DNA from: Desulfovibrio piger
Lineage (GTDB): Bacteria; Desulfobacterota; Desulfovibrionia; Desulfovibrionales; Desulfovibrionaceae
Assembly: GCF_012843875.1 (NCBI RefSeq)
Contig: NZ_JABAFY010000004.1
Coordinates: 1-64,000 of the forward strand
DNA: 64,000 bases
Direction of reading: 5' to 3'
Part shown: positions 1 through 64,000 of the stretch, piece by piece
Numbering within the stretch: the first letter of the stretch is position 1
Layout of the letters: each line of letters begins with the position of its first letter
Notes under the pieces: generated by a model
Databases searched by the model: none
The model's input: only the letters and a program-made list of their open reading frames with translations
Told to the model about the DNA's origin: nothing
Translations under genes and position numbers: made by a program

Positions 1-25
1 CATCACGAAAATCTGTTTGTTTCAT
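1..25 (-). CDS. Possible start of a gene cut by the window edge
   Basis: On the minus strand an ATG at position 25 opens a frame reading MKQTDFRD before the window ends. The stretch upstream (26-80) is AT-rich and lies beyond the 86-138 hairpin, which suits a promoter. The ribosome binding site is weak. Eight codons cannot identify a product, so this is only a pointer that a gene may continue to the left. Confidence 0.3.
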
Positions 26-85
26 GGGACGAGATTACCACACCTTTTAAAATCAAAAAACATGCCGGACATCCTCTAAGCTTGA

Positions 86-138
86 GAAACAAGAAAGGAC
101 AGCCGCTCGAATTTTGGGCGGCTGTCCTTTCTTGTTTC
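86..138. terminator. Perfect 21-bp hairpin, likely bidirectional terminator
   Basis: Arms 86-106 and 118-138 pair perfectly over 21 bp around an 11-nt loop. The right arm ends one base before the stop codon of the ThiS-like gene at 139. On the minus strand the second arm ends in TTTCTTGTTTC, giving a T-rich tail. Confidence 0.75.
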
Positions 139-390
139 CTAGCCCACGCTGGCGACTTTGCGGACCAGCAGCTCGTCGTTGGGCCAGATCTGGCGGTCGG
201 GGGTGAGCAGTTCGCCGTCGCGGGCCACCAGGGCACATTCCTCGGCCAGCCCCAGGGCCGTCAGCAGCTGGCGGGAGGTCTTGGGGCGGGGGATGGAGAG
301 CCAGTGGTCCTCGGGCTGGAGACGCACGGTGACGCGCGCACCGGTGTGTTCGGGGTTGACGCAGTGGATGTGGCGGGGAGTCTCGCTCAT
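139..390 (-). CDS. ThiS/MoaD-like ubiquitin-fold small protein
   Basis: An 83-residue protein starting MSETPRHIH. The ATG at 390 is chosen because AAGGAAACGACC precedes it; a longer frame upstream has no such site. The second half follows the ThiS/MoaD pattern: a leucine-rich helix (LLTALGL), a valine/arginine strand with a DGELL turn, then PNDELLVRKV. Sulfur carriers of this family act through a C-terminal Gly-Gly thiocarboxylate. This one ends ASVG with a single glycine, so classical activation is doubtful. A TtuA-type sulfurtransferase occurs elsewhere in the window (47977-48885), and TtuA enzymes use a ThiS-like donor, but the genes are not linked. Partner and function are inference. Confidence 0.6.
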   Translation of the reverse strand: MSETPRHIHCVNPEHTGARVTVRLQPEDHWLSIPRPKTSRQLLTALGLAEECALVARDGELLTPDRQIWPNDELLVRKVASVG

Positions 391-484
391 GGTCGTTTCC
401 TTATGCTTGAAGTCAGGCAGCGCGGTTGCCGGGGAGAGCAAGGAGTGGCGGGACACTACCTGCTCCTTGCCGCGCTGTCTCCTG

Positions 485-570
485 TTAAAAGTTTTGGGAA
501 GGGAAAGGGGGAGCGCGAGGGGGAGAGGGAGAACCGTTTTTCCAAACGGTTTCCTTCTCCCCCTCGCCTG
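485..570 (-). repeat. Intergenic hairpin element, copy A
   Basis: Member of a dispersed family found at least nine times here. A long GA-rich/CT-rich hairpin (515-567, core AACCGTTT-TTCC-AAACGGTT) is followed, reading the minus strand, by a C-rich tail ending TTCCCAAAACTTTTAA. It sits 3' of the Gate-domain gene and before the ThiS-like gene. The copy at 62172-62262 is almost superimposable in reverse complement. Confidence 0.8.
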
Positions 571-577
571 TTCCTTA

Positions 578-1564
578 CTAAAACGCCACCCACCAGTACA
601 GCAGGGTGACCACGGCCATACTGACGGCGCGCAGGCCCTGGTTGGCCAGGATCAGGCGCAGGGCCAGGGCCGGGCGGTAGAAACCGGCGTAGGCGGGCAG
701 CTGGTGGCGGATGGCCCGCATGGGCGTGGACAATATGTTGCCCACCATCAGGGCAAGCACCACGTCGCGGGCCTCGAGGCCGCCGGTCTGGAGCACGCTG
801 CCTGCGGCGCCCAGGGCCGCGCCCAGTTCGGCGGCCAGATGCAGCACGATGATGCCCATGGCCTGGGGCTTGAGGAAGGCCAGCCATTCCATGTGCATGG
901 CCAGCCACTCCTCGGCGGCGGTGAACAGGCCGTAGCGCTGCAACAGATACATGATGATGTAGACGGGCACCGTGAAGCAGACCAGCTTGGGCACGCGGCG
1001 GCGGAAGCGCTTCCAGGCCTTGCGGACGGCGGCGCGCCAGCCGGTCTCGCCGTCGGCGGCGGCCGTGCAGGCCAGGCAGCCCTGCGGCGGTGCGGGCAGC
1101 AGGCGGCGGGAAAAGGCGATGGTCAGGCCGGTACGGCCCACGGCGGCCAGCAGGGTCAGGCCCACATAGACCACGGCGGGCCAGCCCAGCACGGGCCAGG
1201 TGAGCAGGAAGATGGTGGGCGTGTGGACCAGATAGGCCGGGAAGCTGTTGAACAGATTGGCCAGCATGAGTTCCCGGCCGTCGATCTCGCCTTTCTGGTG
1301 GCTTTCGGAAAGCAGGCCGTTGGCCGCTGCCGGGGAGACGAAGGCCAGGGAGAAGGCCGCGCCCGCCACGTCGCGCAGATGGGCGGCCCGGGCCAGCGGG
1401 GTGGCCAGACGGGCCAGATGGCGCGTCCAGCGCAGGGCCTCCAGCAGATTGGCCAGCAGCAGGCCCACGCACAGGCCCAGCAGCAGACGCAGCAGGGGCC
1501 AGAGCAGGCCTTTCCAGAGCAGGGCCAGGGAATGCAGCGTGTCAGGGGAAAGGATATCGTTCAT
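578..1564 (-). CDS. Gate-domain (nucleoside-recognition family) membrane protein
   Basis: A 328-residue integral membrane protein with an N-terminal hydrophobic block (about 15-50), helices around 110-160, and a C-terminal half with further hydrophobic segments separated by a basic stretch (KAWKRFRRR, about residue 185). The motif FVSPAAANGLL and the small-residue-rich repeated halves resemble Gate/nucleoside-recognition proteins such as SpmA/SpmB and YjiG. The transported substrate is unknown in most of this family. The ATG lies 15 nt after the rnhA stop on the same strand, so the pair is probably co-transcribed. No strong ribosome binding site is visible, which suggests translational coupling to rnhA. 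Confidence 0.6.
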   Translation of the reverse strand: MNDILSPDTLHSLALLWKGLLWPLLRLLLGLCVGLLLANLLEALRWTRHLARLATPLARAAHLRDVAGAAFSLAFVSPAAANGLLSESHQKGEIDGRELMLANLFNSFPAYLVHTPTIFLLTWPVLGWPAVVYVGLTLLAAVGRTGLTIAFSRRLLPAPPQGCLACTAAADGETGWRAAVRKAWKRFRRRVPKLVCFTVPVYIIMYLLQRYGLFTAAEEWLAMHMEWLAFLKPQAMGIIVLHLAAELGAALGAAGSVLQTGGLEARDVVLALMVGNILSTPMRAIRHQLPAYAGFYRPALALRLILANQGLRAVSMAVVTLLYWWVAF

Positions 1565-1579
1565 GGGCAGGGCGCGGGA

Positions 1580-2059
1580 TCAGGCCTGGGCGGCCGTGAA
1601 GCCCGTGTCCTCGGGCAGGTCGGGACCGGCGGCGAAGGCGCGGGCCAGTTCGTCGCAGCGTTCGTTTTCGCGGTGTCCGGCATGGCCGCGCAGCCAGTGG
1701 AAGGTGACCTTGTGGGTGCGCAGCAGGGGCAGGAGCTGCTTCCAGAGGTCCACGTTGAGCACGGGCTTCTTGTCGCTCTTGATCCAGTTGCGCTTTTGCC
1801 AGCCGGCCAGCCAGCCTTTTTCCACGGCGTCACAGACGTATTTGGAATCGGTGTAGAGGTCCACCTCGCAGGCTTCGCGCAGGGCGGAGAGGGCCGCGAT
1901 GACGCCGCCCAGTTCCATGCGGTTGTTGGTGGTCAGGCGGGCGCCGCCCACCAGCTCGCGGCGGGCCGTGCTGCCCACCAGGCAGAGGATGGCGGCCCAG
2001 CCGCCCCGGCCGGGATTGCCCAGGCAGGAACCGTCCGTATAGATGATGACTTTCTTCAT
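1580..2059 (-). CDS. rnhA: Ribonuclease HI
   Basis: Degrades the RNA strand of RNA-DNA hybrids in the cytoplasm (R-loops, primers). The 159-residue protein has the full RNase HI layout: YTDGSCLGNPG at the N terminus with the first catalytic Asp, TTNNRMEL with the catalytic Glu, YTDSKYV with the second Asp, and WLRGHAGHRENERCD containing the active-site His and last Asp. Length is normal for the bacterial enzyme (about 155). The ATG at 2059 is preferred over a TTG one codon upstream because AAGGA lies at proper spacing. First gene of a short minus-strand unit with the Gate-domain protein. Confidence 0.95.
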   Translation of the reverse strand: MKKVIIYTDGSCLGNPGRGGWAAILCLVGSTARRELVGGARLTTNNRMELGGVIAALSALREACEVDLYTDSKYVCDAVEKGWLAGWQKRNWIKSDKKPVLNVDLWKQLLPLLRTHKVTFHWLRGHAGHRENERCDELARAFAAGPDLPEDTGFTAAQA

Positions 2060-2085
2060 CAAGAATTCCTTTGTGGTTTGAGACC

Positions 2086-2166
2086 TCCCCCTTCAGGGGG
2101 AAAAGGAAATTTGACAAGACGGCGAAGCCGATGAAATCCTTTTCCGTAACTTCTCCCTTCAGGGAG
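2086..2166. repeat. Three-hairpin structured element between divergent genes
   Basis: Two CUUCAG-type hairpins (TCCCCC-TTCA-GGGGGA at 2086-2101 and CTCCC-TTCA-GGGAG at 2153-2166) flank an imperfect stem made by GGAAAAGGAAATTT (2099-2112) and AAATCCTTTTCC (2134-2145), which encloses a small CGGC-GAA-GCCG hairpin (2120-2130). The element is upstream of rnhA and inside the 329-bp gap to the divergent small gene at 2389. Function unknown; it could be a small mobile palindromic repeat. Confidence 0.6.
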
Positions 2167-2388
2167 GGGCGACTGTGGATTGCAACATGACCGCGCAGTG
2201 TAGGAAAGAAGCGGGGCGCTGGCAACGGGGCCTCCCCGGGTGTGCCCGCGCGCACAGTGGGGGCCGCAAAACGGGGGAGAGCGCGGGCGGGGCCGTGGTC
2301 TTCGTTCTGCAGGCTGGACTTTGCGGAGCCTTTGGGATATGCTTTTCTACCAAAAATTAATGGGGGCATCACCCCCGTGGAGGACATC

Positions 2389-2496
2389 ATGGCTCACAAG
2401 AAAATTGAGCGTAAAAAGGAACTGGATCGCCGCCGTCATCGTCGCGCTGAACGTCTGAAGCAGCGCGTGCGTGAAGCCAAGGCCGCCAAGGCCTAG
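2389..2496 (+). CDS. 35-residue Lys/Arg-rich small protein
   Basis: Encodes MAHKKIERKKELDRRR and continues as a highly basic, probably single-helix peptide ending in KAAKA. The ATG is preceded by GGAGG at good spacing, which together with the clean stop makes translation likely despite its size. More than a third of the residues are Lys or Arg, so it may bind RNA or the ribosome; that is inference. It lies 113 bp upstream of the FmdB-type gene and may be co-transcribed. I do not recognise a named family. Confidence 0.65.
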   Translation: MAHKKIERKKELDRRRHRRAERLKQRVREAKAAKA

Positions 2497-2609
2497 TTTC
2501 CGCGGACAGTTCATTGCCGGTTCCCTGCGGGGAGCCGCGAATTTCAGCACAACGGCCGATGGCCCCGGACAAAAAAGGGGCTGTCGTGGCCGTTCTTGGC
2601 GTTATAGCT

Positions 2610-2939
2610 ATGCCCATCTACGAATATCAGTGTCCCAACTGTCAGAAAGTCTTTGAAGAATGGACCCATGTGACCGACATGCAGGCCCAGGAGCCCTGCC
2701 CTGATTGCGGCACCCCCTCGCCGCGGGTCATGTCGCACACGTCTTTCGTGCTCAAGGGCGGCGGCTGGTATGTCAGCGATTACGGCTACCGCAAGGGCAT
2801 CAAGGACGAGAACAGCACGTCCACCCCTTCTTCTTCCGCCTCCTCGTCGACGAGTTCCACTTCTTCCGGCAGCACTGCCAGCAGCACTTCCGGAGGCTCG
2901 GGTTCTTCCACCTCCTCTTCGTCGACCCCTTCCGCGTGA
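2610..2939 (+). CDS. FmdB-family zinc ribbon protein with Ser/Thr-rich tail
   Basis: A 109-residue protein beginning MPIYEYQCPNC, the hallmark of the FmdB/CxxC-CxxC putative regulatory family. CPNC and CPDC pairs in the first 40 residues form a probable zinc ribbon. The C-terminal 40 or so residues are nearly all Ser, Thr and Gly, a low-complexity tail common in this family. FmdB proteins have been proposed as regulators but no function is established. The stop is 7 nt before purB, so the two are probably one transcript. Confidence 0.85.
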   Translation: MPIYEYQCPNCQKVFEEWTHVTDMQAQEPCPDCGTPSPRVMSHTSFVLKGGGWYVSDYGYRKGIKDENSTSTPSSSASSSTSSTSSGSTASSTSGGSGSSTSSSSTPSA

Positions 2940-2946
2940 GGTACCT

Positions 2947-4242
2947 ATGATTGAGCGCTACACCCGGCCCGCCATGGGCCGCATCTGGACCCTGGAGAAC
3001 CGTTACCGCGCCTGGCTGGCTGTGGAAGTGGCCGTGTGCGAGGCCTGGGCCGAACTGGGCCGCGTGCCCGCCGAGGCCGTGAAGACCATCCGGGAAAAGG
3101 CCGACATCGACGTGGACCGCATCCTCGAGATCGAGCAGACCACCCGTCACGACGTCATCGCCTTCCTCACTTCGCTGGAAGAAAAGGTGGGCCCCGACGC
3201 CCGCTACATCCATCTGGGCTGTACGTCTTCCGACATCGTGGACACCGCCAACGGCTATCTGTTCATGCAGGCCGGCAAGCTCATCGTGGAAGACATCGAA
3301 AAGGTGCTGGCTTCTCTGGAAGCCCTGGCCCGCAAGCACAAGGGCGTGCTCTGCATGGGCCGCACCCACGGCATCCATGCCGAACCCACCAGCTTTGGCC
3401 TCAAGATGACCGGCTTCCACGCCGAGTTCCAGCGCCATCTGGAGCGCGTCAAGGCCGGTATCGAGAGCGTGCGCGTGGGCAAGATCTCCGGCGCCGTGGG
3501 CACCTACGCCTTCCTTTCCCCCGAACTGGAGGAAAAGGCCCTGACCCGTCTGGGCCTGGCCGTGGACCCGCACTCCACCCAGATCGTGCAGCGTGACCGC
3601 TATGCCCATTTCTTCACCTCCCTGGCCATCCTGGCCGGCGGCATCGAGCGCCTGTGCGTGGAGCTGCGCCATCTGCAGCGCACCGAGGTGCTGGAAGTGG
3701 AAGAAGGCTTCGCCAAGGGCCAGAAGGGCTCCTCGGCCATGCCGCACAAGAAGAACCCCATCTCCGCCGAGAACATGGCCGGCCTTGCCCGCCTGATCCG
3801 CAGCAATGCCGTGGCTTCCATGGAGAACCAGGCCCTGTGGCACGAGCGCGACATCAGCCATTCGTCCGTGGAGCGCGTCATCATGCCCGACTCCACCATC
3901 CTGGCCGACTACGTGCTCAACCGTCTGTGCCGCCTGCTGGACGGCCTGGTGGTCAAGCCCGAGCGCATGAAGGAGAACATGGAGCGTTCCTACGGCCTGT
4001 ACTTCTCCCAGCGCGTGCTCACCGCCCTCATCGCCACCGGCCTGCCGCGCCAGAAGGCTTATGAGGCCGTGCAGCGCCTGGCCATGCAGAGCTGGGAGAC
4101 CCGCAAGCCCTTCCCCGAGCTGGTGTGCGCCGATCCCGACATGCATGAACGTCTGGGCGATGCCCAGCTGGCCGAACTTTTCGATCCCACCTACTATCTT
4201 AAATACGAAGACGTCATCTACAAGCGCGTCTTCGGCAATTAG
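2947..4242 (+). CDS. purB: Adenylosuccinate lyase
   Basis: Cleaves SAICAR to AICAR and adenylosuccinate to AMP, releasing fumarate, in purine synthesis. The 431-residue protein has the fumarase/aspartase superfamily signature [12 protein letters not shown] (about residues 261-272) on the mobile catalytic loop, plus TSSDIVDT and [14 protein letters not shown] segments that carry the active-site Ser/Thr and His residues. Start ATG at 2947, just after the FmdB stop. pyrE follows after 9 nt, linking a purine and a pyrimidine gene in one unit. Confidence 0.95.
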
Positions 4243-4251
4243 GAGGCTCCC

Positions 4252-4824
4252 GTGCAGCAGTCCATCCTGGAGATCAAGCGTCGTCTGGCCCGCCTGCTGG
4301 TGGAAAAGTCCTACCGTGAAGGCGACTTCGTCCTGGCTTCCGGCCGTCGCAGCGACTATTACTTCGATTGCCGCGTGACCGCCCTGCATGCCGAAGGTTC
4401 CTGGCTCATCGGTACGCTGTTCAACGACCTGCTCAAGGACGTGCCCGTGGTGGGAGTGGGCGGCATGACCATGGGCGCCGACCCGCTGGTCTCCGCCACC
4501 ACCGCCATCTCGCATGAACTGGGCCGTCCCCTCAACGGCCTGCTGGTGCGCAAGGAAGCCAAGGACCACGGCACCGGCCAGTTCGTGGAAGGCCTGGGCA
4601 ACTTCAAACCCGGCGACAAAGTGGCCATGCTGGAAGACGTGGTGACCACCGGCGGCTCCCTGCTCAAGGCCTGTGACCGTGTGCGCGCCGCCGGTCTGGA
4701 CATCGTGGCCGTGTGCTGCATCCTGGACCGTGAAGAAGGCGGCCGCGAAAAGCTGAAGGAAGCCGGTTACGAACTGCACTCCCTCTTCACCCGCAAGGAA
4801 CTGGTGGAGATGGCCCGCTCCTAG
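4252..4824 (+). CDS. pyrE: Orotate phosphoribosyltransferase
   Basis: Converts orotate and PRPP to orotidine monophosphate. The 190-residue protein carries the PRPP-binding motif VAMLEDVVTTGGS (residues 124-136) and the type I PRTase fold. Start is GTG at 4252; the AGGAGG that serves it overlaps the purB TAG stop (4240-4246), implying translational coupling. A strong terminator follows at 4933. PyrD and PyrK, the preceding enzyme in the pathway, are encoded at 43-45 kb. Confidence 0.95.
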   Translation: MQQSILEIKRRLARLLVEKSYREGDFVLASGRRSDYYFDCRVTALHAEGSWLIGTLFNDLLKDVPVVGVGGMTMGADPLVSATTAISHELGRPLNGLLVRKEAKDHGTGQFVEGLGNFKPGDKVAMLEDVVTTGGSLLKACDRVRAAGLDIVAVCCILDREEGGREKLKEAGYELHSLFTRKELVEMARS

Positions 4825-4932
4825 GGCTTTTTCGCTGGAGCGTTCCCGGCATGATCCGGGACATGGCGGGGATGACCGCCCACCATGGGGCCCACTCCAG
4901 ATCCGTCCCGGACCGGGGATACACTGATCGTC

Positions 4933-4961
4933 AAAGGGCAGTCTTCGGGCTGCCCTTTTTT
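4933..4961 (+). terminator. Rho-independent terminator after pyrE
   Basis: AAAGGGCAG pairs with CTGCCCTTT around a TCTTCGGG loop, followed by a T run to 4961. It closes the FmdB-purB-pyrE unit. Confidence 0.9.
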
Positions 4962-5351
4962 GTACGCTTTTGTCCGGCACAGGCCGGGGGGCTGGGCGGC
5001 AAGCGCCTGTGCCGCACGCTTGCCTTCCCGGATTTTTGCCTGCGGCAGGGCGCTGACAGGCCTGGAAAGCAGCGTGAAAGGTCACAGGAAAAAATTTTTT
5101 GAAATTTTTTTCAGGAAATTTTTCCGAAGGCCGCCGAAAAATGTGATGGCGCAAAGCTGCCGGAAATGTGCAGGCTGAAAAACTTTGTCACATTGATGAT
5201 AGAGACGCCTGGACGTATATCGATTTTGATTCACAATGTACTTTTGACGTAGTAACACAAAAAAATAAAGTATATTTTGCATCATATACAGTTTTATGAT
5301 GTTCATTTGTTTGGCTTGTTCGTTATTTCTTAAAGTGTATGGAAGGTTTTT
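4962..5351. other. Long AT-rich upstream region, no gene seen
   Basis: No supportable coding frame. GC-rich DNA to about 5080 gives way to A/T tracts (5083-5125 and 5210-5350), including TTGACG at about 5244 and several TATA-like stretches. This contrasts sharply with the GC-rich surroundings and probably holds the promoter(s) of the symporter gene at 5586. Confidence 0.5.
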
Positions 5352-5373
5352 TGACTGTTTGTGTGAACAGTCA
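5352..5373. promoter_or_regulatory. Perfect 8-bp palindrome, candidate operator
   Basis: TGACTGTT and AACAGTCA are separated by TGTGTG. The spacing and perfect dyad symmetry suit a dimeric regulator or a short hairpin. It lies about 210 bp before the symporter GTG, inside its probable promoter/leader region; two further small hairpins (5485-5502 and 5507-5523) follow in the leader. Confidence 0.45.
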
Positions 5374-5585
5374 TGGCGGGACTATGTGCATTGCGTAACA
5401 AAGTGCGCGTTTTTCCGTGTAAAACCGGCGTAAAGCAGAGCCAGGCCCTTTGCAGCGATGGTGAAAGCGTGCTAGCGTGTTTTTGTGCCATCCGCTGTGG
5501 CACGGGCATTCCGGCCGGATGCAGAGGCTGTCCGGGCGGAAGATATCAACGAGAGGACAGGGGCGAGCCCAGGGAGGATGGAAAA

Positions 5586-6941
5586 GTGGAGCTTTACAGG
5601 CTGTTGGAAACCTTTAACGGATTTTTGTGGTGTCCGGTCATGCTGGTGCTGCTGGTAGGCACGGGCATCTATCTGAATATAGCGCTGCGCTTTTTCTCCT
5701 TCCGCAACTGGGTACGAGCTTACAAGTGCCTGTGGCAGGGGCGGTCCCATCAGTCCGAACACGGCGAGATCTCGCCGTGGAATGCCCTCATGACTGCTCT
5801 GGCCGCAGATATCGGTACCGGTAACGTAGTGGGCGTGGCCCTGGCCATCGCCGTGGGCGGCCCCGGCGCCCTGTTCTGGATGTGGGTCACGGCCCTGGTG
5901 GGCATGATGACCAAGTTCAGCGAAGTGCTGCTTTCCGTGCACTTCCGCGAAAAGACCCCCGCCGGCAACTGGGTGGGCGGCGCCATGTACTTCATCAAGA
6001 ACGGCCTGGGCCCCAAATGGGTCTGGCTGGGCACCTGCTTTGCCGTGTTCGGCATCTGCGCCTGTATCGGTACGGGCGGCATGGTGCAGGCCAAGGCCAT
6101 CACCGACAATATCTCCGGCACCTTCGGCCTGCCCACGTGGCTGTGCGGCCTGATCCTGGTGGGCCTGTGCGTGGCCGTGCTGCTGGGCGGCGTGCGCCGC
6201 ATCGGCGCCGTGGCGGGCAAGATCGTGCCCTTCATGGCCATCATGTATGTCTTCATGTGCCTGCTCATCATCGGCATGAACATCGAAAAGGTCCCCTCCG
6301 TGTTCTGGTGGGTGATCTCCGACGCCTTCCAGCCCACGGCGGCCACCGGCGGCTTTGTGGGCGCCACGGTGATGATGGCCATTCGTCAGGGCATGGCCCG
6401 CGGTATCTTCTCCAACGAAGCCGGCCTGGGTACCGCTCCCATGGCCCACGCGGCCTCCACGGCCGAGACCCCGCTGGTGCAGGCCTCCATCGGCATGCTC
6501 GACGTCTTCATCGATACCATCATCGTCTGCAGCATGACGGGCTTCGTGATCCTGGTGACGGGCACCTGGACCGCCGGTTCCTCCGCCGCCAGCATGATGA
6601 CCTCCATGGCCTTCGAACAGGCGCTGCCCGGTGTGGGCCAGTTCGCGGTCACCATCTGTCTGACTTTCTTCGCCTTCACCACCATCCTCGGCTGGTGTGT
6701 GTACGGTGAACGCTGCGCCATCTACCTGTTCGGCGACCGGGCCCAGATGGTCTTCCGCCTGGTGTACTGCCTGGCGGTGGGCGTGGGTTCCGTCCTGGCC
6801 CTGGATGCCGTGTGGCTCCTGGCCGATACCTGCAACGCCCTTATGGCGCTGCCCAACCTTACCGGTGTCCTGCTGCTGAGCCCCGTGCTGTTCAAGATCG
6901 TACGGGACGAGGTGGCCCGGGACGATCGTTTCGTCGTGTAG
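5586..6941 (+). CDS. Alanine/glycine:cation symporter (AGCS family)
   Basis: A sodium- or proton-coupled amino-acid importer in the inner membrane. The 451-residue protein has about ten or eleven hydrophobic segments and the AGCS signature region GTGNVVGVALAIAVGGPGA followed by WMWVTALVGM, TKFSEVLLSVHFRE and GGAMYFIKNGLG. Length matches the family (about 450). The GTG at 5586 is preferred because GGGAGG sits 8 nt upstream and the protein then starts VELYRLLETFNG as in relatives; longer upstream frames lack family features. It is monocistronic, with a terminator at 6950. Alanine or glycine is the usual substrate, not provable here. Confidence 0.9.
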   Translation: MELYRLLETFNGFLWCPVMLVLLVGTGIYLNIALRFFSFRNWVRAYKCLWQGRSHQSEHGEISPWNALMTALAADIGTGNVVGVALAIAVGGPGALFWMWVTALVGMMTKFSEVLLSVHFREKTPAGNWVGGAMYFIKNGLGPKWVWLGTCFAVFGICACIGTGGMVQAKAITDNISGTFGLPTWLCGLILVGLCVAVLLGGVRRIGAVAGKIVPFMAIMYVFMCLLIIGMNIEKVPSVFWWVISDAFQPTAATGGFVGATVMMAIRQGMARGIFSNEAGLGTAPMAHAASTAETPLVQASIGMLDVFIDTIIVCSMTGFVILVTGTWTAGSSAASMMTSMAFEQALPGVGQFAVTICLTFFAFTTILGWCVYGERCAIYLFGDRAQMVFRLVYCLAVGVGSVLALDAVWLLADTCNALMALPNLTGVLLLSPVLFKIVRDEVARDDRFVV

Positions 6942-6949
6942 GCAACCGG

Positions 6950-6975
6950 GGGGCGGGCCCCGGGCCCGCCCCTTT
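6950..6975 (+). terminator. GC-rich terminator after the symporter gene
   Basis: GGGGCGGGCC pairs with GGCCCGCCCC across a 3-nt loop, followed by TTTG. It starts 9 nt after the stop codon. Confidence 0.75.
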
Positions 6976-7218
6976 GCAACATATTCCATGACATAGCCTG
7001 AGGAAGGCAGCCTTCGGGCCGGCGCTCTCCGTCATCGGGGAGCGGGTCTTGGCGCTCACCCTGAAAACGGCCTTTTCCATGGAAAAAGACCGGCAGGGAG
7101 AAGGCTGCGGAGCTGGCAAGGGCGCAGCGGCGCCTCCGTGACGGTCCGGCATGACGGACTGCCGGCCGGGACGCCGGAGGCTCCCATCCCGTTCACCTTT
7201 TGGAAGAGGGGCAAGGCA

Positions 7219-8031
7219 TTGCAAAAACGTTACCTTTCCATCGCCATCCTGACGGCCGTCCTGGCCGTGACGGGGATCGCCGGCTATCTGCTGCCGGCGG
7301 GCCCGGTCGCGGGGGACAAGGAACCTGCCACGCGTCGCATCCTGTTCGACAATGCGGGCGGTCCCGTGGTCTTCGACCATCAGAAGCACAGCCGTCTGCT
7401 CAAGGAAGATTGCGCCACCTGCCACCACGAGAGCCTGCAGAAGACGCCCGACAAGGCCATGGCCTGTGCCAGCTGCCACGGCGTGGCCCTGGACGATGCC
7501 TTCAAGGCGGGGCATGCCAAGAGCTATCCGGCGGAAAGCTGTGTGACCTGCCACCATTACGAACTGGCGGCCAAGGACTGGGGGCATCAGCAGCACAGCG
7601 AGGACTTTGGCGTGGACTGCACCTCCTGCCACCATGCCGACACGAACATCGAGCCCGAACCGCAGAGCTGCGCCAACTGCCATGAGGCCGGGGCCCGGCC
7701 CACCAACAAGGCTGCCGAGCCCGGCACGCCGCCGGTGCTGGCCGATGCCGTGCACGCGCGCTGCGTGGCCTGCCATCAGGATCTGTTCGGCAAGGCCAAG
7801 AACTGCGCTTCCTGCCATGAGCTGAAGCCCACGCGCAAGGATGAGGCTGCCGTGAAGGGCAAGGTGAACGCCCTGTATGCCGACTGCACGGTCTGCCATG
7901 TGAAGAAGACGCCGGACAAGCTGATCCCCGGCCGTATGGACGCCTTCCACGGCCAGTGCATGGGCTGTCATGAAAAGCTCGGCAAGGGCCCCTTCGGCAA
8001 GGACAAGTGTGCCCAGTGCCATACCAAGTAG
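7219..8031 (+). CDS. dhcA: Decaheme cytochrome c of the Rnf operon
   Basis: A 270-residue periplasmic, membrane-anchored cytochrome with exactly ten CxxCH heme sites (CATCH, CASCH, CVTCH, CTSCH, CANCH, CVACH, CASCH, CTVCH, CMGCH, CAQCH). The N terminus is a signal-anchor: QKRYLSIAILTAVLAVTG. The TTG at 7219 is chosen since GAGGGG precedes it and the longer ATG-started frame adds a non-signal extension. In Desulfovibrio a multiheme cytochrome precedes rnfC and is thought to link the periplasmic cytochrome pool with Rnf. Start codon choice is less certain than identity. The 243 bp upstream of it show only GC-rich inverted repeats and no recognised riboswitch. Confidence 0.85.
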   Translation: MQKRYLSIAILTAVLAVTGIAGYLLPAGPVAGDKEPATRRILFDNAGGPVVFDHQKHSRLLKEDCATCHHESLQKTPDKAMACASCHGVALDDAFKAGHAKSYPAESCVTCHHYELAAKDWGHQQHSEDFGVDCTSCHHADTNIEPEPQSCANCHEAGARPTNKAAEPGTPPVLADAVHARCVACHQDLFGKAKNCASCHELKPTRKDEAAVKGKVNALYADCTVCHVKKTPDKLIPGRMDAFHGQCMGCHEKLGKGPFGKDKCAQCHTK

Positions 8032-8041
8032 TGAGGCGGGT

Positions 8042-9313
8042 ATGAAAGAAGTATTCCAGATGTTGAAGGACCCGCGTTTCCACCTGGTGTACGGGGTGAC
8101 GCAACGCTACAGCAACGGCCCGGAACCGCGCCGCGTGCGCCTCAACCGCGAGGGCTACAAGCTCGTGGAAGGCGTGACCAAGAAAGCCCTGGTCTACCCG
8201 CGCATGCGCCTGGCGGTGCATCCTTCGCCGCTCAAGGGGGACGCGTTCTCGCCCATCTTCGGCCGCATCACCGACGTGACCGAGCGCAGCCTCTTCGTGG
8301 AGGCCATCGAGCCCGACGAGGCCCTGCGCGCCCTGGCCGACGGCGTGGAGAAGGTGGACCTGATCAATGACGAACGCACGGGCCAGGAACTGGCCGTGCT
8401 GCTCAAGAGCCTGGGCCTGAACACCAAGAGCCTGGGCCAGCAGTGCGAGACCCTGATCATCAACGGCCTCAACCCCGACCCCGGCGTCACCTGGGCCGAG
8501 CCCATGCTGCTGACCCACCAGGGCACGCTGCGGGCCGGTCTGGCCGTGCTGCGCCGCCTTTCCCCGGCCAAACGCATCCTGCTGGCCGTGCCGCGCGAGA
8601 TGCACCTGCATTTCGACGACGTGGAAGTGGTGCGCGTGACGGCCCGCTATCCGGCCAGCGTCGATGCCCTGCTGGTCAAGAGCGTCACCGGCAAGGAAAA
8701 GCCCGAAGGCGTGGGCGTGGTGGGGCTCCACAATGTCTGGAGCCTGGGCCGCGTGGCCCGCACGGGCCTGCCGCTCATCGAGTCGGTCATCACCCTGGGC
8801 AGCTACACCCACTCCGGCAACTATATCGTCAAGGAAGGCAGCATGCTGGGCGAGCTGCTGGAATTCGCCCACATCAAGCTCAACAGCGGCGACACCCTGG
8901 TTCGCGGCGGCCCGCTGCGCGGCGAGAGCATCGACCGCCTGGACCGCAGCATCACCAAGGGGGCCACGGGCGTCTTCGTGGTGGAGGCCGGCACCGTGCC
9001 GCCCATGGAAGGCCACAGCCCCTGCATCAACTGCGGCGCCTGCGTGCTGATCTGTCCCGCGCGCCTGAGCCCCAGCATGCTGAGCCGCAACGCGGAATTC
9101 GCCCTGCACGAGCGCTGCCGCGACGAACACGTGGACTGCTGTCTGGAATGCGGCCTGTGCGGTTATGTCTGCATCGCCCGCCGTCCGGTCCTGCAATACA
9201 TCCGTCTGGCCAAGCACAAGCTGGCCCAGGCCGATGAGGCCCGCCGTCTGAAAGAACGGGAGCTGCGTCCCGCGGCGCAGCCTGCCGCCGAAGCCAAGGA
9301 AGGAGAAAACTGA
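8042..9313 (+). CDS. rnfC: Ion-translocating oxidoreductase subunit RnfC
   Basis: Peripheral cytoplasmic subunit that binds NADH/flavin and two [4Fe-4S] clusters and feeds electrons into Rnf. The 423-residue protein has the RnfC N-terminal and SLBB-type region and ends with two cluster motifs: CINCGACVLICP (about residues 325-336) and CCLECGLCGYVC (about 363-374). A short Ala/Glu/Arg-rich tail follows, much shorter than the long repeats of enterobacterial RnfC. Ten nt separate it from the cytochrome gene and its TGA overlaps the rnfD ATG by one base. Confidence 0.93.
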   Translation: MKEVFQMLKDPRFHLVYGVTQRYSNGPEPRRVRLNREGYKLVEGVTKKALVYPRMRLAVHPSPLKGDAFSPIFGRITDVTERSLFVEAIEPDEALRALADGVEKVDLINDERTGQELAVLLKSLGLNTKSLGQQCETLIINGLNPDPGVTWAEPMLLTHQGTLRAGLAVLRRLSPAKRILLAVPREMHLHFDDVEVVRVTARYPASVDALLVKSVTGKEKPEGVGVVGLHNVWSLGRVARTGLPLIESVITLGSYTHSGNYIVKEGSMLGELLEFAHIKLNSGDTLVRGGPLRGESIDRLDRSITKGATGVFVVEAGTVPPMEGHSPCINCGACVLICPARLSPSMLSRNAEFALHERCRDEHVDCCLECGLCGYVCIARRPVLQYIRLAKHKLAQADEARRLKERELRPAAQPAAEAKEGEN

Positions 9314-10272
9314 TGCCCGCTGCCGCTCAATCTTCCGTTTTGCTGGCCATGAGCGCCCCGCCGTACTGGCATTGCGGGCGCACCGTGCGCCGCCAGAGCC
9401 TGATGACCCTCGCGGCCCTGCTGCCTGCCGTCATCGGGGCCGTCTGGACCTGGGGCCTGCCCGCCGTGCGCGTCATGTCCCTGTGTGTGGCCGTGGCCGT
9501 GCTCACCGAGGCCGCCTGCCAGAAACTCATGGGCCGCGAGCTGGCCATCGACGACTACACGGCCGTCTGTTCCGGCCTGCTGCTGTCCTTCATGCTGCCG
9601 GCCGACGCCCCCTGGTGGATCGCGGTCATGGCGCCGCTCATCGCCATCAGCCTGGGCAAGATGGCCTTTGGCGGTCTGGGCGCCAACCCGGTCAACACCT
9701 CCGTGGTGGGCTGGGCCGTGCTCTTCGTCTCCTTCCCCCTGTTCATGGAACCCAATGCCGTGCAGCTCAACGCCGCGTCCATGGTGGACCCGCTGGTGCG
9801 GCTCAAGTTCTTCGGCTGGGCCGATGCCGGCAGCATCCCCCTGCAGGACCTGCTGCTGGGCCAGCAGATCAACGGCCTCGGCGCCGGGCAGGTGGGGGCG
9901 CTCTTCCTGGGCGGCTCCCTGCTGGCGGCCCGCGGCATCATCCGCTGGCAGATCGCCCTGGGCTTCTTTGCCGGGGTGGCCGGCCTGGCCGCGCTCTTCT
10001 GCATGAGCAGCCCCGCCACCGACGCCTCGCCCCTGTTCCATCTGTGCACGGGCTCGGTCATGCTGGGCGGTTTCTTCCTCATCACCGATCCGGCCAACGC
10101 GCCGTCGCGCCCCCTGCCCATGTTCCTGTACGGCCTGCTTGGCGGCGCGCTGGTGATGACCATCCGCAAGTACGGCATCTACCTTGACGGTGTGCCCTTT
10201 GCCATCCTGCTGGCCAATCTGGTGGCCCCGCTGCTGGATTCCATCCGGCCCAAACCTTTTGGAGTGCGCTAG
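9313..10272 (+). CDS. rnfD: Rnf membrane subunit D
   Basis: Integral membrane subunit (319 residues, roughly nine or ten hydrophobic helices) related to NqrB; it carries a covalent FMN on a Thr and takes part in ion translocation. The segment GLGANPVNTSVVGWA (about residues 120-134) and the N-terminal RRQSLMTLAALLPAVIGAVW match the RnfD/NqrB pattern. ATG at 9313 overlaps the rnfC stop; AAGGAGAAAACTG provides the ribosome binding site within rnfC. ApbE at the operon end is the expected flavin transferase. Confidence 0.93.
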   Translation: MPAAAQSSVLLAMSAPPYWHCGRTVRRQSLMTLAALLPAVIGAVWTWGLPAVRVMSLCVAVAVLTEAACQKLMGRELAIDDYTAVCSGLLLSFMLPADAPWWIAVMAPLIAISLGKMAFGGLGANPVNTSVVGWAVLFVSFPLFMEPNAVQLNAASMVDPLVRLKFFGWADAGSIPLQDLLLGQQINGLGAGQVGALFLGGSLLAARGIIRWQIALGFFAGVAGLAALFCMSSPATDASPLFHLCTGSVMLGGFFLITDPANAPSRPLPMFLYGLLGGALVMTIRKYGIYLDGVPFAILLANLVAPLLDSIRPKPFGVR

Positions 10273-10274
10273 CC

Positions 10275-10853
10275 ATGGCCGATATCCTGCGAATGATCGT
10301 CGTCCTGTCAGCCCTGTGCGGCCTTTCGGGCTTTGCCCTGTCCTACCTCAAGATGGTCACTGCGCCCGTCATCGAGGAACAGGTGCTGACCTATGTGCAG
10401 GGACCGGCCATTGCCGGGGTGTTCTCTGATATCGACAACCAGCCCATCGCCGACCGCAAGGCCTTCGAGACCGAGAAAGGCCGGGTGCTGGTCTTTCCCG
10501 CCATGCGTGACGGGAAGCTGGTGGGCGTGGCCCTGGAAGCCAAGGGCAAGGGCTACGGCGGTGACGTGGGCGTGATGGTGGGCTTCAATGTGGCCAACGA
10601 CACGCTGGCGGGCATCGGCACCACCACCCTCAAGGAAACGCCCGGTCTGGGCATGCGTATCGCGGAGCCCGGCTTCACCGGGCAGTTCAGGGGCATCGCC
10701 GCGCCGGTGGGCCTCAAGAGCCAGGGGGGCAGCATCGACGGCATCTCCGGCGCCACCATCTCCTCTTCGGGTGTGGTGACGGCCGTGAACCTGGCCGCCG
10801 AGGCCTACAAGGCCCTCAAGCCTGAAATCCTCAAGACCTGGGGCAACAAATAA
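10275..10853 (+). CDS. rnfG: Rnf subunit G, FMN-binding
   Basis: Membrane-anchored periplasmic flavoprotein, 192 residues. One N-terminal helix (LRMIVVLSALCGLSGFALSYL) is followed by the FMN-binding domain with SGATIS at 159-164; Thr161 is the predicted covalent FMN attachment site served by ApbE. GLGMRI and the glycine-rich segment around 112-126 also fit the family. Starts 2 nt after rnfD with GGAG upstream. Confidence 0.93.
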   Translation: MADILRMIVVLSALCGLSGFALSYLKMVTAPVIEEQVLTYVQGPAIAGVFSDIDNQPIADRKAFETEKGRVLVFPAMRDGKLVGVALEAKGKGYGGDVGVMVGFNVANDTLAGIGTTTLKETPGLGMRIAEPGFTGQFRGIAAPVGLKSQGGSIDGISGATISSSGVVTAVNLAAEAYKALKPEILKTWGNK

Positions 10854-10863
10854 GGAGCCGGCC

Positions 10864-11544
10864 ATGAGCAGCGTCATGCAAGAATTCACCAAGGGGCTGT
10901 GGAAGGACCTGCCGCCCTTCCGGCTGGTGCTTGGTCTGTGTCCCACGCTGGCGGTCACCAACTCCGCCAACAACGGCCTGGGCATGGGTGCGGCGGTCAT
11001 CTTCGTGCTCGTGCTCTCCAACATGATCATTTCCATGGTGCGCGGCATCATCCCCAAGAAAGTGCGCATCGCCTGCTTCATCGTCATCGCGGCCTCGCTG
11101 GTGGTGGCGGTGGAACTGCTCATGCAGGCCTATGCCTATCCGCTCTACCAGCAGCTGGGCATCTTCGTGCCGCTCATCGTGGTGAACTGCATCATCCTGG
11201 CCCGCGCCGAGGCCTTCGCCGCCAAGAACGGCGTGGCCGCCTCGGTGGCCGACGGCCTGGGCATCGGTCTGGGCTTCACCATGTCGCTGACCTTCCTGGG
11301 CTCGCTGCGCGAGATCCTGGGCAACGGCACCTGGTTCGGCCACCCGGTCATGTGGGACGGCTTCCAGCCGTTCGCCATCATGGTGCAGGCCCCCGGCGCC
11401 TTCATCTGCCTGGGCCTCATCCTGGCCACCATGAACGTCATCAATGTCTGGCAGGCGCGCCGCAAGGGCGGCCAGGTGGTGGAAACCTCCAGCTGCGGCG
11501 GCTGCAAGGCGTGCAGCATGCTCCAGCAGCGTCAGGAACAGTAG
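10864..11544 (+). CDS. rnfE: Rnf membrane subunit E
   Basis: Integral membrane subunit homologous to NqrD, about six helices in 226 residues. PPFRLVLGLCPTLAVTNSANNGLGMG is at the N terminus and ARAEAFAAKNGVAASVADGLG in the middle; with RnfA it forms the membrane cluster site at the pseudo-symmetric core. The C-terminal tail is unusual: it ends with SSCGGCKACSMLQQRQEQ, adding three closely spaced cysteines beyond the last helix. AAGGAG precedes the ATG. Confidence 0.92.
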   Translation: MSSVMQEFTKGLWKDLPPFRLVLGLCPTLAVTNSANNGLGMGAAVIFVLVLSNMIISMVRGIIPKKVRIACFIVIAASLVVAVELLMQAYAYPLYQQLGIFVPLIVVNCIILARAEAFAAKNGVAASVADGLGIGLGFTMSLTFLGSLREILGNGTWFGHPVMWDGFQPFAIMVQAPGAFICLGLILATMNVINVWQARRKGGQVVETSSCGGCKACSMLQQRQEQ

Positions 11545-11571
11545 CCCGCGGGCTTTCGCAAGGATGCGCGT

Positions 11572-12147
11572 ATGGATATCTTCCAGCTTTTCATCTCGGC
11601 CATCTTCGTCAACAACATCGTGCTGGCCCAGTACCTGGGCAACTGCCCCTACCTTGGCTGCTCCAAGGAAAAAGGCGTGGCCCTGGGCATGGGCGGCGCG
11701 GTGATCTTCGTCATCATCGTGGCCACGGCCTGCACCTGGCTCATGCAGCGTTACGTGCTGGAGCCCTTTGGCCTGGGCTACCTGCAGACCATCGTCTTCA
11801 TCGTGGTCATCGCCTCGCTGGTGCAGTTCGTGGAGATGTTCCTCAAGAAGATGGTGCCGCCCCTGTATGCGGCCCTGGGCATCTTCCTGCCGCTGATCAC
11901 CACCAACTGCGCCGTCATGGGCGTGGCCATCCTGGTGCAGCGCGAGGAATACGACCTGCTCACCTCCGTACTGTACGGCGGGGCCTCGGCCGTGGGCTTC
12001 ACCCTGGCCCTCCTGCTCATGGCGGGCATCCGCGAGCGGCTGGATACCTGCCGTCTGCCCAAGGCCATGGCCGGGACGCCCATCGCCCTCATCATGGCCG
12101 GCCTGATGTCGCTGGCTTTCATGGGCTTCAAGGGCATGGCGCAATAA
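11572..12147 (+). CDS. rnfA: Rnf membrane subunit A
   Basis: Integral membrane subunit homologous to NqrE, 191 residues, about six helices. The N terminus MDIFQLFISAIFVNNIVLAQYLGNCPYLG and the LPLITTNCAVMGVA segment (two conserved Cys regions) are typical of RnfA. AAGGA precedes the ATG. RnfA and RnfE are inverted homologues that bind the intramembrane iron-sulfur centre. Confidence 0.94.
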   Translation: MDIFQLFISAIFVNNIVLAQYLGNCPYLGCSKEKGVALGMGGAVIFVIIVATACTWLMQRYVLEPFGLGYLQTIVFIVVIASLVQFVEMFLKKMVPPLYAALGIFLPLITTNCAVMGVAILVQREEYDLLTSVLYGGASAVGFTLALLLMAGIRERLDTCRLPKAMAGTPIALIMAGLMSLAFMGFKGMAQ

Positions 12148-12196
12148 CGCGGACTACGGGCTTTTGACTGCCGCTGGGCGGCAAGGAGAGGCATAT

Positions 12197-13129
12197 ATGG
12201 TTTTCGTTTCCATCATCACCCTGTTCGGATTGGGGCTCGTGGCCGCCATCCTGCTGTCCATCGCCTCGCGCGTCTTCTACGTCAAGGAAGACCCGCGGGT
12301 GGAGGCCGTGCTGGAGGTCCTGCCCGGGGCCAACTGCGGTGGTTGCGGCTTTGCCGGCTGCGAAGGCTACGCCGCGGCCGTGGTCTCCGATCCCGACATC
12401 CCGGCCAACAAATGCTGCGCCGGCGGTGCCGATACGGCCATCGCCGTGGGCGAGCTGACCGGCAAGACCGTGGCCGAGGCGGAACCCCTGTTCTCGCTGC
12501 GGCGCTGTGACAAGCTGGCCGGCAACGTGGCCCTGCGCTACCAGTACCAGGGCATGCCCTCCTGCGCGGCGGCGGCCATGCTGCGCGGCGGCACCGATAC
12601 CTGCCACTGGTCCTGCATGGGCTTCGGCGACTGCGTGCAGGTCTGCCCCTTCGACGCCATGCAGGTCAAGGACGGCGTGGTGCGCGTGGACATGTCCCGC
12701 TGCACGGGCTGCGGCATGTGCGTGTCGGCCTGCCCGCGCGGAGTGCTGGAGCTGGTGCCGCGCCGCCATCGTGTGGCCGTGTTCTGCAATACGCGCGACA
12801 AGCTGCGTGCCGTGACCGAAGTCTGCGACGCGGGCTGCATCAATTGCGGCCGCTGCGCCAAGGCCTGTCCGGCCAAGGCCGTGAGCAACGTGGCCGGGCG
12901 CATGGTGGTGGACCAGATCAAGTGTGTTTCTTACGGGCCCGATTGCGGTGAGGCCTGCGTGGAGGCCTGTGCCCGCCACATCCTGCGGCGAACCTGCCCC
13001 ACGGGCATCGAGGCCGCCAATGTGGCCAGGATGAAGGATGACAGCGATGGCGACGGCGCTGCTGGGGGCGGCACCGTGCCTGTGACCGGAAAGAATGACC
13101 GCCCCGCACAGGAGAACTGCAATGCCTAA
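12197..13129 (+). CDS. rnfB: Rnf subunit B, multi-cluster ferredoxin-type
   Basis: Ferredoxin-accepting subunit with an N-terminal membrane anchor (VFVSIITLFGLGLVAAILLSIA) and several iron-sulfur clusters. The protein (310 residues) shows the N-terminal cluster motif NCGGCGFAGCEG, then CVQVCP, CTGCGMCVSACP and CINCGRCAKACP, plus a Cys-rich C-terminal region (CGEACVEAC). It is longer than E. coli RsxB (about 190), as in other anaerobes with extra clusters. AAGGAG lies upstream of the ATG. Its last 8 nt overlap apbE. Confidence 0.93.
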   Translation: MVFVSIITLFGLGLVAAILLSIASRVFYVKEDPRVEAVLEVLPGANCGGCGFAGCEGYAAAVVSDPDIPANKCCAGGADTAIAVGELTGKTVAEAEPLFSLRRCDKLAGNVALRYQYQGMPSCAAAAMLRGGTDTCHWSCMGFGDCVQVCPFDAMQVKDGVVRVDMSRCTGCGMCVSACPRGVLELVPRRHRVAVFCNTRDKLRAVTEVCDAGCINCGRCAKACPAKAVSNVAGRMVVDQIKCVSYGPDCGEACVEACARHILRRTCPTGIEAANVARMKDDSDGDGAAGGGTVPVTGKNDRPAQENCNA

Positions 13130-14150
13130 GACCTCTCGCCGAGATTTTTTGCGCTGGACGCTGGCCGGCAGCGGCCTGCTTCTGGCCGGTGCGGCCTCCG
13201 TCCTGGAGCCCGCGCCCGCCCGGGCCGTGACGCGCCTTGGCGCGCCCACGCAGCAGACGGCCCTGTTCATGGGCACCATGGTGAGCATCACCGTGGCCTG
13301 TCCCTCGTCCACCCAGGCCCACGATGCCATGGATCTGGCTTTTGCCGAGGGGCGCCGTCTGGAAGCCCTGCTGACCCGGCATGACGCGGCGGCCCCCCTG
13401 GGCGTGCTCAACAGCCAGGGCAGCCTGCGTGACGTGCCGCCCGAGCTGCTCAATGTCTGGCAGCGGGCTCACGGCATCTGCCATCTGACCGGCGGTGCCT
13501 TCGATGCCACTGTCCTGCCCCTGGTGCGCCTGCTGGAGAGCCGCAGCAATCCCGAAGGCGAGCTGGAGCTGCCCGAGAGCGACCTGCGCGAGGCCCTGGC
13601 CCTGGTGGATACCGATGCCGTGTACGCCGGTCGCGACGGGATGCGTCTGGAACGGCAGGGCATGGGCCTGACCCTGGACGGCATCGCCAAGGGGCATATC
13701 GTGGATGCCATGTCCGCCGTGCTGCTGCGCGCGGGCTGCGAGAACCATCTCATCAATGCCGGCGGCGACATCCTGGCGCGCGGGCACAAGGCCCCGGGCG
13801 TGTTCTGGCGCGTGGCCGTGGAAGATCCGGAAAAGCGCGGCCACTACCCGCAGGTGCTGGAGCTGTACAACCAGGCCATCGCCACGTCCGGCGGTTATGA
13901 GATGCACTATGACGCCGAGGGGCGCCATCATCATCTGCTGGACCCGTCCACCGGGCGGAGCCCCGTGCTGGGCAGCATGAGCGTGCTGGCCGCCACCTGC
14001 ATGCAGGCCGATGCACTGGCCACCGGCCTGTCCGTCCTGCCCGCCGGGGATGCCCTGACGCTGGCCGACAGCCTTTCGGGCTGCGCCTGCGGCCTGCTGC
14101 GCCGGGACGGCCGCCTGCAGGTCTCCCGCCGCTGGCCTGCGGAAGCCTGA
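13122..14150 (+). CDS. apbE: FAD:protein FMN transferase (ApbE/RnfF), Tat-exported
   Basis: Attaches FMN covalently to Thr in RnfG and RnfD from FAD, in the periplasm. The 342-residue protein starts MPKTSRRDFLRW, a twin-arginine signal followed by a hydrophobic stretch and ARA cleavage-type site. ApbE features include MGTMVSITVAC, GGAFDATVLPL, LDGIAKGHIVDA and INAGGDI. ATG 13122 has GGAG 7 nt upstream and overlaps the end of rnfB, placing it as the last gene of the Rnf operon (RnfF in some species). Terminator at 14171. Confidence 0.93.
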   Translation: MPKTSRRDFLRWTLAGSGLLLAGAASVLEPAPARAVTRLGAPTQQTALFMGTMVSITVACPSSTQAHDAMDLAFAEGRRLEALLTRHDAAAPLGVLNSQGSLRDVPPELLNVWQRAHGICHLTGGAFDATVLPLVRLLESRSNPEGELELPESDLREALALVDTDAVYAGRDGMRLERQGMGLTLDGIAKGHIVDAMSAVLLRAGCENHLINAGGDILARGHKAPGVFWRVAVEDPEKRGHYPQVLELYNQAIATSGGYEMHYDAEGRHHHLLDPSTGRSPVLGSMSVLAATCMQADALATGLSVLPAGDALTLADSLSGCACGLLRRDGRLQVSRRWPAEA

Positions 14151-14170
14151 TACTGATCGTTCATGGATGC

Positions 14171-14202
14171 AAAAAGCCCGTCCCCCAGGGGACGGGCTTT
14201 TT
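14171..14202 (+). terminator. Terminator of the Rnf operon
   Basis: AAAAAGCCCGTCCCC and GGGGACGGGCTTTTT form a perfect 15-bp stem with a CA loop, 20 bp after the apbE stop. Confidence 0.93.
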
Positions 14203-14417
14203 CCGTTTCCGGCACCGGCCGTTCCTGTTCCCCATCCCAGCAAGCCCGCTCTCCGCGATCTGCCGCGGTATCCTGCCGCCGGGCCTCAAAAGGGGCACGG
14301 CAAAAGGAGGCAAAAGGGGAGGAGGGAACAACGTCCGGGACGTCTTTCGGTCGCTGGCGGCCATCCGGGGAGAGCGACCTGGTCCGCCGCCGCATCCGGC
14401 GGCTGCCGCAAGGCATG

Positions 14418-14448
14418 AAAAAAGGGAGGACGTCGTCCTCCCTTTTTT
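14418..14448. terminator. Bidirectional terminator, serves the OsmC gene
   Basis: AAAAAAGGGAGGAC and GTCCTCCCTTTTTT form a perfect stem. On the minus strand it lies 23 bp after the OsmC-family stop. The 215 bp between this and the Rnf terminator contain no gene that I can support. Confidence 0.9.
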
Positions 14449-14470
14449 GTCATATCGTGCGCCGGGTGCC

Positions 14471-14881
14471 CTAGCGGCTCCACTTGAAGGTGAAGACCTG
14501 CTCGGTATCGGGATGCAGGCTCAGATGCACGGGGCAGGTATGGGCGGCCCGTTCGATCATGGTCTTTTCCTTTTCGGAGAACTCACGGTCGGGCATGTTG
14601 AAGATGATCTCGATCTTGCCGATGCGGCGCGGGTTGGCGCTCATGGTCTTGCTGATCTCGATGGTGGTGCCGGTCACGTCCACGCCGTGGTTCCGGCCGT
14701 AGATGCCGATGATGGTCATGGCGCAGGCGGCCAGGGCCGTGGCGCAAAGGTCGGTGGGGCAGAAGGCCTCGCCCTTGCCGTTGTTGTCCTTGGGGGCGTC
14801 GGTGACGAGCACGGTACCGCTCTGCTGGTGCACGCATTCCACGCGCAGGTCGCCGAGATATTTGGCGGTGATGTCTGCCAT
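14471..14881 (-). CDS. OsmC/Ohr-family protein
   Basis: A 136-residue protein of the OsmC superfamily, thiol peroxidases that reduce organic hydroperoxides. It has the family layout: an N-terminal strand region (MADITAKYLGDLRV), a central helix with CATALAACAMT carrying one redox Cys, and HTCPVH near the C terminus carrying the second. Whether it reduces peroxides or is one of the less-defined YhfA-like members cannot be told. The ATG at 14881 follows AAGGAG. Monocistronic, with a terminator at 14418. Confidence 0.85.
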   Translation of the reverse strand: MADITAKYLGDLRVECVHQQSGTVLVTDAPKDNNGKGEAFCPTDLCATALAACAMTIIGIYGRNHGVDVTGTTIEISKTMSANPRRIGKIEIIFNMPDREFSEKEKTMIERAAHTCPVHLSLHPDTEQVFTFKWSR

Positions 14882-15031
14882 GGGGGAACTCCTTTTTTGC
14901 CTCAGAATGCCCTGTCCGCTCCCCGGACGCAAGAGGTATGTCCGTAGTCAGGGAAAACGGTTTCGAGGCTTCTGGGGGCCTTGTGGCGTTATGCCGGGCC
15001 ATGTCCGGGATGCCGGACCGTTCCGGCCATG

Positions 15032-15057
15032 AAAAAAGGGGAGGCGGCTGCCTCCCC
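15032..15057 (-). terminator. Terminator of the malic enzyme gene
   Basis: Read on the minus strand GGGGAGGC-AGCC-GCCTCCCC is followed by TTTTTTC. It starts about 30 bp past the stop at 15090. Confidence 0.9.
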
Positions 15058-15089
15058 GTACGTTCGGAACAGCGGGATTGTCCGCTGCT

Positions 15090-16400
15090 TTAATCGTTGG
15101 CCAGACGGGCGGCGTCGGCGCGACGGCGCATGCGGGCCACGCGTTCGCGCAGACCGGCGCGGTAGGCGTCCAGATCCTCGATGCGGGCGCGGGCCACGCC
15201 GCTTTCCATGGCGGCACGGGCCACGGCGGGCGTCACCCATTCGATGATGCGCGGATCCAGCGGGCTGGGGATGATGTAGTCGGGGCCGAAGCTGAATTTC
15301 TTGCCGCCGTAGGCCTTGCTCACTTCTTCGGGCACGTCTTCGCGGGCCAGCATGGCCAGGGCCTCGGCAGCGGCCAGCTTCATGGCTTCGTTGATCTCCG
15401 TGGCCTGCACGTCCAGGGCGCCGCGGAAGATGAAGGGGAAGCCGGACACGTTGTTGATCTGGTTGGGGCAGTCGGAGCGGCCGGTGCCCATGAGCAGGTC
15501 GTCACGGGCGGCCTTGGCTTCGGCGTAGGTGATCTCGGGCACGGGGTTGGCGCAGGCAAAGATCACGGAATGCGAGGCCATGCTGCGCACCATGTCCTGC
15601 GTGACCAGACCGGGCTTGGACAGGCCCAGGAACACATGGGCGCCCTGCATGGCTTCGGCCAGGGTGGCGTCCTTTTCCTGCGCGAAGGCGGCCTTGGTGG
15701 GATGCAGCTTGTCCTGGCGGCCCTTGTGGATCAGGCCCTTGCTGTCGAACATCCAGATGTTCTCGCGCTTGACGCCCAGGCTGACGTAGAAGTTGGCGCA
15801 GGCGATGCCGGCGGCACCGGCGCCCACCACCACGACCTTCATGTCTTCCATCTTGCGGCCGGCGATGTGGGCCGCGTTGATGAGGCCCGCGCCGGAGATG
15901 ACGGCGGTGCCGTGCTGGTCGTCATGGAAGACGGGGATGTTCATGATCTCCTTGAGCTTCTGTTCGATGTAGAAGCACTCGGGGGCCTTGATGTCTTCCA
16001 GGTTGATGCCGCCGAAGGTGGGCTCCAGGGTCTTGACCACGTTGATGAGCTCGTCGGGATCGGTGGTGGCCAGCTCCAGGTCGAAGACGTCCACGTCGGC
16101 GAACATCTTGAAGAGCATGCCCTTGCCTTCCATGACGGGCTTGCCCGCCAGGGGGCCGATGTTGCCCAGGCCCAGCACGGCCGTACCGTTGCTGACCACG
16201 GCCACCAGATTGCTGCGGGCGGTGAGGCTGGCCGCGGCGGCGGGATCGGCCTCGATGGCGCGGCAGACATCGGCCACGCCGGGCGAATAGGCCAGGGTCA
16301 GGTCGTCCTGGGTCTCGCCCCGCTTGGAGGGCAGCACTTCCACCTTACCGGGGCGGGGCTCCGCATGATATTTCCAGACATCTTCCTTGGTATAGCTCAT
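15090..16400 (-). CDS. maeB: Malic enzyme, short form
   Basis: Oxidative decarboxylation of malate to pyruvate with NAD(P). The 436-residue protein matches the malic domain only; the phosphotransacetylase-like C-terminal half of E. coli MaeB (759 aa) is absent. Visible features are [14 protein letters not shown], the catalytic-Lys/metal region [27 protein letters not shown], and a Rossmann motif [11 protein letters not shown]. The ATG at 16400 begins [12 protein letters not shown]. Cofactor preference cannot be decided by eye. A promoter with a leader of about 190 nt is visible at 16598-16626. Confidence 0.9.
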
Positions 16401-16597
16401 AGTATCCTCTGCTGCTCGGCTGGAGCGGTGAGATAGTGAAAAACGGGCCCGGACAGGCGTGGGGACAGCGTTCTCCTGTTTGCATGGCTCCTTGATCGGA
16501 GCGGGGAGGAACGCGCGCTCTCGCGCCGTGACGGGCGTTTTCGGCCCCGGGCCGCGGGACATGGCCGTATGCCATGCGATCGCCCGGCCAACACATG

Positions 16598-16626
16598 AGT
16601 ATAAAAATCCGTTGCCGCTTTCGCAA
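16598..16626 (-). promoter_or_regulatory. Sigma70-type promoter for maeB
   Basis: Minus strand TTGCGA (16626-16621), a 17-bp spacer, then TATACT (16603-16598). Implies transcription starting near 16591 and a leader of about 190 nt before the maeB ATG. Confidence 0.5.
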
Positions 16627-16899
16627 GTGCGGGCAGGGGGGCGGACGTGGCTGGTTTCAGAAGGATGGACGGGTGGTGTGGCGCGGCAGACTGCGGCCTC
16701 TGATGGTCCCCCGGTACTGTGGGAGAGGGGCAATGGAAAATATGGCGGGATGCCCGCTACTTCCGCAGGGTGTAGGGAGTAGGTCGCCTATGGAGCGGGG
16801 ACGGGAAGAGAACGGCCGATGTCCCTAGGTGCGCCCTTTTGTTCCGGCATGCGGGCTGGGCCGTCAGCGGGGCAGGGGAGGGAGGAGCGACGTCAGACG

Positions 16900-17053
16900 G
16901 GCTCCTTGTGCGGCCTTTTTGAAGGCTGGAGAAGACACGAGGGGAAGGGGAGATTTTCCACCGGAGACGGCCGGAGGCGGTCGCAGGGCCATTGCCCGTC
17001 ATGACGCGGTCGCTCCGGGCATCGGCAGCGCGATGGCGTCCCCTTCCCCTATG
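16900..17053 (-). repeat. Interrupted intergenic hairpin element, copy H
   Basis: The segment at 16900-16951 aligns with 17640-17695 (both contain CGGGCTCCTTGTG and a GAGGGGAAGGGGA-type left arm). The matching right arm TCCCCTTCCCCTA lies about 85 bp away at 17040-17052, so the loop has gained extra DNA. It is 3' of panD. The rest of the 666-bp gap between maeB and panD holds no gene I can support. Confidence 0.55.
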
Positions 17054-17066
17054 GTAAAAGAACTGT

Positions 17067-17570
17067 CTAGCCGATCCATTCCTGGCCGGTGGCCATGTCC
17101 ATGATGACGAATTCCGTGCCGTCGCCCTTGGCGGCCACGCGGTATTCCAGCTTCTCGGCCACACGGTTGGGCAGCTCGCCGCTCTGGTCGAAGGTCAGCA
17201 CCCGGCAGGAGAAGCCGTCGTGATAGTCGCTGACGGGGATCTCGCGGGAAGAGGCCACGATGATCTCGTCGCCCACCTGACAGGTACGGGCCGCGGCGCC
17301 GTTGAGGCAGACCACGCCGCTGCCGCGCGGGCCGGGCAGCACATAGGTCTCGATGCGGGAACCGCTGTGCTTGTTCCAGATGTAGACGTATTCCAGCGGC
17401 AGCAGATGGGCCGCTTCGAGGATGTCGGTGTCGATGGTGATGGAGCCGTGGTAGTTGAGCTTGGATTCCGTGACCACGATACCGTGCAGCTTGGCGCCTA
17501 CGACGCGGATGGTGCCCTGCCCCTGGGGCTGGACACCCACCAGCATACGGGTGACTTCTTTTCTTTCCAT
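17067..17570 (-). CDS. panD: Aspartate 1-decarboxylase, extended form
   Basis: Makes beta-alanine from aspartate for pantothenate; a pyruvoyl enzyme formed by self-cleavage. The 167-residue protein contains the processing site as Gly42-Ser43 in NYHGSITID, and conserved partners: KLH (28-30 region), the Tyr before the cleavage site, RIETY matching the RxxTY substrate-binding motif, and LNGAAA with the Asn that assists cleavage. It is longer than typical PanD (about 120-140): about 18 extra residues N-terminally and 30 or so C-terminally. AAGGGG precedes the ATG at 17570. panB is at 56-57 kb, unlinked. Confidence 0.85.
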   Translation of the reverse strand: MERKEVTRMLVGVQPQGQGTIRVVGAKLHGIVVTESKLNYHGSITIDTDILEAAHLLPLEYVYIWNKHSGSRIETYVLPGPRGSGVVCLNGAAARTCQVGDEIIVASSREIPVSDYHDGFSCRVLTFDQSGELPNRVAEKLEYRVAAKGDGTEFVIMDMATGQEWIG

Positions 17571-17639
17571 GTGGTTCCCCTTGGGGGACCTGTCCGTCAT
17601 GCGGCAGAACGTACCGCCGGGCAGGGTCTGGAGGAGCCG

Positions 17640-17728
17640 TCGGGCTCCTTGTGGACGATTTTGAAGAATGGGGGAGCATGAAGGGGGAAGGGGACTTTCC
17701 CCGCGGAAAACGTTCCCTTCCCCCCTCA
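17640..17728 (-). repeat. Intergenic hairpin element, copy G
   Basis: Hairpin 17679-17728 with arms TGAAGGGGGAAGGGGA and TTCCCTTCCCCCCTCA; on the minus strand it follows the large oxidoreductase gene and precedes panD. The head region CGGGCTCCTTGTG is shared with copy H. Confidence 0.7.
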
Positions 17729-17754
17729 TATCATTTCATCGTCATCATTCTCGT

Positions 17755-20700
17755 CTAGCACTGGACGATGCGCACGTCGCCGCGGGTCTCGTTGGCGCGG
17801 CGGCGGAAGCGCTGGCGGCGGTCCTCACCGTCCACCTGGTTGGCCAGCCATTCCAGCACGTGCAGCACGGGGTGCTTTTCCTTGAGCTGGATGAGGCAGC
17901 GGGCGATGCCGATCTTGCAGGAGGGGCAGCCCACCAGGATGGGCCCCGCGTAGCAGGCGCCGGTCTGCGGCTGGGGCTCGAAGGCCTGGGCCAGGCGTTC
18001 CTTTTTGCGGGCGCGCAGCAGGTTGTAGATGGTGGGGGAGGTCACGGCGCCCATGCCGGACTCGCCGCAGCAGCCGGGGATGGTGGAGACCTTGACCTTG
18101 CAGAGCTGTTCCAGGGCGCCGGTAAGCTGGGCCTGTCCCTTGAGGGTGGGCACGCCCGCCCATTCGCAGTGGCAGGCCGCGTGATAGAGCACATTGGTGC
18201 CGGGGGCCACCGGGGCTTCCATGCCCTCGTGCTGCAGCAGGGGCAGGACGATCTGGCTCACGTCCTTCTGTTCCAGCTGCGGGAACTGCTCGTTGAGCTT
18301 CATGCGGGCCAGGCTGTCGCGGCAGGAACCGCAGGCCGTGGCCAGATAGCGCACATCGAAGCCCTGCTTGATGAGGTTGCGCAGCATGGAGGCCAGATAC
18401 TGGCGGTTCTGGGCCATGTTGTCTTCGTATTCGGTATCCATGCCCGCGGCCAGCAGGGGATAGCCGCAGCACAAATGGCGCGGCGGCACGGCCACGGCGT
18501 GGCCGGTGTGCAGCAGCAGCATGATGGCGGCCAGACCGATGCGGTCATAGAAGAGCGAACCGCCGCAGCCGGGGAAGTAGAGCACGCAGGGCATGCCCGG
18601 CGTCACTTCCCTGGGCGCGAACACGGAACCGCGGTGCAGGCGCAGGGATTCGTACAGGTTGGTGTAGCCCATCTTGGGGCCGCTGCCCGCAAAGATGGGG
18701 CTCTGCATGCGCTTCTTCCACACGGAGGGCACCACGCCCAGCAGCTTGTTCTGCACCTTCTGGCCCAGCGAGGCCATCTTGGCCGCCTTGGGCACGCGGG
18801 ACGAAACGTCATGCACCAGCCATTCCAGGGCACGCTTCTTGATGGGATGACCGCCGGCGTTCTCGTGTTCCAGCAGGGAGCGCAGGGTCAGGGCCACCTC
18901 GCCGGACGGGATCTTGACCGGGCAGTTGGCCAGGCAGCGGCCGCAGGCCGTGCAGTGTTCCACCAGGTCGCGCAGCCAGCGCAGCAGGTTGTCGTCGATG
19001 GCGCCCTTGTTGACCTGCGAGTAATAGACGGCTTCCAGCAGCATGCCCAGCACCATGTTCTTGTTGCGGGGATGGTACTGCATGGAACGCTCGGGGTAGC
19101 ACATGGAGCAGACCTGCTTGCACTTGCCGCAGCGGGTGCAGACCTGCACCGTGGACAGCAGGCTGATGAGCTTTTCCTTGTCCGGCAGACCGCTGGCGTG
19201 GATGTCGTTGATGAGCCGGTTGAAGGAGAAGGTGAAGGGACGCACGGGCAGTTCGCGATGCACCAGCTTGGCCGGGTTCATGACGTCGCGGGGGTCCACG
19301 CGTTCCTTGAAGGCGCGCAGGGCGTCCATCTTGCTCTTGCCGAGGAAGGAGATCTTGGTGATGCCGATGCCGTGCTCGCCGGAGACCTCGCCGCCCATCT
19401 CCTGGCATTCGGCCATGACGCGGGCCGCGGTCTCTTCGGCCTCTTCCAGCATGTGGGCGTCGTTGGAGTTGACCGGGATGTTCACATGGCAGTTGCCGTC
19501 ACCGGCATGCATGTGGCTGGCCACCACGATGCGGCTGGCTTCCATGTAATCGCGGATTTTGCCGATCTTCTTGTCCAGATGGGCGTACTTCTGGCCCATG
19601 CCGGCCAAAAAGGCCTCGGCGCGCTTCCAGAGCTCGGTATCGGAAAGCTCGGCCTGCGGGTTGTCGCCGGACGCCACCTTGGAGGCAAAGGAGAACTCGC
19701 GGTTGAATTCCTTGTCTTCCATGGGGAAGCCGGGCAGGCGGCCCACTTCCTGCAGGGCGTGGCGGTAGGCCTGGGCCGTGCATTCCAGGTTGAGCTGTTC
19801 GAGGAAGAGGGCGAAGTCCGGGATGCGGTCCATGGGTATGACCACGTCCTCGTTGAGCTTGAAGCCGGAGGTGCGCTTGGCGATGGCCGACAGGCGGTGC
19901 CGGTCTTCCCAGAAGCGTTCGCCTTCCTTGTCGTCCTGGGCCACGATGATGTCCACGTTGTCCTGTTCTTCCACCACGCAGACGATGTCGTTGACGCACT
20001 TGTCCAGCAGGTAGGGGTCGTCGCCGTCCACCTGGAGGATGATGACCGAGATGGGCAGGCCCTCATACTTCTGGGACTTGCGCTTGTACTCGATGGCCTG
20101 CACGTACTTGGCGTTGAATTCTTCCAGGGCGGACAGATGGGCGTAGTCGCCTTCCTGACGGATGCGGTTGCGCAGGCCCACCAGCTCGCGCACCACCACG
20201 GCGGCGGGGTGCATGGAGCGGCCGAAGAATTCCAGCACCATGACGCGCTTGAACTTGGGCTTGGGATGGATGATGAAGCAGGCCTCGGTGATGATGCCGT
20301 CCACGCCTTCCTTCTGCATGCCGGGCAGGCCGCCCAGGGCCTTGTTGGTCACGTCCTTGCCCAGGCCGGGCAGGCGGATCTCGTCGCCGCGCAGGTGGAT
20401 GACGTTGCGCACGCCGCCGCTGATGTCCTTGACCACGAACACGGCCGTTTCTTCGGGCAGGATCTTGTGGCGGGGATGGTTCTCGCGTTCCACGCTGATG
20501 ATCTCGCCCGTGGGGGTGACCATGCGCCACCAGAGCAGGTTGTCCAGGGTGGTGCCGTATTCGAAGGCGCTGGGGCCGCCGGCGTTTTCGGAGACGTTGC
20601 CGCCGATGGACGAGGCCTGCTTGGAGGCCGGGTCCACGGAGAAGAGTGCCCCGGCCGCGTCCACGGCCTTGATGACGTTCTGGGTGATGGCGCCGGCTTC

Positions 20701-21321
20701 CACGGTGACGGTCATGTTCTCAAGGTCGATGGGGCCGATCTTGGTCAGACGGGTGAGGCTGACGATGACCGTACGCTTGCGGGCCGGCACGGCGCCGCCG
20801 GTCATGCCGGAGCCGCCGCCGCGCGGGATGAGGGCAAACTTCATGTCGTTGGCCAGCTTCACCAGGGCAGCCACCTGCTCGGCGCTGTCGGGTTCCACCA
20901 CCAGCAGGGGCAGTTCCATGCGCAGGTCCGTGGCGTCCGTGGCCGAGGCCACCAGGGCGGAGGGCGAGGAAAGGATGCACTCGTTGGGCAGGATGTTGCG
21001 CAGGGCGGAGATCAGCTCTTCGCGGAAGCTGCGTTCGGCCTCGTAAGCGGACCAGAACATGGTGATGCCTTCGCCGATGGCGTTGGCGAAATAGTGGGCC
21101 AGGGCCATGGATTCCCGTTCGAAGCGGGCGTGCACGCTGTTGCGCACGGTCTCCACGTTGATGAAGGGGTTGTAGGCCACCAGGAACAGTTCTTCGGCAA
21201 TGGCAATGGCCAGATGCCGCACAGACTCGGGCCACTCCGCGAAGTCGTCGATATTGATACGCAGGATGCGGTTGACCACATAGTCAGGTGAGATGGATAT
21301 GTGCGGACCCTTGTGAGCCAT
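17755..21321 (-). CDS. FAD-linked D-lactate-dehydrogenase-type / Fe-S oxidoreductase fusion
   Basis: A 1188-residue cytoplasmic or membrane-associated oxidoreductase. The N-terminal half is a PCMH-type FAD domain (PRGGGSGMTGG, SIGGNVSENAGG) plus the FAD-oxidase C domain with HMHAGDGNCHVN and GEHGIGI. The C-terminal half has two [4Fe-4S] motifs (CTRCGKCKQVC and CTACGRCLANC) and paired CCG domains (LCCGYPLL, ACGSCRDS, GCCGESG). Such fusions in Desulfovibrio are considered D-lactate dehydrogenases or related 2-hydroxyacid oxidases that hand electrons to quinone or Fe-S acceptors; substrate is not provable here. ATG 21321 begins MAHKGPH. Divergent from the membrane gene at 21585. Confidence 0.85.
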   Translation of the reverse strand: MAHKGPHISISPDYVVNRILRINIDDFAEWPESVRHLAIAIAEELFLVAYNPFINVETVRNSVHARFERESMALAHYFANAIGEGITMFWSAYEAERSFREELISALRNILPNECILSSPSALVASATDATDLRMELPLLVVEPDSAEQVAALVKLANDMKFALIPRGGGSGMTGGAVPARKRTVIVSLTRLTKIGPIDLENMTVTVEAGAITQNVIKAVDAAGALFSVDPASKQASSIGGNVSENAGGPSAFEYGTTLDNLLWWRMVTPTGEIISVERENHPRHKILPEETAVFVVKDISGGVRNVIHLRGDEIRLPGLGKDVTNKALGGLPGMQKEGVDGIITEACFIIHPKPKFKRVMVLEFFGRSMHPAAVVVRELVGLRNRIRQEGDYAHLSALEEFNAKYVQAIEYKRKSQKYEGLPISVIILQVDGDDPYLLDKCVNDIVCVVEEQDNVDIIVAQDDKEGERFWEDRHRLSAIAKRTSGFKLNEDVVIPMDRIPDFALFLEQLNLECTAQAYRHALQEVGRLPGFPMEDKEFNREFSFASKVASGDNPQAELSDTELWKRAEAFLAGMGQKYAHLDKKIGKIRDYMEASRIVVASHMHAGDGNCHVNIPVNSNDAHMLEEAEETAARVMAECQEMGGEVSGEHGIGITKISFLGKSKMDALRAFKERVDPRDVMNPAKLVHRELPVRPFTFSFNRLINDIHASGLPDKEKLISLLSTVQVCTRCGKCKQVCSMCYPERSMQYHPRNKNMVLGMLLEAVYYSQVNKGAIDDNLLRWLRDLVEHCTACGRCLANCPVKIPSGEVALTLRSLLEHENAGGHPIKKRALEWLVHDVSSRVPKAAKMASLGQKVQNKLLGVVPSVWKKRMQSPIFAGSGPKMGYTNLYESLRLHRGSVFAPREVTPGMPCVLYFPGCGGSLFYDRIGLAAIMLLLHTGHAVAVPPRHLCCGYPLLAAGMDTEYEDNMAQNRQYLASMLRNLIKQGFDVRYLATACGSCRDSLARMKLNEQFPQLEQKDVSQIVLPLLQHEGMEAPVAPGTNVLYHAACHCEWAGVPTLKGQAQLTGALEQLCKVKVSTIPGCCGESGMGAVTSPTIYNLLRARKKERLAQAFEPQPQTGACYAGPILVGCPSCKIGIARCLIQLKEKHPVLHVLEWLANQVDGEDRRQRFRRRANETRGDVRIVQC

Positions 21322-21584
21322 GGCGTAGGTACCTCGTTGTCTTCTGCATTTTCCTTGTGCACGGGCCCGGCGGGCCGGATGCACAAGTGGAGAAACCTTG
21401 TTTTTTACTGCTATTGGCCGCGCAAGGCAAGCACGCCCCCATACTGGGGCCACTGTCTTCGCCAGAGAGGAAAAAAGCGTCAGGAACGATTCCTGTCATT
21501 CCTGTCATGCCTTGTCCTCTTTACATTTTCCCGAACTTGAAAGATGCTGTGCGCCACACACGATCCCCGGAAAGGAGACTCCAC

Positions 21585-22688
21585 ATGCTGCTCAAGCTGC
21601 AATGGCTTACAGATATTTTTGACTGGTTGCACCACAATTGGGAGCGGACCCACGTCCAGCGCAAGGTGGCGCTGGTCATCTTCTGGATCTACGTGGCGGC
21701 CCTGTGCTGCGTGGAGCTCAAACGCCAGGGCATGCTGCCGCCCGCACTGGCCCAGCTGACGCCCCACAGCCATTTCAGCGCCATCCAGCTGGCCTTCACC
21801 CTGATCCTGGGCCTGGAGGTCATGAGCCTGATCTTCATCATCTCCACATCCTTTTCACGGTCCGTGGGCAAGCAGTTCGAGATCCTGGCGCTGATCCTGC
21901 TGCGCAATGCCTTCAAGGAGCTGGCGCACCTGCCCGAGCCGGTGAGCATCGCCGGCAACCTCGATCCCGTCATCCATATCGCGGTTACGGCGCTGGGGGC
22001 CCTGGGCATCTTCGTGGCCCTGGGCATCTACGGGAAGCTGGCCTCCAGCTATGCCTACATCCAGAGCCCGGAGATGCGCATGCGTTTCGTCATCAGCAAA
22101 AAGCTGCTTTCGCTGACGCTGTTCGTCATCTTTTTGGGCATCGGCATCCGGGATGCCTGGATCCACATCCACACCGGCGAGGACATGCGCTTTTTCGAGA
22201 CCATCTATACGGTGCTGATCTTCGCCGACATCGCGCTGGTCCTCATTTCGCAGCGCTACATGCCGTCCTTCCATGCGGTGTTCCGCAACTCCGGCTTCGT
22301 CATCGGCACGCTGATGATGCGTCTGGCCCTTTCGGCCACCCCGCCGTGGGACACGGCCGCCAGCCTGTTCGCGGCCGCCTACGTGCTGGCCCTGACCTGG
22401 GCCACCAGATACTTCCGGCCCGCGGCCCTGCGCGGCCCCCAGCTGCCTGCCTCGTCCCGCGAGACGGAGCACCTGCCCCCGTCCTACGGCAAGGTGCCGG
22501 AGCCCGCGGAACCGCGTGAGGGCGTGCTCTACGGCAAGCCGCATCTGGAAGCCTGGCGGCAGCGCCGCAAGACCCGGGAGGCGGCCCTGCCCGTGGCGCG
22601 GGAGGAATGCGTGTTCGGCGCTGCGGAGCGCCGCGCCCGGCGCACGATGCCCCGTCCTCCGGCCGGAAAGAAGAAAGCCGCCAGCTGA
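21585..22688 (+). CDS. Unrecognised multi-pass membrane protein with basic tail
   Basis: A 367-residue protein I cannot place. About seven or eight hydrophobic helices span residues 27-290 (for example VALVIFWIYVAALCCVEL, IAVTALGALGIFVALGIYG and LFVIFLGIGIRDAW), followed by a cytoplasmic-looking tail of some 75 residues rich in Arg, Lys, Pro and Ala. AAAGGAG precedes the ATG. It is divergent from the FAD/Fe-S oxidoreductase, 263 bp away, which hints at shared regulation but proves nothing. Terminator at 22765. Confidence 0.75.
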   Translation: MLLKLQWLTDIFDWLHHNWERTHVQRKVALVIFWIYVAALCCVELKRQGMLPPALAQLTPHSHFSAIQLAFTLILGLEVMSLIFIISTSFSRSVGKQFEILALILLRNAFKELAHLPEPVSIAGNLDPVIHIAVTALGALGIFVALGIYGKLASSYAYIQSPEMRMRFVISKKLLSLTLFVIFLGIGIRDAWIHIHTGEDMRFFETIYTVLIFADIALVLISQRYMPSFHAVFRNSGFVIGTLMMRLALSATPPWDTAASLFAAAYVLALTWATRYFRPAALRGPQLPASSRETEHLPPSYGKVPEPAEPREGVLYGKPHLEAWRQRRKTREAALPVAREECVFGAAERRARRTMPRPPAGKKKAAS

Positions 22689-22764
22689 CGGACCGGCCGG
22701 GAGGGATGGGCGCCGGACAGCGAGCGCTTCTCCGGCTCCGGTGCCGTCCTGTCGTGATGCATGA

Positions 22765-22794
22765 AAAAAGGCCACCCTGCGGGGTGGCCTTTTT
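22765..22794. terminator. Bidirectional terminator between convergent genes
   Basis: AAAAAGGCCACCC and GGGTGGCCTTTTT pair perfectly around TGCG. It serves the membrane gene (plus) and lepA (minus). Confidence 0.93.
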
Positions 22795-22813
22795 ACGTCC
22801 GTACAAAAGCGGT

Positions 22814-24619
22814 TTATTCGTCGCCCACCTTGAGGGCGGCCAGGAAGGCTTCCTGCGGCAGCTCCACGTTGCCCATGCGCTTCATGCGCTTTTTGCCTTC
22901 CTTCTGCTTTTCCAGTAGCTTGCGCTTACGGGTGATGTCACCGCCGTAGCACTTGGCGGTCACGTCCTTGCGGAAGGCGGACACGGTCTCGCGGGCGATG
23001 ATCTTCTGGCCGATGGCCGCCTGGATGGCCACCTGGAAGAGCTGGCGCGGGATGGTGCGCTTGAGCTTGAGGGCCAGCGAACGGCCGTAGGTGTAGGCGC
23101 GGTCGCGGTGCACGATGACGGCCAGGGCGTCCACGGGCTCGCTGTTGAGCAGGATGTCCAGACGCACCAGGTCGGACTCGCGGTAGTCGATGGGCTGGTA
23201 GTCCATGCTGGCGTAGCCGCGCGTGCAGGACTTGAGTCGGTCGAAGAAGTCATAGACGATCTCGGCGAAGGGCAGCTCGTAGGTCACCACCACGCGGTTG
23301 GCGGCCAGGTAGTGCAGGTTCTTCTGGGTGCCGCGCTTGTCCTCGCAGAGCTTCATGACATTGCCCACGTATTCGTTGGGCACGTGGATGTCCATGCTCA
23401 CATAGGGCTCGTAAAGGGCCTTGATCTTGGTGGAGTCGGGCAGATGGGCCGGGTTGTCGATCTCCAGCGTCTTGCCGTCGGTGGTGTCCACCCGGTAGAT
23501 GACCGAGGGCGCCGTGGCGATGAGGTCCACCTCGAATTCGCGTTCCAGGCGTTCCTGGATGATCTCCATATGCAGCAGGCCCAGGAAGCCGCAGCGGAAG
23601 CCGAAGCCCAGGGCCTGGGAGGTCTCAGGCTCGAAGCTGAAGGCGGCGTCGTTGAGCTGGAGCTTTTCCAGCGCGGCCTTGAGGTTCTCGTAATCGTCGG
23701 ATTCCGAGGGATAGAGGCCGCAGAACACCATGGGCTTCACTTCCTTGAAGCCGGGCACGGGCTCGGTGGCCGGATTGGCCGCCAGGGTGATGGTATCGCC
23801 CACGCGGGCATCGCCCAGAGACTTGATGCTGCCGCAAAGGAAGCCCACCTCACCGGCGTGCAGTTCCTTCACGTCCGTAGCCTCAGGCGAGAACACGCCC
23901 AAGCGCAGCACTTCATATTCCTTGCCGGTGCTCATGAGGCGCACCATGTCGCCCAGTTTCACCCGGCCGTCCACCACGCGGAAGAGCACCACCACGCCCT
24001 GGTAGCTGTCGTACCAGGAGTCGAAGATCAGGGCCTTGAGGGGGGCGTCCAGATCGCCGCCCGGCGCGGGCAGACGGTTGACGATGGCTTCCAGCACGGC
24101 GTCCACGCCCAGACCGGTCTTGGCGGACACGGGCAGGGCGTCGGTGCAGTCCAGGCCGATGGCTTCCTCGATCTCTTCCTTGACGCGATCCACCTCGGCG
24201 CTGGGCAGGTCGATCTTGTTCAGCACGGGCACGATCTCGTGGTCGTGGTCCAGGGCCAGATAGACGTTGGCCAGGGTCTGGGCCTCCACGCCCTGGGTGG
24301 CGTCCACCACCAGCAGCGCGCCTTCGCAGGCGGCCAGGGAGCGCGACACTTCGTAGTTGAAGTCCACGTGTCCGGGCGTGTCGATGAGGTTCAGCTCATA
24401 TTCCTCTCCGTTGGCAGCCACATAGGGGATGCGCACGGTCTGCGCCTTGATGGTGATGCCGCGCTCGCGTTCCAGATCCATCTTGTCCAGGTACTGCTGG
24501 CGGGCCTCGCGCTGGCTGACGACCTTGGTCAGCTCAAGGATGCGGTCGGCAAGGGTGGACTTGCCGTGGTCGATATGGGCGATGATGCAGAAATTGCGAA
24601 TATGATCCAGACTGGGCAT
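22814..24619 (-). CDS. lepA: Elongation factor 4
   Basis: Ribosome-associated translational GTPase that promotes back-translocation or aids subunit assembly. The 601-residue protein has the G1 motif AHIDHGKST (14-22), DTPGHVDF (G3), NKIDLPSA (G4), EF-G-like domains II, III and V, and the LepA-specific C-terminal domain ending in basic [19 protein letters not shown]. Length is normal (about 600). AGGA precedes the ATG at 24619. Monocistronic by position. Confidence 0.97.
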
Positions 24620-24727
24620 GGTATATCCTGCATTGGGTTACGAAGATTGAAAAGTATCTTAATAAGCCAAAACAGGGCCAAAGTCCATGCTGCCCGCCCG
24701 TACCCGCCCGGAGGGAGGGGAGAAGGA

Positions 24728-24772
24728 GCCTGTCCGGGAAACGGAGTTGTGCGGAACCGTTCCCGGACAGGC
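24728..24772 (-). terminator. Hairpin downstream of ridA
   Basis: GCCTGTCCGGGAA(A)CGG pairs with CCGTTCCCGGACAGGC with one bulged A. On the minus strand it is about 20 bp after the ridA stop. The tail is only moderately T-rich, so termination strength is uncertain. Confidence 0.55.
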
Positions 24773-24791
24773 CGGTCTCATGCCGGCGGGG

Positions 24792-25166
24792 TCACCGCCT
24801 GCATGCGATACCGCGGATCTCGACCTCTGCTCCCGGGCAGAGCCCCCGGACCTCGACGAACAGCCGTGCCGGCTTGTAGGCGGGGAAGTAGGTGGAATAG
24901 ATGGCGTTGAAGTCCTCAAAGTTGCGCATGTCCGTCACGAAGACGTCGACCTGGGCCATGTTGTCGAGCGTCATGCCGGCCGCGGCAAGCACGGCTTTCA
25001 GGTTTTCGAGAGCCTGGATGGTCTGGGCCTTGAAGCCGGTGACAATCTGCCCGCTGGCGGGGTCCTGGCCGATCTGGCCGCTCAGATAGACGGTGCTGCC
25101 GGTATCCACGGCCTGCGAATAGGGACCGATGGCCGCCGGGGCCCCTGTGCTCTGGATCATGTCCAT
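24792..25166 (-). CDS. RidA-family imine/enamine deaminase
   Basis: Hydrolyses reactive 2-aminoacrylate-type intermediates released by PLP enzymes. The 124-residue protein has the Rid signature GAPAAIGPYSQAV near the N terminus, YLSGQIGQDPASG, and the C-terminal PARLFVEVRGLCPGAEVEI carrying the conserved Arg. Start MDMIQST at 25166 follows GAGGAG. It is the last gene of a unit with a frameshifted mmgE/prpD (4 nt upstream) and a truncated nhaC, so it may now be the only intact enzyme there. RidA genes next to YheO/DauR regulators are a known arrangement. Confidence 0.88.
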   Translation of the reverse strand: MDMIQSTGAPAAIGPYSQAVDTGSTVYLSGQIGQDPASGQIVTGFKAQTIQALENLKAVLAAAGMTLDNMAQVDVFVTDMRNFEDFNAIYSTYFPAYKPARLFVEVRGLCPGAEVEIRGIACRR

Positions 25167-25170
25167 ATGG

Positions 25171-26498
25171 TTACTCCTCGATATGACGGGCAAGGGTGCG
25201 CGGCCAGATGTCCAGCGCATTGTCCAGGTCTTCCGCATGCCAGATGGCCTCCCGCATGCGGGCGCATTCCTGCTCACCGAAGACGGGGGCGGTCAGGCGG
25301 GTGAACTTGTCCAGCAGCTCTTCATCGGAGGGGCTGTCGGCGGGTTCCCACTGGGGCTCCAGTTCCCCGGACCGCAGCTCCCTACCGTCCGTGGTGGTGA
25401 TGCAGACTTCGGAGAACGTCCGGGCCGGGAAGCGCTCTTCGAAGCGCTCTTCCACCACCACTTCGATCATGTCGGCAAGCTCCAGGACATCCTTGTCGAA
25501 GATGCGCGGCGGCAGGACCTGGGCCCCGCTGATCTGGCCGTCCAGCAGGGCGACAGCGATGGGATAGGTGATGTTGTACTGGGCCGCGTCCGTATGCGTG
25601 GGGTGTTCGCGGCTGAGCGAGGCCGCCTTGGAGAAGGTGTGGATGACAAGACGGCGGATGTCGCTGACGGCAAGGTGGTTTTCCCTGACGATCTTGAGGG
25701 CGCCTGCGATGGAGACCTGGGCCCAGCGGCAGCAGCAGTAGGGCTTGAAGTACAGGTCCGCCATGCGCCAGCGGCTTCCCAGTTCTTCGGCCAGCGCGGC
25801 GTCGAAATCCAGCAGGGGGGAGGTGAACCCGGCCTGTGCCAGCAGGATGGACATCATGGCCGTATGGGCCCCCCAGCCGACGCCGTCCTTGGCCATGCAG
25901 GGGGTGGCCACACCGCGGGCGATGAAGCCTACCGGGCCGTGGTAATCGGCGCAGTTCAGCGCCTGGAGCAGGACGTCTTCCTTCAGGCCGAGGATGCGGC
26001 CGGCGGCGGCCACGGCGCCGATGGCGCCCCAGAGGCCGGAAGTGTAGACGCGGGCATGATCCCGGTTCCAGTACATGCCGGAGCGCACCCCCACCTCGTA
26101 GCCGACGGCCACGGCAGCCAGCATATCCGTGCCCGAGGGAGGCGTTTCCGCCATCTCGGCGGCAGCCAGCATCACCGGCGTCAGGGCCGCACCGGGGCGT
26201 CCCTGGGCGGGCCGGTAGCCGTGCTCCACATCAAGGGCATTGGAGGCGAAACCGTTGGCCATGCTGGCCCCCAGGGGGAGACCTTCCTGCCGCTGGAGAT
26301 CAGGGTGCATTCCCCGCCCTGGAAAAAACGTTCGGCCGTGCGGGCGGTCAGGCGGGCCAGCGGTGTGACCGCACCGGCGGACAGGGCGCCCATGCTGTCC
26401 AGCAGGCAGCGCTTTGCCTGATGGCGGATCGGTTCGGGAAGATCGGCATAGCTCTGCCTGAGGATGAAATCCGTAAGGAGGTTAGCGGGAGACGGCAT
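25171..26498 (-). pseudogene. MmgE/PrpD-family gene with a -1 frameshift
   Basis: The coding sequence begins at the ATG pair 26498-26501 (MPSPANLLTDFILRQSYADLPEPIRHQ...) and reads as an MmgE/PrpD protein until a run of five G on the plus strand (26274-26278). There the family sequence jumps to another frame (LGASMANGFASNALDVEHGYRP...) that continues to the stop at 25171. One additional base in that run would restore an ORF of about 442 residues, the family size. PrpD-type enzymes dehydrate 2-methylcitrate, and relatives dehydrate other polycarboxylates. Either a real mutation, slippage in a homopolymer, or a sequencing error. It overlaps the nhaC end by about 17 nt. Confidence 0.8.
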
Positions 26499-27927
26499 CA
26501 TTTTGCTCCTTGGAAGAAAGACCTTGGGTCGGTATCCGCTTCTGCCATCCCGTGATGGCGGAAAGGAAAAGGACGAGCAGCAGGGCCCAGGCGTAGGGCA
26601 TGAGGAGCGCGGAGGTGATGGGCGGGCTGACAAGGCCGTATTCGGCGGCGGCGTGGCTGACCGTATTGAACCAGAGCGCACAGACGATATGCCAGGGCAG
26701 CATATAGAAGATCGTACAGGCCGAGCAGCACAGCAGGTCGGCGGCGCGTTCGGGAGCTATGCCGAAACGCTGGGAGAGGGGCTTGACGAAGGTCGTACCC
26801 AGCAGGACTTCCGCAGGGACGTTGGCGGAAATGGGGATGGTGATCAGCACCGTGGAGGCGATGATCGTGATCTCGGCCTGACGGGCCGTCTTGATGAAGG
26901 TCTTCTGCACCTAGTTGACGATATCTTCCATGATGCCGCTTTCCATGACGAGCTGGATCACGCCAAGGATGAAGAGGATGAAGATGATGCCCCCCGTGAC
27001 GCCGCTCACGCCGTTCTCGAGCAGGCCGCTGCTCATGCCGCCGGTGGTGACGGGATGGAGCAGATCCGACAGGCTGAGGCGGCCTATGGCAAGGCCGATG
27101 ACGATGGCCGCGGCAATGCCCCAGGTGAGGGATTCGATGATATGGCGCCCAAGGAGCGAGGCCACGATGACGATCCCGAAGGCAAGCAGGAGCAGCAGGC
27201 AGGTGGGCGACATGGAGGCCGCGAACTGGGGCGGCGTGGAGACCGTGCCGCCACCGCCGAAGCAGGCAAAGACGATGGCGGAGATGGCGGCAGCCGTGAA
27301 GACCAGGGGCGCGCGGGTCCGGGTTATCTTCTGGATGTCAGCGTCCTGGGTGAAGGCGACGGTGATGTTGGAAGAGGAGATGGGGGAATAGCTGTCCCCC
27401 AGGGCGCCGCCGGAGAGGATGGCCACGGCCAGGAAGGCGGGGTCCGCCCCAAGGAAGACACCGGCCGGGAACATGACGGGCGTCAGCGCCAGGATGGTGC
27501 CGTTGGCGGTGCCGGTACCCAGTGAGAACAGCATGGCCGCCAGGAAGGTGATGACGGTGAACACACTGCCCTGGGCCCCTACGTTGAGCCCGAACCAGAG
27601 CAGCCCCTCGATGATGCCGCCGGCCTGCATGATCTGGCCGAAGACACTGGCAAAGATCCAGGAGGCACACAGCACGCCGACGCTCTTGTTGTTGAACCCG
27701 CGCAGGACGGTCGCGCAGTATTCCTTGGGCGTCTTGGAGAGGAAAAGGCCGATGCAGATGGCGGCAAAGCCGATGCTCCAGAAGTTCTTTGGCGTGGCCG
27801 GCCCGTGCAGGGACAACCATAAGAGGCCGCAGATAAGCAGGAGCAGGGGGATGGCTGCCCCCCACTTTCCCCCCCACATCTTGAGGGCAGCGTTGTATTC
27901 GCTCTCGGGGCGGTTCGGGACTGACAT
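26482..27927 (-). pseudogene. NhaC-family antiporter gene with internal TAG stop
   Basis: The frame opens at 27927 (MSVPNRPESEYN, GGAGG upstream) and encodes NhaC-type sequence for 338 residues, then meets TAG at 26911-26913. The same frame continues without shift for 142 codons (VQKTFIKTARQAEITIIASTV...PHIVCALW-like segments) to the TAA at 26482, giving 481 codons in all, the usual NhaC length. A single CAG-to-TAG change would explain it. The truncated product would lack the last helices. NhaC proteins are sodium/proton antiporters, or exchangers of organic acids such as malate/lactate (MleN). Confidence 0.8.
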
Positions 27928-27971
27928 GAAGTACCTCCAGTAAATGTTTACGTGGAGCAGTCCTCCACGTG

Positions 27972-28655
27972 TTATGAAGGCAATTCCGGATCTTGCGGGC
28001 CGTTGGCCGGGCCCTGGCGGCACGCCTTGCGATAGCTGTAGAGCGTATATTTGGAGATGCCCATGATGGAGGCGATATGTTCGACCATGCCCTTGAAGCG
28101 GAAGGCTCCGTGCTGGTCGAACTGGGCTATCAGGGCGATGCGTTCTTCCCTGTCCAGCTCTGTGGGGAGCTTGCCGAATTGCTGCAGTACCTTGCGGACG
28201 ATGGCTTCCATGGTCTCTTCCGAGGTGGCGGCAAAGGTCTCCTGGGTACCGTCATTGCGGCTGTCTCCGGCGGGGGCCGTGCGTATCTGGTCTTCCAGGG
28301 CGGCGATGGCGGCCATCTGGCGGGAGATGTTCTGGTTGATGCACATGGCGAAGACAGGCACGCCCTTGTCGTCCTTGATGTAGACCAGTGATCCGCGCAG
28401 GGGTTCGCCATGGCGGCCCTGGGCGCGGTAGGGGCGCACGTCCGGCGCATCGGCGCCATAGCGGCTCAGGTGGTTGATGAGGAAATCGGTTGCCGGAGCT
28501 CCGGGGGCTCTTTTGGTCACTTCGCCGGCGATATGGACCAGGGAGGATTCGAGACGGCTGAGGTCGTGGATGGCGATCTCGTAGTCACGCCCCCAAAAAG
28601 CGACCAGCCCGTCGGCGATCCTGCACAAATTTTCCAGAAGAGTTTTCTTGTCCAT
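27972..28655 (-). CDS. YheO/DauR-type PAS-HTH transcription regulator
   Basis: A 227-residue DNA-binding regulator. Residues 1-115 form a YheO-like PAS domain (AFWGRDYEIAIHDLSRLESSLVHIAGEV, with LVYIKDDKGVPVFAMCINQNIS), and the C-terminal 60 residues form an HTH_22 domain (REERIALIAQFDQHGAFRFKGMVEHIASIMGISKYTLYSYRK). The ATG at 28655 follows GGAG. It is upstream of, and co-directional with, nhaC-mmgE-ridA and is the obvious local regulator. DauR, the best-known member, controls D-arginine catabolism and responds to the substrate; here the inducer is unknown. Confidence 0.88.
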   Translation of the reverse strand: MDKKTLLENLCRIADGLVAFWGRDYEIAIHDLSRLESSLVHIAGEVTKRAPGAPATDFLINHLSRYGADAPDVRPYRAQGRHGEPLRGSLVYIKDDKGVPVFAMCINQNISRQMAAIAALEDQIRTAPAGDSRNDGTQETFAATSEETMEAIVRKVLQQFGKLPTELDREERIALIAQFDQHGAFRFKGMVEHIASIMGISKYTLYSYRKACRQGPANGPQDPELPS

Positions 28656-28703
28656 GTGGAACTCCATGAGGTGAATATACGGGGTGGCTCTCGATTTGTA
28701 AAC

Positions 28704-28736
28704 TATTTTTTGTACAACAAAAAATTTTTTGTATAA
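28704..28736. promoter_or_regulatory. Twin ATTTTTTGTA repeats, candidate operator/promoter
   Basis: ATTTTTTGTACA (28705) and ATTTTTTGTATA (28724) are direct repeats spaced 19 bp, about two helical turns, in an AT-rich block just upstream of the YheO-type gene. They could be regulator sites within its own promoter. Confidence 0.4.
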
Positions 28737-28750
28737 AAATTTTCGGGTAT

Positions 28751-28790
28751 GAAAAAGCCGCATTGCGGTTTCCCGCAATGCGGCTTGTTT
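28751..28790. terminator. Terminator of the ATP synthase operon
   Basis: AAGCCGCATTGCGG and CCGCAATGCGGCTT pair perfectly over 14 bp; on the minus strand the stem ends in TTTTTC, about 22 bp past the atpC stop. On the plus strand GTTTTAA follows. Confidence 0.9.
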
Positions 28791-28811
28791 TAATCAGGAG
28801 ACTGATTGCCG

Positions 28812-29213
28812 CTAGCGCAACTGGGCCACATGCAGGCGCTCGACGGCGCGCTGCAGAGCGGCTTCCGCTCTGGCATGGTCCACATCATCGGCCTGGCTGG
28901 CCATGCGCTTTTCGGCGCGCTCCTTGGCGGCCTGGGCGCGGGCGGTGTCGATGTCTTCGGCCAGTTCGGCCGATTCCGCCAGCACGGTCAGGACCTTGTT
29001 GTTCACATCGGCAAAGCCGCCGGAGATGAACACGTTGTGCTGCTTGCCGCCTTCAGTATAGCGCAGATTGCCAATCTTGAGGGCAGAGAGCAGGGAGACG
29101 TGATGCGGCAGCACGCCAAACTCACCCATGACGCCGGGGCACACGGCCATATCCACCTGAGCGCTGACAACGGTCTTGTCAGGTGTCACCACTTCCAGTT
29201 GCAGCATGCTCAT
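28812..29213 (-). CDS. atpC: ATP synthase epsilon subunit
   Basis: Central-stalk subunit of F1. The 133-residue protein has the beta-sandwich N-terminal domain (MLQLEVVTPDKTVVSAQVD, GEFGVLPHH) and the two-helix C-terminal domain (AEDIDTARAQAAKERAE). AAGGAG precedes the first ATG; an internal ATG two codons later is less well placed. Last gene of the operon, followed by the terminator at 28751. Confidence 0.95.
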   Translation of the reverse strand: MSMLQLEVVTPDKTVVSAQVDMAVCPGVMGEFGVLPHHVSLLSALKIGNLRYTEGGKQHNVFISGGFADVNNKVLTVLAESAELAEDIDTARAQAAKERAEKRMASQADDVDHARAEAALQRAVERLHVAQLR

Positions 29214-29222
29214 GGGCGCTCC

Positions 29223-30656
<1,434 letters not shown>

Positions 30657-31538
30657 TTACCCGTTCAGCGCTTCTGCGCCGCCGACGATGTCGATGAGTT
30701 CGCTGGTGATGGAAGCCTGCCGTGTCTTGTTGTAGAGCAGGGTCAACGTATTGATCATCTCGTTACAGTTACGCGTCGCGTTGTCCATAGCGGCCATGCG
30801 CGCAGCGTGTTCACTGGCAGACGTATCCAGCATTCCCCGGTAGACCTGAACCTTGATGTAGCGGGGGAGCAGCTCGGCCAGAAGGGCTTCTTCCTGCGGT
30901 TCGTAAACGTACTCGCAGTGGGCTTCTTCCTGACCTTCTTCCGCTTCCGCCTCAGGGGCAGCCAGGGGCAGCAGGCTCAGTGTGCGCGGGGGCTGATGCC
31001 CCATGGACACAAACTCGCCGTACACCATCCAGACTTCATCAAAAGCAAAGGTTTCGTAGCCGTGAATGACTTCCTGCGCGATGGAGCTGGCCAGCGAAAA
31101 GTCCAGGCTGCCCATACGGTCACCGTAAGCGACCGAGATGTCGTAGCCGGCCTTGCGCACAGCGTCGCGTCCTTTGCGGCCCATGCAGGCGAAGGTGACC
31201 TTCATACCGGCATTGGTTTTTTCAGCAGCGAGCTTCAGGGCCGTGGTGATGATGTTGCCGTTGAAGCTGCCGCACAGACCACGATCGGACGTGACCAGCA
31301 CGATGGCGCAGTTTTTCTTTTCCTCATGCTCGGCCAGCAGCGGATGGGCAGTGCCCTCCACCTTGCGGGCAAGCTCGGCCAGGACCTGGCGATACTTGCC
31401 GGCATACGGCCGGAAGCGTTCGATGCGGGCCTGCGCGCCGCGCAGTTTCGCCGAGGCCACCATGTTCATGGCCTTGGTGATCTGCTTGGTCTTGCCGACC
31501 CCCACGATTTTCATTTTTACGTCTTTGAGTGAAGGCAT
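30657..31538 (-). CDS. atpG: ATP synthase gamma subunit
   Basis: Rotor shaft subunit of F1, 293 residues. Conserved N-terminal coiled-coil start (MPSLKDVKMKIVGVGKTKQITKAMNMVASAKL), SDRGLCGSFN, and the C-terminal helix (ARMAAMDNATRNCNEMINTLTLLYNKTRQASITSEL). The acidic segment AAPEAEAEEGQEEAHCEY (about residues 190-207) is a longer insertion than in E. coli. Lies between atpA and atpD as usual. Confidence 0.97.
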   Translation of the reverse strand: MPSLKDVKMKIVGVGKTKQITKAMNMVASAKLRGAQARIERFRPYAGKYRQVLAELARKVEGTAHPLLAEHEEKKNCAIVLVTSDRGLCGSFNGNIITTALKLAAEKTNAGMKVTFACMGRKGRDAVRKAGYDISVAYGDRMGSLDFSLASSIAQEVIHGYETFAFDEVWMVYGEFVSMGHQPPRTLSLLPLAAPEAEAEEGQEEAHCEYVYEPQEEALLAELLPRYIKVQVYRGMLDTSASEHAARMAAMDNATRNCNEMINTLTLLYNKTRQASITSELIDIVGGAEALNG

Positions 31539-31555
31539 ATGGGTATCCCCCGGCG

Positions 31556-33064
<1,509 letters not shown>

Positions 33065-33067
33065 GTG

Positions 33068-33619
33068 CTATTCACCCCTCTTGAATGTCTCCCGAAGGAT
33101 CGCCAACTGCGCGCGCAGACTTGCGTCCAGCACTCGATCACCAACCTTGAGCACCACGCCCCCAAGGATGGAAGCATCCACATCAAAGGCAAGCTCAATG
33201 CTCGCCCCCGCCTTCTTTTCAAGCTCGGCCTTGAGTTCGGCCCGCTTGTTATCCGTAAGCTCCACGGCGGTAGTGAGCGTACCACGGATAATTCCTTTGG
33301 CGTCGTCAAGCAACTTGCCATACCAGCCGACAATCTCGCCGAGATAAGCCAGACGCTCTTTGTCGGCCAACAGCAGGCAGAAGTTGCTGACGGTTTTGTC
33401 CGCCTTGATTTTCTTAAGCAGCTTGCCCATCACAGCCTTTTTTTCATCGATGCTGATGACCGGGCTTTTCAGCGCGGCGTCCAGCTTCGGCGAGGCGGCA
33501 AGCATGTCTCCCAGCGCGGCGAGATCGCTCCCGTAACGCGAGAGGGCCTCATCCCCTTGTTGTTTGCCCAGCGCAAATATGGCGCCGGCATATCTGCGAG
33601 CAACTATCGCGTCCGTCAA
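33068..33619 (-). CDS. atpH: ATP synthase delta subunit
   Basis: Peripheral-stalk cap joining F1 to the b dimer, 183 residues. Helical N-terminal domain (VARRYAGAIFALGKQQGDEAL) and the conserved C-terminal strand region (VDASILGGVVLKVGDRVLDASLRAQLAIL). Its start overlaps the end of atpF by 4 nt, indicating translational coupling. Confidence 0.95.
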   Translation of the reverse strand: MTDAIVARRYAGAIFALGKQQGDEALSRYGSDLAALGDMLAASPKLDAALKSPVISIDEKKAVMGKLLKKIKADKTVSNFCLLLADKERLAYLGEIVGWYGKLLDDAKGIIRGTLTTAVELTDNKRAELKAELEKKAGASIELAFDVDASILGGVVLKVGDRVLDASLRAQLAILRETFKRGE

Positions 33620-34203
33620 TGGAGCACCACCTTGTTGAGGGAGTTGGTAATGAGCTTTTCATGCTCGGCGGCGGTCAGCTTTTCAGCCAGGACCTTTTCC
33701 GCTGCGTCCACAATCTCATCGGCAATGGCGGCGCGCACTTCGGCCAGCATGGCGCGGCCTTCGTTCTCGGCAGTGCGACGAGCCTGTTGCACAATCTGTT
33801 CGGCCTGACGCTTGGCTTCTTCGACGACGGCCTGCTTCACGCTTTCGGCCTGAGCGAGGCTTTCATCGAGGATGGCCTTGCGTTCGGACTCAAGGTTGCT
33901 GATGCGCTTTTCCACTTCATCCAGGCGCTTCTGGGCTTCAGCGCGGCGGGCTTCCAGATCCTGGAGGTCCTGGCTGATGCGGGCGCGGCGGCCGGAGAAG
34001 AACTTGCGGGCCAGACCGCCCACGAAGTACCACAGGATACCGGCGAAGATGATGAAGTTGAGCACACGCCAGCCAAAGTCGCCCCAGCGCGGCGCGTCAT
34101 GCCCTTCAGAGGCCTGCGCCCCCACGGCGAAAAGCAGCGTAAGCGCAAGGACAGGCACCATAACTCGCGTCAAGCCCAGCCCAGCGTGTTTCCATTTGCT
34201 CAA
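33616..34203 (-). CDS. atpF: ATP synthase b subunit, with signal-like N terminus
   Basis: Peripheral-stalk subunit, about 195 residues. An N-terminal hydrophobic segment ending in AVGAQASEG looks like a signal peptide, then a membrane helix (FGWRVLNFIIFAGILWYFVGGLARKFF) and a long charged coiled coil. The start is taken as TTG at 34203, with AAGGGGG upstream; the region above has no better start. A second b-type gene lies upstream, so the stalk is probably a b/b' heterodimer. The signal-like extension before the helix is known in some delta-proteobacteria. Confidence 0.85.
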   Translation of the reverse strand: MSKWKHAGLGLTRVMVPVLALTLLFAVGAQASEGHDAPRWGDFGWRVLNFIIFAGILWYFVGGLARKFFSGRRARISQDLQDLEARRAEAQKRLDEVEKRISNLESERKAILDESLAQAESVKQAVVEEAKRQAEQIVQQARRTAENEGRAMLAEVRAAIADEIVDAAEKVLAEKLTAAEHEKLITNSLNKVVLH

Positions 34204-34309
34204 AGCCCACCCCCTTGATTGGGTTTCTCTTGATTCTTTACCCTCGCGGTCCGAAGACCGCCCGAAAAACCACCGAGCTCGCGCGTGGCACAGTGGCAGA
34301 AACGGCGTA

Positions 34310-34729
34310 CTAGCCACGCAGCACACGCTCGGCCAGCTGGCCGGAGAGCGTGGCGACCTGACCGCGCAGTTCCTTCAGGGAAGCATCGGCTTCGGCCTGC
34401 AGGTTGCGACGGGTCTCGGCAATGATTTCCTGGGCGCGCTTCTGGGCTTCAGCCACCAGGCTGGCCTGTTCGGCGGCGCCGGCTTCGCGGGCCTTTTCGC
34501 GGTTCTGGCCTGCATCCTGACGGGCGCGGGTCAGCTGGTTGTCATAGTCGGAAAGGCGCTGTTCGGCCTGGTATTCGTAGGATTCGGATTCGCCGGACAT
34601 ATCGTCCATGACGGCTTTGCGTTTGCGGATGATTTCGCGGATGGGGCGAATCAGAAGGAGGTTCAGCACGTACAGTGCGATGAAGAAGTTCACCAACTGG
34701 AAAACCAAGGTGATATTAAGGTCCAACAT
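34310..34729 (-). CDS. ATP synthase b' subunit
   Basis: 139 residues: one N-terminal membrane helix (LDLNITLVFQLVNFFIALYVLNLLLIRPIREII) followed by a charged coiled coil ending LAERVLRG. First gene of the operon, with GGGAGG upstream of the ATG at 34729. Together with atpF it likely makes the two-chain stalk. atpB and atpE (a and c subunits) are absent here and presumably lie elsewhere, as in other Desulfovibrio. Confidence 0.9.
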   Translation of the reverse strand: MLDLNITLVFQLVNFFIALYVLNLLLIRPIREIIRKRKAVMDDMSGESESYEYQAEQRLSDYDNQLTRARQDAGQNREKAREAGAAEQASLVAEAQKRAQEIIAETRRNLQAEADASLKELRGQVATLSGQLAERVLRG

Positions 34730-34773
34730 TACCGTATCCTCCCTCTGGACGGTGTGATGTTCAAAGCTTTTAT

Positions 34774-34802
34774 AAAATACCCTCAACAAGGGGTTATGTC
34801 AA
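34774..34802 (-). promoter_or_regulatory. Sigma70-type promoter of the atp operon
   Basis: Minus strand TTGACA (34802-34797), a 17-bp spacer and TATTTT (34779-34774), ending about 45 bp before the b' ATG. The rest of the 303-bp gap (34803-35032) is AT-rich with no gene. Confidence 0.7.
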
Positions 34803-35032
34803 AGGGTATTGGTGACAAAATTCGCAAAGTCTTCGCATCTGCACAAACAATTTTATGATATTTTTCATATGTTTTCGTAAAAATCAAGTAATTTTAAGCC
34901 ATTATCTCAACCAATAAAAAGCGGGATCTCTTGGGAAAAATGCGCGGCCGCAAGGGCGAAAGAAGGCAGAGCGCGGCAGGAGCCGTCAATTTTTGGACAG
35001 CGGCTCACGCTTCGCGGACTATCCGGGACCTC

Positions 35033-36094
35033 TCAGACCAGCAGCCACTGCTCCGCATCATAGCCGGCGGCAGCCAGCCAGCGGGCGGCATCCTCGTCGG
35101 CGCCGTGGGCGGTGAGGGCGTTGAGCAGGAAACAGCGTCCCGGCCCGGGCAGTCCGTCCCGGCCGATGACCGGCACGCCGTGCACCTTCTGCCCGATCTT
35201 TTTGGGATCGATGTCCACGAAAGCGGCCACCTGCACGCCTTTTTCCCACAGGGGGGCCAGACGGCGGCGCGCCACCTTGCCCGCGCCCAGTAGGTAGACC
35301 CGCGGATGCCAGGGGTTGTGGCGTTCCAGCCAGCGGGCCAGCCAGAGGGCGCGCAACTGGTTGTTGGCGGCCTCGCAATAGCGGCTGTCGCTGCGGGTGG
35401 CCCGGCGCGGCGGATCGTTCCAGACCAGCAGCTCCTGCGGCAGCTTGGCCATGCGCACTCCGGCGTGCAGCCAGCGCAGCCACAACTCCCAGTCCTCGGC
35501 AAAAAAACCGTCGGCATAGCCGCCGTGCAGCCGGGGCAGCTCGCGCCGGAACATGACCGAAGGATGGCTGACGGGCGTATCGCGAAAACGGTTGCGGCTG
35601 ATGGCCTCATGATCCAGCAGGCCGTTCTGCCAGTCCACGAAATGGGCAAAGCCGCGCGCGGTCTCGCGGTCGCCGCCAAAATGTACCCGCGTGGCCAGCA
35701 GGCCCGTCTCGGGATGTTCCGCCATCCAGGCGGCCTGCAGGGCCAGGCGTTGCGGGTGGCAGACATCATCGGCGTCCATGCGGGCGATGAGCGCGCCCCG
35801 GGCGGACTCCAGACCGGCGTTGAGCGCGCCGGGCAGGCCCTCATGCGGACGATGCAGGACGCGCAGGCAGGGATATTCCGCCGCCAGGGCATCCAGCAGG
35901 GCCGCCGTGCCGTCGGTGGAACCGTCATCGACGGCCAGCACCTCGAAGCCCGGTACGGGGGCGTCCGGCGCGGCTTCCTGCCGGGCCAGGGAACGGATGG
36001 CCACGCGCAGGGGCTCTTCCCCCTCTGCGGTCAGGGGCAGGGAAGCGCCGTTCCAGACCGGCAGCAGGACGGTCACCAGCGGGCTAGCAGACAT
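35033..36094 (-). CDS. Family 2 glycosyltransferase fused to a Rossmann-like domain
   Basis: A 353-residue protein. The N-terminal 240 residues are GT-A family 2: VTVLLPVWNG, VDDGSTDGT, the nucleotide-sugar DxD motif in ARMDADD, and HPSVMFRRELPR with FAEDWELWLR acidic active-site segment. Residues about 265-345 form a second unit (VYLLGAGKVARRRLAPLWEKG, VDIDPKKIG, VPVIGRDGLP) resembling the NAD-binding-like cap seen in sugar-modifying enzymes. GGGAGGAG precedes the ATG at 36094. Donor and acceptor are unknown; no surface polysaccharide genes sit next to it. Confidence 0.8.
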   Translation of the reverse strand: MSASPLVTVLLPVWNGASLPLTAEGEEPLRVAIRSLARQEAAPDAPVPGFEVLAVDDGSTDGTAALLDALAAEYPCLRVLHRPHEGLPGALNAGLESARGALIARMDADDVCHPQRLALQAAWMAEHPETGLLATRVHFGGDRETARGFAHFVDWQNGLLDHEAISRNRFRDTPVSHPSVMFRRELPRLHGGYADGFFAEDWELWLRWLHAGVRMAKLPQELLVWNDPPRRATRSDSRYCEAANNQLRALWLARWLERHNPWHPRVYLLGAGKVARRRLAPLWEKGVQVAAFVDIDPKKIGQKVHGVPVIGRDGLPGPGRCFLLNALTAHGADEDAARWLAAAGYDAEQWLLV

Positions 36095-36162
36095 GTCTCC
36101 TCCCAAAAAACGCACGGGGAGCGCATCAGGCCGCTATGGGCGTGACGCGCTCCCCGTGATGA

Positions 36163-36681
36163 TCAATGACGCAGCAGGGTCCGCACTGCCAGGCACAGTT
36201 CCGTGATGCTCTGGCGGGCGTCCAGTTCGTGGTGGGCGGCGTCCCGGTACAGGGGCAGGCGGGCTTCCAGCACCTCGCGCACTTCATCGTCCAAGCTCTT
36301 GCCGGTGAGGCTGGGGCGCTGGGCCTCCAGCGGATTGCGCCGCAGGCGGGCGGCCAGCACCTCCACCGGGGCGGACAAAAAAAAGACCCGGCCATGCTCG
36401 CGCATATAGCGCCGGTTGGCCTCCGCCAGCACCATGCCGCCGCCGGTGGCCACCACGCCACGGCCCGCCAGCTCCTCACTGGCCAGGCGCAGGGATTCGC
36501 TCTCGCGACTGCGAAAGCCTTCCCAGCCCCAGCGCTCCACCATGGTGGCCACGTCCATGCCCAGACGTTCGCAGAGGTGGTGGTCCGTATCGCAGTAGGG
36601 CACGTCCAGCACTTCGGACAGGGCCTTGCCCAGCGTGGTCTTGCCGCAGGCCCGCGGGCCCACAAGATAGATCAGGGACAT
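36163..36681 (-). CDS. aroK: Shikimate kinase
   Basis: Phosphorylates shikimate in aromatic amino-acid synthesis. 172 residues: P-loop GPRACGKTT (8-16), the CDTDHHL segment (residues 30-36; DTD binds Mg and shikimate), WGWEGFRSRES with the shikimate-binding Arg, and ATGGGMVL. LTGKSLDDE near residue 118 is the lid region. GGAGG precedes the ATG at 36681, 9 nt after the aminopeptidase stop. Confidence 0.95.
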   Translation of the reverse strand: MSLIYLVGPRACGKTTLGKALSEVLDVPYCDTDHHLCERLGMDVATMVERWGWEGFRSRESESLRLASEELAGRGVVATGGGMVLAEANRRYMREHGRVFFLSAPVEVLAARLRRNPLEAQRPSLTGKSLDDEVREVLEARLPLYRDAAHHELDARQSITELCLAVRTLLRH

Positions 36682-36690
36682 GGTGCCTCC

Positions 36691-37770
36691 CTAGAGGATG
36701 CGGTTGCCGTCGGCCGTGATGAGCACCGTGTATTCCCAGCGGATGCCGCCCCATTGCGGATAGTAGAGGCCGGGCTCCACCGTGACCACCATGCCTTCCT
36801 GCAGGACCTTGTCGCCGCGACGGCCCAGGCTGGGGGCCTCGTGCGTCTCCAGCCCCACGCCGTGGCCCAGGCCATGGGTGAACCAGGCCTCCACGCCCGC
36901 CTTCTCGAACACGCCCCGCGCCAGCGTATAGGCCTCGTGCAGGGGCAGGCCCGGCCGCATCTTGTCCAGGGCGGCCTGCTGGGCGTCACGCACCAGCTTC
37001 ATGGTCTCGCGGAACTCCTTGTGCGGCGCGTCGCCCACCCAGAAGGTGCGCGTCTGGTCGGAGCAATAGCCGTCCACGCGGCAGCCCACGTCCACCAGCA
37101 CCAGGCCGTTGTCCGGCAGCTTTTTCTCGCCGGGGATGGCGTGGGGCAGGGCCGCATTCTGGTCCACGGCCACGATGGACGGGAAGGCCAGTTCCGAAGC
37201 GCCGTTGTCGCGGAAATATTTTTCGATGGCCCAGGCCAGCTCGGCTTCGCTGCGGCCCGGTTGCAGCTGGCTTTCCTCCAGCCAGCGCAGCATGGCGTGG
37301 TTGAGAGCGAAGGAACGCTCCAGGGCTTTGATCTCGTCCGCATCCTTGATGACGCGCAGCTCTTCCACCAGGCCGTCGGCGGCCTGCAGATGCGCGCCGC
37401 GTCCCACGGCACGGCCCAGCGAGCGGGCGAAATTGAGGCTCACGATCTCCGCCTCCAGGCCCAGGCGGCTGCCGCAACGCCGCATGAGCTGGCCGATCTC
37501 CGTGGCCGCGTCCGGGCCGTAGATGAGGATGCGGTCCTCGTCCCAGAGACGGGCCGCCGCATCCTTGTAGCGGGCGTCCGTGCAGAGCCAGTCCCGCCCG
37601 TCCGCGCAGATGACCAGGCGTCCCGCGCTCTCGTTGAGCTGCACGTCATGCAGCTCGAAGCCGGAAAGATAAAAACGGTTGGCAGCGTGGCTCACCAGCA
37701 GGGCATCCAGACCGCGGGCGCGCATCAGTTGGCGCAGGCGGTCGCGTCGGGCAGCATAGGGCGTGTTCAT
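36691..37770 (-). CDS. Xaa-Pro aminopeptidase (M24 family)
   Basis: Metallopeptidase that removes an N-terminal residue preceding proline; 359 residues. An N-terminal creatinase-like domain is followed by the pita-bread fold with the five metal ligands: LVDVGCRVDGYCSDQTRTF (two Asp), HGLGHGVGLETHEAP (His and the following Glu region) and VVTVEPGLYYP plus the C-terminal Glu. The start MNTPYAARRDRL is at 37770. Probably co-transcribed with aroK. Shorter than E. coli PepP (441). Confidence 0.9.
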   Translation of the reverse strand: MNTPYAARRDRLRQLMRARGLDALLVSHAANRFYLSGFELHDVQLNESAGRLVICADGRDWLCTDARYKDAAARLWDEDRILIYGPDAATEIGQLMRRCGSRLGLEAEIVSLNFARSLGRAVGRGAHLQAADGLVEELRVIKDADEIKALERSFALNHAMLRWLEESQLQPGRSEAELAWAIEKYFRDNGASELAFPSIVAVDQNAALPHAIPGEKKLPDNGLVLVDVGCRVDGYCSDQTRTFWVGDAPHKEFRETMKLVRDAQQAALDKMRPGLPLHEAYTLARGVFEKAGVEAWFTHGLGHGVGLETHEAPSLGRRGDKVLQEGMVVTVEPGLYYPQWGGIRWEYTVLITADGNRIL

Positions 37771-37808
37771 GCGAGGTTCCTTTGCAGGGAAGGCAGGGAG
37801 GGATGCAC

Positions 37809-37883
37809 GGGGGGAAGGGGGACCTTTTTGGAAAAAGGTCCCCCTTCCCCCCCGGACCCCCCAACCCTTCCAAAAACTTTTAT
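37809..37883 (+). repeat. Intergenic hairpin element, copy C
   Basis: Perfect 20-bp stem (37809-37852) GGGGGGAAGGGGGACCTTTT / AAAAGGTCCCCCTTCCCCCC with loop TGGA, followed by CGGACCCCCCAACCCTTCCAAAAACTTTTA. Unlike most copies it points away from any nearby gene, lying upstream of the aminopeptidase on the opposite strand. Confidence 0.85.
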
Positions 37884-38161
37884 TCAGGCCGGTATGGCAG
37901 GTCCCCGTCTGGCGGACACAGGGCATGGCATCGTGCGCTGCCGTCGGGCGAGGCTTTGGGGACAAGGTGGCATCTTAGCCGCCGTCCGGCCCGGACGCAA
38001 TGGCCGGGTTTGCGGAAGGAAATACGGCGGAGATGCCGGGGCCGCTCTTCCTGCCGGAAGGTCATATTGGAGGCACAGGCGGCTCCACTCTGGCCCTGGC
38101 TGAGTATTTGGGGAAGGTTATGGATCAGTCTCCCGGCCTCTTTTCCATGAACTTCCCCCTG

Positions 38162-38199
38162 AAAAACAAGAAAGCCTGTGTCCCCGGAGGGACACAGGC
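38162..38199 (-). terminator. Terminator of the GNAT-epimerase-ABC-F-mutT unit
   Basis: Minus-strand GCCTGTGTCCC-TCCG-GGGACACAGGC with TTTCTTGTTTTTC after it. It lies beyond copy D of the repeat, downstream of mutT. The rest of the 551-bp gap 37771-38321 has no gene I can support. Confidence 0.85.
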
Positions 38200-38210
38200 C
38201 GTGAAAGCGC

Positions 38211-38293
38211 GTTTGGGGAAGGAAGGGGGGAGTTTGAGGGGGGAAGGGAACCGCCTTTGTGCGCTAGCCAAAGGGGTTCCCTTCCCCCCTCAA
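38211..38293 (-). repeat. Intergenic hairpin element, copy D
   Basis: Hairpin 38234-38293 (TTGAGGGGGGAAGGGAACC pairing with GGTTCCCTTCCCCCCTCAA, one bulge), lying 29 bp after the mutT stop on the minus strand. Confidence 0.8.
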
Positions 38294-38321
38294 CAAAATC
38301 ACTCTTGCAGAGCCTGACGCG

Positions 38322-38723
38322 CTACCGCGGCGCGCGGTCGGGCAGGCTGGCCACCAGATCGGCGTCGGCGGGCAGGAAGGGCAGGTCACGGGCCTGGGCG
38401 GGCGTGACCCAGCGCAGCTCCTGACGTTCCCGGGCGCAGGGCGTGCCGTCGAAGGCGGTGACGTGGAAGAAGTGCAGCTGCACGTGCAGGTCGCGCTCGG
38501 CGTAATCGTGCTCCACGATCTGCCAGAGCCGGCAGGCGCGCACGCTGATGCCCAGCTCTTCACGCAGCTCGCGGCAAAGGGCCTGCTCGGCGGTCTCGCC
38601 GGGTTCGAGCTTGCCGCCGGGGAACTCCCAGTAACCGGCCATGGGCTTGCCTTGCGGGCGCAGGGCGGCCAGCAGGTGGTCGTCCTGCCAGATGATGCCG
38701 CCGGCCACGACGATGGAGGTCAT
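38322..38723 (-). CDS. mutT: MutT-type Nudix hydrolase
   Basis: A 133-residue Nudix protein related to 8-oxo-dGTP pyrophosphohydrolase, which sanitises the nucleotide pool. The Nudix box starts GGKLEPGETAEQA (36-48) and ends RELREELG. The start overlaps the ABC-F stop by 4 nt. Other Nudix substrates cannot be excluded. Confidence 0.9.
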   Translation of the reverse strand: MTSIVVAGGIIWQDDHLLAALRPQGKPMAGYWEFPGGKLEPGETAEQALCRELREELGISVRACRLWQIVEHDYAERDLHVQLHFFHVTAFDGTPCARERQELRWVTPAQARDLPFLPADADLVASLPDRAPR

Positions 38724-40726
38724 GCCAGATCCCCCATGCTGTCGATGTCGGCGCGCCTGGCTTCGATGGCGGCGATCTGTTCTTCCAGGGCGGCCATGTC
38801 TTCCATAAGGCGTTCGGTCAGGTCGCGCAGCTCGTTGAAGCGCTTGAGCAGCTCGGTGGAGCGGGCGCCGTCGGCGTAGACGGCCGGATCGGCCAGCTGG
38901 GTCTCCACGTCGGACTGTTCGTTCATGGCCTTTTCCAGCTCGCCTTCCAGCGCGGCGTATTTCTGCTGCAGGGGCTTGAGCTCCTTGTGCAGGGCGTTGC
39001 GGCGCTCGGCCTGCTCGCGCTTGAGTCGCTTCTGCTCCTCGCGGGAGAGGTTGGCGCGGGGCGCGTTGTCGGGCTTCTCGGCCTTGTTGGAGGCGTTGAG
39101 GCTGGGGCTGACGCTGCCGCTTTCCAGCGCGGCACGGCGGGCCGTGTCGTAGCTGGCGAAGTCGGGGTAGACGGTGATGCCTTTCTCGTCCAGGGCCCAG
39201 GCCTCGGCACCCACCTGCGAGAGCAGCCAGCGGTCGTGGGCCACCATGAGCAGGGTGCCGTCGAACTTCTGCAGGGCCGTGCCCAGGGCCTCGCGGCTTT
39301 CGAGGTCCAGATGGTTGGTGGGTTCGTCCAGCAGCAGGAAGTTGCAGCGCTTGAGGAACAGGCTGGCCAGCACCAGACGGCTCTTTTCACCGCCGGAGAG
39401 CTTGCTCACCTGCCGGTCGAAGTATTCCTGCCCCAGCAGGAAGAGGCCCAGCACGCTCATGAGCTCTTCTTCGGTGGTGCGGGGGTCGGACAGGCGCCGG
39501 ATCTCGCCCAGCACGGTGGTGTCCGGGCGCAGGGTGTCCATCTGGTGCTGGGTGTAGTAGCCCAGGCGCATCTGGGGCGCGGTGACCACGTTGCCGCCGC
39601 AGCGTTCCAGGGTCCCGGCCAGCAGCTTGAGCAGGGTGGACTTGCCGCAGCCGTTGTGGCCCACCAGCGCCACGCGCTGGCCGTTGTACAGGGTGAAGGT
39701 CAGCGGCGGCCACATCTGCTTGCCGTCCGGGAAGTGGAAGGCCAGATCGGCGGCGGCAAGGGCCACCTTTTCCATGTGCGGGGCTTCGGGCCAGGTGAAG
39801 TTCAGTTCCTTGCGCTTGGGCTCGGGACGGTAATCTTCCAGCTCTTTTTCCAGCTTTTTGGCCATCTTCTGGCGCGAACCGGCCTGACGGGCCTTGGTGG
39901 CCTTGGCGCGGAAGCGTTCCACAAAGGCCATCTTGCGGGCCAGTTCGTCCTGCAGGGCCTTGGCTTCGCGTTCGCGCTGGGCGTTGTATTCTTCCTGAAG
40001 GGAGAGGAACTGGGTGTAGGTGGCCTTGCGGAAGACCGGGCGGGACAGGCCCAGATAGAGCACGTGCGTGCCCACGCGGTCCATGAACACGCGGTCGTGG
40101 GCCACGAAGACCAGAGCGCCCTTGAAGTCCATGAGGAAGGACTCCAGCCATTCCACGGCTTCCATGTCCAGATGGTTGGTGGGTTCGTCCAGCAGCAGCA
40201 CGTCGGCCCCGGCGGTGAGCACGCGGGCCAGCTTGGCGCGTTCGCGCCAGCCGCCGGAGAGCTCGCGCAGGGTGCGCAGCCACTTGCTTTCGGCAAAGCC
40301 CAGACCGGAGAGCACGGCCTTGGCGCGGTGCTCGGGATTGTAGCCGTGGGTGGCTTCCAGCTCGGCCTGGCGGTGCATGAGCTGGGTCAGGCGCGCCTCG
40401 TCCTTTTGCTGGGCGGCCTCTTCCCATTCGGCCCAGAATTCGTTCCAGTCATGGAGCACGTCCAGCACATAGGTCAGCAGGGGCGTGTCCAGGGCCTCTT
40501 CGGAAAGCTCCTGTTCCACGAAGCCCAGGCGGCAGCCCCTGGGCAGGATGACACGGCCGCCGTCGGCGGGTTCCACACCGGCCAGCAGGCGGAGGAGGGT
40601 GGATTTACCGGTCCCGTTGGGGCCGCAGACGCACAGACGCACGCCGGAATCCACTTCCAGCGAGAAATTGTTGAAGATGTCCCGTCCGCCAAAGGACTTG
40701 GACAGTTCCTGGATGGTTATTTTCAC
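38720..40726 (-). CDS. ABC-F family ATPase (Uup/YheS-like)
   Basis: A 668-residue soluble protein with two ABC ATPase domains: Walker A GPNGTGKSTLLRL (about residue 38) and GHNGCGKSTLLKL (about 355), signature motifs LSGGWRERA and LSGGEKSR, and LLLDEPTNHLD twice. Between and after them are charged linkers, including a C-terminal coiled coil of about 100 residues. ABC-F proteins bind ribosomes and relieve stalling or confer drug resistance; this one lacks membrane domains. It overlaps mutT and the epimerase gene by 4 nt each (ATGA), a tightly coupled operon. Confidence 0.92.
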   Translation of the reverse strand: MKITIQELSKSFGGRDIFNNFSLEVDSGVRLCVCGPNGTGKSTLLRLLAGVEPADGGRVILPRGCRLGFVEQELSEEALDTPLLTYVLDVLHDWNEFWAEWEEAAQQKDEARLTQLMHRQAELEATHGYNPEHRAKAVLSGLGFAESKWLRTLRELSGGWRERAKLARVLTAGADVLLLDEPTNHLDMEAVEWLESFLMDFKGALVFVAHDRVFMDRVGTHVLYLGLSRPVFRKATYTQFLSLQEEYNAQREREAKALQDELARKMAFVERFRAKATKARQAGSRQKMAKKLEKELEDYRPEPKRKELNFTWPEAPHMEKVALAAADLAFHFPDGKQMWPPLTFTLYNGQRVALVGHNGCGKSTLLKLLAGTLERCGGNVVTAPQMRLGYYTQHQMDTLRPDTTVLGEIRRLSDPRTTEEELMSVLGLFLLGQEYFDRQVSKLSGGEKSRLVLASLFLKRCNFLLLDEPTNHLDLESREALGTALQKFDGTLLMVAHDRWLLSQVGAEAWALDEKGITVYPDFASYDTARRAALESGSVSPSLNASNKAEKPDNAPRANLSREEQKRLKREQAERRNALHKELKPLQQKYAALEGELEKAMNEQSDVETQLADPAVYADGARSTELLKRFNELRDLTERLMEDMAALEEQIAAIEARRADIDSMGDLA

Positions 40727-41775
40727 AGCAGGCCCTCGCGCCTGTAGCCTTCCACGGCTTCTTGCATGCCCTGGTCGAGCGTGAGGGCGGGGGCATAGCC
40801 GAGTTCCTCGCGCAGGCGCGACGCGTCGCAGGTCCAGCCGGACTGGCGGGCTTCGCGGTATTTGTCCAGATTCCAGTTGGGGGCGCGGCCCTTGCGTCCC
40901 AGCGCGGCCAGCAGGCTGCCGCCCAGGGTGGACAGCAGCGCGGTCAGACCCAGGAAGCAGAGGGGCAGGCGCAGGATGCAGGCCTTTTTGCCCATGGCAC
41001 GGGCCATGGCGCGGTAAAAGTCGGCCATGGCGTAGCAGCCGCCGTCATTGACGTGATAGACGCCGTGCGCTTCGGGGCGGCAGCAGCAGACGATGGCGCG
41101 GCCCACGTCGCGACCATGCACGGCCGAGACCGGGAAGCGGCGGAACATGCCGGGCGTGACGGCCACGCCGTAGCGCAGGCCTTGGAACACGGGCAGCAGG
41201 CCGCGGTCGCCGGAGCCGTAGATGATGGGCGGCCGCAGGGTGACCATGCGCTCGCCCAGGGCACGGCCCAGGATCTGTTCCACCATGAGTTTGGACCAGC
41301 CGTAGGCGGACACGGGCGCGCCGGGGGCGTCGTCGCCCCTGCCGGCGGCAGTGTCGCAGGGGCCGCTGGCGGCCAGACTGGAGACCAGCACCATGCGCTG
41401 CGGGGCCTGGCCCTGCGCGTCGAGACGCTGCCAGGCCGTGGCCAGGGCGCGGGCGGCCTCGCTGTTGGCGCGCAGATAGTCCTGCCAGCCCAGACCGAAG
41501 AGCAGGGCGGCCATGTGGATGCAGATGTCCTGGCCGCGCAGGGCTTCTTCCAGTCCGGCGCCGCTGCGCAGGTCGGCGCGGACAACCTCCACCCCGGCGG
41601 GCAGATGGTCGCGGCGGGACGTGGCGCGGGTGATGCAGGTGACGCGGGCCCCGGCAGCCACCAGCTGGGGCAGCAGGTGACGGCCCACGAAGCCGGTGCC
41701 GCCGGTGACGACGATTTTTTTGCCGTCCAGCCAGGGAGCGGGCATGCCCAGGGGAGTATCGGCGCTATGGCTCAT
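40723..41775 (-). CDS. NAD-dependent epimerase/dehydratase family protein
   Basis: A 350-residue extended-SDR enzyme: TGGTGFVGRH (24-33) binds NAD(P), and the active-site pair is Tyr158-x-x-x-Lys162 (YGWSK). It starts 4 nt inside the end of the acyltransferase gene (ATGA overlap), so the two proteins are made together. In this pairing with a GNAT-type acyltransferase, one candidate role is reduction of a ceramide-like keto intermediate (CerR), but sugar epimerases have the same fold. Function is inferred from neighbours only. Confidence 0.8.
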   Translation of the reverse strand: MSHSADTPLGMPAPWLDGKKIVVTGGTGFVGRHLLPQLVAAGARVTCITRATSRRDHLPAGVEVVRADLRSGAGLEEALRGQDICIHMAALLFGLGWQDYLRANSEAARALATAWQRLDAQGQAPQRMVLVSSLAASGPCDTAAGRGDDAPGAPVSAYGWSKLMVEQILGRALGERMVTLRPPIIYGSGDRGLLPVFQGLRYGVAVTPGMFRRFPVSAVHGRDVGRAIVCCCRPEAHGVYHVNDGGCYAMADFYRAMARAMGKKACILRLPLCFLGLTALLSTLGGSLLAALGRKGRAPNWNLDKYREARQSGWTCDASRLREELGYAPALTLDQGMQEAVEGYRREGLL

Positions 41776-42917
41776 GACACGATCTCCTTGCGGTACAGGC
41801 GGTAACGTTTGGTGATCCGCCCGGAAAAGTCTTCGATGAGGTCATTGACGGCCATGTTGTCCTCCAGAACCCACGAGCCTTCCACCTGGCAGAACTCGGG
41901 ATGGCGGCGGGCCTGTTCCAGCATGTAGTCCAGCAGGAGCAGGGGCAGGCCCAGCAGGCGGAACTCTTCGCGGATGCCGAAGAGGATCATGCGGTACTTG
42001 CCGCGCATCTCGCCCCGCGCCTGCCAGTAATGCCACAGGGCGCTCAGGCCCAGCTTGCCGTTGAGGCGCTTGAGCAGGGGATTGAAGTCCGGCAGGGCCA
42101 CCATGCCCGCGGCGGGCTCGCCGTCATGGAAGAAGAGGACGAAGAAATCGGGGTTGAGCAGGCCCTTGAGCTCCTTCACCAGCACGTCGGCCTCGCCGTC
42201 GGAAAGGGGCGCGAAGCCCCAGTTGCCGGCCCACGAGATGCGGTAGAGGTCCAGCATGATGCGGATGTCCTCGGTGAGGGTGGCTTTGGAGGAGACGCGG
42301 CAGGTGAAGCGCTCCTGCTCCTTGAGGTGGCGGATCTCGTCCTTGAGCCAGTCCTCCACCCGCAGCTTGTCGCGCTCGATGAGGTAGGCGAACAGGTCCT
42401 GCTCCTTGCGCATGTGCCAGGATTCCAGCAGGGCGGGATAGTAGGGCGGGTTCCAGGGCATCATGAGCGCGGGGGCCTCGTCGAAGCCGTCCACCAGCAT
42501 GGCGCAGGTGTAGTTGGTGGACGGATTGAGGGGCCCGCGCATGAAGGCCATGCCCTGGCGGCGCAGCCAGTCGTGGGCGGCCTGCAGCAGGGCGTGGGCG
42601 GCCTCGCGGTCATCCCGGCATTCGAAGAAGCCGAAGGCCCCGCAGCGTTCGCCGGCATAGGCGTTGTATTTTTCGTCCACGATGGCCGCGATGCGGCCCA
42701 CGGGGCGGCCGTCGCGCAGGGCCAGGAACAGCTCGCGCCGGGCGGTCTTCCAGAAGGGATGCTCGCCGGGCGAGAGCAGCTCGCGGTCCTGCTTTTTCAG
42801 GTTGGGCACCCAGAGGGAATCCGGCGTGTAGATGCTCCAGGGCAGTTCGACGAAGCGGTCCAGGTCTTCCGCAGTGTTGACGGGGATGATGCTCAGTTCT
42901 GCCACGCGGGCCTCCAT
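41772..42917 (-). CDS. GNAT-superfamily acyltransferase, large
   Basis: A 381-residue protein with a GNAT-like fold region: GRIAAIVDEKYNAY, AFGFFECRDD, and the characteristic RGPLNPSTNY...GFDEAPALMMPWNPPYY in the middle, and a second acyltransferase-like part at 260-375. The pattern resembles the large GNAT family to which bacterial ceramide synthase (bCerS) and E. coli YghO belong; I cannot confirm which subfamily. Ends in the epimerase gene with a 4-nt overlap. Start ATG 42917 is uncertain, since upstream frame continues. Confidence 0.6.
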   Translation of the reverse strand: MEARVAELSIIPVNTAEDLDRFVELPWSIYTPDSLWVPNLKKQDRELLSPGEHPFWKTARRELFLALRDGRPVGRIAAIVDEKYNAYAGERCGAFGFFECRDDREAAHALLQAAHDWLRRQGMAFMRGPLNPSTNYTCAMLVDGFDEAPALMMPWNPPYYPALLESWHMRKEQDLFAYLIERDKLRVEDWLKDEIRHLKEQERFTCRVSSKATLTEDIRIMLDLYRISWAGNWGFAPLSDGEADVLVKELKGLLNPDFFVLFFHDGEPAAGMVALPDFNPLLKRLNGKLGLSALWHYWQARGEMRGKYRMILFGIREEFRLLGLPLLLLDYMLEQARRHPEFCQVEGSWVLEDNMAVNDLIEDFSGRITKRYRLYRKEIVS

Positions 42918-43102
42918 GGAGCAGACTTGCAGGGGCTGCCGTACCCTGTTGCGGTTGGATCTTCGGGGCTGGCCGGGCCGTCCCGGCAGGCGTCGGGGCG
43001 CGAAAGCAAGGCCGGGACGGGGCGCAGTGCCCCGGACAAAAAACACCGCGCGGGAGAGCGCCTTACGGTACCCTCCCGCACGGGAAAAGGAGCGGACGTG
43101 CG

Positions 43103-44044
43103 TTAGGCCGTCTTCAGGGAGCCGCGCAGCTCGTCCAGGCTGGTCACACCCAGCTGGCGGCAGACGGCGGGCAGTTCCTTGACGATCTCGAAGGCGCGGT
43201 CGGGGCTGATGAAGTTGGCCGTGCCGATCTGGACGGCATGGGCACCCACCAGGATGAACTCCAGCACGTCTTCGGCGGAGCAGATGCCGCCCAGGCCGAT
43301 GACGGGGATGTCCACGGCCTTGCAGACCTGCCACACGCAGCGCAGGGCCACGGGCTTGATGGCCGGGCCGGACAGGCCGCCGATGACATTGGCCAGGCGG
43401 GGCTTGCGCCGGGCCACGTCCACGGCCATGCCCGAAAGGGTGTTGATGCACGAGATCATGTCCGCACCGGCGTCCTGCACGCTGCGGGCCATGAGGGCGA
43501 TGTCCGTGACATTGGGCGAAAGCTTGATGATGAGCGGCTTGTTGGGGGCCGCGTCACGGGCGGCGCGGGTGACGGCCGCGGCCAGCTTGGGGTCCTGCCC
43601 GAAGAGGATGCCGCCGCTCTTGACGTTGGGGCAGGAGACGTTCACTTCCAGCGCGGCCACGCCTTCCTCTTCATTGAGGCGGGCGGCCAGCTCGCCGAAT
43701 TCGGCGGGGGAGGTGGCGTAAAGGTTGGCGATGACGGGCAGATGCTGCCAGGGCAGGCGGGGGAGCTTTTCCTTGCAGAAGGCTTCCACGCCGTCGTTCT
43801 GCAGGCCTACGGCATTGAGCATGCCGGCCGTGGTCTCCACGATGCGCGGGCAGGGGTTGCCGTCGCGGGGCAGCAGGGACAGGCCCTTGACGATGATGCC
43901 GCCCAGGCTGGTCAGGTCGCCGTAGGGGGCGAATTCCATGCCGTAACCGAAGGTGCCGGAAGCCGTGAGCACCGGGTTCTTGAGGTGCAGGCTTTGCGTG
44001 GGCCCCTTGAGGGTGACGGAAAGATCCATAGAGTGCTGGTTCAT
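43103..44044 (-). CDS. pyrD: Dihydroorotate dehydrogenase B, catalytic subunit
   Basis: Oxidises dihydroorotate to orotate in pyrimidine synthesis, using FMN, with electrons passed to PyrK. The 313-residue class 1B enzyme shows NPVLTASGTFGYG, the catalytic Cys region VNVSCPNVKSGG, IIKLSPNVTD, and GLGGICSAEDVLEFI. GGGGGA lies upstream of the ATG at 44044. Follows pyrK by 13 nt on the same strand. Confidence 0.95.
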   Translation of the reverse strand: MNQHSMDLSVTLKGPTQSLHLKNPVLTASGTFGYGMEFAPYGDLTSLGGIIVKGLSLLPRDGNPCPRIVETTAGMLNAVGLQNDGVEAFCKEKLPRLPWQHLPVIANLYATSPAEFGELAARLNEEEGVAALEVNVSCPNVKSGGILFGQDPKLAAAVTRAARDAAPNKPLIIKLSPNVTDIALMARSVQDAGADMISCINTLSGMAVDVARRKPRLANVIGGLSGPAIKPVALRCVWQVCKAVDIPVIGLGGICSAEDVLEFILVGAHAVQIGTANFISPDRAFEIVKELPAVCRQLGVTSLDELRGSLKTA

Positions 44045-44057
44045 GCTGTCCCCCGGC

Positions 44058-44867
44058 CTAGAGCTCGATCTGGTTGGCCCAGAACACGGGGCCGTGGTTG
44101 CAGGTCTGGACAAGGCCGTTGCGCTTGTCGGCCACGGGCCATTCCTCGGTGGTGCGGGTCACGCAGCCAAGGCAGGCGCCCACGCCGCAGGCCATGCGGT
44201 TTTCCAGCGAGAGCTGCACGCGGGCGTTGAGCTCACGGGCGAAGCCGTGCACGGTCTTGAGGAAGGGCAGGGGGCCGCAGGCCAGGATCAGGCCCTTCTG
44301 CTCGGCGTATTCGCGCATGCGTTCCTGGATGGTGAAGATGAAGTTGTCCAGGTCGCCGGGCACGGTCTCGCGCAGGCTGTCCAGGGGCACATGCTCGTTG
44401 ATGCTGTCCACGGGGTAGCAGCTCAGCGGCTCGCGATGGCCAAAGAGCATGGTCACGTTCCACGGCTTGGGGTGCTCGCTCACATAGCCCACGAAGGGCA
44501 CGATGCCCATGCCGCCGGCCAGCAGCAGGGTGGGGGTGTCGGGCTCCATGGCGAAGCCGTTGCCCAGGGGACCCCAGACGCGCACGGTGTCGCCGGCCTT
44601 GAGTTCGGCCATGCGACGGGTGCCGCGCCCCACGACCTGGAAGAAGCAGATCAGGTGGCGGGAAGTCATGTGGCAGATGCCGAAGGGACGGGCCCAGGGC
44701 ATCTCGAGACCGAACGACGTGGGCCGCACCATCACGAACTGGCCGGGACGCCATGACGGCCAGTCGGGGCGGGTGAGGCGCAGGGCGAAGAAGCGGCTTT
44801 CCTGGCCGGTCTGGCCGAAGGGGACCAGATCCAGCACCGTAAGTAGGCAGGAGCTAGGTTGTGTCAT
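44058..44867 (-). CDS. pyrK: Dihydroorotate dehydrogenase B, electron transfer subunit
   Basis: Iron-sulfur/FAD subunit that passes electrons from PyrD to NAD. The 269-residue protein has the ferredoxin-reductase-like FAD and NAD regions (RPFGICHM, LAGGMGIVPFVG) and a C-terminal [2Fe-2S] cluster motif CGVGACLGC followed by a distant Cys (QTCNHG). First gene of the pyrKD pair and divergent from asd, 471 bp away. Confidence 0.95.
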   Translation of the reverse strand: MTQPSSCLLTVLDLVPFGQTGQESRFFALRLTRPDWPSWRPGQFVMVRPTSFGLEMPWARPFGICHMTSRHLICFFQVVGRGTRRMAELKAGDTVRVWGPLGNGFAMEPDTPTLLLAGGMGIVPFVGYVSEHPKPWNVTMLFGHREPLSCYPVDSINEHVPLDSLRETVPGDLDNFIFTIQERMREYAEQKGLILACGPLPFLKTVHGFARELNARVQLSLENRMACGVGACLGCVTRTTEEWPVADKRNGLVQTCNHGPVFWANQIEL

Positions 44868-45177
44868 CGCGCAAGTATAGGAGCTTGTGCCGGAACGGTC
44901 AACATTCCGGGCCCGTCAGAAGCGGGCGGAAGGCGTTTTTTTCTGCCTGCGTCGCAAGCCGGGAAAAGCGCAGGCAAAAAGGCTTGGTCATGCCCCGGGG
45001 AGAGCCTGCGTCAGGGGGGCGGACGGCGGGCGTCCGGGCCGCGGGATGTTCCGCATATCTGTCCCGGCGACGGTGCGGGAAGGGGAGGAAAATCATTTCG
45101 ATTTCAGCGTGTTGCGCCGCACCATGCCGCACGGTCGGCAAAAAGGGCGATGCACTGCCGGAGCACTGCAGGATAAC

Positions 45178-45193
45178 TGTGTAATTTTTCACA
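45178..45193. promoter_or_regulatory. CRP/FNR-type (HcpR-like) site in the pyrK-asd interval
   Basis: TGTGT-AATTTT-TCACA differs by one base from the TGTGA-N6-TCACA dyad. HcpR of Desulfovibrio uses a TTGTGA-N6-TCACAA consensus. It is in the AT-rich half of the 471-bp gap and 146 bp before asd; the remainder of the gap has no gene. Confidence 0.35.
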
Positions 45194-45338
45194 CGAAAAT
45201 TGTCAGTACAGACGCGCCGTCACATCTTCCCTTTTGCCATGATGCCCGCTATAGTCAGGTTTCTTTTGGGGCCGGGCCGGAATGATGCTGCTGCAGACCC
45301 CGTATAGCCTTTGATTTGCCCTGCATGGAGAATTGAGC

Positions 45339-46385
45339 ATGAGCAAGAAGTTGACTGTTGCCGTTGTGGGCGCCACGGGCGCCGTGGGCCGTGAAATGCT
45401 GAAAACCCTGCACGATCGCCAGTTCCCGGCCACGGAAGTGCGTGCTTTCGCCTCGGCCCGTTCCGCCGGGACCAAGGTGCCTTTCGGCGATGACGAGCTG
45501 GTGGTGCAGGAACTGAAGGAAGATGTCTTCGAAGGTATCGACATCGCCATCTTCTCCGCCGGCGGCAGCACTTCCGAAAAATTCGCTCCCCATGCCGCCC
45601 ATGCCGGCTGTGTGGTGGTGGACAACTCCTCCCAGTGGCGCATGGACGACCGCTGCCCCCTGGTCGTCCCCGAAGTGAACCCCGAACACCTGGAAGGCCA
45701 TCAGGGCATCATCGCCAACCCCAACTGCTCCACCATCCAGATGCTGGTGGCCCTCAAGCCCATCCATGACGCCGTGGGCATCAAGCGCATCGTGGTCTCC
45801 ACCTATCAGGCCGTGTCCGGTACCGGCCAGAAGGGCCTGGAAGAACTGGAACGCCAGACCCGCGACCTGTTCAACATGCGCGAGCCCGAAAACAAGGTCT
45901 ATCCTTACCGCATCGCCTTCAACGTGCTGCCGCACATCGACGTCTTCCTGGAGAACGACTACACCAAGGAAGAAATGAAGATGGTCAACGAGACCGTGAA
46001 GATCTTCAACGATCCCACGGTCAAGGTGACCGCCACCTGCGTGCGCGTGCCCGTGTTCTACTGCCATGCCGAGTCCGTGAACATCGAGACCCACAAGAAG
46101 ATGACCGCCAAGGAATGCCGCATCCTGCTCTCGCAGGCCCCCGGCGTGCGCGTCTTCGACAACCCGCGCGAAAAGATGTACCCCATGCCCGCCTACTGCG
46201 TGGGCGACGACGAGACCTATGTGGGCCGCATCCGCGAGGACGAGACCATCGAGAACGGCCTGAACCTCTGGATCGTGGCCGACAACGTGCGCAAGGGCGC
46301 GGCCCTCAATGCCGTGCAGATCGCCGAGGAACTGCTCAAGCGCGATCTGGTGCGCGTGCCCGACAAGAACGTTTTCATGTCCTAG
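45339..46385 (+). CDS. asd: Aspartate-semialdehyde dehydrogenase
   Basis: Makes aspartate semialdehyde for lysine, threonine, methionine and cell-wall diaminopimelate. 348 residues: Rossmann motif VVGATGAVGREML (10-22), the catalytic Cys130 in ANPNCSTIQM, and the conserved QAVSGTGQKGLEEL loop. GGAG lies 8 nt before the ATG; a TTG two codons upstream is rejected. Terminator at 46409. Confidence 0.97.
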   Translation: MSKKLTVAVVGATGAVGREMLKTLHDRQFPATEVRAFASARSAGTKVPFGDDELVVQELKEDVFEGIDIAIFSAGGSTSEKFAPHAAHAGCVVVDNSSQWRMDDRCPLVVPEVNPEHLEGHQGIIANPNCSTIQMLVALKPIHDAVGIKRIVVSTYQAVSGTGQKGLEELERQTRDLFNMREPENKVYPYRIAFNVLPHIDVFLENDYTKEEMKMVNETVKIFNDPTVKVTATCVRVPVFYCHAESVNIETHKKMTAKECRILLSQAPGVRVFDNPREKMYPMPAYCVGDDETYVGRIREDETIENGLNLWIVADNVRKGAALNAVQIAEELLKRDLVRVPDKNVFMS

Positions 46386-46408
46386 TCCGCAGCGACAGGA
46401 TACGGACA

Positions 46409-46466
46409 GCAGAGGGGGAGGGGCCCGTTCCCGCCGTGGCGGGGCAGGTCCTTCCCCCTGCTTTTT
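46409..46466 (+). terminator. Terminator after asd
   Basis: GCAGAGGGGGAGGGGCC pairs with GGTCCTTCCCCCTGC (a small CCCGCC/GGCGGG hairpin sits inside), followed by TTTTT. The rest of the 259-bp gap to the next gene is empty. Confidence 0.85.
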
Positions 46467-46644
46467 GCCCTGCGGCGCGCAGGCGCGGGCGTGATCCCCG
46501 GCAGCGGGGCAAGGTATTCCCCGCCGCTGCCGTTCGTGCTAGAAAAAGACGTTTCACCGGCGACAGCCGCCGGCAGGGGCCCTGCCCCCGATCAGCAACC
46601 ACAACAGGCCGCTCCCGCGCGGGAGGGCCTTTCGCGGGGATGCC

Positions 46645-47595
46645 ATGAAGATTCTGGATGCCGATGCCTGGATGGCGGCCCTGATGGCCGCGCCCCGGCC
46701 CGGGGCCGACAAGATCCTGGCCTTTTACGATGCGCGTGTGGACGCCGTCTGCCGTGACGCGCGCTGTCTGCTCCTGCCCCTGGACGACCACATGTGCCAC
46801 CGGGGCGATGCCCTGTTCGAGAGCCTGTGCTACCGCGAGGGCCGCATCTTTGCCCTTGAGGAACACCTGGCCCGCCTGCGCGACGGCAGCCGCGCCCTTT
46901 CCCTGCTGCCGCCCTGTTCGTGGGACGAGCTGCGCGCCCGCATCCTGGACGTGGCCCGCGCTTCGGGCACCGATCATGGCGACATCCGCGTGCTGGTGGG
47001 CCGCGGGCCCGGCGGTTTCGGCGTCTCGCCCGAGGAGTGCCCGCAGTCCAGCCTCTACATCGTGGCCCTGCGCAAGGCGCTGCCCACGGAAGCCTTTTAC
47101 GAGAAGGGCCTCACGGCCTTTGCCAGCGCCATCCCGCCCAAGCAGGAATATCTGGCCCGCATCAAGAGCACCAACTATCTGCCCAATGTCTTCATGGCGG
47201 CCGAGGCCCGGCAGCGGGGCATGGACGTGGCCGTGACCTTTGACGAGGACGGCCATCTGGGCGAGGCCGCCATCGCCAATATGGGCATCGTGGATGCAGA
47301 AGGCCGCCTGTGCTGTCCCGAAGGGCGCCGCATCCTGCCCGGCACCTCCATGCTGGCCGCCCGCAAGATCGCGCCGCAGCGCCTGCCCGTGGTGGAGCGC
47401 CCCATCCGCCGCGAAGAGATCTTCACGGCCCGCGAGATGCTGCTTTTCACCAGCGCCAGTCTGTGCGTGGGCATCAGCCACTTCGAGGGCCGTCCCATCG
47501 GCCAGGGCCCCGACGCCGGCCGTCCCGGCCCCGTGGCCCGCTGGCTGCGTGACGCCCTGCTGGAACACATGCTGGCTACCGGCACGCCGTTCTAG
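46645..47595 (+). CDS. Class IV PLP-dependent aminotransferase/lyase
   Basis: 316 residues with the branched-chain-aminotransferase/aminodeoxychorismate-lyase fold: DHMCHRGDALFESL, the PLP-Lys in RIKSTNYLPN (Schiff-base lysine), GHLGEAAIANMGIV, and ILPGTSMLAARKI. The last motif is close to 4-amino-4-deoxychorismate lyase (PabC), but branched-chain transaminase and D-amino acid transaminase share the fold. Weak upstream GGGG. It precedes the TtuA-type gene without clear linkage. Confidence 0.8.
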   Translation: MKILDADAWMAALMAAPRPGADKILAFYDARVDAVCRDARCLLLPLDDHMCHRGDALFESLCYREGRIFALEEHLARLRDGSRALSLLPPCSWDELRARILDVARASGTDHGDIRVLVGRGPGGFGVSPEECPQSSLYIVALRKALPTEAFYEKGLTAFASAIPPKQEYLARIKSTNYLPNVFMAAEARQRGMDVAVTFDEDGHLGEAAIANMGIVDAEGRLCCPEGRRILPGTSMLAARKIAPQRLPVVERPIRREEIFTAREMLLFTSASLCVGISHFEGRPIGQGPDAGRPGPVARWLRDALLEHMLATGTPF

Positions 47596-47602
47596 GGTCA
47601 TA

Positions 47603-47650
47603 TTTGAGAGGGAAGGGGCCCCTTCCCTCAAACTCCCCTCTCCCCTGCGC
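47603..47650 (+). repeat. Intergenic hairpin element, short copy E
   Basis: Hairpin TTTGAG(AG)GGAA...TTCCCTCAAA at 47603-47632, then CTCCCCTCTCCC. Directly 3' of the class IV aminotransferase gene; the inner loop is reduced compared with other copies. Confidence 0.6.
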
Positions 47651-47757
47651 ACGTTATCCGGGAAAGCCCCGCCATGTCAGATGAACATGGTGAAAAGTTC
47701 CATAGAGGGAAATATCCATCCCTCATGGAGCATCCCGGTTTTCTTGAATTTGTATGT

Positions 47758-47832
47758 GCGGGTTTTGGGGAAGGAGGGGGAATGGGGAGGGACCCCCTTT
47801 TTGCCGCAAGCAAAAGGGGTTCCCTCCCCCAT
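47758..47832 (-). repeat. Intergenic hairpin element, copy F
   Basis: Head GGTTTTGGGGAAGGAGGGGG and hairpin 47782-47832 (ATGGGGAGGGACCCCCTTTT...AAAAGGGGTTCCCTCCCCCAT). It precedes the TtuA-type gene on the opposite strand, pointing towards copy E. The 380-bp gap holds E, F and 100 bp between them with nothing else seen. Confidence 0.7.
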
Positions 47833-47976
47833 ATATTTCTCCCGCTGGCCGTCGTCTGGACGCCGGGCGGGATGTTTTTTATACAGGAAAGGCCCCGTGC
47901 GGGCATTTTTCCTGTTTTTGCCATGACATGCCGCCGGAGCACGCCGGGGCATCCACTCTTTCCAAGGAAGACGCCA

Positions 47977-48885
47977 TTGAAATGCAAGATCTGCAAGGCG
48001 ACGGCCGTGGTGGCCCTGCGCAGCCACAACGCCGCCTTCTGCCCCGACTGTTACCTCAAGTTCTTTGCCCGTCAGGTGGAAAAGGGCATCGAAGGCCAAA
48101 AGCTCTTCACCCGTGACGAACGCATCCTGGTGGCCCTTTCGGGCGGCAAGGATTCGCTGGCCCTGATGCTGGAGCTTTCCCGGCAGGGCTATGACGTCAC
48201 CGGCCTGCATATCGACCTGGGCATCCCGGAATCCTCGCCCGTGGCCCGCGGCGTGGTGGAGCGCTTTTGCGCCAAGCACGGCCTGAAGCTCATGGTCAAG
48301 GAACTGGCTGCCGAGGGCCTGGCCATCCCGCTGGTCAAGGAACGCCTCAACCGTCCCGTCTGCTCGGCCTGCGGCAAGATCAAACGGCATTTCTTCAACA
48401 AGGTGGCCCTGGACGAAGGTTTCGACGCCCTGGCCACGGGCCACAACCTGGATGACGAGGTGGCGCGCCTGTTCAGCAACACCCTGCGCTGGGACACGGC
48501 CTATCTTTCGGACCAGGGCCCGCGCCTGGACGGCGAGGACGGCTTTGCCCGCAAGGTCAAGCCCCTGTGGCGCCTGACGGAGTTCGAGACCGCCAACTAC
48601 GCCTTCCTCATGGGCATCGAGCACCACTATGCCCCCTGCCCCTACAGCCCCGGCGCCAGCTTCAGCACGCTCAAGGCCCTGTTGCAGCGTCTGGAAGCGG
48701 CCATGCCCGGCCGCAAACTGGACTTCTATCAGGGCTTCCTGGCCCGCGCCCGGCCGGTGTTCGCCCGGCGCGAGGCCGAAGAGGGCGTGGAACTGGCGCC
48801 CTGCACCAGCTGCGGCTATCCCACCTCGTCCGGTGACATGTGCGGCGTGTGCCGCATCCGTGAAGCCCTCAAGGACAGCAAATAG
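47977..48885 (+). CDS. TtuA/Ncs6-type tRNA 2-thiolation enzyme
   Basis: Adenylates and thiolates tRNA uridine. The 302-residue protein has an N-terminal zinc finger (Cys3, Cys6, Cys22, Cys25), the PP-loop SGGKDS (55-60), and three cluster cysteines Cys129, Cys132 (CSACGK) and Cys221 (APCPYS); these align one residue away from Thermus TtuA Cys130, 133 and 222 that hold its [4Fe-4S]. A C-terminal zinc finger (CTSCGYP...CGVCR) follows. The TTG at 47977 is chosen since AAGGAAG precedes it; no nearby ATG fits. The sulfur donor for TtuA is a ThiS-like protein; a candidate is at 139-390. Confidence 0.85.
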   Translation: MKCKICKATAVVALRSHNAAFCPDCYLKFFARQVEKGIEGQKLFTRDERILVALSGGKDSLALMLELSRQGYDVTGLHIDLGIPESSPVARGVVERFCAKHGLKLMVKELAAEGLAIPLVKERLNRPVCSACGKIKRHFFNKVALDEGFDALATGHNLDDEVARLFSNTLRWDTAYLSDQGPRLDGEDGFARKVKPLWRLTEFETANYAFLMGIEHHYAPCPYSPGASFSTLKALLQRLEAAMPGRKLDFYQGFLARARPVFARREAEEGVELAPCTSCGYPTSSGDMCGVCRIREALKDSK

Positions 48886-48913
48886 CCTTGGCTGCTCCAG
48901 AAAAATCATGGCG

Positions 48914-48941
48914 GGGAGGGGCGGCGCCCCTCCCTGTCTTT
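48914..48941 (+). terminator. Terminator after the TtuA-type gene
   Basis: GGGAGGGGC-GGC-GCCCCTCCC followed by TGTCTTTG, starting 29 bp after the stop. The tail is only partly T-rich. Confidence 0.65.
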
Positions 48942-49107
48942 GCCTTCTTCCCTGCCCGGAGACCGCTGCGCTCGCACAGGGCCGGGGATTTGTCCGGAGC
49001 ACCGGCAGCCTTCCCCCGGCTGTGCGTGCGCCGGAGCCCCCATGCCCGGCCTTGTTTGAGGGCAGGCAGTACGGCGGCCGGAGCCATGATCGTCAGGGAG
49101 GCCCGTC

Positions 49108-52100
49108 ATGGGCGTCGCTGAATATGTCCGGGCCCTGCTGGCCTCGGACAAGCTGGGGCCGCAGGTACGGCATCACCGTTGCGAGCCCGCGCGGGCGGCC
49201 GTCTATGCGGAAAGCCGCCTGCCCTGGCCCGCGGCCATCCGGCGCACGCTGGAGGAGCGCGGCCTGAGCGGCCTTTACAGCCATCAGGCCCTGGCCACAG
49301 ACCACATCCGCGCCGGGCATTCCGTGGTGGTGGCCACGCCCACGGCCAGCGGCAAGAGCCTCATCTACAATCTGCCGGTGCTGGAGCGCCATCTGCGCGA
49401 CAGCGAGGCCCGCGCCCTCTATCTTTTCCCGCTCAAGGCCCTGGCCCAGGACCAGCTGGCCGGGCTGCAGCGCCTGGTCTCCGGCTGGCCCGAAGAGGCC
49501 CGGCCCACGGCCGCCCTCTATGACGGCGACACCAGCGACCATTTCCGGCGCAAGATCCGCCGCGACCCGCCCACGGTGCTCATCAGCAATCCCGAGATGC
49601 TGCACCTGGCCCTGCTGCCGCACCATGAGCAGTGGGCCCCCTTCCTGGCCGGGCTGTCCCATATCGTGGTGGACGAGGCCCATACCTACCGCGGCGTGTT
49701 CGGCGCGCACATGGCGGGCGTGTTCCGCCGTCTCAACCGGCTGGCCGCCCATTACGGCGCTACGCCGTCCTATGTTTTTTGCACGGCCACGGTGGGCAAT
49801 CCCGGCGAGCTGGCCGCGTCGCTCTCCGGCCTCGACCTGCTGCCCGGCCGCCAGCCGCCCGTGGTGGTGGACCAGTCCGGCGCGCCGCAGGGCGCACGGC
49901 ATTACGTCTTCCTCGATCCCGACCAGAGCCCGGCCACGGCGGCCATCGATCTGTTGCGGGCCGCGCTGGCGCGCAAGCTGCGCACCATCGTCTACTGCCG
50001 TTCCCGCCGCATGACCGAGCTGGTCAGCCTGTGGGCCGGGAGCCTTTCCGGGCCGTGGGCGGGCCGCATCTCCGCCTATCGTGCGGGATTCCTGCCCGAG
50101 GAACGCCGCCAGATCGAGGCCCGCATGGCCTCGGGCGAGCTGCTGGCCGTGGTCAGCACCAGCGCCCTGGAGCTGGGCATCGACATCGGCGGGCTGGATG
50201 TCTGCATTTTGGTGGGCTATCCGGGCACCATCATGTCCACCCTGCAGCGGGGCGGGCGCGTGGGCCGGGCGCAGCAGGAGTCGGCCGTGGTGCTGGTGGC
50301 GGGCGAGGACGCGCTGGACCAGTATTTCATGAGCCATCCCGAAGACTTTTTCAGCCGTCCGGCGGAAAAGGCCGTGGTCAACCCCTGGAACGAGGTCATC
50401 CTGGCCCGGCATCTGGAATGCGCGGCCGCCGAGCTGCCCCTGTCCGCCCGTGATCCCTGGCTGGCCCCGGCCCCGGCGCAGGAGGCCCTGCGCGCTCTGG
50501 CGGCCCAGGGGCGCCTGCTGCTCTCCGCCGACGGCAGCCAGTGGCTGGCCGCCCGCAAGCGGCCGCAGCGGCTGGTGGATCTGCGCGGGACGGGCCGGAG
50601 CTTCGTCATCGAGGACAGCGAGGGCACGGTCATCGGTTCCGTGGACGGCTTCCGGGCCTGGCGCGAGACCCATGTGGGCGCGGTCTACCTGCACCGGGGC
50701 CGCAGCTATGTCATCGAGGAGATGGACCCGGCAGCGGGCCGGGTGCGGGCCCGTCAGGCCAAAGTGGACTGGTTCACGCGGGTGCGCGGCCACAAGAGCA
50801 CGGACATCCTTGAAGAGCTGGAGCGCCGTCCCCTGGGGCGCGGCGTGGTCTGCCGGGGGCGTCTGCGCATCATCGACACCATCACCGGCTACGAGAAGCG
50901 CAGCACGCGCGACAACCGCCTGCTGACCATCGTGCCGCTGGAAGCTCCGCCGCAGATCTTTGAGACCGAGGGCCTGTGGTACGTCATCCCCGAGAGCTGC
51001 CGCCAGCGTCTTGAAGATGATTTCGTGCACTTCATGGGCTCCATCCATGCCTGCGAGCATACGGCCATCGGCATGCTGCCCCTGCTGGTCATGGCCGACC
51101 GCAACGATTTCGGCGGCATCTCCATCCCGCTCCATCCCCAGACCGGCCTGGCCTGCGTCTTCATCTACGACGGCCTGCCCGGCGGCGCGGGCCTGACGCG
51201 TCAGGCCTTCGGCCATGCCCGCGAGCTGCTGGAGGTCTGCGCGGCGGTCATCGAGGCCTGCCCCTGCGAGGACGGCTGTCCTTCCTGCGTGCATTCGCCC
51301 AAGTGCGGCTCTGGCAACCGGCCCATCAGCAAGGCCGGGGCCCTGCGCCTGATCCGCGATCTGCTGGCACCCGGTGCGGATGCCGAGGGCGAGGCCCTGT
51401 GCGCCGACCTGCGCATCAGCCCGCCGCCGGAACTGCTGCCGCCCCAACCTGTGGACGAGCCCGCGGCCCCGGTGCCGCCGCCCGTGCCGGACATGGCGGC
51501 CATCATGGCGGCCTGGGCCGGACAGGCCCCCACCACGGCCCCGGCGGGAGCTGCGGGACAGGCCGGGCCGGGTGCCCGGACAAGCGCCGCTGGAGTCGGA
51601 GGAGCCGGGACGGTGGCTTCGGAAGGCGTTCCTTCGCAGGAGGAGCGTATCGAGGGCCGCGGAGGAGAGGTCTTTGTGGCCGGTACGAGTCCGCAGACCA
51701 GCGCATCCGCCGCAGCCGGGAAGCCTTCCGGCAAACAGGTGGCCCTTCCGCCCCAGTCATCCCCGGTGGCAGGACGGAAGACCGGCGGGGCCACGGCGGC
51801 AACAGCCACCCTGGCGATTATGCAAAAGCCGGGGCTTATGGCTCCTGCCGTAGCTGTCGGTGATGCGGGCAACGTCCGTGTCCGTCCCGAGCCCGGTGTG
51901 GGCGCGGTGGGCAGGCCGCCGGAACATTATCTGGTCTTCGACGTGGAGACCCGGCGCAGCGCCGCCGAGGTGGGCGGCTGGAACAGGGCCGACCGCATGG
52001 GCGTGAGCATCGCCGTGGCCTATGACAGCCGGGCCGACGATTTCTTCACCTATACGCAGGAGGCCCTGCCGGATCTCTTTGCCCGCATGCGGGCCGCGCA

Positions 52101-52458
52101 GCTGGTGGTGGGCTTCAACTCCTTCCGCTTCGATTACGCGGTGCTCTCGGCCTTCGCGCCCTTCGAGCTGCGGGCCCTGCCGGGCCTTGACCTCTTGCGC
52201 CGGGTGCAGGACAGTCTCAAGTACCGCGTGTCCCTGGACAATCTGGGGCAGGCGACCCTGGACGAGCCCAAGAGCGCCGACGGCCTGCAGGCCCTGCGCT
52301 GGTGGCAGGAAGGGCGGCTGGACGACATCGCCGCCTACTGCCGCAAGGACGTGGACCTGACGCGGCGGCTCTACCTTTTCGGGCTGGAACACGGCTGGTT
52401 GCTTTTCACCAACAAGGCCGGGCAGCGTGTGCGCGTGCCCGTGGATTTCAGGCAGTGA
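49108..52458 (+). CDS. MrfA-like helicase fused to MrfB-like DEDD exonuclease
   Basis: An 1116-residue protein. Residues 1-680 are a superfamily 2 helicase with Walker A ATPTASGKS (76-84), DEAH (189-192) and CTATVGNP, plus helicase C motifs (STSALELGIDIG, RGGRVGRA). Residues about 690-735 form the DUF1998-type cysteine cluster (CPCEDGCPSC...CGSGN), as in YprA/MrfA. A low-complexity Ala/Gly/Pro linker (about 775-935) leads to a DEDD 3'-5' exonuclease domain: VFDVET, VVGFNSFRFDY, and YCRKDVDLT. Bacillus MrfA and MrfB act together in mitomycin-lesion repair as separate proteins. The start (GGGAGG... about 8 nt upstream) is good. Confidence 0.9.
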   Translation: MGVAEYVRALLASDKLGPQVRHHRCEPARAAVYAESRLPWPAAIRRTLEERGLSGLYSHQALATDHIRAGHSVVVATPTASGKSLIYNLPVLERHLRDSEARALYLFPLKALAQDQLAGLQRLVSGWPEEARPTAALYDGDTSDHFRRKIRRDPPTVLISNPEMLHLALLPHHEQWAPFLAGLSHIVVDEAHTYRGVFGAHMAGVFRRLNRLAAHYGATPSYVFCTATVGNPGELAASLSGLDLLPGRQPPVVVDQSGAPQGARHYVFLDPDQSPATAAIDLLRAALARKLRTIVYCRSRRMTELVSLWAGSLSGPWAGRISAYRAGFLPEERRQIEARMASGELLAVVSTSALELGIDIGGLDVCILVGYPGTIMSTLQRGGRVGRAQQESAVVLVAGEDALDQYFMSHPEDFFSRPAEKAVVNPWNEVILARHLECAAAELPLSARDPWLAPAPAQEALRALAAQGRLLLSADGSQWLAARKRPQRLVDLRGTGRSFVIEDSEGTVIGSVDGFRAWRETHVGAVYLHRGRSYVIEEMDPAAGRVRARQAKVDWFTRVRGHKSTDILEELERRPLGRGVVCRGRLRIIDTITGYEKRSTRDNRLLTIVPLEAPPQIFETEGLWYVIPESCRQRLEDDFVHFMGSIHACEHTAIGMLPLLVMADRNDFGGISIPLHPQTGLACVFIYDGLPGGAGLTRQAFGHARELLEVCAAVIEACPCEDGCPSCVHSPKCGSGNRPISKAGALRLIRDLLAPGADAEGEALCADLRISPPPELLPPQPVDEPAAPVPPPVPDMAAIMAAWAGQAPTTAPAGAAGQAGPGARTSAAGVGGAGTVASEGVPSQEERIEGRGGEVFVAGTSPQTSASAAAGKPSGKQVALPPQSSPVAGRKTGGATAATATLAIMQKPGLMAPAVAVGDAGNVRVRPEPGVGAVGRPPEHYLVFDVETRRSAAEVGGWNRADRMGVSIAVAYDSRADDFFTYTQEALPDLFARMRAAQLVVGFNSFRFDYAVLSAFAPFELRALPGLDLLRRVQDSLKYRVSLDNLGQATLDEPKSADGLQALRWWQEGRLDDIAAYCRKDVDLTRRLYLFGLEHGWLLFTNKAGQRVRVPVDFRQ

Positions 52459-52460
52459 CG

Positions 52461-53756
52461 ATGGAGACGGCGGAAAAGATCATCCAATGGCGGCGGGAGC
52501 TGCACCGGCACCCAGAAGAAGGTTGGACGGAATTCTGGACCACGGGTTTCGTGGCCCGGCAGCTGGCGGACATGGGCCTTGCCCCGCGTGTGGGGCAGGA
52601 GGTCATCGACCCTGCCGCACGCATGGGCCTGCCCGCGCCCGAGGTCGAAGCCCGGGCCCGGCAGCGGGCGCTGGCGGAAGGGCTGGAGCCGTACTGGCTG
52701 GAGCGCATGGGCCGGACCACGGGCCTGGTGGCCGATGTGGGCCCGGCGGACGCGCCGCTGGCGCTGGTGCTGCGCTGCGACATGGACGCCCTGCCGCTTA
52801 TGGAAGCGCAGGAGGCTTCCCACCGGCCCGTGCGCGAGGGCTTCGTCTCCCGGCATGAAGGCCTGTGCCATGCCTGTGCCCATGACGGGCATATGGCTCT
52901 GGGCCTTGGGCTGGCGGCCCTGCTGACGGCGCCGGACGCGGCCCCCCTGCGGCGGCGTGTGCGCCTGCTGTTCCAGCCTGCCGAGGAAGGCGTGCGCGGT
53001 GCGGCGTCCATGGTCTCCCATGTGGCGGGGGCGCGGCATTTCCTGGCCGTGCATATCGGTCTGGGGGCCCCGCACAGCGGCGATCTGGTCACCGGCGTGG
53101 GCGCTTTTCTGGCCACCAGCAAATTCGATGTCCGCTTTACGGGCCGGGCGGCCCATGCGGGCGCTGCCCCCGAACAGGGGCGGGATGCCCTCAAGGGTGC
53201 GGCGTCGGCCCTGCTGGGCCTGCACGCCCTGCCGCGTCATGGCCACGGCACCAGTCGCATCTGCGTGGGACGTCTGGAAGGCGGCAGCAGCCGCAATACC
53301 GTGCCTGCCTCGGCCTTCATGGCCTGCGAGACGCGCGGCAACAACAGCGAGGTCAACGACGACATGCTGCGGCGTGCCCGGGACGTCATCGCGGGCGCGG
53401 CCGCCATGCACGGGCTGGAATGGCGGCTCGATGTGGTGGGCGGTGCGCCTTCGGCGGCGAGCGATGCGGCCTTCGCGGAGCTGCTGGCCCGCTGTGCCCG
53501 GGAACTGCCGCCTGATGCCCGGGGCGGGGGCTGCTTCCCGCTGCCCCGGATCCGTGAGCAGGGCGATATGGGCGCCAGCGATGACGCCACGACCCTGATG
53601 CGGGCCGTGCAGGCAGAGGGGGGGCTGGCGGCCTATGCCTTCCTGGGGGCCGATCTGGCGGCCGGGCACCATCAGCCGGGCTTCGATTTCGACGAAGCCG
53701 TGCTCTGGCCCGGTGTGCGCTGGCTGGAAAAGATCTGCCGGGAGCTGGCCGGCTAG
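52461..53756 (+). CDS. M20 family amidohydrolase, AbgA-like
   Basis: 431-residue zinc peptidase/amidohydrolase: RCDMDALPLME (metal-binding Asp), CHACAHDGHM, LFQPAEEGVRGA (catalytic and metal Glu), and the terminal His ligand in GHHQPGF. It resembles p-aminobenzoyl-glutamate hydrolase subunit A (AbgA, 436 aa), although indole-acetyl-amino acid and N-acyl amino acid hydrolases share these motifs. ATG 52461 directly follows the helicase stop (2 nt), so translation may be coupled. Neighbour gamma-glutamyltransferase suggests peptide or conjugate scavenging, as an inference. Confidence 0.8.
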   Translation: METAEKIIQWRRELHRHPEEGWTEFWTTGFVARQLADMGLAPRVGQEVIDPAARMGLPAPEVEARARQRALAEGLEPYWLERMGRTTGLVADVGPADAPLALVLRCDMDALPLMEAQEASHRPVREGFVSRHEGLCHACAHDGHMALGLGLAALLTAPDAAPLRRRVRLLFQPAEEGVRGAASMVSHVAGARHFLAVHIGLGAPHSGDLVTGVGAFLATSKFDVRFTGRAAHAGAAPEQGRDALKGAASALLGLHALPRHGHGTSRICVGRLEGGSSRNTVPASAFMACETRGNNSEVNDDMLRRARDVIAGAAAMHGLEWRLDVVGGAPSAASDAAFAELLARCARELPPDARGGGCFPLPRIREQGDMGASDDATTLMRAVQAEGGLAAYAFLGADLAAGHHQPGFDFDEAVLWPGVRWLEKICRELAG

Positions 53757-53966
53757 GACGTGGCCGTCCATACGGAAGGGCCGCCTCTGGCGGGCTTGCG
53801 GGAAAAGCGACCGTTCGGAAGATGCCGTCGCGGCGACGTGAAAAGGCCCCGCAGGCCTGCGGGACCGGGGGATGCCGCCACGTGGCGCGCAGCTGCCCTG
53901 ATTTTTCTACATTGGGGAATATTTTTTATAATTACCTGTATGCGCAGGATAATTTTTTGATGGAGC

Positions 53967-54012
53967 CCCTGCCGTCAGCGGCAGGGCCTGTGGAAAAATG
54001 CTGTTTTCCACA
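53967..54012 (+). ncRNA. Two stacked perfect hairpins, candidate leader RNA
   Basis: CCCTGCCG-TCAG-CGGCAGGG (53967-53986) is followed by TGTGGAAAA-ATGCTG-TTTTCCACA (53989-54012), both perfect. A TATAAT at 53927-53932 could serve as a -10 element, with only a weak -35, placing a start near 53940. They lie in the leader of the gamma-glutamyltransferase gene (gap 53757-54164), which has no other gene. Could be an attenuator or small RNA. Confidence 0.4.
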
Positions 54013-54164
54013 TTCGGGTCGAAAAATAACAGCCCCTGCTGCTGTCTGTTCTGTCAATAGCTTGAGATAACAGGAAAAATCTTTACGGCATGCCTTCTGC
54101 ATCATGTCCGGCATCCCGGACGCCGCCATCCGGCAAAGGCGTCGGGCAGAGCAGGAGATGCACG

Positions 54165-55922
54165 ATGGAAAGACGAAGGTTCCTGTATTCGGCACTGGCC
54201 GCAGCCTCGCTGGCGGCCATCCCGGCCGCGCGGAGCAGCGCCGCCGCCACTACGACAGCACGCAGGGAAGGGAGCGCGCCCATGACACCTTCCCAGAGAC
54301 AGAACCCCATGAGCTGCAACGGTATGGTCACGTCGCCGCACTATCTGGCCAGCCAGGCCGGGCTGGACATCCTGCGGCGCGGCGGCACGGCCATCGACGC
54401 GGCTGTGGCCACGGCCGCCACCCTGGCCGTGGTCTATCCGCAGATGTGCACGCTGGGCGGCGACAATTTCTGGCTCATCTATGATGCCCGTACGGGCAAG
54501 ATGAAGGGCCTCAATGCCAGCGGCCGCGCCGGGGAAAAGGCCAGCATCGACTTTTACCGCAGCCGGGGGCTGAGCAAGGTGCCGGCGCGCGGCTATCTGG
54601 CCGCCAATACCGTACCGGGCGTGGTCTCGGGCTGGGACGAGGCCTGGAAGTACAGCCGGTCGGCCCTGGGCTCGCAGCTTTCCTTCGCCTCCCTGCTGGA
54701 CACGGCGCGCGAGCTGGCGGAGCGGGGCTTCCCGGTCAGCACGTCACTGGCGTACTGGAGCGAGGTGGACACCGACCCCACGGATCAGGAATTCCGCGAT
54801 CTGCAGCGTTATCCGGGCTTTGCGGCCACCTATCTCAGGGAAGGCAAGCCCTACGGGCTGGGCGAGGTCATGCGCCTGCCCGAGCTGGCGGCCACGCTGG
54901 CCCTGCTGGCGGACAAGGGCGCGGACGAGTTCTACAAGGGCTCCATCGCCGCGGCCATAGCGGCGGATCTGGAAGAGAACGGCGGCCTGCTCACCGTGCG
55001 GGACTTTGCCCGGCATACGGCCGACTGGGTGGAGCCCATCTCCGTGCCGTACCGCGACTGCCGGGCCTGGAACCTGCCGCCCAACACCCAGGGCATGGCC
55101 TCGCTGGAGATCCTGAACATCCTCAACAACTTCGACCTGTCGCAGATACGGGAAGGCAGCGCGGACTATTACCATCTTATCATCGAGGCCACCAAGGAGG
55201 CCTTCCTCGACCGCGATACCTACCTTTCCGACCCGGCCTTCGTGGACATCCCGCTGGAGCGCCTGCTCTCGGCCGGGCACGGCAAGCGGCAGGCCGCCCG
55301 CATCCGCATGGACAGGGCCGCCACCAGCCTTGCGCCGCTGGACCCCAAGGGCGACACCATCTGGCTGGGCGTGGTGGACGGGCAGGGCAATGCCGTTTCC
55401 CTGATCCAGAGCATCTACCATGACTTCGGCTCCGGCATCGTGCCCCGGGGCACGGGCGTGCTGCTCCAGAACCGGGGCAGCTTCTTCTCCCTCGACCCTG
55501 CGCACGTCAACTGCCTTGAGCCCGGCAAGCGCACCTTCCACACCCTGAACCCGGCCATGCTGACCAGGAACGGCAAGCCTTTCCTCGTCTACGGTACCAT
55601 GGGCGGCGAGGGCCAGCCCCAGACGCAGGCCGCCATCGCCACCCGCGTGCTGGATTACGGCATGACCCCGCAGGAAGCCATCGACGCGCCCCGCTGGCTG
55701 TACGGCCGCACCTGGGGCAAGTCCAGCAACGACCTCAAGCTGGAGGGCCGCATCTCCGCTGACGTGGCCGACGAGCTGGCCCGGCGCGGGCACCCCGTGC
55801 GCCGGGTGGAGGACTATACCGATACCATGGGCCATGCGGGCGCCATCCGCATCGACCCGCAGACAGGCGTGCTCCAGGGCGGTACGGACCCGCGCGGCGA
55901 CGGCCTGGCCTGCGGCTATTAG
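54165..55922 (+). CDS. ggt: Gamma-glutamyltransferase, Tat-exported
   Basis: Cleaves glutathione and other gamma-glutamyl compounds in the periplasm. The 585-residue precursor starts MERRRFLYSALAAASLAA, a twin-arginine signal. GGT features: GGTAIDAAVATAATLAVV, NTVPGVVSGWDEA, and autoprocessing/nucleophile Thr398 in GDTIWLGVVD, splitting it into large and small subunits, followed by GNAVSLIQS and GYGMTPQEAIDAPRW-like C-terminal motif. GGAG precedes the ATG at 54165. It may scavenge glutathione or glutamate. Terminator at 56055. Confidence 0.93.
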   Translation: MERRRFLYSALAAASLAAIPAARSSAAATTTARREGSAPMTPSQRQNPMSCNGMVTSPHYLASQAGLDILRRGGTAIDAAVATAATLAVVYPQMCTLGGDNFWLIYDARTGKMKGLNASGRAGEKASIDFYRSRGLSKVPARGYLAANTVPGVVSGWDEAWKYSRSALGSQLSFASLLDTARELAERGFPVSTSLAYWSEVDTDPTDQEFRDLQRYPGFAATYLREGKPYGLGEVMRLPELAATLALLADKGADEFYKGSIAAAIAADLEENGGLLTVRDFARHTADWVEPISVPYRDCRAWNLPPNTQGMASLEILNILNNFDLSQIREGSADYYHLIIEATKEAFLDRDTYLSDPAFVDIPLERLLSAGHGKRQAARIRMDRAATSLAPLDPKGDTIWLGVVDGQGNAVSLIQSIYHDFGSGIVPRGTGVLLQNRGSFFSLDPAHVNCLEPGKRTFHTLNPAMLTRNGKPFLVYGTMGGEGQPQTQAAIATRVLDYGMTPQEAIDAPRWLYGRTWGKSSNDLKLEGRISADVADELARRGHPVRRVEDYTDTMGHAGAIRIDPQTGVLQGGTDPRGDGLACGY

Positions 55923-56054
55923 GCGGACGGCAGCTCCCTTTCCCGTGGAGCCGCTGCCGGTATGACGGCCGCGGCCGCCCGGGTTCCCGGACTGGACGCA
56001 GCACCCCCTCGGGAAGCGCTGTGAGGTAGAAAGGTCTCAACGAAACAAACATAA

Positions 56055-56085
56055 AAAGCCCCGGCAATGCCGGGGCTTTCGTCTT
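56055..56085. terminator. Bidirectional terminator between ggt and panB
   Basis: AAAGCCCCGGC-AAT-GCCGGGGCTTT with CGTCTTTTTT after it on the plus strand and TTTTTATG on the minus. Serves ggt (plus) and panB (minus). Confidence 0.9.
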
Positions 56086-56169
56086 TTTTAGCCGGTCCCG
56101 TGGGAAAGGGGGCCCTTCCCCCGGCAGCCGTTACGCATCGGCCTATGGGCAGTCCGCAGTGATGGCGGT

Positions 56170-56991
56170 TCAATACAGTTTTTCCAGATCCTTCTCATCC
56201 ATGCCGTAGGTATGTTCCGTTGCCGGGAAGGTCCCTGCGCGAACCTCGTCGGCATAGGTCTGGAAAGCCTGGCGCATGGCCGCGCCCAGCTCGGCATAAT
56301 GTTTGACGAATTTGGGCGAGAGACCGTCTACCATGCCCAGCATGTCCTGCCAGACCAGCACCTGGCCGTCGCAGTCCGGGCCCGCGCCGATACCGATGGT
56401 GGGCACGCTGACGCTGCGGCTGACCAGCGCGGCCAGTGGTGCGGGCACGCATTCCAGCACGATGGCGAAGACCCCCGCCTGTTCCAGTGCCCGGGCATCG
56501 TCCAGCAGGGCCTGTGCGGCTTCACGGCCCCGGCCCTGGACCTTGTAGCCGCCCATGCTGTGCAGGGATTGCGGCGTGAGACCCAGATGCCCCATGACCG
56601 GGATGGACGCCTGCACGATGGCTTCCACCTGCGGGCAGAAATGGCGGCCGCCTTCCAGCTTCACGGCCTGGGCCCGGCCTTCCTGCACCAGGCGTCCGGC
56701 ATTGGTGCAGGCCTGCTGCGGCGACAGGTGGTAGGACATGAAGGGCATGTCGCAGACCAGCAGGGGCTTGGTCAGGCCCCGGGACACGGCGGCGCTGTGA
56801 TGGATCATCTGGTCCATGGTCACGCTCAGGGTATCGGGCTGCCCCAGCATGACCATGCCCAGTGAATCCCCCACCAGCACGGCATCCACATGATCGTCCA
56901 TGAGCCGGGCGACGGTGGCGTCATAGGCCGTGAGCATGGCCAGTTTGCGTTGCCCCTTGGCCTGGCGGAAAGTGACGGCGGTCTGTTTCAT
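56170..56991 (-). CDS. panB: 3-methyl-2-oxobutanoate hydroxymethyltransferase
   Basis: Adds a hydroxymethyl group from methylene-THF to ketoisovalerate, first step to pantoate. 273 residues, with LTAYDATVARLMDDHVDAVLVGDSLGMV, LEGGRHF (substrate/Mg), HLGLTPQSLH, and IGIGAGPDCDGQVLVW(Q/H)D. A TIM barrel of normal length (about 265). GGGAGC precedes the ATG at 56991; separated from purN by a terminator. Partner PanD is encoded at 17 kb. Confidence 0.95.
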   Translation of the reverse strand: MKQTAVTFRQAKGQRKLAMLTAYDATVARLMDDHVDAVLVGDSLGMVMLGQPDTLSVTMDQMIHHSAAVSRGLTKPLLVCDMPFMSYHLSPQQACTNAGRLVQEGRAQAVKLEGGRHFCPQVEAIVQASIPVMGHLGLTPQSLHSMGGYKVQGRGREAAQALLDDARALEQAGVFAIVLECVPAPLAALVSRSVSVPTIGIGAGPDCDGQVLVWQDMLGMVDGLSPKFVKHYAELGAAMRQAFQTYADEVRAGTFPATEHTYGMDEKDLEKLY

Positions 56992-57062
56992 GGCAGTGCT
57001 CCCTTGCTGCGGGCGGGGCATGACCGCCCGGGAAAAACGGGCCGTGGCCCGGGTAGGAAAAG

Positions 57063-57099
57063 AAAAGGCGGGGAAAGGACGCATGTCCTTCCCCCGCCC
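57063..57099 (-). terminator. Terminator after purN
   Basis: Minus strand GGCGGGGGAAGGAC-ATGC-GTCCTTTCCCCGCC (one G-T wobble) followed by TTTTCTTTTCC, 18 bp past the purN stop. Confidence 0.85.
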
Positions 57100-57116
57100 T
57101 GATATGGACAGGATGG

Positions 57117-57791
57117 CTAGAAGCCTTCTTCCAGCGGCGGCCAGACCAGCCAGGGGCCGTCAGGCGTCACGGTCTTGCGGTCGGCCGGGGCCAGGAAGAC
57201 CTGGCGGCCTTCCACGCGCAGGCGGCCTTCGGCCAGCCATTGCAGGGCCTGCGGGTAGATGCGGTGCTCCAGCGGATGGATGCGGTTCATGAGGTCGTCC
57301 AGTTCCTCGCCGGCATTGGCAGGCACGGCGGCCTGGATGATGACCGGGCCGCTGTCCACCAGTTCTTCCACGAAGTGCACGGTGCAGCCCGTGATCTTCA
57401 CGCCGTAGGCCTGGGCATCGGGACCGCCGTGGGCGCCCGGGAAGCTGGGCAGGATGGCGGGATGGATGTTGATGACCCGGCCGGGGAAGGCCTGGAGGAA
57501 GGTGCTGGTCAGCATGCGCATATAGCCCGCCAGCACCACATATTCCGCGCCGGACGCCTTGATGGCGGCCACCATCTCGCGGTCGAAGCTCTCGCGGTCG
57601 GCAAAGGCCTTGTGGTCGATGCAGACATGCGGGATGCCGGCCTTTTCGGCGCGTTCGAAGACCTTGGCGCCGGGACGGTTGCCCGCGATGAGGCGGATGT
57701 CGATGTCCAGCACGCCCTGGGCGGCCTTGTCGATCATGGACTGGGCGTTGGTGCCGCTGCCGGAAGCCAGGATGGCGATTTTCAGGGCCAT
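57117..57791 (-). CDS. purN: Phosphoribosylglycinamide formyltransferase
   Basis: Formylates GAR in purine synthesis using 10-formyl-THF. 224 residues with LASGSGTNAQSM (phosphate-binding), NIHPAILPSFPGAHG (catalytic Asn and His) and VDSGPVIIQAAVP (catalytic Asp). Length is normal to slightly long. 3 nt from the cobA-hemD stop, in an operon pepA-cobA/hemD-purN. Confidence 0.95.
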   Translation of the reverse strand: MALKIAILASGSGTNAQSMIDKAAQGVLDIDIRLIAGNRPGAKVFERAEKAGIPHVCIDHKAFADRESFDREMVAAIKASGAEYVVLAGYMRMLTSTFLQAFPGRVINIHPAILPSFPGAHGGPDAQAYGVKITGCTVHFVEELVDSGPVIIQAAVPANAGEELDDLMNRIHPLEHRIYPQALQWLAEGRLRVEGRQVFLAPADRKTVTPDGPWLVWPPLEEGF

Positions 57792-57794
57792 GGT

Positions 57795-59312
57795 TTACCT
57801 CTGCGGGCTGTAGTGAGCTTTCAGGGCCTCCACCAGCGCGGGGATGGTGTAGGCCTCGGGCTGGATGTGGCAGGGCAGGCCGTTGTCGGCCAGGGTCTTG
57901 GCCGTGACCGGGCCGATGGCGGCCAACTTCACTTCAGGATGGGCGCGCAGCTCGTCCGCCGGGATCAGGGAGAGGAAGTTCTCCACCGTGGAGGAAGAGC
58001 CGAAGGTCACGCAGTCCAGGGTGCCGTTCTGCATGGCGGCCAGCACTTCGTCCTTGCGGGCGGCGGCGGGCACGGTCTCGTAGGCGGCGATGACGTCCAC
58101 CTGCGCCCCGGCCTTGCGCAGCTCGTCGGGCAGCACTTCGCGGGCCTTGGCGGCGCGGGGCAGGAGCATCTTGACGCCGGCCACGGGGCCCATGGCCAGC
58201 AGGCCTTCCACCACGCCCTCGGCCACATAGCGGGCCGGGATGAAGTCGGGCTCGATGCCGCGTTCGCGCAGGGCGTCGGCCGTGGCGGGGCCGATGGCCG
58301 CCACCTTGCACTGGCCGATGGCGCGGCTGTCACGGCCGCAGGTGGCCAGGCGCTTCCAGAAGCGACGCACGCCGTTGACCGAGGTGAAGATGATCCAGCC
58401 GTATTCGGCCAGACGGGCCACAGCGGCGTCCAGCTCGCTGTAATCGGCCAGGGGGCTGATCTCGATGGTGGGGCACTGGATGACGTTGGCGCCCAGTTCG
58501 GTCAGGCTTTGGGCCAGGCCGCTGGCCTGTTCGCGGGCGCGGGTGACCACGATGCTGCGGCCGTACAGCGGGCGCTGTTCGAACCAGCCCAGCTGGTCGT
58601 GCAGGGAGCAGACCTTGCCCACCACGATGACCGAGGGATTGCTGAATTTGTTGTCCACGGCGGCCTGGGGCAGGGTGGAGATGGTGGCCACCAGGCTGCG
58701 CTGGTAGGGCGTGGTGCCGCGGTAGACCAGAGCGGCCGGGGTATCGGGATCCATGCCCGCGTCCAGCAGATGCCGGGCGATGTCGGGCAGGTTCTTCATG
58801 CCCATGACGAAGACCAGGGTGGAGGCGCTGGCGGCCAGGGCCTTCCAGTTGTGCACGGAACCGGGCTTGTCCGGGTTCTCGTGGCCGGTGATGATGGTCA
58901 CCGACGAGGCGAAGTTGCGGTGGGTCAGCGGGATGCCCGCATAGGCCGGGGCCGCGATGGTGCTGCTGATGCCGGGCACTTCCTCAAAAGGCACGCCGGC
59001 GGCCAGCAGTTCTTCGGCTTCTTCGCCGCCGCGGCCGAAGATGTAGGGGTCGCCGCCCTTGAGGCGGGCCACCACCTTGCCTTCCTTGGCCTTGCGCACC
59101 AGCAGGGCGTTGATCTCGTGCTGGGGCAGGGCATGGTTGCCCGCCACCTTGCCCACGTAGATGCGCTCCGCATCGGGGCGGACATGGCCCAGCAGCGAGT
59201 CGTTGGCCAGTGCGTCATAGACCACCACGTCCGCGCAGGCCAGCGCGTCACGGCCCTTCAGGGTCAGCAGCCCGGCATCGCCGGGACCGGCTCCGATAAG
59301 ATAGACCTTCAT
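57795..59312 (-). CDS. cobA-hemD: Uroporphyrinogen-III methyltransferase/synthase fusion
   Basis: One chain making and methylating uroporphyrinogen III for siroheme and cobalamin. Residues 1-245 are SUMT: GAGPGDAGLLTLKG, YVGKVAGNH, LKGGDPYIFGRGGEE and GISSTIAAPAYAGIPLTHR. Residues about 255-505 are HemD (IVVTRAREQASGLAQSLTELGA, IIFTSVNGVRRFW, TFGSSSTVENFL). This fusion is known in Desulfovibrio, where heme is made by the siroheme route. The ATG abuts the pepA stop (TAA-ATG). Confidence 0.95.
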   Translation of the reverse strand: MKVYLIGAGPGDAGLLTLKGRDALACADVVVYDALANDSLLGHVRPDAERIYVGKVAGNHALPQHEINALLVRKAKEGKVVARLKGGDPYIFGRGGEEAEELLAAGVPFEEVPGISSTIAAPAYAGIPLTHRNFASSVTIITGHENPDKPGSVHNWKALAASASTLVFVMGMKNLPDIARHLLDAGMDPDTPAALVYRGTTPYQRSLVATISTLPQAAVDNKFSNPSVIVVGKVCSLHDQLGWFEQRPLYGRSIVVTRAREQASGLAQSLTELGANVIQCPTIEISPLADYSELDAAVARLAEYGWIIFTSVNGVRRFWKRLATCGRDSRAIGQCKVAAIGPATADALRERGIEPDFIPARYVAEGVVEGLLAMGPVAGVKMLLPRAAKAREVLPDELRKAGAQVDVIAAYETVPAAARKDEVLAAMQNGTLDCVTFGSSSTVENFLSLIPADELRAHPEVKLAAIGPVTAKTLADNGLPCHIQPEAYTIPALVEALKAHYSPQR

Positions 59313-60812
59313 TTATACGCCTCCACGCGCCAGTTCCAGCAAGGTGCGGGCGCCGAAGCCCGTGGAACCCACGGGGCAGAGCGCCGTCTTCTTGGTTGCC
59401 CAGTCCACGCCGGCGATGTCCAGATGCGCCCAGCGCACGCCCTCACGCACGAAATGCTTGAGGAAGAGCGCCGCGTGGATGGCCCCGCCTTCGCGCGGGC
59501 CCATGTGGCAGATGTCCGCCACCTCGCTCTTGAGGTTGTCTTCGTAGCCCTTCCACAGGGGCAGGGGCCAGTAATTCTCACCGCCCACGGCACCGGCGGC
59601 ACGGATGTGCTCGGCCAGGGCGTCGTCATCGCAGAACAGGCCCGCCACCTGCGTGCCCAGGGCCACGGCGCAGGCGCCGGTCAGGGTGGCGATGTCCACC
59701 ACGGCCGCGGGCGTCCACTGCTTCTGGGCGTAATCCAGGGCGTCGCACAGGGCCAGACGGCCTTCGGCGTCGGTGTTCTGGATCTCCACGGTATCGCCGG
59801 AAGCGGCGCGCACCACGTCGCCGGGGCGCATGGCATTGCCGCCGGGCATGTTCTCGGCGCAGGCCATGATGCCCACCACGCGGCGGGGCAGCTCGTCCCC
59901 GGCGCAGGCCACCAGCGTGGCCAGCACGGCGGCGGCCCCGCTCATGTCGCCCTTCATGGCGTGCATGTTGGCAGCGGGCTTGAGGCAGATGCCGCCGGTA
60001 TCGAAGGTGATGCCCTTGCCCACCAGCACCAGGGGCTTTTCCTGCTCATGGCCTTCGGGAGCATGCTCCAGCACGATGAGGCGCGGCGGACGGGCAGAGC
60101 CCTGGCCCACGGCCAGCAGGCAGTTCATGCCGGCTTCGGCCAGATCCTTCTCGTCCAGCACGGTGCACTTGAGACCGGCATCGGCGGCCAGCTTCTGCGC
60201 TTCTTCGGCCAGCAGGGCGGGAGAGAGCAGGTTGGACGGCGTGTTGTCCAGACGGCGGGCCAGGCACACGGCCTCGGCCGCGCGTTCGCCGCGGCGGGCG
60301 GCCTGCTGGCCGCCGTCGGGCACGAAATCGCCCTCAAAGGCCACGGCCAGCCACTGGGGAGCCGCGGGGGCGTCCTTGGCGGGCTTTTTGAGATCGTATT
60401 TGTACAGGGCCAGGCAGGCGGCGTAGACGCTTTCTTCCACCAGGCGCTCACGGCCGCCGGGCAGGGTGGCCAGCTGGGGTTCCAGCAGCAGGATGGATTC
60501 CAGGCCCAGTTCGTGAGCACGCTGCACACCGGTGGCCACGGCCGTGCGGATGTCGTCCGTGGTCAGGTCTTCACGGGCGCCCAGGCCGATGGCCAGCACG
60601 CGCGGCACGCGCAGTTCGGGATGGCCGTGCAGCAGGGCCTGCTGGCCCTTCTTGCCCTGGAAGTCGCGCATGGCGGGCGCAATGGCCAGCCAGGGAGCCA
60701 GATTGTCCAGCGCGGGGCAGGCTTCCAGCATGTTCTCGCCCTGGCAGACAGGCACTATGAGAATCTCGGCCTTCCACTGGTCGGGGCCGAGGCATTGAAA
60801 ACGGATGTCCAT
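59313..60812 (-). CDS. pepA: Cytosol (leucyl) aminopeptidase
   Basis: Manganese/zinc-dependent peptidase; 499 residues. The C-terminal M17 domain has VGKGITFDTGG (metal Lys and Asp), KGDMSGAAAVL and the signature NTDAEGRL. The N-terminal macro-like domain is also present. GGAG precedes the ATG at 60812. Heads the pepA-cobA/hemD-purN unit and is divergent from hemW, 190 bp away. Confidence 0.95.
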   Translation of the reverse strand: MDIRFQCLGPDQWKAEILIVPVCQGENMLEACPALDNLAPWLAIAPAMRDFQGKKGQQALLHGHPELRVPRVLAIGLGAREDLTTDDIRTAVATGVQRAHELGLESILLLEPQLATLPGGRERLVEESVYAACLALYKYDLKKPAKDAPAAPQWLAVAFEGDFVPDGGQQAARRGERAAEAVCLARRLDNTPSNLLSPALLAEEAQKLAADAGLKCTVLDEKDLAEAGMNCLLAVGQGSARPPRLIVLEHAPEGHEQEKPLVLVGKGITFDTGGICLKPAANMHAMKGDMSGAAAVLATLVACAGDELPRRVVGIMACAENMPGGNAMRPGDVVRAASGDTVEIQNTDAEGRLALCDALDYAQKQWTPAAVVDIATLTGACAVALGTQVAGLFCDDDALAEHIRAAGAVGGENYWPLPLWKGYEDNLKSEVADICHMGPREGGAIHAALFLKHFVREGVRWAHLDIAGVDWATKKTALCPVGSTGFGARTLLELARGGV

Positions 60813-61002
60813 AAATTTCTCCGAAGCATCGAGATGAACGGGCGTCCCGCAGCGCGGGACGGCGACGGCGGGTTGCCATCGCGAGGAGCAGAATATACGC
60901 TGTGCCGTCGTTTTTGCCAAGCCGCGAGGCGCTTTGCCGTCCCGGGGCCCTTTCCTCTCCGGCCTGTGCCGTCATCCCTGCCCATCCGCATCCCCTTTCG
61001 TC

Positions 61003-62169
61003 ATGCTCGTCTACATCCACGTCCCGTTCTGCCGCTCCCGCTGCCGCTACTGCGCCTTCCACTCCCTGCCGCTGGGCCCTGCCTCGCCCGACAGTTCGCC
61101 CCGGGTGGCGGCCTACCGGGACAGCCTGCTGCGCGAGCTGGATCTTTGGGCCGCGCGCCTGGGCAGGCGGCCGGTGGAGAGCGTCTTTTTCGGCGGCGGG
61201 ACGCCCAGCCTGCTGCCGCCCGACTTCCAGGCCGCCGTGCTGGAGCGCATCGACCGGCATTTCCATCTGGCGGCCGGGGCCGAGATCAGCATGGAGGCCA
61301 ATCCCGAATCCCTGCTGGCCCGCCGGGCCGTGGACGCCTATCTGGCCGCGGGCATCAACCGCATCTCCATGGGCGTGCAGAGCATGGACGACAGTTTCCT
61401 TTCCCTGCTGGGACGGCCGCACCGGCGCGCCGACGTGCTGCGGGCCGTGGAGCATCTGCGGGCCGCGGGCTGCCGCAATCTGGGGCTGGACCTCATGTGG
61501 GGCCTGCCGGGACAGGATACGGCCCACTGGCTGGCCACGCTGGAAGACGCCCTTGCCCTGGAGCCGGAGCATGTCTCGGCCTATGGCCTGACGCTGGAAG
61601 AGGGCACGCCGCTGGAACGCGACTGGAGCGCCGGGCGTCTTTCCCTGCCCGAAGATGACGAGCAGGAACGCATGTATCTGGAAGGCATCCGCCTGCTGGC
61701 CGCGCACGGCCTGGAACAGTACGAGATCTCCAGCTACGCCCGCCCCGGCTTTTTCAGCCGCCATAATATGGGCTACTGGACGGGTGCCGACTATCTGGGC
61801 CTGGGCCCGGCGGCCACGTCCACCCTGGAGGGCCGCCGCTGGACCGATACGCCCGACCAGGCGCGCTGGCAGGCCGACATCGACGCCGGACGTCCCGACC
61901 ATGATGCCGAGGCCATCACGCCGCGCATCCGGCTGGAGGAGCGGCTCATGCTTTCCTTGCGTACCTGCGCGGGCTTCGGGCTGGCGGAATACACGTCCCT
62001 CAGCGGCCGGGATTTCATGGCCGACCACGGCGACTGGTGCCGCGAGCTGGTCGTCGCCGGTCTGGCCCGTCTGGACGGGGACAGGCTGGCGCTCACGCCG
62101 CAGGGCCTGCTGGTCTCCAATGCCGTGGTGGCCGATCTGTTTGAGCGTCTGGACGAGCTGGGGATGTAA
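61003..62169 (+). CDS. hemW: HemW, radical SAM heme chaperone
   Basis: 388 residues. The radical SAM motif CRSRCRYC (Cys10, 14, 17) opens right after the VYIHVPF start, as in HemW/coproporphyrinogen oxidase-like proteins, followed by FFGGGTPSLL, SMEANPES, RISMGVQSMDD and GLPGQ. HemN itself has an N-terminal extension of some 50 residues that is absent here, favouring HemW. The ATG at 61003 lacks a clear ribosome binding site. HemW delivers heme to apo-proteins; no genes nearby clarify this. Confidence 0.9.
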   Translation: MLVYIHVPFCRSRCRYCAFHSLPLGPASPDSSPRVAAYRDSLLRELDLWAARLGRRPVESVFFGGGTPSLLPPDFQAAVLERIDRHFHLAAGAEISMEANPESLLARRAVDAYLAAGINRISMGVQSMDDSFLSLLGRPHRRADVLRAVEHLRAAGCRNLGLDLMWGLPGQDTAHWLATLEDALALEPEHVSAYGLTLEEGTPLERDWSAGRLSLPEDDEQERMYLEGIRLLAAHGLEQYEISSYARPGFFSRHNMGYWTGADYLGLGPAATSTLEGRRWTDTPDQARWQADIDAGRPDHDAEAITPRIRLEERLMLSLRTCAGFGLAEYTSLSGRDFMADHGDWCRELVVAGLARLDGDRLALTPQGLLVSNAVVADLFERLDELGM

Positions 62170-62171
62170 AG

Positions 62172-62262
62172 AGATCTGTTGGGCGGGCGAGGGGAGAGGG
62201 ACACCCTTTGGGAAAAGGGTGCTCCCTCTCCCCTCGTGCTCCCCTCTCCCTTCCCAAAACCT
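62172..62262 (+). repeat. Intergenic hairpin element, copy B
   Basis: Hairpin 62188-62236 (CGAGGGGAGAGGGA...TCCCTCTCCCCTCG) then GTGCTCCCCTCTCCCTTCCCAAAACCTTT. Starts 19 bp after the hemW stop. Nearly identical to copy A in reverse complement. Confidence 0.85.
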
Positions 62263-62403
62263 TTGCTCCGGTCCCTGGACAATGTCGGGAGCGCCCCGGG
62301 CAGCCGTTGGCGTTGGTCTCCCGAAAGGTTTGGCGGGTGGAGGAGGCCGGACCCTTTCCTAAACAGGCTGCGGACAGGTTAAGCTGGCAGACATCGTCCC
62401 GAT

Positions 62404-62443
62404 AAAAACGGCCGGCATCCTGCAAAGGATGCCGGCCGTTTTT
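62404..62443. terminator. Bidirectional terminator between hemW and asnS
   Basis: AAAAACGGCCGGCATCC and GGATGCCGGCCGTTTTT pair perfectly over 17 bp around TGCAAA. Confidence 0.93.
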
Positions 62444-62511
62444 AGGTGTTGCGATGCTGTGGGCTCGGGCGCGGGAGGCACGTCCCTCCGGGTAAAGCGC
62501 GCCGGGAAGAG

Positions 62512-62573
62512 CGCGGGAGGAGGGGATTCTTTTCGATCTGGAAGAGAGATTCCCCCCTCAAACCATGCCTGCC
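62512..62573 (-). repeat. Degenerate intergenic hairpin element, copy I
   Basis: GGAGGAGGGGATTC (left) and GATTCCCCCCTCAAACC (right) pair imperfectly. On the minus strand it is directly 3' of asnS. Confidence 0.5.
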
Positions 62574-62589
62574 GCCGCAGGGCTCTTGC

Positions 62590-63954
<1,365 letters not shown>

Positions 63955-64000
63955 GACGACTCCTTGTGTCGCAAAAAGGTAGAATGTGTATGGATAAGGC

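Follow-up and report, generated by a model that had tools for sequence, protein, structure and literature searches.

The window, as we call the whole stretch of DNA analysed here, covers 64,000 nucleotides of Desulfovibrio piger (positions 1 to 64,000 of contig NZ_JABAFY010000004.1, assembly GCF_012843875.1). It carries a gene whose predicted product joins a helicase to an exonuclease (Table 1). The preliminary description of this locus had read helicase, cysteine cluster, low-complexity linker and DEDD exonuclease as one chain of 1116 residues, and the uninterrupted reading frame, the Pfam matches, the motifs and the AlphaFold2 model all agree with this. Inspection of the DEAD domain found a Walker A motif, ATPTASGKS, at residue 76 and DEAH at residue 189. 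The PF09369 match in the genome coincides with the position of the MZB domain, and cysteines C718, C720, C724, C727 and C733 are invariant in all 21 full-length proteins aligned, the window protein included. The linker is predicted to be disordered, with residues 777–933 below a pLDDT of 50 in the AlphaFold2 model of the full chain; its length varies from 52 to 205 residues in 21 relatives and is 211 in the window protein.

Table 1. Features of the helicase-exonuclease gene in the window
Feature	Residues	Coordinates	Strand	Basis
Whole gene, helicase-exonuclease	1116 aa	49108..52458	+	Single ORF without internal stop; relatives share the architecture
DEAD domain (RecA1)	58-230	49279..49797	+	Pfam, whole-protein E 1.5e-26
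Helicase_C domain (RecA2)	283-388	49954..50271	+	Pfam E 4e-13; QRGGRVGR at aa 380
HRQ1-type winged helix	425-495	50380..50592	+	Pfam WHD_HRQ1 E 8.5e-9
MZB (MrfA zinc-binding) domain	650-728	51055..51291	+	Pfam E 1.5e-18
Cysteine cluster CPCEDGCPSCVHSPKC	718-733	51259..51306	+	Motif inspection
Low-complexity A/G/P-rich linker	753-940	51364..51927	+	Composition of aa 753-935
Predicted DEDDy exonuclease domain	941-1116 (176 residues)	51928..52455	+	Predicted fold and phrog_403 match
Catalytic motif I	D945 + E947	51940..51948	+	Invariant in 38/38 aligned rows
Catalytic motif II	D1009	52132..52134	+	Invariant in 38/38 aligned rows
Catalytic motif III (DEDDy)	Y1077-x3-D1081	52336..52350	+	Invariant in 38/38 aligned rows

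The combination of DEAD, Helicase_C, winged-helix and MZB domains with a cysteine cluster places the helicase half in the YprA/MrfA superfamily, and its best solved relative is MrfA/YprA (6znp, E 1.7e-140). It scores 473 bits to Bacillus subtilis MrfA, whereas the helicase of an mrfAB operon from the same phylum scores 765 bits. In the helicase tree, the 13 rows from mrfA operons stand together on one side of a branch with 100/100 support and the window protein lies outside; a single origin of the fused rows was neither shown nor rejected (p-AU 0.44). Judged from its sequence, the helicase half is outside the mrfA-operon clade and is not of the MrfA orthologue group that partners MrfB. The earlier label "MrfA-type" holds for the family but not for this clade. 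Membership of the RecQ/WRN family was ruled out, as TIGR00614 gave 53.5 bits against a cut-off of 219.8. The best NCBIfam model, TIGR03817, reached 714 bits and remained below its cut-off of 874; therefore, no characterised orthologue can be named for the helicase, which counts against the interpretation that we favour below.

The C-terminal domain is, by its DxE, D and YxxxD motifs on a modelled DnaQ-type fold, a DEDDy 3'-5' exonuclease of predicted activity. The catalytic acids, on which the preliminary description had made its reading depend, are present. The alignment behind Table 1 used 38 of 40 loci, the window row included, with two incomplete loci omitted. In a wider set (n = 31), E947, D1009 and Y1077 were found in every row, and D945 and D1081 in 30 rows each. 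The catalytic residues were also invariant in the 21 aligned full-length proteins, a set to which the fused relative L122 does not belong; in L122, Asn replaces Asp at two catalytic positions, and this counts against our interpretation. Modelled alone, the domain reached a pLDDT of 94.4, and its closest folds among the best 50 matches were the proofreading exonucleases of T7 and archaeal family B DNA polymerases (Z 14–15.4). MrfB (8un9) was absent from the best 50 matches of both Foldseek and VIA-align, lists that are filled by polymerases, so that this absence excludes nothing. A sequence search of solved structures with the domain alone gave no match; in profile searches, the best E value was 0.018 for a respiratory-chain subunit, which we regard as chance, and 0.038 with another profile for T7 polymerase, which is not convincing. 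RNase_H_2 (PF13482, cut-off 22 bits) scored 18.8 bits in the full chain and 23.8 bits for the domain alone. As this model reports the fused domains only in part (no match in 7 of 12 genus genomes), it was not used for counts.

The nearest non-fused relatives found for this domain are the PHROG 403 family and stand-alone exonucleases on viral contigs (L181 to L191), whose frames span 133–242 residues and include no helicase. The model phrog_403, "DNA polymerase exonuclease subunit", was matched by 18/18 domains (best E 1.3e-14; window domain E 2.3e-10). The viral scan gave at least 14 loci, L189 and L190 being identical. Two of the loci, L183 and L187, sit between terminase and portal genes, and L181 adjoins a helicase loader. 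Three matches with 27–30% identity were found in phage records, two of them from the same phage, while the single domain sequence matched nothing among plasmids at E 1e-3.

The preliminary description had called the exonuclease "MrfB-type", and this part did not hold. All 21 operon-type MrfB rows carry HN..D where the window domain has Y1077-x3-D1081, and the D.ETTGL.GG.GT motif, the N-terminal region and the C-terminal TPR of operon MrfB are absent from the fused domain. By hhalign, the link of the fused domain to the MrfB profile had a probability of 20, or 66 with a broader set (E 6e-5); MrfB is closer by profile score to stand-alone PF13482 proteins (E 8e-16). The window genome gave no match at E 1e-10 to a profile of 17 operon MrfB proteins. 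Two trees set the fused-type rows apart from both MrfB and the remaining solo PF13482 rows; they are unrooted and are silent on which of these two is nearer. The fused-type profile (A4) and the trees comprised 21 fused domains plus that of the window, five of six solo domains (L156 omitted) and L160, whose gene is cut by the contig end; A4 also contains 3 of the 20 loci, from Desulfovibrio, Desulfovibrionaceae, Mailhella or Desulfobacteraceae, that a single-sequence scan of genome contigs found. The quick tree, in which 18 rows were MrfB and 12 were other solo PF13482 proteins, came with a warning that long branches meet and that L145 is long. The careful tree, with 8 of these 18 rows, 7 of the 12 and 11 of 14 viral loci, separated fused, viral and solo fused-type rows from MrfB and other solo PF13482 rows with a support of 100/94. 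Viral L181 nests among the fused rows, and the data neither establish nor reject a single clade of fused and solo rows (p-AU 0.41). MrfB was rejected as the identity of the domain because of its catalytic type, signature, length, profile scores and position in the trees, and, on these comparisons, the exonuclease half belongs to another family, which is also carried by bacterial viruses.

A search for the domain in Desulfovibrionaceae, where the preliminary description had proposed to look for the domain pair, gave matches in 123 of 149 genomes, mostly in one long frame; in Desulfobacterota, 130 of 395 genomes matched. A frame of at least 900 residues holds the domain in 110 of the 121 strong-match family genomes and in 113 of the 120 strong-match phylum genomes; the fusion is no assembly artefact. 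D. piger ATCC 29098, the closest record with a name, cannot confirm the join because a run of N lies within its linker and the frames differ on the two sides. Elsewhere in the phylum, separate mrfAB operons exist. Over the 395 phylum genomes, 120 had the fused-type domain, 51 had an MrfB-profile match and none had both, where 15.5 were expected; these genomes are related, with 30 family codes in one group, 16 in the other and one in common, and the Fisher p value therefore overstates the exclusion. The 120 are those with a best E under 1e-35, the 10 weaker ones being omitted, and the 51 come from 54 after omission of three in which only the TPR end matched; the 51 include some partial or weaker matches (e.g., G310, G410, G171). 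Up to four candidates per genome were scored for the MrfB profile and up to eight for the fused type, so misses are possible, and the figure of 118/120 in this comparison refers to matching per genome, not per place. Stand-alone fused-type exonucleases occur at six loci, and three such genomes, 96–99% complete (G047, G019, G369), gave no MZB helicase. In some genomes, then, the exonuclease is kept although the helicase is missing, and it may therefore have work of its own, which counts against our interpretation. In two relatives, the helicase half appears from the sequence to have been lost in place.

We considered whether mrfA and mrfB themselves were fused here. In that case, the exonuclease would have diverged from MrfB by loss of the N-terminal part and the TPRs and by a His-to-Tyr change. 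The helicase superfamily and the order, helicase then exonuclease, are the same, a weak profile link to MrfB appears with the broad set, and passages of PMC11194089 describe MrfB, a DEDDh enzyme, as structurally closer to DEDDy exonucleases. However, neither half lies within the mrfAB clades, MrfB scores nearer to the stand-alone PF13482 proteins, and the window genome has no MrfB-profile match, which makes this origin quite improbable. It is less improbable, though still unlikely, that the two halves are largely independent, so that the fusion only fixes co-expression and the exonuclease serves in general 3'-end clean-up or in a proofreading-like role. The stand-alone loci without a detected helicase and the long, variable linker would fit this; on the other hand, the long frame is retained in nearly all strong-match phylum genomes, and cysteines and catalytic residues alike are invariant in the aligned full-length proteins.

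A role in anti-phage defence instead of repair seems very improbable to us. According to the main text of PMC12458937, helicases of the YprA family carry C-terminal nucleases in ARMADA, Druantia and TALON, PADLOC reported matches to BrxH and DruE models, and homologous exonucleases sit on viral contigs. Nevertheless, the best 25 of the 45 PADLOC matches all lie within helicase residues 37–439, the domain is present in most family genomes and is not patchy, and the nuclease is DEDDy, neither Vsr nor PLD. The five neighbours tested are ordinary genes (a semialdehyde dehydrogenase, aminotransferase IV, a TtuA-like PP-loop protein, an M20 peptidase and a gamma-glutamyltranspeptidase), and none of them is a methyltransferase or another defence gene; an ARMADA- or Druantia-type defence helicase was rejected on these grounds. 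There is likewise no gene-context link to repair among these five neighbours, which counts against our own interpretation.

We favour, with a probability of about 0.6, a separately assembled single-chain helicase-exonuclease that processes DNA, works like MrfAB or WRN and likely excises damaged DNA. In this chain, a flexible linker tethers a YprA/MrfA-family helicase to a predicted 3'-5' exonuclease of DEDDy type, whose family also occurs in bacterial viruses as a stand-alone gene. A gap, flap or lesion may offer the single-stranded DNA that the helicase engages; as judged from MrfA, the helicase would then translocate 3'-5' while unwinding. The 3' end emerging behind it would be passed to the tethered exonuclease, which would degrade it in the 3' to 5' direction through two-metal catalysis, as its conserved DEDDy residues and its resemblance in fold to proofreading exonucleases suggest. 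Direction and substrate in this scheme are borrowed from MrfA and MrfB. By the same analogy, the fused protein probably acts in repair, and its likely role would be the excision of damaged DNA, a job that separate MrfA and MrfB perhaps perform in other members of the phylum. The chances are about even that helicase-exonuclease repair machines resembling MrfAB originated on two or more occasions: one lineage of YprA would work with MrfB (DEDDh, separate gene) and another would have fused to a captured phage-type DEDDy exonuclease, the two replacing each other across Desulfobacterota, with later in-place loss of the helicase in some lineages that kept the viral-type exonuclease.

The mitomycin repair pair of B. 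subtilis, MrfA/YprA and MrfB/YprB, likewise combines a YprA-family SF2 helicase carrying MZB with a DnaQ-superfamily 3'-5' exonuclease, whereas here both parts are in one chain, the helicase is from outside the mrfA-operon clade and the exonuclease is a DEDDy domain of 176 residues. The WRN (Werner) protein also has a 3'-5' SF2 helicase and a DEDDy-type exonuclease in one chain; WRN is a RecQ helicase with an N-terminal exonuclease, whereas the window helicase is of the YprA family and its exonuclease is C-terminal. DinG of Staphylococcus aureus is likewise a bacterial helicase-exonuclease chain, but its exonuclease is DEDDh and N-terminal and its unwinding is 5'-3'. The PHROG 403 and viral exonucleases are related to the C-terminal domain but stand alone. 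A comparable two-part machine thus appears to have been assembled independently here. The joint action claimed earlier for the pair stands as a parallel case of a helicase with a 3'-5' exonuclease and not as a fusion of that very pair; the Rosetta-stone argument for MrfAB outside Firmicutes is superfluous because the phylum already has separate mrfAB operons.

Our literature search on this fusion found only the brief mention, in the 2025 preprint PMC12458937, of YprA helicases "fused to" MrfB/YprB homologs; its main text contains no word starting with "desulfo" or "dedd". The preprint also reports that complementation requires closely related alleles. As far as the literature was searched, the identity of the exonuclease, its mutual exclusion with MrfB and the observation that two relatives seem to have lost their helicase half in place are new. 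The case also indicates that annotation by architecture, such as "MrfB fusion", can mask a different nuclease family. A single chain offers a simple means to study helicase-nuclease coupling, and, if our interpretation is true, the functions of YprA-only and MrfAB systems would become testable by comparison. If a non-orthologous exonuclease joined a different YprA helicase in genomes lacking MrfB, selection would favour the pairing of a 3'-5' helicase with a 3'-5' exonuclease, not a particular protein.

The fused helicase-exonuclease gene of the window is carried on a 126,738-base contig. Pfam assigns DEAD and Helicase_C domains, a winged helix of the HRQ1 type and the zinc-binding domain of MrfA (MZB) to the N-terminal part of its product, where Walker A, DEAH and QRGGRVGR motifs and a cysteine cluster were seen. 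A linker follows (aa 753–935, whose 183 residues include 40 A, 27 G and 26 P), and aa 777–933 are predicted to be disordered. The last 176 residues were modelled with a pLDDT of 94.4 as a proofreading-type exonuclease fold. Among solved structures, this model comes closest to exonuclease domains of DNA polymerases, namely those of T7 and of archaeal family B (Foldseek E 5e-7; VIA-align Z 15.4, 159 residues, 3.5 A). The closest named match to a 199-residue C-terminal query was D. piger ATCC 29098 (98%). The copy of that strain has an N run within the linker, and the frames differ on either side.

Coordinates of the window gene and of the other loci (L-numbers) discussed
Feature	Locus	Positions	Strand	Remark
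Fused helicase-exonuclease gene	window	49108-52458	+	1116-residue ORF, no internal stop
D. piger ATCC 29098 copy	L023	4125-4598		
Fused protein with replaced catalytic Asp	L122	2858-3421		
MrfB-like gene and unfused helicase	L145	276-4057		
End of MrfB-like gene and unfused helicase	L146	2-2670		
Solo exonuclease with upstream gene	L155	3114-4418		
Solo exonuclease with upstream gene	L156	2059-3317		
Solo exonuclease, second copy	L157	3867-4430		
RNase_H_2-helicase frame	L169	604-3987		
DISARM-type pair	L178	91-2684		G000:C45 ~19,110-21,703

The preliminary description proposed a natural fusion, and the domain pair proved to be real in Desulfovibrionaceae. A domain search found the exonuclease in 123 of 149 family genomes and 39 of 44 genera, mostly in one long frame; 110 of the 121 strong family matches lie within a frame of at least 900 aa. 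Across the phylum, profile A1, made from 18 fused-type domains, detected it in 130 of 395 genomes. Matches with a best E below 1e-35 came from 120 genomes of 30 family codes, 113 of them in a frame of at least 900 aa, and a high-scoring MZB match was also listed in 118 of these 120, paired by genome and not by place. The shorter-frame genomes inspected comprised one gene cut by a contig end (G526) and stand-alone genes in G047, G019, G062, G030 and G369. The catalytic residues expected of a DEDD exonuclease are present: all 38 aligned rows have D945, E947, D1009, Y1077 and D1081 unchanged. They are also kept in a wider set (n = 31) except in the fused protein L122, where Asn replaces the first and last catalytic Asp; judging from these substitutions, the exonuclease is perhaps inactive in one lineage.

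On the other hand, the exonuclease is not of the MrfB type that had been supposed. Characterised MrfB belongs to the DEDDh class, with His258 and Asp262 in its active site and a TPR domain at its C-terminus (PMC11194089), whereas the fused domain is DEDDy because Y-x3-D stands at the position of this His-Asp pair; profiles and tree also set the two apart. True mrfAB operons in other families of the phylum served as a control. Operon-type MrfB rows carry D.ETTGL.GG.GT and HN..D motifs in 21 of 21 cases, with the gene adjoining a YprA helicase. One such protein matched solved MrfB 8un9 (E 1.2e-28, 103 bits) with the HN..D histidines aligned. Against the MrfB profile A2 (17 operon proteins, 415–489 aa), the fused domain reached a probability of 20 (E 1e-3), or 66 (6e-5) with the broader fused-type profile A4. 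Against stand-alone PF13482 DEDDy proteins it reached 96 (E 1e-8; with A4, 96 and 1e-9), and MrfB itself reached 99 (E 8e-16).

The helicase was rightly called MrfA-type in that its best solved relative is B. subtilis MrfA/YprA 6znp (E 1.7e-140, 473 bits), but it stands apart from the helicases of mrfAB operons, and the helicase beside the 8un9-matching MrfB scored 765 bits to MrfA. In a tree of 47 helicases, a 100/100 branch separated 13 operon helicases from 26 fused and 8 unfused ones; a single origin of the fused helicases was neither supported nor rejected (p-AU 0.44). Two of the eight unfused helicases, those of L145 and L146, represent a third exonuclease/helicase arrangement in the phylum, in which an MrfB-like gene (in L146, its end) lies upstream of an unfused YprA helicase with overlapping frames.

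All 18 A1 domains matched PHROG 403 (best E 1.3e-14), a family annotated as "DNA polymerase exonuclease subunit", and at least 14 loci on viral contigs gave matches. Eleven of these (L181–L191, two identical) are stand-alone exonuclease frames of 133–242 aa, for which A4 gives much higher scores than either the MrfB or the solo profile; L192–L194 match A4 weakly. Ten neighbouring proteins from seven of the eleven loci were scanned. The exonuclease is flanked by terminase and portal genes in L183 and L187, adjoins a phage helicase loader in L181 and has a portal gene nearby in L189; what was scanned from L186 and the other L189 neighbour matched an ATPase-like and an aminotransferase family, and the scanned neighbours in L182 and L188 gave no match. 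A careful exonuclease tree separated fused, solo fused-type and viral rows from MrfB and other solo rows (100/94). The branching order inside the former group has no resolution, and therefore the tree does not give the direction of cell-virus transfer.

Six loci carry a fused-type exonuclease with no adjoining helicase. No MZB match was found in G047, G019 and G369, whose genomes are 96–99% complete, nor in the less complete G062 and G030, and in G248, a genome that has the fused gene too, the solo gene (L157) is a second copy. Solo fused-type rows nest within the fused group in both exonuclease trees. In L155 and L156, the solo exonuclease is immediately preceded by a hexapeptide-transferase-like gene, and a homologue of that gene (50–56% identity) directly precedes the fused gene in four of eight named loci inspected (L024, L027, L032, L037). 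At these two loci, in-place loss of the helicase half with retention of the exonuclease is therefore the most likely history.

WRN is a helicase-exonuclease chain. DinG is another (PMC12345164). Two further systems were observed. L169 (G466:C35), a 1128-aa frame with strong RNase_H_2 and SF1-type helicase domains (AAA_12, AAA_30), is another helicase-nuclease chain of different make. PADLOC models also identify in the window genome a DISARM-type pair, in which DrmC (255 aa, PLD) follows DrmB (609 aa, with MZB). Searches of open-licence papers, supplements apart, turned up no statement that the fused lineage has a phage-like DEDDy exonuclease, that this exonuclease and MrfB exclude each other or that the exonuclease outlives its helicase.

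By analogy, the fused chain would unwind DNA 3'–5', and the emerging 3' end would pass to the tethered exonuclease. A fixed geometry is unlikely because the spacing from the cysteine cluster to the exonuclease varies, being 211 aa in the window protein and 52–205 aa in relatives (52–79 in 17 of 21). The five neighbour genes tested gave no support for a repair operon. Among the 395 phylum genomes, with few candidates per genome scored in both searches, 120 had the fused-type domain, 51 an MrfB-profile match and none both. The expected number was 15.5 (Fisher p 3.5e-9, which is too small because the genomes are related, falling in 30 and 16 family codes with one, f95, in common). Even so, such exclusion would be expected of two systems that share a single role.
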